DNA from: a virus
Virus record (IMG/VR): IMGVR_UViG_3300043419_001861
Coordinates: 1-28,607 of that record
Length of the DNA: 28,607 bases
Strand: one strand, 5' to 3'
Below the pieces are notes generated by a model. That model saw only the letters and a program-made list of their open reading frames with translations. It ran no database searches and was not told the DNA's origin. This document shows positions 1 through 28,607 of this stretch, one piece after another. Position 1 is the stretch's first letter, and each line of letters opens with the position of its first letter. Position numbers and translations under genes: made by a program.

Positions 1-445
1 GAGTGTTGTAGTTTGTATAAGTGATCTCGCTCCAACCAAATCCAGATGAACCGTTATAGATTGTACCGTAACTTAAACTTCTTGGTCTTGGTTTTAATTC
101 TTTGTGGAATTTAACCGTAACCTTCCCGTTCTCAGCGATGGCTTCTTTGGTTTCTTTATTGTTATCAACCACGTAAGTTTCATAAAGGAACTTTTTCTCA
201 TCATCCAGGAATCTTTCGAGGAATACTCGTTGACCTGGTTTTAAGATGATACCCGAACTTGAAATGGGGTTACCATTCAAATCGATCATTGCCATTATTT
301 TTTCTTTTGTGGGATTGTAAAGTTCGATCTCGAACTCTGTTTGATCTTTCATGTAGACCAACTTTCCGTTTTGACGGAGTCTTTGTTTGTTTACTGTGAC
401 GAACGCACTCGGCGCAGGTACAGTGTTAATGTACGTGTATAACAT
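1..445 (-). CDS. Partial virion-like hypothetical protein (N-terminal 148 residues)
   Basis: An open frame reads from ATG at 445 down to base 1 and leaves the window, so only the N-terminus is present. The start is supported by an AAGGA ribosome-binding site just upstream (minus-strand TAAGGAAAAATG), which is unusual here because most genes lack one. The protein begins MLYTYINTVPAPSAF and contains LKPGQRVFLERFLDD followed by KKFLYETYVVD at about residues 74-97. It looks beta-rich, has no signal peptide and no membrane segment. I recall similar 'PGxRVxLERfld..kkFlfeTYeV' segments in hypothetical structural proteins of large phages, but cannot confirm this. Context next to tagged virion candidates fits a structural role. 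The function is not established. Confidence 0.75.
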   Translation of the reverse strand, partial: MLYTYINTVPAPSAFVTVNKQRLRQNGKLVYMKDQTEFEIELYNPTKEKIMAMIDLNGNPISSSGIILKPGQRVFLERFLDDEKKFLYETYVVDNNKETKEAIAENGKVTVKFHKELKPRPRSLSYGTIYNGSSGFGWSEITYTNYNT

Positions 446-544
446 TTTTCCTTATATTTTTTTTGTATTTGGTGTCCATATCGTTGGTATCAATTCCAAC
501 TCAAACGCATCCAGTACGCATGGAACCCAATCACAAGGTCTCCA

Positions 545-552
545 ATAAATAT
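545..552 (-). promoter_or_regulatory. Candidate late-promoter motif ATATTTAT upstream of the 445 gene
   Basis: An exact minus-strand ATATTTAT, 99 bases upstream of the ATG at 445. It is divergent to a similar plus-strand motif at 576-583, as is also seen near 22.2 kb. The distance to the start is much longer than for other copies, so its role is uncertain. Confidence 0.3.
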
Positions 553-575
553 AGCTTACTTTAATAAAGTTTCAA

Positions 576-583
576 CTATTTAT
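576..583 (+). promoter_or_regulatory. Candidate late-promoter motif CTATTTAT upstream of the 631 gene
   Basis: CTATTTAT followed by an A-rich stretch, 47 bases before the ATG at 631. The leader also holds a perfect 6-bp hairpin, ATATGT at 610-615 with ACATAT at 622-627, ending just before the start codon. This could affect initiation. The spacing is longer than at the better-supported sites. Confidence 0.35.
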
Positions 584-630
584 ATGTAAAAAAGCGTATA
601 ATTTTAATTATATGTCAAAAAACATATATT

Positions 631-1008
631 ATGGAAAAAAATGTATTAAATGAAGTTAACAAGATCCGTAAGATGATGGGTCTTAGTGAGGATAAAGGTT
701 ATTCAACCGAAAGCGTTGGTATTGTATCTGACAGGGGTAAATTAATGGCTGGTTATTTCCAGGATGGTCGTCTGGTATCTTTGGGTGACAGAATCCTATT
801 TGATGTTAACGGTAATTTGGTTAAAATGGGTGGTGGATACCCAACTGGTGGTTTTAAAAACGAAACAACGGCAGAAGAGCTTGAGCAGGATATCTGCAAG
901 GCTTATGATGAAATACTTAACACCTTTAGAAAAGATGCACCTATGGTTGTCTCTTTAAACGAGGCATCTTATGATATAATTAAAACAAGTGTGGAGTGTA
1001 ACATATGA
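631..1008 (+). CDS. Hypothetical virion-associated protein with N-terminal LNE tag
   Basis: This 125-residue protein has no recognised enzymatic domain. Residues 6-20 (LNEVNKIRKMMGLSE) match a peptide shared with the proteins starting at 1474, 2288, 6926(-) and 8221(-). The tag ends in L-S-E, compatible with the L/I-x-E site of T4-type prohead proteases, so the mature protein may start near Asp21. The remainder (GIVSDRGKLMAGYFQDGRLV and later) has alternating strand and turn character. The gene overlaps the next by four bases (ATGA), indicating translational coupling. An internal head protein or scaffold component is an inference from the tag and neighbours only. Confidence 0.8.
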   Translation: MEKNVLNEVNKIRKMMGLSEDKGYSTESVGIVSDRGKLMAGYFQDGRLVSLGDRILFDVNGNLVKMGGGYPTGGFKNETTAEELEQDICKAYDEILNTFRKDAPMVVSLNEASYDIIKTSVECNI

Positions 1009-1406
1009 GTAAGTCAACGAAAGTAACGGTAAGAGCGAATGGTGGTACCTGGATGGTAAACGCCAATGGTTCGGATTATAAACAAATAGGTGGAAGCGAA
1101 ACTTTCACATACACCGATTCAAAATCTGGTGATGTGGATGTTGCTGGTGAATTTTATAACGATAATATTATCATTCAATTTGAAATGAACAATCCGTGGA
1201 TTGGTTCGCCATGGGCCGCGGTTGGTCAAGCAATTGGTGACAGCGGTTGGGACAATGGTAGAACAGATATGAGTGAGGGTGACTCACATGTATTCTCCAC
1301 AACCATATACAATGATGATGACGAATACACCTTTAATACAAGGGTGTTAAGGTTATCAGATACCGACACAAAAAACTTCGAGGTTTGGCCTGGATGGTAT
1401 GAATAA
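1005..1406 (+). CDS. Hypothetical small beta-rich protein
   Basis: A 133-residue protein whose ATG overlaps the preceding stop codon (ATGA), so it is probably co-translated with the 631 gene. It has no signal peptide or membrane helix and lacks the LNE tag. It is rich in Thr, Ser, Asn, Asp and aromatic residues (NNPWIGSPWAAVGQA at about residues 64-78, WPGWYE at the C-terminus), with many short alternating segments suggesting a beta-sandwich. Several Asp-rich loops (YNDDDEY) could bind metal. A decoration, fibre or adhesin-like virion role is possible but unproven. I do not recognise the family. Confidence 0.75.
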   Translation: MSKSTKVTVRANGGTWMVNANGSDYKQIGGSETFTYTDSKSGDVDVAGEFYNDNIIIQFEMNNPWIGSPWAAVGQAIGDSGWDNGRTDMSEGDSHVFSTTIYNDDDEYTFNTRVLRLSDTDTKNFEVWPGWYE

Positions 1407-1443
1407 AATTATTACAATAAAGGGTGTTTTATAATGCCTTTAT

Positions 1444-1452
1444 GATATTTAT
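1444..1452 (+). promoter_or_regulatory. Candidate late-promoter motif GATATTTAT
   Basis: GATATTTAT ends 21 bases before the ATG at 1474 and is followed by AT-rich sequence without a clear Shine-Dalgarno site. Identical nonamers occur at 22214, 25221 and 26335 at similar distances from start codons. A weak stem (ATAAAGG with CCTTTAT) lies directly upstream and may end the previous transcript. Confidence 0.5.
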
Positions 1453-1473
1453 ATAAGTAAAACATATTAAAGA

Positions 1474-2286
1474 ATGAAAAAACCCCTATTAAACGAAGAG
1501 ATCACTAGAATCCGTAAGATTATGGGCCTTAATGAAAGTGAAGAATTGGATCTATCTAAAATGGATAACCCAAATGCTTATACCGATGATATCATTAATC
1601 ATAACGCTGAAAAAGAATACGTTGATTTCGAAAAGGATTATGATTTCGACTTTGAAAAAGCTGCGATAGAATCCGCTTCTGGTGAAGAAGTTGTACAAAG
1701 AGAATTTGACGATTATGACAGACCACTATATTATAGTGTTAAGGACGATAACGTACACTACTTTATTGGTGATGGGGATAATGGTCCTATGATTGTTAAG
1801 TATAACGCTGAGACTGGTGAGAGATACCCTATTGGTGACCTAAGAGATTATGATGCACCTGAACTTTCTGAAGGTGATGACGAAACTGATGGCCCGATTG
1901 CGGTATATAAAATGTACAAAAAAGGTGAAGTAAGTCAAAAAGATCTTAACGCTTTGATGGGTATTTGGGATAGAGCCGATAAAGAGAAATTAATGGCTTA
2001 TATAAGATCACAAAAAGAAGAAGGTATTAACGAAATAGATGAATCAGAAATTTCTGAAGGTTCTATGGAAAGCGGTGTGTACTACGATACAACAGTCGCG
2101 CATGAGATAAAAAGTAAAGTGGGTAACCTACATAAAATAGCGCCTTATGTTCTTGAGATAGGTGATAGAGTTATTGAAGACATTTCTGGTAAGATATCAG
2201 TATATGATGAAGGTAATTTAGTTGAGAAGTTTGACAATGTTGAAGCCTTCTTAATTGGAATAAAATACGGAGCAACACCAGTTTAA
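1474..2286 (+). CDS. Acidic virion-associated protein with N-terminal LNE tag
   Basis: A 270-residue, strongly acidic protein beginning with LNEEITRIRKIMGLNE at about residues 6-21, the clearest copy of the shared tag. L-N-E at its end fits a T4-type prohead protease site. After the tag comes an Asp/Glu-rich, probably flexible region, then YYSVKDDNVHYFIGDGDNG, a Lys/Glu helical stretch near residues 150-190, and a C-terminal part with VLEIGDRVIEDISGKISVYD. No catalytic motif is recognised. It starts 21 bases after a late-type promoter motif and is followed after one base by the next tagged gene. An internal head or scaffold protein is the most economical reading, but this is inference. Confidence 0.82.
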   Translation: MKKPLLNEEITRIRKIMGLNESEELDLSKMDNPNAYTDDIINHNAEKEYVDFEKDYDFDFEKAAIESASGEEVVQREFDDYDRPLYYSVKDDNVHYFIGDGDNGPMIVKYNAETGERYPIGDLRDYDAPELSEGDDETDGPIAVYKMYKKGEVSQKDLNALMGIWDRADKEKLMAYIRSQKEEGINEIDESEISEGSMESGVYYDTTVAHEIKSKVGNLHKIAPYVLEIGDRVIEDISGKISVYDEGNLVEKFDNVEAFLIGIKYGATPV

Positions 2287-2287
2287 T

Positions 2288-3208
2288 ATGAGTAGAAAAC
2301 CAACATTAACTGAAGAGTTATTTAGAATCCATGAGATGATGGGTCTGACTGAAAACCAGTTGGATATGTTTGCTGGTACAGAGGACGAGGCCCCAGAAGA
2401 GGGTGCTGAAGATTCCCATATCGGTAAAAGAGTCATGGTTTATTATAACCTTCATAAAAAAACTTTCTCAATACAATACAAAGGTCTGGTGATCGCTCAC
2501 GCTGATTATGTTAAACTTAATAACGTTGAGTTTAGAGTTAGACAAGGTGGTATGGAAAAAGTTAGAGCTGAGATGTCAAAGAATGTTCATGCGTTCGTTA
2601 TTGGCGATTTGGTTGATTTTATACCTTACCCATCGACCGATATACCATCAGCAACTAGTTCAAAATCAATAACATACGATCCATATAAATACGATACATT
2701 TGTTTACAGAGACACAGAGGAACCTGTAACCAGTGCTCGTGAGGTTGAAATGATCAACCAACCAGGTGGAAAAATTTTCCAGATAAACGAGGTTCTTTCA
2801 GAGAATTGGTCTTATGATGAAAATAAGATAAACCAATTCGTTGTTGAAGCTGAAAAGGATGTGCAAATGGCTGATAACCTAATTAATAAATTCGGTGTTA
2901 ACGTTGTTAATATGACGTTAAAAGACATTTATGATAACATGGCACAAATGGAATCAACGAAAGAAAAGTTAAACGCAAGTAAGGATTATATTTCCCGTAA
3001 ATACGAAAAGTATTATGATATTGTTGAAACTTACGAGGTAGGTGAATACCCAGATAATGTTTCTAAGTTATACGATTTATCAAATAAATTAGATAACCAA
3101 AAGGAATCTTTATCGGATCTAGCCGAAACATTTAATACATTAATTGACGCAGCCAAATGGTTGGGGAAATATAATAAAGAAATTTTTGATATACAGAACA
3201 TAAAATGA
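2288..3208 (+). CDS. Virion-associated protein with N-terminal LNE tag and coiled coil
   Basis: A 306-residue protein starting one base after the upstream stop. Residues 7-22 (LTEELFRIHEMMGLTE) are the shared tag with a terminal L-T-E. The middle, about residues 45-115, looks like a small beta domain (GKRVMVYYNLHKKTFSIQYK). The C-terminal half, from about residue 175, is long, charged and helical with heptad character (MAQMESTKEKLNASKDYISR), suggesting a coiled coil. The stop overlaps the start of the first adhesin gene (ATGA). No enzyme motif was seen. The role is probably structural or scaffolding, inferred from the tag, neighbours and coiled coil. Confidence 0.82.
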   Translation: MSRKPTLTEELFRIHEMMGLTENQLDMFAGTEDEAPEEGAEDSHIGKRVMVYYNLHKKTFSIQYKGLVIAHADYVKLNNVEFRVRQGGMEKVRAEMSKNVHAFVIGDLVDFIPYPSTDIPSATSSKSITYDPYKYDTFVYRDTEEPVTSAREVEMINQPGGKIFQINEVLSENWSYDENKINQFVVEAEKDVQMADNLINKFGVNVVNMTLKDIYDNMAQMESTKEKLNASKDYISRKYEKYYDIVETYEVGEYPDNVSKLYDLSNKLDNQKESLSDLAETFNTLIDAAKWLGKYNKEIFDIQNIK

Positions 3209-4461
3209 ACAAACCAACAGCAGTAAACTATACAGGCACACAAACGCCTTATGGTACCAAACACAACAACATTGAGATCGGAGACGCTTCGATTGATTAC
3301 AGAGATAATGACAGTGGGTTAATGTGGTATAACTCACCAGACACCAGCGGTAAATATATGATAATTTCTGCTGCGAATGATAACGGTTATATAACAAACA
3401 CACCATTATTTTGGGTTTGTGATAAAACTGATCAGGAATTATTGAGGTTGGTGAATGGTTTACCAAATAGACGCGGTGAGACACCTTTTACAACAGTGGG
3501 TCAAGCAACTGATTGGTTAAACGCTGAAACAAACTATTACTTATTGACTGGCGAAGGTGGTGGTGGAAACCCAACAGGTTTCACTGTTACTATAACACAA
3601 TCTGGTAGTGATGTTATTGTAAGTGCTTCTGGTGTACTTAATTTGGCTGATCTAAACTACATTGGTGAGGCACAAGGTGGTGGGCCTGGTGGTCTTGGTG
3701 CACCGTCAGCGACATTTATAGTGGGTGGTAGTATTGGTGCTTTTGATCAATATAGTGGGTCAACATTTAATGCGCCAGCCACGTTTGGTTCATTTAGTGG
3801 CCCCTCTAATTCTGGTTCTGGGGATACTTTTGGTGTAATCATGAACGGACAACCACCATATATATTGGCAGTTCCAGCGGGTTATACATCTAATGAAAGC
3901 CTAACAAGTACGATGACATTTACAAATACGAGTATAGCTACAATGGGCTTAACCGAAGGTACATACACGTATACTTGGGGAACTGGTGGAAATGCGGATG
4001 CGATAAATATGATTATCGGTGGAACTAGTGGTACATCTGGTACTTCAGGCACTGGTGGAACTGGTGGCGGAGCTGGATGGTTCTTCTATAGTGGAGAAGG
4101 AACTTTAGATGTGGCTGAACCAACAAGTGCGGGTAATGCAATATTTGTGGTTAATGGTTCCCCAATGGTAGAAACTTTTAACCCAAACAAAGTTAATGGA
4201 AAAGCGCTTTATTTTAATAGATATAATAGCACTGGAACGGATTACGCAACACAATTTGCATCTTTACAAGCTAATGGTGGAACATTAAGTATTACACAAA
4301 ATGGTAATACAGTAACATATACAGCAACTAACCCTAACATGTTTGTATTTAATAGTAATCCAAATGGGTTTTTATTAGTAAATACTGGTATGTTAACACA
4401 AACCGCATCTGTTGTTAACCCATTTGTTAGCGGTGACCCAATAACACTTACATTCTCATAA
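3205..4461 (+). CDS. Tail-fibre/adhesin-like protein 1 (shared N-terminal module, GTSG linker)
   Basis: A 418-residue protein, the first of three tandem paralogues. Residues about 8-115 form a module shared with the next two genes: an early IEIGDASIDY-like segment, GKYMIISAAND, then ELLRLVNGLPN and a closing VGQATDWLN. After a Gly-rich hinge come repeated Thr/Ser/Asn-rich beta segments, a GTSGTSGTSGTGGTGGG run near residues 275-291, and a C-terminal beta domain. GTSG runs are common in phage fibre proteins. No signal peptide is present, as expected for a virion protein. The N-terminal module probably anchors the protein to the particle while the variable C-terminus binds a host surface; this is inference. 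Confidence 0.75.
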   Translation: MNKPTAVNYTGTQTPYGTKHNNIEIGDASIDYRDNDSGLMWYNSPDTSGKYMIISAANDNGYITNTPLFWVCDKTDQELLRLVNGLPNRRGETPFTTVGQATDWLNAETNYYLLTGEGGGGNPTGFTVTITQSGSDVIVSASGVLNLADLNYIGEAQGGGPGGLGAPSATFIVGGSIGAFDQYSGSTFNAPATFGSFSGPSNSGSGDTFGVIMNGQPPYILAVPAGYTSNESLTSTMTFTNTSIATMGLTEGTYTYTWGTGGNADAINMIIGGTSGTSGTSGTGGTGGGAGWFFYSGEGTLDVAEPTSAGNAIFVVNGSPMVETFNPNKVNGKALYFNRYNSTGTDYATQFASLQANGGTLSITQNGNTVTYTATNPNMFVFNSNPNGFLLVNTGMLTQTASVVNPFVSGDPITLTFS

Positions 4462-4482
4462 TAAAAAAAATATTAATATATC

Positions 4483-5334
4483 ATGGCAACAGCAAGACCT
4501 TACGCATATAACCCAGGGGCACCGATATCTGGGACACAACAAGTCGGTGATTTGGCAATCGGAACACCCGATTACGGTTTTACAGATAACCCACAATTTT
4601 GGAACGGACCTGACGAGGAGTTGGGTTATGTAATAGCATTACCAGTTCCAGATAATAGTCAACCAACACCGATACCTGGTGTAACAGCTTCCGTTCGTTT
4701 TCTGAGATCTGGGGCTTTAACAGAAGAATCTTTTGTTAACTTGGTTAACACACAATTCAATCAGAATCATCAAAGCGCTTTTGATGCTAAAGATTGGCTA
4801 ACCTCACAGGGGTATTTCAGTACTTTTTCAGCTTTTGGAAGTTCTGGATTCCAATGGATGACAATGAATCAAATCACCCCAACTGAAGCCAATGGTGTTG
4901 GTCAAAACAATATTACAATTAATATCACACAAACAGGTGGTGGTATGGCCACTGAGCCTGGTATGTATAGTGCGAGTACTTTCCCTGAAGAATACGGCGT
5001 CCCTCTTGTTGGTGACCAAATCCAAAACAGTGAGGATGGGGTGTTCACCGCAACATTTAGTCAACCCGTGACAGATCCTTTGGTTGCATTCGCAAGCGTT
5101 GGTAACCCGAATCTACAGGTTCCAGTTATTGTTTCAGCACCATTTACACCAATTTGGGGTCAAAACACAACATATCAAAACCCATCTGGGTTAACCCAAT
5201 ATACACAGTTTACTGGTAACGAAGGGTTTAATATTATCCGTATAGATGGTACTCATACATCAATTAGTTTTAACTATAGTATTGCTGAGTACTATAGCAC
5301 AATTTGTTTCGGTTTTGTTGATCAGAACCCTTAA
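4483..5334 (+). CDS. Tail-fibre/adhesin-like protein 2 (shared N-terminal module)
   Basis: A 283-residue paralogue of the flanking adhesins. The N-terminal module (residues about 1-115) has GTQQVGDLAIGTPDY, GYVIALPVPD, SFVNLVNTQFN and AKDWLTSQGYF, matching the other two in order. From about residue 145 the protein is different: a beta-rich domain with VFTATFSQPVTDPLVAFASV and a final FNYSIAEYYSTICFGFVDQN segment, which looks like a jelly-roll-type fold but is not assigned. It lies 21 bases after gene 1 and 10 bases before gene 3, so the three form one transcription unit. A receptor-binding or capsid-decoration role is inferred. Confidence 0.75.
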   Translation: MATARPYAYNPGAPISGTQQVGDLAIGTPDYGFTDNPQFWNGPDEELGYVIALPVPDNSQPTPIPGVTASVRFLRSGALTEESFVNLVNTQFNQNHQSAFDAKDWLTSQGYFSTFSAFGSSGFQWMTMNQITPTEANGVGQNNITINITQTGGGMATEPGMYSASTFPEEYGVPLVGDQIQNSEDGVFTATFSQPVTDPLVAFASVGNPNLQVPVIVSAPFTPIWGQNTTYQNPSGLTQYTQFTGNEGFNIIRIDGTHTSISFNYSIAEYYSTICFGFVDQNP

Positions 5335-5344
5335 TTATTTTTAA

Positions 5345-6403
5345 ATGATATATAACGCTATATATAACTCTGGCCCAGCAATAGGTGGTACAACTCAGGT
5401 TGGTAATGTTGCTATCGCAACTGGTACACCAGATTATGCAGTTGGTGATTGGGTTGGCGGTGTTGATGATACTGGGTGTTATGTTATCATTAGTGAGACA
5501 ACAAACACTGGTTTAGCTGGCCGATCAGCTGGTGGTACTTCGGAAATAATTCCAGCCCGAACCCCAGTTTTTTGGCAAACAAATGCCGATACCGACCAAT
5601 CTTTCCTTGATTTAGTTAACGTATTACCAGGTTCGCCTGGTACTATAACCGATGTTGGGGTAGCGACAGACTGGTTAACTAATAATAATTTTTGGACATC
5701 ATACGGAACAGCTCTGGCTGTAACAGCTCAAATATATTTTGATCCAGCTAATCCATTATCTTATCCAGGTAGTGGTAACACTTTAACCAATATTGGTATA
5801 TTGGGTAACGTTACTGGTACATTGGGGAATATGTCGGGTGTTGTTTACGATAGTAACGCTGGTGGTGGATCTCTTAACTTTGACGGTGGTTCGGATACGA
5901 TACAATTCGGCCAATTTAATTTTGGTAACTCAGTATCAATTAGCGCTTGGGTTTACCCAAGAAATGAAGCTAGTATAAATTGTCTGGTTTCTAACTGTGG
6001 TGCAAACACGGCGACAAATGGTTTTAAAATGGCTTGGAATAACTGGACAACAGTTAATTTAGCAATGAATTTTGAAGCGGGTAACGGTAACGCTGGTGGT
6101 ACCCAATCAACAGCTAATAATACAGTTACCGAGAACGCTTGGCAGATGTTAACTTATGTTTTTGATAAAACAAATCAAACAATACGTTTCTATAAAAATG
6201 GAGTTGCTATTCCCACTAATAACGGTGGGTCACCAGTTGCTAACATAGGTACAAACAATTCAAATTGGTGGATTGGTTCTATTGGTGGTAATTCATACCA
6301 AATGGACGCAAACTTAGGTGAGTTTAAAGTTTGGACTAGTTTAATGTCTGATAACGATATTTTAGCTGAATTTAACGCAACAAAAACTAGATACGGTTTG
6401 TAA
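5345..6403 (+). CDS. Tail-fibre/adhesin-like protein 3 with C-terminal LamG/ConA-like domain
   Basis: A 352-residue protein. Residues about 1-120 carry the shared module (GTTQVGNVAIATGTPDY, CYVIISETTN, SFLDLVNVLPG, GVATDWLTNNNFW). Residues about 127-350 look like a concanavalin A-like/LamG jelly roll: YFDPANPLSY, SLNFDGGSDTIQFG, SVSISAWVYPRN, WQMLTYVFDKTNQTIRFYKN and the closing LGEFKVWTSLMSDNDI. These domains typically bind carbohydrates or glycoproteins, so it is a good candidate receptor-binding protein. The gene ends one base before the stop of the convergent gene at 6405, with no obvious terminator in between. Confidence 0.82.
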   Translation: MIYNAIYNSGPAIGGTTQVGNVAIATGTPDYAVGDWVGGVDDTGCYVIISETTNTGLAGRSAGGTSEIIPARTPVFWQTNADTDQSFLDLVNVLPGSPGTITDVGVATDWLTNNNFWTSYGTALAVTAQIYFDPANPLSYPGSGNTLTNIGILGNVTGTLGNMSGVVYDSNAGGGSLNFDGGSDTIQFGQFNFGNSVSISAWVYPRNEASINCLVSNCGANTATNGFKMAWNNWTTVNLAMNFEAGNGNAGGTQSTANNTVTENAWQMLTYVFDKTNQTIRFYKNGVAIPTNNGGSPVANIGTNNSNWWIGSIGGNSYQMDANLGEFKVWTSLMSDNDILAEFNATKTRYGL

Positions 6404-6404
6404 A

Positions 6405-6926
6405 CTATTGTGGTTTTTCTGAGTCTTTTATGATCAACTCACCTAGCACTTCCATCTTACCTAGAAGTTCTTGGAATGCTATTTGTTCAATATCCATATC
6501 ACCCTTTGTTGCGGTGTAAAGTTTTTCGAGAAGATCCTTATATTCTTTTTTAGCATCTCCCATATCTAAGTCACCCTTAGCAGCTTTTTCGTAATATTCT
6601 AACTTAACCTCAAAGTGGTGGTAAGTTAATAACGCCGCACCACCTTTTTCTTTTGCGTTGTCGGCAATTTTTTCAGCACCGCCTAATCTTGTTTCAGCAA
6701 ATGATTCGAGTTTATCACCCTCTTCTAGAGGATTACCTGGGCCCCTAGTTGTATTGGATTGCCATGTTGTGTTACCAACTGGATTACCTGGACCTCTTTT
6801 AGCACCAGAATCCCATAGAGATCCAGTCGAGGTTGAGGTCGAAGTTGACGTTGATGAGGTTGGGGTCGAATCCTCATTCAATCCCATCATCGTTCTTATT
6901 TTTAATATTTCCTCAAGATATGTCAT
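6405..6926 (-). CDS. LNE-tagged helical virion-associated protein with Ser/Thr linker
   Basis: A 173-residue protein, last gene of the 8221-6405 operon; its start lies inside the preceding gene (14-base overlap). Residues 5-18 (EEILKIRTMMGLNE) are the shared tag ending in L-N-E, with a shorter N-terminal lead than the others. A Ser/Thr dipeptide run (SSTSTSTSTSTG) follows immediately, then two copies of RGPGNP about 18 residues apart. From about residue 65 it is a charged, helical domain (FEVKLEYYEKAAKGDLDMGD). The linker directly after the putative cleavage site suits a processed internal head protein. No enzymatic function is visible. Confidence 0.8.
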   Translation of the reverse strand: MTYLEEILKIRTMMGLNEDSTPTSSTSTSTSTSTGSLWDSGAKRGPGNPVGNTTWQSNTTRGPGNPLEEGDKLESFAETRLGGAEKIADNAKEKGGAALLTYHHFEVKLEYYEKAAKGDLDMGDAKKEYKDLLEKLYTATKGDMDIEQIAFQELLGKMEVLGELIIKDSEKPQ

Positions 6927-7188
6927 GATTGTTGCGTTTATCCTTTTCTTGTTTATAATTAAAATGATTACCCTCTATGTCAACGAATTCATCGTTGTCG
7001 GTTAAAGCCCTATAACTCGTATAACCTATAAATAAAACAACCTCAAAGAATAATGTATATATTACTGGGTGCCAATCCAAAGGGTTAAATTTACCTATTA
7101 TAACAGCTAAAACACCATATATAAAACCGCATTGAAATATCATTAAAAATAAAAATGGGATAATATATGATGTGATAAAGTTTTTCAT
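6913..7188 (-). CDS. Small two-helix membrane protein
   Basis: A 91-residue protein with two probable transmembrane helices, about residues 6-30 (YIIPFLFLMIFQCGFIYGVL) and 40-60 (VIYTLFFEVVLFIGYTSY), followed by a charged C-terminal tail. It sits between two LNE-tagged genes, one base after the upstream stop and overlapping the downstream start by 14 bases, so it is co-transcribed with candidate virion genes. A holin, antiholin or superinfection-exclusion protein would fit the size and topology, but nothing specific identifies it. Confidence 0.75.
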   Translation of the reverse strand: MKNFITSYIIPFLFLMIFQCGFIYGVLAVIIGKFNPLDWHPVIYTLFFEVVLFIGYTSYRALTDNDEFVDIEGNHFNYKQEKDKRNNHDIS

Positions 7189-7189
7189 T

Positions 7190-8221
7190 TTAATTGATGT
7201 AATTCGTCAATTCATATTTACCTGAAGGCATTCTATATAATGAAATTTGTAACATTTTTCTAACTGGTTCACCATCTTTTAATAGCTCCACTTGGTATTG
7301 AACAGTGCTTTCGTAACTAACATGCTCTGGTGTAATACTCTCCCAGTTAACCATGAACCCCTTATGTTTAGCGTATTCTTCAGCTGATTCCAAAGCGCCA
7401 GCTTGTGTATCGAAGTATGTTTCTTGTTGAAAACCTCTACCTTCGAAAACTTTGCCATCCTTACCAGCTCTCATAGCCATCCAAGAACCTTCTTCTTCCT
7501 CAAGTTCTTTTTGAAGTTCGTCCAAACTTTCTAATTTAAGATCACCCAAAGCGTCCATTGTATCATCATAACCAGGCATTTTATAATCTGGTTCTTCTTC
7601 TGGTTCTCCGAACATATCATTAATTAACGATTCAGCCATTGATTTTAAATCAATTGTGTTATTACCCTTACCCATATTCCATACGTGTTTTAAGGCGTTC
7701 TCAAGGTAATCAACTCTATTTTCAGAACCAACCATAGTACCTTCCATCGCAAGATCCCATCCACCGATAATAGATTCGTCAACCTCGTCCTGAGCTTCAC
7801 AATGTTCACCACACGCTGAACAAATATCATGCATAATAATAGGTGCATCACAACAATCTGAAAGACCCTCACCATCACTATCACTAGGATCGAATGCTTC
7901 GTTTTTTTCAAAAGTTTCTGGATCCCTATCTTGTTTATTCGCAGTTGCGTAATAAACCTCTTCACCCTTTTCTTTACCGTATTGATCTTTGAATTTATTT
8001 AAAACCTCAGTGTTCTCATCAGTTTCTCCCTCTCTCATAGAATGAACTATATTTGAAGGGGATAATTCTTCTAGCGAAGCCGCACCATTTTTACCGTAGT
8101 TAATTTCATAATCATCGTCTTCTGGCGACATATTTGTAACTTTACCGCTCGGGCTAACATGGGTGATACCCATCATTTCTTGTATTCTGGTAACTTCTTC
8201 GTTTAAGGTAATTTTTTTCAT
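7190..8221 (-). CDS. LNE-tagged virion-associated protein with Cys-rich (zinc-ribbon-like) segment
   Basis: A 343-residue acidic protein and first gene of the operon. Residues 6-18 (LNEEVTRIQEMMGIT) match the shared tag, but the position of the L-x-E site reads I-T-H, so cleavage may be lost or moved. A short motif follows near residues 75-100 (KFKDQYGKEKGEEVYYATAN), which I recall from other phage proteins. Next is a cysteine cluster, SDCCDAPIIMHDICSACGEH, with spacing suited to zinc binding. The C-terminus (about 255-343) is a small alpha/beta domain ending in YRMPSGKYELTNYIN. A late-type motif ends 13 bases before the start codon. The role is probably in the head or core; not proven. Confidence 0.82.
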   Translation of the reverse strand: MKKITLNEEVTRIQEMMGITHVSPSGKVTNMSPEDDDYEINYGKNGAASLEELSPSNIVHSMREGETDENTEVLNKFKDQYGKEKGEEVYYATANKQDRDPETFEKNEAFDPSDSDGEGLSDCCDAPIIMHDICSACGEHCEAQDEVDESIIGGWDLAMEGTMVGSENRVDYLENALKHVWNMGKGNNTIDLKSMAESLINDMFGEPEEEPDYKMPGYDDTMDALGDLKLESLDELQKELEEEEGSWMAMRAGKDGKVFEGRGFQQETYFDTQAGALESAEEYAKHKGFMVNWESITPEHVSYESTVQYQVELLKDGEPVRKMLQISLYRMPSGKYELTNYIN

Positions 8222-8234
8222 AAAATCATTTTTT

Positions 8235-8242
8235 AATAAATA
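8235..8242 (-). promoter_or_regulatory. Candidate late-promoter motif TATTTATT
   Basis: Minus-strand GTATTTATTAAAA lies 13 bases upstream of the ATG at 8221, the same spacing as other copies of the motif. It probably drives the three-gene operon 8221-6405. Confidence 0.45.
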
Positions 8243-8254
8243 CTTTTATAAACG

Positions 8255-8294
8255 AAAAAAGGACGGTATTGGTAATTAAAATGTTAAGTCGTCC
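8255..8294 (-). terminator. Possible terminator after the tRNA array, sharing the tRNA-Ile acceptor strand
   Basis: On the minus strand the last bases of tRNA-Ile (GGACG) can pair with CGTCC about 24 bases downstream, directly followed by six T residues. The loop is long, so this is a weak terminator call, but its place at the end of the tRNA array is apt. Confidence 0.3.
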
Positions 8295-8362
8295 TAGCTG
8301 GACTCGAACCAGCGGCCTTCTGCGTATCAGGCAGACGCTCTAACCAACTGAGCTACAGGACG
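8289..8362 (-). tRNA. tRNA-Ile(GAT)
   Basis: A 74-base cloverleaf. The acceptor CGTCCTG pairs with TAGGACG, the D arm is GCTC/GAGC, the anticodon stem TCTGC/GCAGA encloses CTGATAC (anticodon GAT), and the T arm is GCTGG-TTCGAGT-CCAGC. The discriminator is A and CCA is not encoded. It is the last gene of the array. Confidence 0.95.
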
Positions 8363-8376
8363 ATAAATTAGATTTT

Positions 8377-8423
8377 GCACAATAAACATTGTTCGTTTAT
8401 CGTAGCAAAAACGGGTTTATTGT
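8377..8423 (-). ncRNA. Spacer with two crossing perfect stems (possible pseudoknot)
   Basis: ACAATAAAC at 8379-8387 is perfectly complementary to GTTTATTGT at 8415-8423, and TTTTGC at 8373-8378 to GCAAAA at 8405-8410. The two pairings cross, as in an H-type pseudoknot. It lies between tRNA-Ile and tRNA-Arg. It may instead be a processing signal or chance. Confidence 0.25.
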
Positions 8424-8496
8424 ACCTTCAGAGAGACTCGAACTCCCAACCTTTTCGTTCGTAGCGAAACGCTCTAATCCATTGAGCTATGAAGGC
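8423..8496 (-). tRNA. tRNA-Arg(ACG)
   Basis: A 74-base cloverleaf. GCCTTCA pairs with TGAAGGT (first pair G-U), the anticodon arm TTTCG-CTACGAA-CGAAA gives anticodon ACG, and the T arm is GGGAG-TTCGAGT-CTCTC. The discriminator is A; CCA is not encoded. A34 would need host TadA to become inosine. Confidence 0.93.
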
Positions 8497-8500
8497 AAAT

Positions 8501-8615
8501 AATAGGTCATTGTTACAATATCTCTCACCCACTTTCTTGGCAGGGTCTCCATCATGGGTTCCGTTAACTGATATCTATTTTATAACCCCTGACGGAACAA
8601 ACGGGGTAACCTATT
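8501..8615 (-). ncRNA. Structured 115-nt spacer in the tRNA array, candidate small RNA
   Basis: The ends pair on the minus strand: AATAGG with CCTATT, continued by TTAC with GTAA after a bulge. Inside are two more arms: GTTCCGT with ACGGAAC (perfect 7 bp) and ACCCA with TGGGT. This gives a three-way-junction-like fold. There is no anticodon arm or T-loop, so it is not a tRNA. No ORF of note is present. It lies between tRNA-His and tRNA-Arg. Confidence 0.35.
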
Positions 8616-8618
8616 TTG

Positions 8619-8692
8619 GGTGACTGATGGGACTCGAACCCACGACCTCTTGAATCACAATCAAGCACTCTAACCAACTGAGCTACAGAAAC
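8619..8692 (-). tRNA. tRNA-His(GTG) with imperfect acceptor stem
   Basis: The anticodon arm CTTGA-TTGTGAT-TCAAG gives GTG, and the T arm GTGGG-TTCGAGT-CCCAT is normal. The acceptor GTTTCTG against CAGTCAC has two mismatches (T-C and T-T). An upstream G at 8693 can pair with discriminator C73, the known histidine identity pair. The gene may be functional or decaying. Confidence 0.88.
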
Positions 8693-8752
8693 CATGTATG
8701 TTCATTAAAACGGAGTGTTCAGTGACACTGAACATCAATTAATATTGAACAG

Positions 8753-8827
8753 TGGTAGCGAGAGGGAGTTTCGAAATCCCGACCTTTCGGATATGAGCCG
8801 AATGCTCTTCCTCTGAGCTATCTCGCC
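8753..8827 (-). tRNA. tRNA with CAT anticodon (Met, or Ile2 if modified)
   Basis: The acceptor GGCGAGA pairs with TCTCGCT, and the anticodon arm TTCGG-CTCATAT-CCGAA gives CAT. The discriminator is A and CCA is encoded at 8753-8755, one of only two genes here with this. The first acceptor pair is G-U, without the C1-A72 mismatch typical of initiators, so elongator Met or lysidine-modified Ile is more likely. Confidence 0.9.
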
Positions 8828-8830
8828 ATT

Positions 8831-8904
8831 TGGTTGTCCCTTCAGGACTCGAACCTGAATTCTCTGGCTCAAAACCAGATGTGCTGCCATTACACCAAGG
8901 GACA
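8831..8904 (-). tRNA. tRNA-Gln(TTG)
   Basis: The acceptor TGTCCCT pairs perfectly with AGGGACA, the anticodon arm TCTGG-TTTTGAG-CCAGA gives TTG, and the T arm is TCAGG-TTCGAGT-CCTGA. The discriminator is A and CCA is encoded at 8831-8833. Confidence 0.95.
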
Positions 8905-8910
8905 ATATAG

Positions 8911-8983
8911 TGGAGCTAATGGGACTCGAACCCACATCCTCTTCCTTGCAAGGGAAGCGCTCAGCCAATTGAGCTATAACCCC
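8911..8983 (-). tRNA. tRNA-Ala(TGC)
   Basis: The acceptor GGGGTTA pairs with TAGCTCC (two wobble pairs), the anticodon arm CTTCC-CTTGCAA-GGAAG gives TGC, and the T arm is GTGGG-TTCGAGT-CCCAT. The discriminator is A; CCA is not encoded. The metalloprotease-like gene ends two bases upstream of its 5' end. Confidence 0.94.
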
Positions 8984-8984
8984 A

Positions 8985-9446
8985 TTAATTTTGTCGAAGA
9001 CTTATCTGTTTTAGACAATGATCTAATAGATACTGTTCGACATTTGGTATTTTCCTTAAGAAATCATACTCATACGAATAGCAAAGTATTTCTTCTCTTG
9101 GTGACTCTTGAACACCTCTATATCTAAGGTAGAGATGTAAAGATTCATGTACAATAACAGCAGCAAGATTGTTTAGGGATTTTGCCCTAGCATCTGTCGA
9201 TGATATTATTATACTTCCTTTTGTATCTTTGTAACCCTCATTTGTTGAGTAGTTTCCAGACCAAAAAGTTATTTTATTACAAACTCGTAACACAAGTTTG
9301 TAAACGGTGGTATCTGTTTGTCTGATGATACTTAAAGCACTATCAGCTCTCAGATCCCAACCATCCCCAGCTTTATCTATCACAATTTGCGATTTACAAA
9401 TCGTTGTGGATAAAACCATTACAATCATTAATATTAGCTTTCTCAT
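8985..9446 (-). CDS. Small secreted HExxH metalloprotease-like protein inside the tRNA array
   Basis: From ATG at 9446 this gives a 153-residue protein. Residues 1-19 (MRKLILMIVMVLSTTICKS) look like a Sec signal peptide ending before QIV. HESLH at residues 100-104, in a helix (AAVIVHESLHLYLRYRG), is the zinc-binding HExxH of zincins; Glu118, Glu119 or Glu126 could be the third ligand. This start is chosen because it gives a full signal peptide; a longer frame to 9482 runs into tRNA-Tyr. The gene fits exactly between tRNA-Tyr (3' end 9459) and tRNA-Ala (5' end 8983). A TATTTAT-like motif lies four bases upstream. It may act in the periplasm or on the envelope; the substrate is unknown. Confidence 0.75.
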   Translation of the reverse strand: MRKLILMIVMVLSTTICKSQIVIDKAGDGWDLRADSALSIIRQTDTTVYKLVLRVCNKITFWSGNYSTNEGYKDTKGSIIISSTDARAKSLNNLAAVIVHESLHLYLRYRGVQESPREEILCYSYEYDFLRKIPNVEQYLLDHCLKQISLRQN

Positions 9447-9450
9447 ATTA

Positions 9451-9457
9451 ATAAATA
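9451..9457 (-). promoter_or_regulatory. TATTTAT motif directly before the metalloprotease-like gene
   Basis: Minus-strand CTATTTATTAATATG places the motif only four bases from the ATG at 9446. If used as a promoter the mRNA would be leaderless. It could be a chance match in AT-rich sequence after tRNA-Tyr. Confidence 0.25.
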
Positions 9458-9458
9458 G

Positions 9459-9540
9459 TGCCAGCAGGTGGACTCGAACCACCGAACCCGTAAGGGAGCA
9501 GATTTACAGTCTGCCGCAATTGCCGCTATGCGATACTGGC
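9459..9540 (-). tRNA. tRNA-Tyr(GTA)
   Basis: An 82-base class II tRNA. The acceptor GCCAGTA pairs with TGCTGGC, the anticodon arm GCAGA-CTGTAAA-TCTGC gives GTA, a long variable arm is built on CCC/GGG, and the T arm is GGTGG-TTCGAGT-CCACC. The discriminator is A; CCA is not encoded. Confidence 0.95.
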
Positions 9541-9584
9541 AAGTGAGGAAAGAGGAAGATGGTTCAGTGGACATCCTCTTTTAC

Positions 9585-9673
9585 GATCGGCATTACTTGG
9601 GTGAATACCTGCAAACTCCGATCACACCAGTCAGTATTCACTCTCGAACTATTGATGTGACCATTCCCCGATC
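9585..9673 (-). ncRNA. Structured spacer with possible pseudoknot, candidate small RNA
   Basis: Minus-strand GATCGG (from 9673) and CCGATC (to 9585) close an 89-base domain. Inside, TCACATCA pairs with TGGTGTGA (8 bp, one G-U) and GTGAATAC pairs perfectly with GTATTCAC (8 bp). The order of the four arms is interleaved, so both can form only as a pseudoknot or as alternatives. A further hairpin (AAAGAGGA/TCCTCTTT, 9549-9580) follows towards tRNA-Tyr. No tRNA features or credible ORF are present. Confidence 0.4.
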
Positions 9674-9681
9674 AACCTTTG

Positions 9682-9754
9682 TACACCCTATAGGACTCGA
9701 ACCTATGACATCTGCCATGTAAGGGCAGCGCTCTACCAACTGAGCTAAAGGTGC
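9682..9754 (-). tRNA. tRNA-Val(TAC)
   Basis: The acceptor GCACCTT pairs with AGGGTGT, the anticodon arm CTGCC-CTTACAT-GGCAG gives TAC, and the T arm is ATAGG-TTCGAGT-CCTAT. The discriminator is A; CCA is not encoded. Confidence 0.95.
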
Positions 9755-9759
9755 ATATA

Positions 9760-9840
9760 TCCCTTCGTAGGTACTTGCCGTTTCTTAAGTCGACACTTTC
9801 CCCGTTGCATGTTTTATTAAAGTGTACTTCCCTACTGGGA
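9760..9840 (-). ncRNA. Structured spacer with nested stems, candidate small RNA
   Basis: Three nested helices can form on the minus strand: TCCC with GGGA, GTAGG with CCTAC, and ACACTTT with AAAGTGT, separated by internal loops. The sequence lies between tRNA-Leu and tRNA-Val. A GGCTTCAAGTCCC stretch resembles a T arm, but it begins too close to the end of tRNA-Leu for a tRNA to fit. Confidence 0.35.
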
Positions 9841-9858
9841 CTTGAAGCCAACACATTG

Positions 9859-9939
9859 TACCCAAAGAGAGACTCGAACTCTCACGCCTTTCAGCCACGG
9901 TTTCTAAGACCGTTATGTCTACCATTCCATCACTCGGGC
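9859..9939 (-). tRNA. tRNA-Leu(TAG)
   Basis: An 81-base class II tRNA. The acceptor GCCCGAG pairs with TTTGGGT (wobbles present), the anticodon arm ACGGT-CTTAGAA-ACCGT gives TAG, a long variable arm follows, and the T arm is GAGAG-TTCGAGT-CTCTC. The discriminator is A; CCA is not encoded. Confidence 0.93.
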
Positions 9940-9946
9940 ATTTTAG

Positions 9947-10017
9947 CACGGATACAAGGATTCGAACCCTGAACTGTGGTTTTGGAGACCATTATGATAC
10001 CATTTCACCATATCCGT
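9947..10017 (-). tRNA. tRNA-Trp(CCA)
   Basis: A 71-base tRNA. The acceptor ACGGATA pairs with TATCCGT, the anticodon arm ATGGT-CTCCAAA-ACCAC (one outer mismatch) gives CCA, and the T arm is CAGGG-TTCGAAT-CCTTG. The discriminator is G, as is usual for bacterial tRNA-Trp. Confidence 0.93.
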
Positions 10018-10026
10018 GTATATTTG

Positions 10027-10096
10027 AGTATAAGGTTGGAATCGAACCAACACCATTGGTTTTGCAGACCAACCGACCACCACGATCAACTTATAC
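10027..10096 (-). tRNA. tRNA-Cys(GCA)
   Basis: The acceptor GTATAAG pairs perfectly with CTTATAC, the anticodon arm TTGGT-CTGCAAA-ACCAA gives GCA, and the T arm is GTTGG-TTCGATT-CCAAC. The discriminator is T, the cysteine identity base. Confidence 0.95.
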
Positions 10097-10101
10097 ATTT
10101 G

Positions 10102-10176
10102 TGTCCCCGACAGGACTCGAACCTGTGACTCCCTCATTAAAAGTGAGGTGCTCTAAACCAACTGAGCTACGAAGAC
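10102..10176 (-). tRNA. tRNA-Lys(TTT)
   Basis: The acceptor GTCTTCG pairs with CGGGGAC (two wobbles), the anticodon arm CCTCA-CTTTTAA-TGAGG gives TTT, and the T arm is ACAGG-TTCGAGT-CCTGT. The discriminator is A. Confidence 0.95.
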
Positions 10177-10182
10177 ATTGTG

Positions 10183-10258
10183 TCAGGATAGCTGGATTCG
10201 AACCAGCGATCCCCTGCGTCCAAGGCAGGTAGGGACGACCTGACTCCCCCATATCCTG
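10183..10258 (-). tRNA. tRNA-Pro(TGG), variant with unusual D arm
   Basis: The acceptor CAGGATA pairs perfectly with TATCCTG, the anticodon arm CCTGC-CTTGGAC-GCAGG gives TGG with A37, and the T arm is GCTGG-TTCGAAT-CCAGC. The D arm is G-rich (GGGGGAGTCAGGTCGTCCC) and unlike its neighbours. Proline tRNAs normally have G37, so identity should be tested; it duplicates the anticodon of the next gene. Confidence 0.85.
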
Positions 10259-10265
10259 AATTAAG

Positions 10266-10340
10266 TAGCGTAGACAGGACTCGAACCTGCACTATGTCCT
10301 CATCCCAAATGAGGCGGCCTACCAATTGGCCAACTACGCT
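10266..10340 (-). tRNA. tRNA-Pro(TGG)
   Basis: The acceptor AGCGTAG pairs perfectly with CTACGCT, the D arm is GGCC/GGCC, the anticodon arm CCTCA-TTTGGGA-TGAGG gives TGG with the normal G37, and the T arm is GCAGG-TTCGAGT-CCTGT. It is the first gene of the array, immediately downstream of a candidate host-type promoter. Confidence 0.93.
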
Positions 10341-10345
10341 ATTTT

Positions 10346-10376
10346 AAAAATTACCAATACGTCAAAGAACTGCAAA
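10346..10376 (-). promoter_or_regulatory. Candidate host-type promoter for the tRNA array
   Basis: Minus-strand TTTG (10376-10373), 19 bases, then TAATTTTT (10353-10346) match the Bacteroidota -33 TTTG and -7 TAnnTTTG consensus at seven of eight positions in the -7 box. The first tRNA begins five bases downstream at 10340. The -33 element is embedded in the T-tract of the upstream terminator. Confidence 0.45.
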
Positions 10377-10408
10377 AAAAAACCCTGAACTTGTGGGTTC
10401 AGGGTTTT
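10374..10408 (-). terminator. Rho-independent terminator of the speD-like transcript
   Basis: AAAACCCTGAAC and GTTCAGGGTTTT form a perfect 12-bp stem around a six-base loop (TTGTGG). On the minus strand the stem runs into about nine T residues. It ends the 11252-10613 transcript and separates it from the tRNA array. Confidence 0.9.
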
Positions 10409-10441
10409 GTGTTTTCTAGTTTTAGTTTTATCTATAACATC

Positions 10442-10538
10442 ATGAAAATACTTGGTCTGAACCTGATACGGCACGAGGATACCACTGGCACACTGCCATC
10501 GGTTTAATCACTGCGATATGAAGGTTCATATTTTTCAT
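10442..10538 (-). ncRNA. Structured 3' region or small RNA upstream of the terminator
   Basis: On the minus strand ATGAAAAATA pairs with TATTTTCAT (one bulged A), stacked on TGAACCT with AGGTTCA (perfect 7 bp), forming a long closing helix. An internal hairpin TGGCA-GTG-TGCCA is also present. It lies between the speD-like stop at 10613 and the terminator at 10408. It has no proper anticodon loop, so it is not a standard tRNA. It may be a stable small RNA or a 3' UTR element. Confidence 0.4.
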
Positions 10539-10612
10539 TTTTATGCTATTGTTAAATAATTAGTACAAAATTAAGCAAAGTTTTCTAAAAAACAAACTTT
10601 TTTTGAAAAAAA

Positions 10613-10996
10613 TTATCTTTTTCCTATCTTTACTGGTGTAACTCCTTGATTTCTATCAATATAGATCCAGTCACAAGATGTTAAATTAAATTGATTTAAG
10701 TGCTCTAAGACAACATCTATATCATATTCTTTGCAAGAATATATGTCAAACTGCACTAAAGACGGTGTCTCATTATCCCAAACATGTATTGATGCGTGTG
10801 ATGTTGCTAATGTTATTGTACCCGTAACACCTTCGTTACCTGGCTCATTTACATATACGGATGTTGGGCCAGCTACAACGACCATACCTACTTTATCAAC
10901 CAACTCTCTTAACCAAATGTTAAGTGACTCTTCTGTTCTTGGTGGGTTATTTACAAAACCCCTAACAATTAAATGTACATGATTAGGTTTAAACAT
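10613..10996 (-). CDS. S-adenosylmethionine decarboxylase-like protein
   Basis: A 127-residue protein resembling the short bacterial AdoMet decarboxylases of polyamine synthesis, which self-cleave to form a pyruvoyl cofactor. LATSHASIHVWD at residues 63-74 aligns with the family ESHxxIHTWPE motif: Ser66 would become the pyruvoyl group, His71 is the processing histidine, and Cys88 in FDIYSCKEYD is the catalytic cysteine. The residue before the serine is Thr, where the family usually has Glu, so processing efficiency is uncertain. It follows the 83-residue acidic gene by four bases and ends at a strong terminator. Phage-borne speD genes are known; it may shift spermidine supply during infection. 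No speE partner is visible here. Confidence 0.75.
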   Translation of the reverse strand: MFKPNHVHLIVRGFVNNPPRTEESLNIWLRELVDKVGMVVVAGPTSVYVNEPGNEGVTGTITLATSHASIHVWDNETPSLVQFDIYSCKEYDIDVVLEHLNQFNLTSCDWIYIDRNQGVTPVKIGKR

Positions 10997-11000
10997 AGTT

Positions 11001-11252
11001 TTAAAATTCTTCTTCTAAATCATCATTATCATCATCATCAAAGGTTCTACCATCGTAATAACCATCGTTTGTGTCAGATATTATTGTTTCTATTTCATAT
11101 AGTAAATCACTTATTCTTTCAATAACGTTATCGGTTACGTCATCTCTAAAATTCTCAGGATCAACTATTTCTAACTTATTCTCAGCATCCTCTTTGAGAT
11201 CGATTATTTGTCTCTGTAAATCTTTAAGATAATTTAAGGCTAATTTACTCAT
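11001..11252 (-). CDS. Small acidic helical protein
   Basis: An 83-residue protein with a helical, charged body (LNYLKDLQRQIIDLKEDAEN; ERISDLLYEIETIIS) and an extremely acidic C-terminus (DDDDNDDLEEEF). It has no signal peptide or membrane segment. It heads the two-gene transcript with the AdoMet-decarboxylase-like gene (four-base gap), and a TATTTAT motif ends 13 bases before its ATG. DNA mimicry is conceivable from the charge, but the size and neighbours do not prove any function. Confidence 0.7.
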   Translation of the reverse strand: MSKLALNYLKDLQRQIIDLKEDAENKLEIVDPENFRDDVTDNVIERISDLLYEIETIISDTNDGYYDGRTFDDDDNDDLEEEF

Positions 11253-11265
11253 GTTGTTTTTTCAC

Positions 11266-11272
11266 ATAAATA
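11266..11272 (-). promoter_or_regulatory. Candidate late-promoter motif TATTTAT
   Basis: Minus-strand CCTATTTATGTG ends 13 bases before the ATG at 11252. It is divergent from the plus-strand motif at 11350. Confidence 0.4.
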
Positions 11273-11349
11273 GGTTAGTTTATCGTAAAATACAATTTTT
11301 GTTTAATAAAATTTTTTTAAAAGTAAAGGGTCTTTTTTGTGATTTTTAT

Positions 11350-11357
11350 CTATTTAT
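11350..11357 (+). promoter_or_regulatory. Candidate late-promoter motif CTATTTAT for the envelope island
   Basis: CTATTTATTAATATCAAAAC lies upstream of the first gene of the secreted-protein block; the motif ends 20 bases before ATG 11378. The genes behind it up to 19746 have gaps of at most 16 bases or overlap, so one promoter could serve all. Confidence 0.45.
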
Positions 11358-11377
11358 TAATATCAAAACAAAACAAC

Positions 11378-13276
11378 ATGAAAAACTTATTTTTAACGCT
11401 AGTGCTGGCGTTATTAGCCATTACTGGCTATGCACAAACAACTGCGCCGTCAGGTGGTAATTGGGTTATCGTTGACTCATCTTACAATGTCGGACCGCAG
11501 TCACAAGGTTTTACTTTAGCTAACCTTTATTACGACAACACAACAACGACTAAAATCGCTGGTTTACAATTCCGTGTATTCTACGACAAAGTAGCTTTCG
11601 GTGGTGCGAAACCAATCGTAACTTTGTTATACAGTAGTACTGACCAGTATATGCAATATGTTGCGGATTCAGTGAATGGTAACATTACCGTTACGTTAGC
11701 TTATACGGGTACTAACAACTCATTCACATATGCTGACGGTGCGGCATTCCAGATTAAGTTCTTTCACCAAGCTGCAACCGCTTTCCAAACTTTAACTAGT
11801 ATTGATAGTTTGAAGGTAACTGGTACTTTAACGTTCCCTTCATATGCATCAACAATAGCTGGTATTGATACAACATTATCTTTACACAGTTATGGTGGTG
11901 AATTTAAAATGAACAGATTGAAATACCACGGTAGGTTTACAAACGTAACTGGTTCTGGATCTAAAGATATTACAATTGCTTTAGAAAAAAGACCTAAAAC
12001 ATCAACAGGTGCTTGGACTCAAGTTAAACTCGATACCACTGATGTTACTGGTTATTTCTCTTTCGATGAGATCTTAGATACAACCTATTGGGATGCACAC
12101 TTATATGTTAAAGGTGATACAATGGCCGTTGGTAATACAGTATCCGTTGCCGATGCACAAAAAGTTAATAAGTTTGTTATTGGTGAAGAAACTCCAACAG
12201 GTTTTGATTTCTACGCCTCTGATGTAAACGGTTCTTACGGTATTACAATTGCTGACGTATCAGCTATTTACGGTCGTTTAGCGGGTAGATTCTCAGTGTG
12301 GCCAAACTCTGTTCAAGATGTTAGATTCTTTACAGTTTCAGAATACACAACAATTAATGGATCTTCAACTAACTACACATCAACTATCGCTGGTGTAACT
12401 AACTTAACATTTGATATTATCGCTGGTCAACCAGACTCAGTAACATTCTATGTATTAGGTGGTGGTGACGCAAACGGTACTGGTTTCAACATGGCTCGTA
12501 CAATTCCTATTGAGATCTTAAACCCTAGCAAAACACCTCAATACATCATCGATGAAACTGTTGAGTATGACTTCCCAACCGCTACAATCGAAATTAATTT
12601 ACCTAAGATTCAAGTTAGCGAAGGTAATTTAGTTAATGTACCTATGAAGGTTTTAACTGATGGTGGTCAAGTTGGTTCGATTCAATTGGCTTTGGCTTAT
12701 GACAACTCTTTATTAGAATTTAAAGGTATTAAAACAGAACAAAAATTCATGAACTGGATGTCATTCTTAAACCCAAATAACGGGGTTGTTGAATGGGCTG
12801 GTGCTGATATGAGTAGAAATGAATACTTAGCTAATAACAATGACGCTGTTTTAACACTACAATTCTTAGCGTTATCGCCACAAGTTGATTGGGACGATAG
12901 TCCATTATATGTCATCAGAAAATTCGCTGGGGACGCTTCTGCAACTGATTTAAGGATAACACCAACAAACGGCGTTGTTAAAATATTTAAAATGAACGGT
13001 GGTGGTACTTTAACTAAAGACTGTGAAATAATTGTTGTACCTAACCCAACAGATGGTTTAGCTCTTGTGAGTTTTAGTGTACCTGAAGATGGGGAAATAA
13101 ACGTTGGTTTTTATGACGTAAGCGGAAAATTAGTACACACGGTTTTTAGTGGTAAAATGTATAAGGGTAAATACCTTTATCCAGTTGACTTAACTAATGT
13201 TACACCTGGTACGTATTACGGTATTCTACAAACAGGATCTCAAATCAAAACAAATAAAACAATAAAATTAAACTAA
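11378..13276 (+). CDS. Secreted cohesin/dockerin-like protein with type IX secretion sorting domain
   Basis: From ATG 11378 this is 632 residues; the upstream in-frame extension is rejected because this ATG gives a clean signal peptide (MKNLFLTLVLALLAITGYAQ). Residues about 25-180 look like a first cohesin-like beta domain. Residues about 245-305 hold dockerin-like calcium-loop segments (VSVADAQKVNKFV; DVNGSYGITIADVSAIYGRL). A second cohesin-like domain spans about 400-537 (VNVPMKVLTDGGQVGSIQLA). The last 80 residues (VVPNPTDG to the Lys-rich end KTNKTIKLN) match type A C-terminal domains of Bacteroidota type IX secretion. The product is therefore predicted to be exported through the outer membrane and displayed or released. 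Such a gene in a phage is unusual. Binding partner unknown. Confidence 0.85.
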   Translation: MKNLFLTLVLALLAITGYAQTTAPSGGNWVIVDSSYNVGPQSQGFTLANLYYDNTTTTKIAGLQFRVFYDKVAFGGAKPIVTLLYSSTDQYMQYVADSVNGNITVTLAYTGTNNSFTYADGAAFQIKFFHQAATAFQTLTSIDSLKVTGTLTFPSYASTIAGIDTTLSLHSYGGEFKMNRLKYHGRFTNVTGSGSKDITIALEKRPKTSTGAWTQVKLDTTDVTGYFSFDEILDTTYWDAHLYVKGDTMAVGNTVSVADAQKVNKFVIGEETPTGFDFYASDVNGSYGITIADVSAIYGRLAGRFSVWPNSVQDVRFFTVSEYTTINGSSTNYTSTIAGVTNLTFDIIAGQPDSVTFYVLGGGDANGTGFNMARTIPIEILNPSKTPQYIIDETVEYDFPTATIEINLPKIQVSEGNLVNVPMKVLTDGGQVGSIQLALAYDNSLLEFKGIKTEQKFMNWMSFLNPNNGVVEWAGADMSRNEYLANNNDAVLTLQFLALSPQVDWDDSPLYVIRKFAGDASATDLRITPTNGVVKIFKMNGGGTLTKDCEIIVVPNPTDGLALVSFSVPEDGEINVGFYDVSGKLVHTVFSGKMYKGKYLYPVDLTNVTPGTYYGILQTGSQIKTNKTIKLN

Positions 13277-13292
13277 AAAACAAAAAAAAACT

Positions 13293-13628
13293 ATGTCAGA
13301 AGAACAAAACGTGGCTGAGTCAAATGACGGAACTTGGTCTGGTTTGAAAAAAACCTTAATCGGTACAATTAGTACTGCTATTTTAGCTGGTGGTACCTAT
13401 TTCACAACTACTTTATTTGGTGGTGGTAATGAGAAAGAAGAAGTTAAAACAGAGCAAGCGGCACCAGCTGCGGCACCTGTTGTTATTAACTTGGAAAATA
13501 ATAACACAAACCAACAAAAACAATCTTCAGGTGGTACGAATACTATCGTTAAAGAAAGAGTAATCGAGAAAGAAGTGCCAGCTAAAGAGGATAAGAAAAA
13601 ATCAGAGACTGAGGAGTCTCCATGGTAA
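13293..13628 (+). CDS. Small single-pass membrane protein with charged tail
   Basis: A 111-residue protein with one hydrophobic segment at about residues 19-45 (LIGTISTAILAGGTYFTTTL) and a long hydrophilic C-terminus: an Ala/Pro stretch, an Asn/Gln run, then a Lys/Glu-rich end (ERVIEKEVPAKEDKKKSETE). It lies 16 bases after the T9SS-sorted gene and 16 bases before another membrane protein. The topology would suit a holin, spanin-like or inner-membrane adaptor protein. The Ala/Pro-rich tail could span the periplasm. No family is recognised. Confidence 0.75.
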   Translation: MSEEQNVAESNDGTWSGLKKTLIGTISTAILAGGTYFTTTLFGGGNEKEEVKTEQAAPAAAPVVINLENNNTNQQKQSSGGTNTIVKERVIEKEVPAKEDKKKSETEESPW

Positions 13629-13644
13629 TAATTTAAAATTTAAA

Positions 13645-14013
13645 ATGAAAAAGGATATGAAAATTAAAGAAACTTTAAAGAGCTTTGTTAGCGCACCAGA
13701 ACCAGTGAAGGTTGAGGATAAAAATAGATTTTACTACATGCTGCAACAAATGCAAGCTAATAGATGGAGAATAACTGGAATTGTATTATTCTTATTCTTT
13801 TTCATCGTAGCTGGTATTAATTCAGCTGTTTTCTTCGGTGTTTCCATTGGTGAGGATTGGAAAGAGATGTTATTGATCTTATTAGGTGCCTTTGTTGGTA
13901 ACTTGAATAAAGTTGTTGACTACTGGTTTAACTCGGAAGATCGTGATAAAATGTTAATCCAAAAAGTTGACGAAGAGGATGGCGTTTCTTTATCAAACAC
14001 AACAGAGGTTTAA
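13645..14013 (+). CDS. Two-helix membrane protein, holin-like
   Basis: A 122-residue protein with two predicted helices, about 43-66 (ITGIVLFLFFFIVAGINSAV) and 72-90 (MLLILLGAFVGNLNKVVDYW), and a charged C-terminus (NSEDRDKMLIQKVDEEDG). The pattern 'GAF.GN...VVDYWF.S..RDK' is reminiscent of phage holin-like proteins that end the second helix with a DYWFGSS-type motif. The gene stops one base before the CsgG-like lipoprotein gene. A pore or an inner-membrane anchor for the envelope block are both possible; holin is a tentative reading. Confidence 0.75.
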   Translation: MKKDMKIKETLKSFVSAPEPVKVEDKNRFYYMLQQMQANRWRITGIVLFLFFFIVAGINSAVFFGVSIGEDWKEMLLILLGAFVGNLNKVVDYWFNSEDRDKMLIQKVDEEDGVSLSNTTEV

Positions 14014-14014
14014 A

Positions 14015-14740
14015 ATGAAAAGATTATTATTCATATTATTGTTAGTTGGTTGTTCTTGTGTTTACGCACAGGGACAACCAGTTACAATTGGTAGTGTTAA
14101 AACTGAGGAGTATAAGGCTAGTTTTGAACAGACGCAATCTATTGATGTTGTTTCAAACTACACCGATACAATCAAATACCCAATTCAATTACTAAAGATT
14201 GGTTTTACTGAAGAGCTTTATGAGATGTACCCTGAGTTAAAAGATAAAAGGGTTGGTCTTGGTGTTACTAACATTGTTATTGAGTTTCTCGAAATGACAA
14301 ACCGTTTTGAGTTTACCGAAGACAAATTAGAGATTAAAGAGCGAATGGTTAACCAATTTAAAGCTTCTGATAAGGGTTTTACTGAAAATAAAATGGATGG
14401 TAGAGGTAAAGTTAAATTAGCAAAATACTTTGTCTATATCGAGGTTTATGATTTTAGTGTATCTGAAGATGAGGTTGTTAAAGTTTCTGGTAAAGCAACC
14501 GCCACACAAACAACTAGATTAGGGTTACAAGTTAAATTTGTTGACGCTGAGACTGGTGAAATAATGGTTGGTAGTGGGCTTGGGGAAGCTAAAACTGTTA
14601 AAATGTCCACAATACTTGATGACGTAGATGAGATTAAATTCAATCAATCAACAATCGGTACATCAACAAAAAAAGCCTTAGAAACCGCATCATCAAGAGT
14701 TGTTTCTAAGATGATTAAAAAAGGTTTGTTCAAGAACTAA
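14015..14740 (+). CDS. CsgG-like outer-membrane lipoprotein
   Basis: From ATG 14015 this is 241 residues. The N-terminus MKRLLFILLLVGC contains the lipobox LVGC, placing the lipidated cysteine at residue 13. The body follows the CsgG pattern: an early alpha/beta segment (GLGVTNIVIEFLEMTNRFEF), a central YFVYIEVYDFSVSE, the family-like LGLQVKFVDAETGEIMVGS, and a C-terminal helix ending in VVSKMIKKGLF. CsgG forms the nonameric outer-membrane pore that secretes curli subunits. The length is close to CsgG (about 260). CsgG-family genes have been reported on marine phages, where a pore role has been proposed. Here it is co-transcribed with a second, shorter relative at 18549. No curlin-like repeat protein is obvious. 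Confidence 0.68.
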   Translation: MKRLLFILLLVGCSCVYAQGQPVTIGSVKTEEYKASFEQTQSIDVVSNYTDTIKYPIQLLKIGFTEELYEMYPELKDKRVGLGVTNIVIEFLEMTNRFEFTEDKLEIKERMVNQFKASDKGFTENKMDGRGKVKLAKYFVYIEVYDFSVSEDEVVKVSGKATATQTTRLGLQVKFVDAETGEIMVGSGLGEAKTVKMSTILDDVDEIKFNQSTIGTSTKKALETASSRVVSKMIKKGLFKN

Positions 14741-14747
14741 AACGTGC

Positions 14748-16262
14748 GTGAATTTAAAAATAACGATATTATCATTTTTCCTCTTACTATCGGGAATAGT
14801 AAGTGCGCAGTCGTTTAATTATTCGTACACCGACCCCTGTAACGGTAAGGTTTACAATATATCAATCCCTTATGGTCAAAATCAAATAGCTGTAACGTAC
14901 TACGGTCAAGTAGGCACGTTTACGGCTAATGATTTTAATAACGGTGTCTTTGACAACTGGGCGGCTGGTGTTTTTAATCAATTCCAAAACGCCTCACCAT
15001 GTGGGGGTATAGGTACCGCTGTTACAGTATCACAAACCCAGAGTACAGCTTTAAATGTTATTAGTATATTCGGGGCTTTATCCGCTATTAGTGACATGGC
15101 GTCTAGTGGTACAGGGAATATAATGGCCGCCGCTGGATCAGTTACCAGTGTTAGCGGTAATGGTGAAAGTAAAGATAGTAAAGATAATAAGAACTCATCG
15201 GGTGGTGGTTCTCAGGGACAAGGTGCCTCTGGTGGAACAAATCAATCGGGTGGTGGTTCTCAAGGTCAAACACAATCTAATGGAAATAATTCAAATGGAT
15301 CTGGTTCATCTGGTACTACTACTGGAAGTAATAATAATGGCGGTGGTAGTTCGGAAACTACTCCTGGAACAACCACAAATACTGGGGGTTCTTCAGGGTC
15401 TGGTGAAACAGGTGGGGCAGGTAACGCCAGCACTGGTAGTGGTTCTACTGGTGGTTCAGGTGGTACCACCACAAGCTCTTCAGGGTCTGGGGGATCTGGT
15501 GGTAATGGTTCAACGAGTAATCAAACACAAACTACCGAAGAAAAAAAATCAGATGCTATAGGTGGCACAACAAACGCCGTAAAAAGCGGTAGTAGTAGTA
15601 ACGGTAAGGGGTCGGCTACAAGTAAAAACGGTGGTAGACCATCAATACTTATGAGTAGTGATCTAGTCGGTTTTCAATTTAATGAGGGTGAGATTAATAG
15701 GGGTTCAAGAGTTAATGCTGGTTACTCGTCCGTAAGATACGATGGTTTAAGGTCTCATGGTGTTATGCTTGATTATACATCCGCTATACAAGGTGGTAAC
15801 ATAACTGGTTATTACGCTTGGATAAATCGTAAAGCTATCACGCTACTCTCTAATACGATTACAATAGGCTTTGCTGGTAGCGGGTCTATGTATAACACTG
15901 TAGCTTTTGGGCAGATGAGAAGTATTAAAAAATTTAAAGCCGTTTACATGGTAACAGCATCTGGTGGGCAAATATATAAAGAACCTTATTACGGTTCGGC
16001 CGCAATTGTGGGTGGTAATAGGGATTTTAAAGTAGGTAAACGTCTTGATATTAAAACAATGGCTTTATTTGTTTACGCACCGTTTGTTAGATATTATGAT
16101 GATGCGATTTTAAAATCACCGTTTGTTATTTTACCGATTGTTGGTATGAACTTGGGTGTAACAAAGACATTTAAATTAAATTTTAATTTTGGTGGTGCTT
16201 ATTCTCTTGGGGATAACGTATTGAATTATACAGTAATGATGGGTACAAGATTGGCGTTATGA
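14748..16262 (+). CDS. Secreted Gly/Ser/Asn/Thr-rich protein with barrel-like C-terminal domain
   Basis: A 504-residue protein starting with GTG at 14748 (no ATG is available) and a signal peptide (MNLKITILSFFLLLSGIVSA). Residues about 22-110 form a small compact domain with paired cysteines (TDPCNGKVYNISI, NASPCGGIGTA). About 134-297 is low complexity, dominated by Gly, Ser, Asn, Thr and Gln, clearly flexible. About 298-504 shows alternating aromatic strands (ITGYYAWINRKAITLLSNTI; LNFNFGGAYSLGDNVLNYTV) like an outer-membrane beta-barrel or lipocalin-type domain. The stop overlaps the next start. An exposed passenger tethered to a barrel is plausible; the family is unknown. Confidence 0.78.
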   Translation: MNLKITILSFFLLLSGIVSAQSFNYSYTDPCNGKVYNISIPYGQNQIAVTYYGQVGTFTANDFNNGVFDNWAAGVFNQFQNASPCGGIGTAVTVSQTQSTALNVISIFGALSAISDMASSGTGNIMAAAGSVTSVSGNGESKDSKDNKNSSGGGSQGQGASGGTNQSGGGSQGQTQSNGNNSNGSGSSGTTTGSNNNGGGSSETTPGTTTNTGGSSGSGETGGAGNASTGSGSTGGSGGTTTSSSGSGGSGGNGSTSNQTQTTEEKKSDAIGGTTNAVKSGSSSNGKGSATSKNGGRPSILMSSDLVGFQFNEGEINRGSRVNAGYSSVRYDGLRSHGVMLDYTSAIQGGNITGYYAWINRKAITLLSNTITIGFAGSGSMYNTVAFGQMRSIKKFKAVYMVTASGGQIYKEPYYGSAAIVGGNRDFKVGKRLDIKTMALFVYAPFVRYYDDAILKSPFVILPIVGMNLGVTKTFKLNFNFGGAYSLGDNVLNYTVMMGTRLAL

Positions 16263-18544
16263 TGAAAAGGTTTTTTCTATTCTTAGTTATGTTTATTTGT
16301 TGTGCGGGTATTGCTAATGCACAAGCAACTAGTGTTAGCGTTGGGGGTACCGCTTCAAATTTGTCGGTTTTATACAACACAGCTACTGTGGTTGATGCTA
16401 ATTTAACGATAACCGCTAACGGTAACATAACTGGTTTCAGAGTTCAAATATCGCAAACCTACACCTCTGGTGATGTTTTGAGTTATACTGGAACTTTACC
16501 AAGCGGTGTAACAGCTTCATGGAACTCAACAACAGGTATCTTAAGTTTTAACGGTACAACAACAGCAGCAAACTGGCAAACTCTTTTAAGAACAGTCACA
16601 TTTAGGTCAACAACCACAACCTGTTACGCTAACTTAAGAAGAATTACTTTTGTTGCGGGTACCGTATTTTATAATCCATTAACCGAGCATTTTTATGAGT
16701 ATGTTGCGTCATCTGGAACCTGGACAAATGCTAAAACATTGGCCGAAAATCGCTCATACTTTGGTAGGGTTGGTTATTTAGCCACAATGTCATCTGAAGC
16801 TGAAAATAACTTTATCTGGAGAATTATGTCTTCGGATGGTTGGTTTGGTGGTTCTGATGAACTTTCACAGGTTAACACGGCAAAGGGTACAACAGCTTTT
16901 GCATCACAAGCGGCGGTTGAACAAAAATGGCACTGGGTTACTGGTCCTGAAAAAGGAACCCAATTTTCTAATGGTAGTACAGCGGTTACAGGGCAATACG
17001 CAAAATGGGCTGGTGGTGAACCAAACAATGCTGGTGGTGAACATTACGCACAATTCTATTCATTAAATAATGGTTCATGGAATGATTTACCAAACACAAG
17101 TTTACCTGGTTATATTTGTGAATATGGTGATATGCCTGGTGATCTCACGTCAAGCGTAACAATATTCACAAGACAAATTAACGTTGGTAACGGATCAACT
17201 GGTACAATTAGTGGTGGTGACATAAACGTTTGTTCGGGATCGAATAGTACGGTGTTAACTTTAAGCGGTATGACTGGTAGTGTTGTTAGGTGGGAATCAT
17301 CTTTTGATAACTTCTTTACGGCTGGTACAACTATATCTAGCACATTAACTAGTATAACAATATCAAATATAACAAAAACGACTTATTACAGGGCGATTGT
17401 TAATTCAAGCAGCCCAGTCACTTGTTCATCGCTACCTTCTTCTAGTGTATTTTTATCGGTTAAACCAACTAACTCTGGTACCGTATTCGCAGCAAACAAC
17501 ACAATATGTGCTGGGGGTGTTGTTGAGTTGACTTTATCTGGTCAACAAGGTAATATTAATAGATGGCAAAGATCTACAGACAATGTTAACTGGACTAATA
17601 TAAGTAATACAACAACCACCTTAACAGAGACAATATCTTCAGCTGGTACGTACTACTATCGAGTAGAGGTACAGACACCTAATTGTGGTAGTGCGGTTTA
17701 TTCTACTAGTAAAGTTATCAGCGTTATAACGGGTACACCACCAACAGGTGGTTCCGTATCATCGGCGGTACACAATAGCACAACGAATTCGGGTACGCTA
17801 ACTTTAAGTGGCCATACGGGTACAATTGTAAAATGGCAGAGATCGGTAAATAATGGGGTCACATGGACCGATATTGTAAATACAACCACAACCAACACAT
17901 ACACCAACCAATCCGATGCGACCTTGTATAGGGCGCAGCTACAAAGTGGTACATGTGGTAATGCATTCTCAAACGCTGGTGTTATAATCGTAAATCCATT
18001 CGCGTATTCTGGGTATGTTTATGATGCGGAGAACACTGGTGTTTCGGGTATACCTGTGAGAATGTTTATTAAAGCTAAAACACAAACAACTTACACGTTA
18101 TACGGAACATATACCACAGACGCCAATGGAAAATATACCATAACAACGAGTGAGAGTGTTAATTTAAATGATTTTAGGTTGGTGGTTGGTGATAACATTA
18201 ATATTTTACTACCGAACACCACCGATGCGCACTTTTTTAACCAAAAAGTTTTAACACAATCTTTTAATTCGAGGGATTATTACAGGATGGATGTAAACGG
18301 TAATAATATACTAACAATAACGGATATAGTTTTAATATTCCAAAGAAATAACAATATTTTACCGAACTGGTTAAATTCAACACCAAATTATAGATTATTT
18401 ACATCAACACAATGGTCAGTGATTAATGTGTCAACGAGTAATTTAAAAACAACCCACCCAGGTGCTGAATCACTCGTTGTTGATAATTTAACCCATAACG
18501 GAACCACAAATTTTTATATAATAAAAACAGGATATAAACAATAA
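16259..18544 (+). CDS. Secreted multidomain adhesin: C-type lectin, Ig-like repeats, dockerin-like end
   Basis: A 761-residue protein with signal peptide MMKRFFLFLVMFICCAGIANA. Residues about 22-135 form a beta domain. About 142-286 is a C-type lectin fold: an EHFYEYV opening, WTNAKTLAENRSYFGRVGYL, a WHWVTGPEKG core, KWAGGEPNNAGGEHYAQFYS with the EPN sugar-binding signature, and WNDLPN near the YICEYG end. Two to three Ig-like repeats follow (about 300-575, each with RWQRS/RWESS-type strands). About 580-650 is a CnaB-like domain (VYDAENTGVSGIPVRMFIKA). About 676-695 has a dockerin-like calcium loop (DVNGNNILTITDIVLIFQR). No type IX sorting domain is seen at its C-terminus. EPN suggests mannose-type specificity in animal lectins; the ligand here is unknown. 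Confidence 0.82.
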   Translation: MMKRFFLFLVMFICCAGIANAQATSVSVGGTASNLSVLYNTATVVDANLTITANGNITGFRVQISQTYTSGDVLSYTGTLPSGVTASWNSTTGILSFNGTTTAANWQTLLRTVTFRSTTTTCYANLRRITFVAGTVFYNPLTEHFYEYVASSGTWTNAKTLAENRSYFGRVGYLATMSSEAENNFIWRIMSSDGWFGGSDELSQVNTAKGTTAFASQAAVEQKWHWVTGPEKGTQFSNGSTAVTGQYAKWAGGEPNNAGGEHYAQFYSLNNGSWNDLPNTSLPGYICEYGDMPGDLTSSVTIFTRQINVGNGSTGTISGGDINVCSGSNSTVLTLSGMTGSVVRWESSFDNFFTAGTTISSTLTSITISNITKTTYYRAIVNSSSPVTCSSLPSSSVFLSVKPTNSGTVFAANNTICAGGVVELTLSGQQGNINRWQRSTDNVNWTNISNTTTTLTETISSAGTYYYRVEVQTPNCGSAVYSTSKVISVITGTPPTGGSVSSAVHNSTTNSGTLTLSGHTGTIVKWQRSVNNGVTWTDIVNTTTTNTYTNQSDATLYRAQLQSGTCGNAFSNAGVIIVNPFAYSGYVYDAENTGVSGIPVRMFIKAKTQTTYTLYGTYTTDANGKYTITTSESVNLNDFRLVVGDNINILLPNTTDAHFFNQKVLTQSFNSRDYYRMDVNGNNILTITDIVLIFQRNNNILPNWLNSTPNYRLFTSTQWSVINVSTSNLKTTHPGAESLVVDNLTHNGTTNFYIIKTGYKQ

Positions 18545-18548
18545 AATT

Positions 18549-19007
18549 ATGAAACAGTTTATTTTAGCGCTAATATTTGTACTAATAGTACCAGTATCGG
18601 CTTTTTCTCAAACTTGTGTTAAAGTAGATTCAGTTTACAGCACAATGAAAATAAAAGAATTTAAAGATAGAAATATCTTATTCGGTGTTAAACAAATAAC
18701 CGAAGAGGTTCTATCCGAGAAATATTCCTTATGTGAACAAAACGCCATACCTGTTATGGTTGAAATCACCAGGGTTGGTACACCATCGAGTAGTTTTAGA
18801 ATTGCTGGTGTCGGTGCGGCCACGGAGACAACGCAAATATTATTGAAAGTCCATTTTGGTGATACAATTGTTGATGGTATTGGTGAGTCGGCAACAACAG
18901 CTAGCTACGCCTTTATTGAACTGAAAGAAGGTAAGGTACCATTTAGTAAATCATCAATAGGTATTGCAATGAAAAAAGCAATAATCGATGCAATAGGTAA
19001 ACTGTAA
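18549..19007 (+). CDS. Short secreted protein related to the CsgG-like C-terminal half
   Basis: A 152-residue protein with signal peptide MKQFILALIFVLIVPVSAFS. Its second half parallels the 14015 product: ATETTQILLKVHFGD against ATQTTRLGLQVKFVD, a following DGIGES against SGLGEA, and PFSKSSIGIAMKKAI against KFNQSTIGTSTKKAL. It therefore looks like a shortened CsgG-family paralogue, without the lipobox and with a reduced N-terminal part; two cysteines (near residues 23 and 59) might form a disulphide. It could be an accessory subunit of the larger pore or a gating plug, which is speculation. It follows the lectin gene by four bases and precedes the barrel gene by one. Confidence 0.7.
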   Translation: MKQFILALIFVLIVPVSAFSQTCVKVDSVYSTMKIKEFKDRNILFGVKQITEEVLSEKYSLCEQNAIPVMVEITRVGTPSSSFRIAGVGAATETTQILLKVHFGDTIVDGIGESATTASYAFIELKEGKVPFSKSSIGIAMKKAIIDAIGKL

Positions 19008-19008
19008 T

Positions 19009-19746
19009 ATGAGGTATTTTATAACAATAGTACTAGTATGCTTATTTGGCCGTTTAGAGGCTCAAATAAAGAGTTTTGACCTGGGTGGGGTGTTACTTAC
19101 TGGAAATAACAAAAACGTTCAGATAACGTCTAAAATGAGTTATGAACTTAATAATAAAAAAAAGGATATCGGTCTTAGTTTAAACCCCTATTATTTTCTA
19201 TTTTATGGGGAAAAAAATAATGAGTTTATTAAACAATCGGAAGATGCGAGATTAAACATATTTTCTTGGAAAGAAATTAAAAACGGTTATAGCGCGATAT
19301 TATTTTCAACTGTAGAACACTCATTAGTAAAAGAATTAAATTTAGGTGTATCTGGCGGTTTAGGTATTAAAAAATCTTTTAAGGGTAACAAATTATCGGG
19401 CAGTGTTTCACTAGCTTACGTTTATGATAGATCTGAGATAACTAAGGTTTGGTTGGGTAGTAAACGAGCATCTTATAGGCACCAATTAAAGTATAAGGTT
19501 AAGGATATTACAATTGAGAATAATGTCTTAATGCAGCCAGCTGTCGCATCAACAAACAATTTGATATGGGCTAGGAATACTGTTGGTAATTACAATTTAT
19601 CAATAACCAAGGCGATAGCTAAAACAACATCGATAGGTTTTATATACGAGGGATATCTTTCAACAATTAGTACTGAGTTTAATAAAAATATAAAACCATT
19701 AGATCAAAGATTTAGTCTCATATTCAAATATTCTATGCCTAATTAA
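19009..19746 (+). CDS. Predicted outer-membrane beta-barrel protein
   Basis: A 245-residue protein with signal peptide MRYFITIVLVCLFGRLEA. The rest consists of about ten to twelve alternating strands separated by charged turns (VQITSKMSYELNNKKKDIGL; LNLGVSGGLGIKKSFKGNKL; TTSIGFIYEGYLSTISTEFN) and ends with RFSLIFKYSMPN. This resembles small barrels of the DUF481/YdiY type. It is the last gene of the island. Its 3' end overlaps the convergent 66-residue ORF by 48 bases. A role as membrane anchor or receptor-masking protein is possible. Confidence 0.75.
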   Translation: MRYFITIVLVCLFGRLEAQIKSFDLGGVLLTGNNKNVQITSKMSYELNNKKKDIGLSLNPYYFLFYGEKNNEFIKQSEDARLNIFSWKEIKNGYSAILFSTVEHSLVKELNLGVSGGLGIKKSFKGNKLSGSVSLAYVYDRSEITKVWLGSKRASYRHQLKYKVKDITIENNVLMQPAVASTNNLIWARNTVGNYNLSITKAIAKTTSIGFIYEGYLSTISTEFNKNIKPLDQRFSLIFKYSMPN

Positions 19747-19899
19747 GTCAAACTTTTCTTCTAGAAACAAATCATATATTTCTTTTGAGAAGTCGTCACT
19801 AAAAAAATACACATCTATTTTATCCGTGAATAAATTATTCAGGTTATCCTTATATATTAAAATTTTACGATAATCAACAAATCTTTTATTAAAACTCAT
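19699..19899 (-). CDS. Possible small hypothetical protein, overlapping the barrel gene
   Basis: A 66-residue reading frame starting at 19899 after a GAGGGT ribosome-site-like sequence. The composition (YFFSDDFSKEIYDLFLEEKF) looks like a natural, helical protein, and no other gene covers 19750-19899. It overlaps the end of the convergent barrel gene by 48 bases and lies beyond a bidirectional terminator, so it would need read-through or its own promoter, which is not visible. Kept as a moderate call. Confidence 0.45.
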   Translation of the reverse strand: MSFNKRFVDYRKILIYKDNLNNLFTDKIDVYFFSDDFSKEIYDLFLEEKFDLIRHRIFEYETKSLI

Positions 19900-19916
19900 A
19901 CCCTCTATAATAATAA

Positions 19917-19944
19917 AAAAGGCCTGGTAAAAACCAAGCCTTTT
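19917..19944. terminator. Bidirectional rho-independent terminator
   Basis: AAAAGGC-C-TGGT pairs with ACCA-A-GCCTTTT around a short A-rich loop, one internal mismatch, with A and T tracts on either side. It separates the convergent envelope island (+) and lysis block (-). Confidence 0.85.
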
Positions 19945-19962
19945 AATTAGTTTTATTCGATC

Positions 19963-20226
19963 TTAGATCGAAACCTCAACACCGTTTAGGAAAAGACAAC
20001 CAACTGTTTTGATTGCAGACTTAGCTTCAGTAACAGTGGCAACTTCTTCACCGTTAATGGTTGAACCTATTGGTAACAAACCGTTCTCATCAGTAGCCCC
20101 GAAGAAAAGTACTTCGTTATTTAATACCGCAGCTGCGATATAACCAGATTCAGGTACCATTAAATCACCTTCAAGTTCACCTGTTGCGATAACAGCTTTT
20201 CCGTTTAAATTTTTTACAAATGCCAT
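19963..20226 (-). CDS. Small hypothetical protein, end of lysis block
   Basis: An 87-residue protein (MAFVKNLNGKAVIATGELEG and on) with mixed short strands and helices, mildly acidic, with no signal peptide, membrane helix or recognised motif. It is the last gene of the minus-strand block 22158-19963 and is followed by a strong terminator at 19944-19917. The Gly-rich, beta-like segments (YIAAAVLNNEVLFFGATDEN) suggest a compact virion or tail accessory protein, but this is only a guess from the neighbouring collar-domain gene. Confidence 0.75.
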   Translation of the reverse strand: MAFVKNLNGKAVIATGELEGDLMVPESGYIAAAVLNNEVLFFGATDENGLLPIGSTINGEEVATVTEAKSAIKTVGCLFLNGVEVSI

Positions 20227-20253
20227 TTTTTTTTATTTAATTATTTAATTTTA

Positions 20254-20850
20254 TTATTTAATATCACTAGATTCTATTAGTGTATAAGTAAACCCGTTAC
20301 CGTGTATTTTTGAAGCTTTTCTACAGATTGCCATAAATTCTTCAAAATCGGCGGCTTTTTTAAATACTTGACAACCTTCTGACCAGTTTTCAACATAAGT
20401 TGAGTCAGCCCCTGCTTTGTGGATATTAATACCAAAAACACCTTCGGCGATTTTGTTTTCATCATACTCCATATCTTTGTCAGCATCACGATAAACTTTA
20501 ACTGGTTTAGCTTGTCTAAGGGCCTCATATTTACCTTGGTGTAATCCCAATGCGTGAGATCCTCTGTACTGACCTTCAACTAACCTAGCAACACCAGCCG
20601 CGTTATGATATTCCATAACACCCTTTTTACCTGGATCTGTTGTAGCGGGCCAGATATGAAATTTCTCTTCCCCGTTTTCTTTATAAGAAACAGTAATGTG
20701 GTCATCAAATACGTTTGTAACTTTTTGACCAGTAGCCGCATTTCTAACACCCACAATGTTAACATCGTAACCTTTATTAGCCTCATCTTCAAACCACACG
20801 TAACCTTTACTCTTAACTGCGGTTTCTATTTGTTCTCTTGTATAACTCAT
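20254..20850 (-). CDS. Possible L,D-transpeptidase/peptidase-like cell-wall protein
   Basis: From ATG 20850 this is 198 residues; the longer frame to 20910 adds 20 unlikely residues overlapping the collar gene. The C-terminal part has INIHKAGADSTYVENWSEGC followed by QVF and a helical EEFMAICRKA. A His, then a spaced S-E-G-C, recalls the H-x(n)-S-x-G-C catalytic pattern of YkuD-type L,D-transpeptidases; similar 'NIH...WSxGCQvf' proteins exist in phages, as far as I recall. No signal peptide, which agrees with use as a virion enzyme or a holin-dependent lysis enzyme. It lies between a collar-domain protein and a small unknown, downstream of the endolysin. The enzymatic assignment is moderate. 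Confidence 0.65.
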   Translation of the reverse strand: MSYTREQIETAVKSKGYVWFEDEANKGYDVNIVGVRNAATGQKVTNVFDDHITVSYKENGEEKFHIWPATTDPGKKGVMEYHNAAGVARLVEGQYRGSHALGLHQGKYEALRQAKPVKVYRDADKDMEYDENKIAEGVFGINIHKAGADSTYVENWSEGCQVFKKAADFEEFMAICRKASKIHGNGFTYTLIESSDIK

Positions 20851-20878
20851 TTTTTTGTTTTGATTTAAATTTTTATTA

Positions 20879-21118
20879 TTAATACCTTGGGGGGTAAACA
20901 CCTTCAACACATATCATGTAGTGCATTCCCTCAGGAGCTTTATCTTTTAAATCTGGTATCTCAAATGTTGTGATACCGTCACCACCATATATAGTACCTA
21001 GTATACTAAAAAGCGCCTCATTACCTCTAATTGGTAATTTTCTACCATCGCAAAACATAAATCCTCTAACCTCGTAAGTGCCAGCGAATAGTTTTACCAT
21101 ACCTATAATTTCGTCCAT
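20879..21118 (-). CDS. Small tail-collar domain protein
   Basis: A 79-residue protein that is almost entirely a phage tail collar (microcystin-dependent-protein-like) domain: GMVKLFAGTYEVRGFMFCDG, then LPIRGNEALFSILGTIYGGD, then GITTFEIPDLKDKAPEGMHY. In most phages this domain is part of a long tail fibre; here it is free-standing and ends about 20 residues after the PDL motif. It sits 28 bases upstream of the transpeptidase-like gene and 21 bases after the endolysin. It probably joins the tail tip or fibre. Confidence 0.85.
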   Translation of the reverse strand: MDEIIGMVKLFAGTYEVRGFMFCDGRKLPIRGNEALFSILGTIYGGDGITTFEIPDLKDKAPEGMHYMICVEGVYPPRY

Positions 21119-21139
21119 AATTTTTTTTATTACTTTTAT

Positions 21140-21976
21140 TTATTTTAATAGATTATAATATTCTTTAAAATGTTTGATTCTATCAGCTAAACCAATTGTA
21201 CCGCCATTAACTCTTTTCGTAACAGCTGTTACAGTTGCATCATCAGCGCCTTTATCACATATAGACCAAAGCTTGTTTGAATCAAAGAAAAACGCTGCGG
21301 ACATTAGGGGGTATTTTGTTGCAACAAGATCTGGATTATCAACAACACTTTCTTCAACCATTTTGTCGAATGCTGTATAGTTTGACTTACCAGTTAATTG
21401 AATATAACCACGCCCTCTAAATTTGAAACCTTCACCAGAACCTTCGTCACCATTACCCATGCGAGATGAATAAACGCGGTTAGCAATTTTTTCTGGCTGA
21501 CGAGCATAAGATTCGTTCAAATTACCAGGGAAATATTTAGGGAATATTTTTTTAAGACCATCAGCACTGTAATTTAAGTTTTCACTAACAGCTTTAAAAC
21601 CACCAGATTCGTGGCCACACTGTGCCAAGAAATGTGCTAATCTTAATACGTTTGTAATGTTGAATTTAGCTGCTGTGTCAGGGATCTGAGCAATAACCGC
21701 ATCAGGGATATGACCTTTTAACGCTTCTAATTTAAAACTAGATGGTGGGATAACTACTGGAGCAGCAGCTGGTTTAGCTGGGGCAGCACCCTCATTTAAA
21801 CCCATTTTCGCCCAAGTTGTTGGACCAACGATACCGTCAGCTGTTAAACCATTAGCGGCCTGCCATTCTTTAACTAATTTTTCTGTACCTGGGCCGAAAG
21901 AACCATCAGCAGTCGTACCCAACTTTGCTTGGAGTTTTTTTACGTCATCTCCTTTTGAACCTACTTTTAATAACAT
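21140..21976 (-). CDS. Endolysin: peptidoglycan-binding domain plus GH19 lysozyme/chitinase domain
   Basis: A 278-residue muramidase/chitinase-type endolysin. Residues 1-60 are a PG_binding_1 domain (GDDVKKLQAKLGTTADGSFG; DGIVGPTTWAKMGL). An Ala/Pro linker follows (about 62-78). Residues about 95-278 are GH19: HFLAQCGHESGGFKAVSENL contains the catalytic Glu123, and SGEGFKFRGRGYIQLTGKSN is the second conserved GH19 block. There is no signal peptide, so a holin is needed for access. A curious MGLNE occurs at residues 58-62, identical to the end of the virion tag. It lies downstream of a 51-residue gene in a late-promoter-led block. Confidence 0.93.
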   Translation of the reverse strand: MLLKVGSKGDDVKKLQAKLGTTADGSFGPGTEKLVKEWQAANGLTADGIVGPTTWAKMGLNEGAAPAKPAAAPVVIPPSSFKLEALKGHIPDAVIAQIPDTAAKFNITNVLRLAHFLAQCGHESGGFKAVSENLNYSADGLKKIFPKYFPGNLNESYARQPEKIANRVYSSRMGNGDEGSGEGFKFRGRGYIQLTGKSNYTAFDKMVEESVVDNPDLVATKYPLMSAAFFFDSNKLWSICDKGADDATVTAVTKRVNGGTIGLADRIKHFKEYYNLLK

Positions 21977-22002
21977 GTTTTGTTTTTAATTTTTTTGATT
22001 TA

Positions 22003-22158
22003 TTATTCTTTTTCTACAGTAAATAGTTTCAAAAACTCTTTAAGTTCTAAATTTTTGATTTTAGCGAAATGTTTTGCCGCATTTAATCTTGAGCCATATA
22101 ATGACGTTCTGCCAATAGCTTCTTTTGTTTTATCGGATTTGCTGTAAAAAATGATCAT
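22003..22158 (-). CDS. Short hypothetical protein, first gene of lysis block
   Basis: A 51-residue frame, ATG at 22158, stop at 22003. It reads MIIFYSKSDKTKEAIGRTSL, continues with YGSRLNAAKHFAKIKNLELK and ends EFLKLFTVEKE; basic and mostly helical, probably cytoplasmic or virion-bound. An exact ATATTTAT ends 15 bases before the ATG, and the endolysin starts 26 bases after the stop, so it seems a real leading gene. Function unknown. Confidence 0.65.
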   Translation of the reverse strand: MIIFYSKSDKTKEAIGRTSLYGSRLNAAKHFAKIKNLELKEFLKLFTVEKE

Positions 22159-22173
22159 AACCTAGTTTTAATA

Positions 22174-22181
22174 ATAAATAT
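22174..22181 (-). promoter_or_regulatory. Candidate late-promoter motif ATATTTAT for the lysis block
   Basis: An exact minus-strand ATATTTAT followed by TATTAAAAC, 15 bases upstream of ATG 22158. It is divergent with the plus-strand copy at 22214. Confidence 0.5.
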
Positions 22182-22213
22182 TATGATTATAAGATAATTT
22201 TTGTGAATATCAA

Positions 22214-22222
22214 GATATTTAT
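22214..22222 (+). promoter_or_regulatory. Candidate late-promoter motif GATATTTAT
   Basis: GATATTTATTTAAAAAC lies upstream of ATG 22236; the motif ends 13 bases before the start. Same nonamer as at 1444, 25221 and 26335. Confidence 0.5.
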
Positions 22223-22235
22223 TTAAAAACATATC

Positions 22236-22871
22236 ATGAGCATGAAAGAAGATTTAACACCAGAAGTTGACAATGTCATCATAGGAAAAATTGGTGAGTT
22301 AAAAAAAATACAAGCCCAGTTAGATGAGGCGTTAAAACTCTATAAAGATTCAATAGCTGATCTGGAAGCGGCTAAAGCCAGCTTAGTACCAGAAGTAATG
22401 GAAGCTTTTGTTGGCCAAAAAGATGGGGCTGAAAAATTAAAGCGTGAATTAGATGGTATGGTGGTTGAAATCGTTCAGGAATCTGAGAGATTATCAACAT
22501 CATATAAAGACGCTTTTGAAACAGCGTTAACTAAAGTTAACGAAAACACAAAAAAAGTTTTACAACAAATTTTAGAAAGTTCTAAAGTAGCATCTAAAGT
22601 TAAAGGTCAATTAAAGATTGACGGTACAAAGGTTTACGAAGGTGCTATGATGGATTGGTTGGGTTCTGTAAAGGATTGGTTAACCAGAGCTTTTAATAAA
22701 GTTAATGTTTTTTCAGGTAGAGCCGAAGAAGGTTTAGACGAAATCAGTGCCATGATTAAAAATTATGACGATGAGCAAGAAAATATGTACGCTAGCAAGA
22801 ACATGGATGATGTTGAGTCTGGGGCCATTTACGAGTCTATCGATAGAATGAAAAGAATAATAAATTTCTAA
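22236..22871 (+). CDS. Coiled-coil hypothetical virion or scaffold-like protein
   Basis: A 211-residue, almost fully helical protein. Residues about 10-60 (GELKKIQAQLDEALKLYKDS, then ADLEAAKASL) and 70-125 have coiled-coil character. The last residues, YESIDRMKRIINF, resemble the RI-x-x-(I/M) part of the LNE tag but are at the C-terminus. A late-type motif precedes the gene and a small basic gene follows after 12 bases. This profile suits a prohead core or scaffold protein, which in T4-like phages are helical and acidic, but no homology is claimed. Confidence 0.8.
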   Translation: MSMKEDLTPEVDNVIIGKIGELKKIQAQLDEALKLYKDSIADLEAAKASLVPEVMEAFVGQKDGAEKLKRELDGMVVEIVQESERLSTSYKDAFETALTKVNENTKKVLQQILESSKVASKVKGQLKIDGTKVYEGAMMDWLGSVKDWLTRAFNKVNVFSGRAEEGLDEISAMIKNYDDEQENMYASKNMDDVESGAIYESIDRMKRIINF

Positions 22872-22883
22872 TAATTAATTACA

Positions 22884-23036
22884 ATGGCGGCACCAAAAAA
22901 AGGGGGTTCATCTAACGTTAAGGTTTTTAAAAGTAATCCTAAGAAAAGTAGAAAAGGAATACACAAAAAATCTAAAGCTAGTAAACACAAAGGAAGTAAA
23001 AACTACAAGAAGGCTTACAGAGGCCAAGGTAGGTAA
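22884..23036 (+). CDS. 50-residue very basic protein, possible DNA-binding virion protein
   Basis: ATG at 22884, stop at 23034-23036. The 50-residue product begins MAAPKKGGSSNVKVFK, has the central KSRKGIHKKSKASK and ends KHKGSKNYKKAYRGQGR. It has roughly 20 Lys/Arg and no acidic residues, so it should bind nucleic acid in a non-specific, protamine-like way. I recall short proteins ending in KSYRGQGR-type sequences in other Bacteroidota phages, though without certainty. It lies 12 bases after the coiled-coil gene and upstream of a bidirectional terminator. It could help condense packaged DNA. Confidence 0.75.
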   Translation: MAAPKKGGSSNVKVFKSNPKKSRKGIHKKSKASKHKGSKNYKKAYRGQGR

Positions 23037-23174
23037 GATAACCGTAGAGGGTAGGTAAAGAAGTAACTTTAGAAGTAATTTTAACCTGGTAGGGATCTAA
23101 CTATGAATAAATCGTGGATTTTCCCAAACCAATACGTATAGAAGCGTAAAGTCGTCATTCAATAACCTCTATAA

Positions 23175-23199
23175 AAAAACCACCCATTGGGTGGTTTTT
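23175..23199. terminator. Bidirectional rho-independent terminator
   Basis: AAAAACCACCC and GGGTGGTTTTT form a perfect 11-bp stem around ATT, with A and T tracts on both sides. It separates 22236-23036 (+) from the convergent helicase gene (-). The 138 bases before it (23037-23174) hold no convincing gene; GGTAGGTAA occurs twice there. Confidence 0.92.
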
Positions 23200-23203
23200 C
23201 TTT

Positions 23204-24604
23204 TTATATCTCGTCAAATATCATAAAATATAATTCCTCTTTTGGGCGAGTAACGGCCACGTAGTGTATATTACGGCCTTCTTCATCGATATCACCATCA
23301 TCTGTGACAAATGAATATTCTGATAGATCGTGCGTCATACTACCATACTTAATTAACATCTCTGGGTCAGATGAGTTAACGACAACACACCTAGGGAACT
23401 CTCTACCCTTACTTTTATGTATCGAGGTGATGAACACATCGGATTCGGAGTTATCTTCAATAAAATCAATAAAATCCTGATTGTTGATGAAGTATGGTAA
23501 CACCTCATTTAATTTCTTCTTAAGTGAGTCGGTTATGTTAGATTTTTTAACATTCTCCAAATCGGTTTTGGTTATGTAGTTAAAATACTTCATAGGTATC
23601 CTCTTCTTCAAGGCCTGTCTTTCAAGCTCTTTAATAACATTATTTGTTCTAACCAAAATGGTAAGCGGCTTACCATCCACCATCATTTCAAATAAACGTT
23701 TTTTGGATATGTATTTTTCATCAACAAAACCATCGTGTTCTGATTCTGGGATAGCTCTTAGTGAACTAAATTTATTCGCGTTCTCAACAATACTTCTGTG
23801 TGATCTAAAGTTTTTTGTTAACGTTAATTCAACAACGGTTTTCTTTTGTTTAAGTAGCGACTCAATTTTTTCACAGTTAGCACCAGAGAACCCGTAGATG
23901 GATTGATTCTTATCGCCAATTAAGTAATATTGTTTCGCATTAATTGATGATAATATCTTCATCTGTAGGGTTGATGTGTCCTGATACTCATCAATAAAGA
24001 TGTAGTCATACATACCGTTAAAGAAATCACGATGTTTTGGATCTTTGGATAGTTTCTCGGTATCAATCAACATATCCGAAAAATCACGGCTATTAGTCTC
24101 TTTTAAGAAGGCCACGTAATGATCGTAATAATTTGGTTTGGGCGCTTTAACACCATCGTAAAATTGTAACTTATATGCGGAGAAAGATGAGGAGATGCTC
24201 GTCCCCTCTTCATAGAATTTTTCAATTGTTTTATAATACTCTTCTCTAATCTTTCTTGGGTCCTTGAAAGATGGTTTTTTCTTATCACGATACCAGTTAA
24301 TGAAATCATAAAAGGTTACAATTGGTTTGAACTTACCCAATTTACCCAACACGCTACTCGTAAAACTATGTATTGTTGTTATCTTCACCTCACTATCAAT
24401 ACGATTACGCAATTCATTAACCGCATCATTAGTGAATGAGAAAAATATTATTCTACTTGGGTCGACACCGATTTCTAGTAAATGGTTCAATCTACCCACT
24501 GTGGAGTGTGTTTTACCACTACCAGCTGTTGCTGACAATATTATGGACTCTGGTCCACTAAACTCAATAAAATCAAGTTGTTCCTTAGTATATCCTTTTT
24601 TCAT
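23204..24604 (-). CDS. UvrD/Rep-like superfamily 1 DNA helicase
   Basis: A 466-residue SF1A helicase, shorter than UvrD (about 720). Motifs in order: Q-like start YTKEQLDFIEF, Walker A SATAGSGKTHS (residues about 24-34), Ia IIFFSFTNDAVNELRNRI, Walker B FIFIDEYQDTS (about 205), III YYLIGDKNQSIYGFSGAN, IV LTLTKNFRSHRSIVENAN, V VFITSIHKSKGREFPRCVVV and VI IHYVAVTRPKEELYFMIF. All catalytic motifs are intact, so it should unwind DNA with 3'-5' polarity in replication or recombination-linked repair. A host-type promoter ends four bases before its ATG, predicting a leaderless early mRNA. It is divergent from the 24663 gene. Confidence 0.93.
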   Translation of the reverse strand: MKKGYTKEQLDFIEFSGPESIILSATAGSGKTHSTVGRLNHLLEIGVDPSRIIFFSFTNDAVNELRNRIDSEVKITTIHSFTSSVLGKLGKFKPIVTFYDFINWYRDKKKPSFKDPRKIREEYYKTIEKFYEEGTSISSSFSAYKLQFYDGVKAPKPNYYDHYVAFLKETNSRDFSDMLIDTEKLSKDPKHRDFFNGMYDYIFIDEYQDTSTLQMKILSSINAKQYYLIGDKNQSIYGFSGANCEKIESLLKQKKTVVELTLTKNFRSHRSIVENANKFSSLRAIPESEHDGFVDEKYISKKRLFEMMVDGKPLTILVRTNNVIKELERQALKKRIPMKYFNYITKTDLENVKKSNITDSLKKKLNEVLPYFINNQDFIDFIEDNSESDVFITSIHKSKGREFPRCVVVNSSDPEMLIKYGSMTHDLSEYSFVTDDGDIDEEGRNIHYVAVTRPKEELYFMIFDEI

Positions 24605-24608
24605 GTTA

Positions 24609-24640
24609 CAAAACTAATAAATTATTTGTTCGTAAACAAA
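24609..24640 (-). promoter_or_regulatory. Host-type promoter (TTTG-20-TAGTTTTG) for the helicase, leaderless
   Basis: Minus-strand -33 TTTG (24640-24637), 20-base spacer and -7 TAGTTTTG (24616-24609) match the Bacteroidota consensus TTTG/TAnnTTTG exactly. Only four bases separate the -7 box from the ATG, so the transcript should start at or next to the initiation codon. Confidence 0.75.
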
Positions 24641-24656
24641 TTTTTTTCTAATTTTG
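24625..24656 (+). promoter_or_regulatory. Host-type promoter (TTTG-20-TAATTTTG) for the 24663 gene, leaderless
   Basis: -33 TTTG (24625-24628), 20-base spacer and -7 TAATTTTG (24649-24656) match the Bacteroidota consensus exactly, six bases before ATG 24663. The two opposing -33 boxes form a perfect palindrome, ATTTGTT-CGTA-AACAAAT (24624-24641), which might also be an operator. Confidence 0.75.
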
Positions 24657-24662
24657 TACCAT

Positions 24663-25217
24663 ATGGGTATTTTAACATTTAAAGATGCTTTTGATAAGCA
24701 CAGAAAAAAATTCAGTGTTATTCGACTGAATGATAAAGAGATTCACAATTGTGTTCATTACATAAGGTCTGTTGTAAAACAACAATGCAACACCGCAAAA
24801 TTAACACAAAATAATCAGAAATATAAAGATATGTTTCTGGAGTTATGTGCTATAACCGCTATATCAAATAGGGTTGATTACCCTTTTATTAATTATAAAG
24901 ACACAAAAACATCACCTATTGACCAATTTAGGGGTGTTGTTGGTAAATGGTTTGATGTCATTATTTTTAATTATAACGAGTTCCCAATTTTTTATCACCC
25001 AATGCATAAAAAAGCAATATTCGTTTGTAAATTAAGTGATACAGAGTTTGTTATATGCGGTTTCGGTACTAGGTATGTAATAAACAGCTTCCATTCAAAA
25101 TCTTTAATCCAGAACCATGTTATAAGAGAACAATCGACTATGAGCGCCTTTTATGGTTTTGAGCATCTTAGAGGTGTACCAAATAATATTTACGATTTTA
25201 AGAACTTAACTCAATAA
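24663..25217 (+). CDS. Hypothetical early protein
   Basis: A 184-residue protein from ATG 24663; an in-frame TTG at 24654 is rejected because it lies inside the -7 promoter box. No signal peptide or membrane helix. It has a helical, basic N-terminal half (FDKHRKKFSVIRLNDKEIHN) and a more hydrophobic beta-containing C-terminal half (FDVIIFNYNEFPIFYHPMHK; AIFVCKLSDTEFVICGFGTR). No motif is recognised. The strong host-type promoter and divergence from the helicase gene point to early expression and perhaps a host-takeover or DNA-metabolism role; this is inference. Confidence 0.78.
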   Translation: MGILTFKDAFDKHRKKFSVIRLNDKEIHNCVHYIRSVVKQQCNTAKLTQNNQKYKDMFLELCAITAISNRVDYPFINYKDTKTSPIDQFRGVVGKWFDVIIFNYNEFPIFYHPMHKKAIFVCKLSDTEFVICGFGTRYVINSFHSKSLIQNHVIREQSTMSAFYGFEHLRGVPNNIYDFKNLTQ

Positions 25218-25220
25218 TTC

Positions 25221-25229
25221 GATATTTAT
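25221..25229 (+). promoter_or_regulatory. Candidate late-promoter motif GATATTTAT
   Basis: GATATTTATAATAAAAC ends 14 bases before ATG 25244, four bases after the stop of the upstream early gene. It would give the downstream gene separate late expression. Confidence 0.5.
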
Positions 25230-25243
25230 AATAAAACAAAATT

Positions 25244-25939
25244 ATGGGTAAGAAAGTTTATAAAATGACTGAAGATCAGGTTGCTTCTGTTTTGAATAAA
25301 AAGAAAGAGGGTGCTATCGCTGATATGCCAGCGCCAGGTTTAAAACTAAGCAATGAGGGGTCAAATAAAAAAACAAAATATAAAATCACTGAGGATCAAC
25401 TAAAAAGAATCTTTAATGAGCTAGGTCAAAAGGCTATTGATGAGATGGATAACTATAATTATCCAATGGGTTCAGATACACCTGATGCACCATGGAATCA
25501 GAATGATGATAATGTTAAACAAGGTGAATCTGTTGCTGGTGACTATGTTGGTGTCTTTACCGCTCAAGGCGAATTCTTATTAAAGAATAAGCAAACTAAT
25601 GAGTTGCTTTATAGTTTAACTGATGTCTGGTATGATATATATGCTGAATTAGAAGACTATTTAGATGTTCCACAAGAAGAAGAAGAGGACGAAGATGGTA
25701 GGTATATGACAGCAGCTAGCGACTGGAAAGATCATATCACAAATGATGAGTTGTTAGAAGCTTTGGCTAGTTACATTAATGACAAAGCTAAAAGAAACCA
25801 GGATTTAAAAATCACCGATACTATTGAGTCATGGGATAATGCTGAACATGAGTTTTTATTAGTTAAGCCAGAAACTATCGAAGCGATAGGGTCAAAACCA
25901 GTTGTTGAAAAAGCAAAAGCTCTGCTTGGTTTAAATTAA
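25244..25939 (+). CDS. Acidic protein with duplicated tag-like helix at the N-terminus
   Basis: A 231-residue acidic protein. Two similar helices occur near the N-terminus: YKMTEDQVASVLNKKKEGAI (about residues 6-25) and YKITEDQLKRIFNELGQKAI (about 46-65). They share Y-K-x-T-E-D-Q and resemble the LNE tag (TEE-L-x-RI), but without the MMGL-x-E end. A Pro/Asn-rich link follows, then a mixed alpha/beta domain (about 100-231) with a strongly acidic patch (PQEEEEDEDGRYM). A late-type motif is upstream. Probably virion-associated; no function assigned. Confidence 0.78.
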   Translation: MGKKVYKMTEDQVASVLNKKKEGAIADMPAPGLKLSNEGSNKKTKYKITEDQLKRIFNELGQKAIDEMDNYNYPMGSDTPDAPWNQNDDNVKQGESVAGDYVGVFTAQGEFLLKNKQTNELLYSLTDVWYDIYAELEDYLDVPQEEEEDEDGRYMTAASDWKDHITNDELLEALASYINDKAKRNQDLKITDTIESWDNAEHEFLLVKPETIEAIGSKPVVEKAKALLGLN

Positions 25940-26280
25940 AATATTTTTTTATATTCATGGGGTACCTCAACATAGATATGGGTGTACCCCATTTTTTTTG
26001 CGGCAATTATTCTATGTCTACCATCAATAACACCTATTTTATTACCTTCAAGACCCAACAAAACTGGTTCAAAATAACTCTTTCTATGTTGATTTCTTTT
26101 AATAAAGCTAACAGCATCTTTAATTCTTTTAACACTGACATCGTTTTTAGTGTCAGGGTTAACGAAATACTCTGGCGAATCTTTTTTTAAACGAGTTATC
26201 AATGAATCAACCCCAACTAACACTAATTGGTTATTATCCGAATCAACTAAAACGTATTGGTCCTCTTGTAAGTATTTCAT
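25936..26280 (-). CDS. ParB/Srx-like domain protein
   Basis: From ATG 26280 this is 114 residues; the longer frame to 26631 is a shadow over the divergent gene. The segment EGNKIGVIDGRHRIIAAKKM followed by GYTHIYVEV (about residues 80-108) is the ParB/sulfiredoxin-like signature (V-x-D-G-x-H-R), which binds CTP or nucleotides and sometimes acts as a nuclease. No helix-turn-helix DNA-binding region is visible, so it is a lone ParB-like domain. A host-type promoter lies four bases upstream, predicting a leaderless early mRNA. Its 3' end overlaps the convergent 25244 gene by four bases. Confidence 0.78.
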   Translation of the reverse strand: MKYLQEDQYVLVDSDNNQLVLVGVDSLITRLKKDSPEYFVNPDTKNDVSVKRIKDAVSFIKRNQHRKSYFEPVLLGLEGNKIGVIDGRHRIIAAKKMGYTHIYVEVPHEYKKIF

Positions 26281-26284
26281 AGGG

Positions 26285-26316
26285 CAAATATATAAAATTA
26301 GTTTACTAAAACCAAA
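26285..26316 (-). promoter_or_regulatory. Host-type promoter (TTTG-20-TATATTTG) for the ParB-like gene, leaderless
   Basis: Minus-strand TTTG (26316-26313), 20-base spacer and TATATTTG (26292-26285) match the Bacteroidota consensus exactly. The -7 box ends four bases before ATG 26280. Confidence 0.72.
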
Positions 26317-26334
26317 ATTTTTACTAGATTTAAT

Positions 26335-26343
26335 GATATTTAT
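26335..26343 (+). promoter_or_regulatory. Candidate late-promoter motif GATATTTAT
   Basis: GATATTTATTATTAAAAG ends 16 bases before ATG 26360. It is divergent from the host-type promoter of the ParB-like gene, so early and late promoters sit back to back. Confidence 0.5.
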
Positions 26344-26359
26344 TATTAAAAGAAATGTT

Positions 26360-27412
26360 ATGATTGTTACTAAAAAAGATATTATGGAAACCATGGGAGA
26401 AAAAAGTTCTTCCAAGGATAGTTCAGGGACAAGTGGTGTTGATAGTACTTCTGGTTCGTCATTACCAAGACGTTTAATTAACAAGGGTTTTGACTGGCTT
26501 AACAGTAAAATCAAAAAAGTTGGGGATGCTATTGCGTCAAGAAACGAAAATTTAACCATCGAGGTTATTGATGAATTGTTTAGTATACATGAGGAATGTG
26601 AGAACCCTAGTTTTTTTATATCAAAAGACATAAAAAATTTTGGTGAGCCTATGATGGAAAAATCTGGTGATTGTTACCAGGTCGCCGTAAACCCAAAATA
26701 CAAAGACTTATCTTTTGTTTTTGAAACTATTAAAGAGATGTATGATAACAACGAATTCTCTGGTATGTTATCAGAATCAGAAGTTGTTTGCGAAGAATGT
26801 TTAGAAATAAACGTTGAGAAAAAATTACTAGAGAACATGGATGTTTGGATGAGTAAATACCAGATATCTGAAGATGTTATGCACCATTTAAATAACAGTG
26901 TTCCTTTGTTAGAGAATATTTACAGACCAGGTAGTCCAAAACACGCCATGGTAATTAAAGAAACCAGAGAGTTGTGGGAAAAGGGTGCTTTAAATGTTTC
27001 TGAGTTAAGTAAAAAATTATTCGAGAATACTGATTTGGGTAAATTTGATTTGTATGAAGGTGCAATGGTACCATTAGATTTACCATTTACAGTGGATATG
27101 ACAGAGGAAGAGATTCTTGCTGAGGCAAAGTACCAAGGTAAGGAAGTTGAGCTCGGAAAACCCAAAAGAGGGGGTTCTAAAAAATTCTACGTTTATGTAA
27201 GAAAACCAGGTGGTGGTGTTAAAAAGGTGTCATTTGGTGACACAACTGGTTTATCTGTTAAATTAAACAACCCAGAAGCCCGTAAATCATTTGCTAAAAG
27301 ACACGATTGTGCAAATAAAAAAGATAGAACTAAAGCGTCTTACTGGTCATGTAGATTACCTAGATACGCTAGTTTGCTTGGTTTAAAATCTAAGTTTGGT
27401 GGATACTGGTAA
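26360..27412 (+). CDS. Large virion-type protein with conserved C-terminal RHxC...YWSCR module
   Basis: From ATG 26360 this is 350 residues; the frame open from 26150 runs over the divergent promoter and ParB-like gene and is not used. The N-terminus is short and polar with a Ser/Gly-rich stretch (SSSKDSSGTSGVDSTSGSS), then helical and acidic with ELFSIHEECENP, a faint echo of the LNE tag. The last 80 residues form a basic domain: KKFYVYVRKPGGGVKKVSFG, ARKSFAKRHDCANKKDRTKA, then SYWSCRLPRYASLLGL. The two Cys, the His and the Trp look structural, possibly metal binding. I recall this C-terminal module in other large-phage proteins. Late motif upstream. Specific role unknown. Confidence 0.8.
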   Translation: MIVTKKDIMETMGEKSSSKDSSGTSGVDSTSGSSLPRRLINKGFDWLNSKIKKVGDAIASRNENLTIEVIDELFSIHEECENPSFFISKDIKNFGEPMMEKSGDCYQVAVNPKYKDLSFVFETIKEMYDNNEFSGMLSESEVVCEECLEINVEKKLLENMDVWMSKYQISEDVMHHLNNSVPLLENIYRPGSPKHAMVIKETRELWEKGALNVSELSKKLFENTDLGKFDLYEGAMVPLDLPFTVDMTEEEILAEAKYQGKEVELGKPKRGGSKKFYVYVRKPGGGVKKVSFGDTTGLSVKLNNPEARKSFAKRHDCANKKDRTKASYWSCRLPRYASLLGLKSKFGGYW

Positions 27413-27674
27413 ACCGTATATTGATATTGAAATTGGTGATAGTTATGTAATAAGGGAGTTCGGGGAGAATATCGATCCGATTGAACTTATGTGGCATAGA
27501 GATAATGAGGATAGAATTGTTGAGGTTTTAAACCCAACCGATTGGTTTTTTCAATACGATGATCAATTACCAATACCACTAAAAGAAAATGTCTCACTAA
27601 AAATAGCGAGACATGACTGGCATAGGATTATAAAAGGTACTGGTAACCTAAGGTTAAAGATAACTAAAAGTTAA
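27399..27674 (+). CDS. Hypothetical small beta-rich protein
   Basis: A 91-residue protein most likely starting at GTG 27399 (TTG 27396 is an alternative; no ATG is in frame upstream). The start overlaps the end of the preceding gene by 14 bases, indicating coupling. It contains YIDIEIGDSYVIREFGENID, PIELMWHRDNEDRIVEV, and PLKENVSLKIARHDWHRIIK with the closing GTGNLRLKI. The two WHR tripeptides in a beta context suggest a cupin-like or hydroxylase-like shape, but no fold is claimed. It converges with the 28053 gene, overlapping by 11 bases. Confidence 0.72.
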   Translation: MDTGKPYIDIEIGDSYVIREFGENIDPIELMWHRDNEDRIVEVLNPTDWFFQYDDQLPIPLKENVSLKIARHDWHRIIKGTGNLRLKITKS

Positions 27675-28053
27675 TTCTACAAGTACCGTAAACATTTTTA
27701 GAACCATCTTCTTCACCTAAATCATCTAACCACTGAAGACTAGAGTTTGGCCCACCATAGAATATAAAGTTTGAGTTATCGTCCATAAATTTTTCTTCAC
27801 CACCTTCTGGTACAATTATCTCAACACCCTGTAATTGTATAGGTTGGTCTTTTATTTCGTAATTTATTACACCACCGTAACTAAAAACGTATAAAGGTTT
27901 ATACTTAGCGAACCTTCTAAATAACTCAATATTTATTTTCCTATCACACTTTATGTCCCTGCTAAAGGTGTAGCATAACATTTCAGCTGTGGCTCTATCA
28001 ACTTTAAATTTATGTACCGATAATATCTCAGCTAAGGGGTTTTCGTAAATCAT
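27664..28053 (-). CDS. Hypothetical protein, co-transcribed with dNMP kinase
   Basis: A 129-residue protein overlapping the 3' end of the dNMP-kinase gene by 26 bases, so the two are translated from one message. It is mixed alpha/beta: VHKFKVDRATAEMLCYTFSR, LYVFSYGGVINYEIKDQPIQ, and near the end NSNFIFYGGPNSSLQWLDDL. No enzyme motif was recognised and it has no signal peptide. Its link to the kinase hints at a nucleotide-metabolism or early-infection role. It ends 11 bases inside the convergent gene. Confidence 0.75.
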   Translation of the reverse strand: MIYENPLAEILSVHKFKVDRATAEMLCYTFSRDIKCDRKINIELFRRFAKYKPLYVFSYGGVINYEIKDQPIQLQGVEIIVPEGGEEKFMDDNSNFIFYGGPNSSLQWLDDLGEEDGSKNVYGTCRINF

Positions 28054-28597
28054 TGACCAAATTATCTATCTTATCGTACAGATCATGTAAAGTACGATCG
28101 TTTATTATTTCGGTTGTAATACCAACAATAGAATCCATTTCTTTTTCAGATGCGTGCTCATCACCAGTACTTAGATTTGGTCTTTGCACTGACAATATTG
28201 TACCGCCCATCTTTAATATCGCATCAACTTCATGTTGAAATCTAACATCGCAAATAACGACATCCAGATCTTTATTTTGGTTATACCATTGTTCAAAACG
28301 TTTAACCCAAAAACTTCTTCCAAATACTTGTAATTCTGGTATATATTTTGGCATATCGTATTGAAAAACCTCAGTACCCATTATCTGTAGTACTAACCTT
28401 GGGGTTATTCCCCAGGTTGGGTCAATTTCATCTTTAGCGTCACCAAAAACTTGGTCTTCGGTGAAACCGAATAATTCCATGGCCCCGCGTTTAATTGGGT
28501 TGGCAAAGCTATATTTTACAAAATTTTTGTTAGCAACAAGGTAATCACCTGTGGTATCTTTACCCGAACGTTTTTTTCCTAGAACTCCTATTATCAT
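28028..28597 (-). CDS. Deoxynucleoside monophosphate kinase (T4 gp1 family)
   Basis: A 189-residue protein phosphorylating dNMPs to dNDPs for phage DNA synthesis. The P-loop is GVLGKKRSGKDTTGDYLV (residues 4-21; Lys13 binds the phosphates). FVKYSFANPIKRGAMELFGF, GITPRLVLQIMGTEVFQ and VVICDVRFQHEVDAILKMGG match the T4 gp1/dNMP kinase pattern, including the DVRF element and the late HASE (DEHASEKEMD). The length is somewhat below T4 gp1 (241). The cytoplasmic enzyme works with the phage's nucleotide supply. It heads a two-gene minus-strand unit; the promoter lies outside the window. Confidence 0.9.
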   Translation of the reverse strand: MIIGVLGKKRSGKDTTGDYLVANKNFVKYSFANPIKRGAMELFGFTEDQVFGDAKDEIDPTWGITPRLVLQIMGTEVFQYDMPKYIPELQVFGRSFWVKRFEQWYNQNKDLDVVICDVRFQHEVDAILKMGGTILSVQRPNLSTGDEHASEKEMDSIVGITTEIINDRTLHDLYDKIDNLVNDLRKPLS

Positions 28598-28607
28598 ATT
28601 AACTTAT

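Follow-up and report, generated by a model that had tools for sequence, protein, structure and literature searches.

Five proteins encoded in the analysed window begin with a shared peptide, very probably the propeptide by which a T4-like phage targets them to its capsid. The window, the whole stretch of DNA under study, is a 28,607-base IMG/VR virus record and represents a fragment. The mechanism would be the one proposed in the sequence-only reading, which suggested that the T4 tag logic could operate here with a different peptide; all tested sequence-level predictions of this proposal were positive. A short amphipathic helix of the form [L/I]-x-E-[E]-I-x-R-I-x-x-M-M-G would bring its protein into the prohead core, and a gp21-type prohead protease would cleave after the adjoining (L/I)-x-E. 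After cleavage, the mature cargo would remain in the head and could exit with the DNA. The helix would be usable at the N-terminus or the C-terminus and would mimic the C-terminal helix of a gp22-like scaffold protein, the cargo being admitted to the core in the guise of a scaffold subunit.

Tagged proteins in the window and in related contigs

The window contained tRNAs and genes for an endolysin, a helicase and a nucleotide kinase. Head genes for protease and capsid protein were not found within its 28.6 kb because it is a fragment. The shared N-terminal peptide was present on all five proteins for which it had been claimed, and the ending L-[S/N/T]-E was seen in the translations of four of them (Table 1; proteins are named by their start positions). 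The mature part of the 2288 protein was assigned to PF25735, the domain of mycobacteriophage L5 gp82, and the remaining four tagged proteins (631, 1474, 6926 and 8221) were without domain assignment. Tail-fibre-like genes adjoined some of the tagged genes. The DNA pattern of the motif was matched four times in the window compared to 0.01 matches expected from shuffles. At identical residues of the five tags, 24 of 53 codons were shared, with 24.9 expected from codon usage. This identity at expectation indicates that the likeness of the tags was kept at the protein level and did not arise from recent DNA copying.

Table 1. Tag copies in the window. Arrows mark the predicted cut.
Element	Sequence	Position	Strand	Protein	Remark
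N-terminal tag	MEKNVLNEVNKIRKMMGLSE↓D	631..690	+	125 aa, 631-1008	predicted cut after LSE
N-terminal tag	MKKPLLNEEITRIRKIMGLNE↓S	1474..1536	+	270 aa, 1474-2286	predicted cut after LNE
N-terminal tag	MSRKPTLTEELFRIHEMMGLTE↓N	2288..2353	+	306 aa, 2288-3208	predicted cut after LTE
N-terminal tag	MTYLEEILKIRTMMGLNE↓D	6873..6926	-	173 aa, 6405-6926	predicted cut after LNE
N-terminal tag	MKKITLNEEVTRIQEMMGITH	8159..8221	-	343 aa, 7190-8221	helix without adjoining L-x-E
C-terminal helix copy	IYE↓SIDRMKRIINF	22827..22868	+	end of 211 aa, 22236-22871	site toward protein body

The 8221 copy had been singled out as deviating, with I-T-H at the position of the cleavage site, and its close relatives indeed keep x-H in place of x-E. 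A more distant member of the family, on contig L032, has I-N-E. The next candidate site in the 8221 protein, SLEE↓LSPS, follows about 30 residues on, and most of the family has an [L/I/V]-x-E farther along, ahead of LSPS. In T4, aspartate as the last residue of the capsid-targeting sequence (CTS) blocks processing and leaves targeting unaffected (PMC9026906). By analogy to this effect on processing alone, the 8221-type tag may possibly be targeted without being cleaved. The structure model of the protein had a pLDDT of 53 and was too poor for a fold search.

The pattern search across related phages suggested in the sequence-only reading recovered the tag at N-termini in related contigs. In these uncultured T4-like contigs, the consensus was M-x-[L/I]-x-E-E-I-x-R-I-x-x-M-M-G. 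A stricter DNA pattern was found at 56 loci in IMG/VR, 49 of them with the match at an ORF N-terminus. Together, 13 of the related contigs had 45 tagged N-termini. Clustering of the sequence behind the tag resulted in about 40 families without detectable mutual similarity, and the tag thus behaves as a transferable unit, as had been supposed. Several contigs had tagged genes side by side in cassettes, such as a run of five on L018, one of four on L017 and another group on G033, and the set of families varied strongly from genome to genome. Codon identity between tags was 0.57 overall, a slight excess over the expected 0.50. Copying of gene starts at the DNA level was ruled out by the codon comparison.

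Not all members of the clade have the tag: of 22 relatives picked by their capsid protein alone, only three matched the strict N-terminal DNA pattern, with G033 the one clearly tagged case among them. Some of the capsid-chosen relatives without N-terminal tag carry C-terminal copies. Neither Microcystis phage Mel-JY01 nor Rhodothermus phage RM378 had the tag, nor did two huge uncultured phages, and the search for tagged relatives in culture found none. The largest of the huge uncultured phages showed a single chance match. A tblastn search with the consensus peptide had no match, the query of 21 residues being too short for tblastn. An earlier description of the motif was not found in the open literature, which is weak evidence as short motifs are unsearchable by meaning.

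A near-identical DNA pattern was matched 29 times in 257 Gb of bacterial and archaeal genome sequence; many matches were inside one conserved enzyme, and none combined a credible gene start with a following L-x-E. Host assignment via tagged bacterial contigs was dropped because all 29 matches were internal or due to chance. A T9SS sorting domain (TIGR04183) was detected on a window protein above the curated cut-off and points to a Bacteroidota host, in agreement with the host suggested before. The family of uncultured T4-like viruses carrying the tag probably infects Bacteroidota.

Head genes, scaffold likeness and cargo

The search for the protease covered 29 records, the window and 28 tagged relatives. 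An S77 (gp21-type) protease was encoded in 11 of these, among them all tagged contigs of at least 120 kb. The gp21-like protease that the sequence-only reading had called for was thus present in all tagged contigs of that length and absent from the window fragment itself. All 11 aligned homologues share the catalytic histidine and serine with T4 gp21. Exactly these two positions are alanine in the solved T4 gp21 structure 5JBL, which was matched with E = 1.7e-10. The protease-bearing contigs also encoded a gp23-type capsid protein. G006 was the closest relative read that comprised both tagged genes of the window type and the head module.

An acidic protein rich in L-x-E, with 2.45 per 100 aa compared to 1.29, is encoded between protease and capsid protein. 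Searches with Pfam and PHROG had no match to this candidate, and its identification as gp22-type scaffold is therefore by position and character only. The tail of the scaffold has the form [L/I]-x-E-S-x-x-Y-x-NPQ-[hydrophobic]-x-R-[M/I]-[K/R]-[D/E]-[L/I]-[M/I]. Its core, [N/D]PQ-[hydrophobic]-x-[R/K]-[M/I/L]-x-[D/E]-[L/I/M]-[M/I], was present in all 56 distinct scaffold tails, which count as one evolutionary observation and not as 56 independent ones. One of the tails, NPQIIRIKEMMGVLK, contains the tag core. Only 0.03% of random internal 20-mers reached the median score of the scaffold tails. This likeness was spotted during the work and had not been predicted. The T4 scaffold tail had no resemblance to the tag. 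Two other elements were rejected as models of the tag: the propeptide of the major capsid protein (MCP), in which INRWDSLGLLE seemed alike, scored at background, and the ends of the gp21 protease had no match. Judged by these sequence comparisons, the tag helix probably imitates the helix that ends the gp22-like scaffold and is the likely origin of the tag peptide. With such mimicry, cargo and scaffold would share one binding partner in the core.

Most tagged proteins lacked a recognised domain. Domain matches identified a thioredoxin, a GH19 protein, a GNAT acetyltransferase and a GP88 protein among the tagged cargo, and an M23 peptidase carried the tag at its C-terminus. A candidate ADP-ribosyltransferase (ART) was related to DUF3990/ART-PolyVal with scores below the curated Pfam cut-offs; its structure model had a pLDDT of 46 and was too poor for a fold search. 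Large tagged proteins combined NUDIX with ParB, GNAT or an ART-like stretch, the latter read from the sequence with no profile match, and DUF5872 was also present. Two proteins of this NUDIX/ParB/GNAT/DUF5872 type were tagged at both ends. The ADP-ribosyltransferase Alt is carried in the T4 head (PMC9026906), and proteins with sets of ART, ParB and NUDIX/GNAT domains are held to enter with the phage DNA (PMC5512222). The recognisable cargo appears to resemble such head-packaged or injected proteins and is effector-like by its predicted domains.

The scaffold likeness also bears on another explanation. The tagged proteins could be core or scaffold components that the helix positions in the prohead core and that the protease cuts up, the product being mostly expelled, and would then act as assembly aids and not as delivered cargo. 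The same helix stands at the C-terminus of the gp22-type scaffold, and gp67, gp68 and gp22 of T4 are largely degraded (PMC9026906). Some tagged proteins are acidic and of low complexity, one of them with extra internal LNE sites. However, many tagged proteins have enzyme domains (ART, NUDIX, thioredoxin, GH19, GNAT), and the differences in families between genomes fit accessory cargo and not essential core proteins. A role as core components is therefore considered improbable.

Predicted cleavage sites and C-terminal copies

A capsid-targeting propeptide should be removed at a protease site, and gp21 of T4 cleaves after L/I-x-E (PMC9026906). Counted by family, 35 of 40 had an [L/I]-x-E within 13 residues after MMG, and the spacer varied from 0 to 8 residues. 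Of the 45 N-termini, 32 had an [L/I]-x-E ending no more than four residues from the MMG glycine (background 1.6-2.7%) and 38 no more than 12 residues from it (background 8-13%). The site was adjacent to the helix in MMGLNE and farther away in MMGLNLLNE, MMGVKKIINE and MMGFSSYNKRFLTE. This varying distance indicates that L-x-E is conserved independently and is not merely part of the helix. Up to the cut, the tags comprise 18-22 residues, with L-x-E at both tag ends. The residue before E was N, T or S in 84% of the tag sites, compared to 24% for L-x-E elsewhere. The capsid propeptide ended in [I/L]-N-E↓[A/S] in all 80 relatives, of which 72 had I-N-E↓A and eight L-N-E↓S. In its sequence, the [L/I]-[N/T/S]-E of the tag is the same type of predicted site as this propeptide end.

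C-terminal copies were identified by scanning every protein of the 13 contigs with a profile trained on N-terminal tags only. This profile had 26 C-terminal matches compared to 1.4 expected from the internal rate, and shuffled tails had 0 to 4. After removal of the L-x-E and G columns, 18 C-terminal matches were retained with 1.3 expected; 61% of them had [L/I]-x-E directly upstream, compared to 3% of the internal matches. Five further genomes, chosen by their capsid protein and outside the training set, contributed 11 matches with about 0.4 expected. The order of elements is helix, L-x-E and protein at the N-terminus and protein, L-x-E and helix at the C-terminus. This mirrored order places the predicted cut site next to the retained part of the protein at both ends. 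A sixth copy in the window, overlooked in the sequence-only reading, is located at the C-terminus of the 22236-22871 protein, whose orthologues in G018 and G002 were scored.

These observations weigh on a further explanation, in which the helix docks elsewhere, at the tail, the replication compartment or the host membrane, and the adjoining L-x-E is coincidental or part of the helix. The link between tag and head is drawn from sequence evidence, and the tail-fibre-like genes beside some tagged window genes would suit docking outside the capsid. Against this, L-x-E is kept at variable distance and on the side of the mature protein, its P2 preference matches the invariant capsid cleavage site, and the scaffold shares the helix. 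Such docking is thus thought quite unlikely, even more so than a role in core assembly. A spread without function, by recombination of 5' gene ends between genes and with no common job of the peptide, would fit the frequent cassettes of adjacent tagged genes (L017, L018, G033) but can practically be dismissed given codon identity at expectation in the window and only slightly above it overall, the C-terminal copies and the conservation of the motif over many divergent genomes.

The capsid-targeting propeptide is therefore retained as the best explanation. A more specific form of it is on balance favoured, with modest confidence. In a large uncultured T4-like clade, the tag would be a two-ended transferable code in which a copy of the scaffold helix together with an inward-facing L-x-E turns a protein into a false scaffold subunit that is released by the protease, and interchangeable sets of effectors would be loaded in this way.

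Comparison with known targeting systems

The CTS of T4 is an N-terminal propeptide of 10-19 residues on several different head proteins, IPI, IPII, IPIII and Alt, and ends in (L/I)-x-E (PMC9026906). The tag is alike in being a short predicted propeptide common to different proteins, with an (L/I)-x-E end in 35 of 40 families. The protease and the capsid protein are homologous to those of T4, with the same assembly logic, and an ADP-ribosyltransferase is among the cargo of both, Alt in T4 and the ART-like candidate here. In contrast to the CTS, the peptide is different and longer, serves about 40 families compared to a handful for the CTS, occurs at C-termini too and resembles the scaffold tail. 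The tag would work like the CTS; the two are likened by logic and type of site, and no homology is claimed. In T4, only few proteins are known as head-addressed, and the partner of the address is not settled. The additions over the CTS are the unusually many users and the two-ended form; the likeness to the scaffold tail also suggests specifically what the tag may bind.

Inner-body proteins of phiKZ and SPN3US also have N-terminal propeptides, removed by gp175 and gp245, respectively, from many internal or ejected proteins (PMC5694885). Paralogues sometimes have identical N-termini, and several cleavage sites occur. These propeptides are mostly long, exceeding 100 residues in SPN3US, have an S/A-x-E motif and share identity only among paralogues, and a gp22-type scaffold is unconfirmed in these phages. 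The tags described here, at 18-22 residues and with an L/I-x-E end, are not of the phiKZ type.

A precedent for C-terminal tags is found in T4 itself, in which gp21 cuts C-terminal pieces from Alt and from gp21 after a site of the L-x-E type; a common targeting helix on unrelated proteins is not described for this processing (PMC9026906). The two-ended tag would be handy for loading foreign proteins into phage heads.

The polyvalent proteins of Iyer et al. (2017) are multidomain proteins with ART, ParB, NUDIX/GNAT and peptidoglycan-cutting domains, and their injection was inferred from domain make-up and gene context (PMC5512222), whereas here proteins of this make-up have an explicit address tag, in two cases at both ends. 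With one readable motif on dozens of candidates, sets of host-takeover proteins that are likely injected can be listed from sequence.

Domains and proteins associated with the tag helix

The window protein at 1474-2286 has a C-terminal domain with the sequence GVYYDTT...GIKYGA. In G006, the closest relative read that holds both window-type tagged genes and the head module, this domain follows immediately after the tag in the protein at 51184-52236. This is an instance of one tag being fused to different domains. The tag helix was also found as the C-terminal end of a protein of about 155 aa, which occurred repeatedly in related uncultured T4-like contigs, including the four listed in the table. 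Searches of this protein against Pfam and PHROGs gave no family assignment.

Features noted in the window and in related contigs
Feature	Source	Position	Strand	Remark
~155-aa C-terminal-helix protein	G023	95496-95966		
~155-aa C-terminal-helix protein	G007	119818-120285		
~155-aa C-terminal-helix protein	G022	95420-95887		
~155-aa C-terminal-helix protein	G032	99706-100173		
Three successive fibre-like proteins	window	3205-6403	+	
14 consecutive tRNA genes	window	8288-10340	-	
Possible S-adenosylmethionine decarboxylase	window	10613-10996	-	TIGR03330, weak match below cut-off; adjoins tRNA run
T9SS type A sorting-domain protein	window	11384-13273	+	TIGR04183, above cut-off

Fibre-like genes and a further terminal motif

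The fibre-like trio was flanked by the two groups of tagged genes. One of its members contained a LamG-type domain, and the N-terminal parts of the three proteins look related to each other. A related short motif occurs twice, as K-M-T-E-D-Q-V-A-S-V and as K-I-T-E-D-Q-L-K-R-I, at the start of the window protein at 25244-25936 (+), and it may be a different type of terminal tag.

tRNA genes and the sorting-domain protein

Two tRNA-Pro genes of the tRNA run carried the same anticodon. Judged by its sorting domain, the T9SS protein looks as if this phage-borne product were cargo for the type IX secretion route of Bacteroidota.
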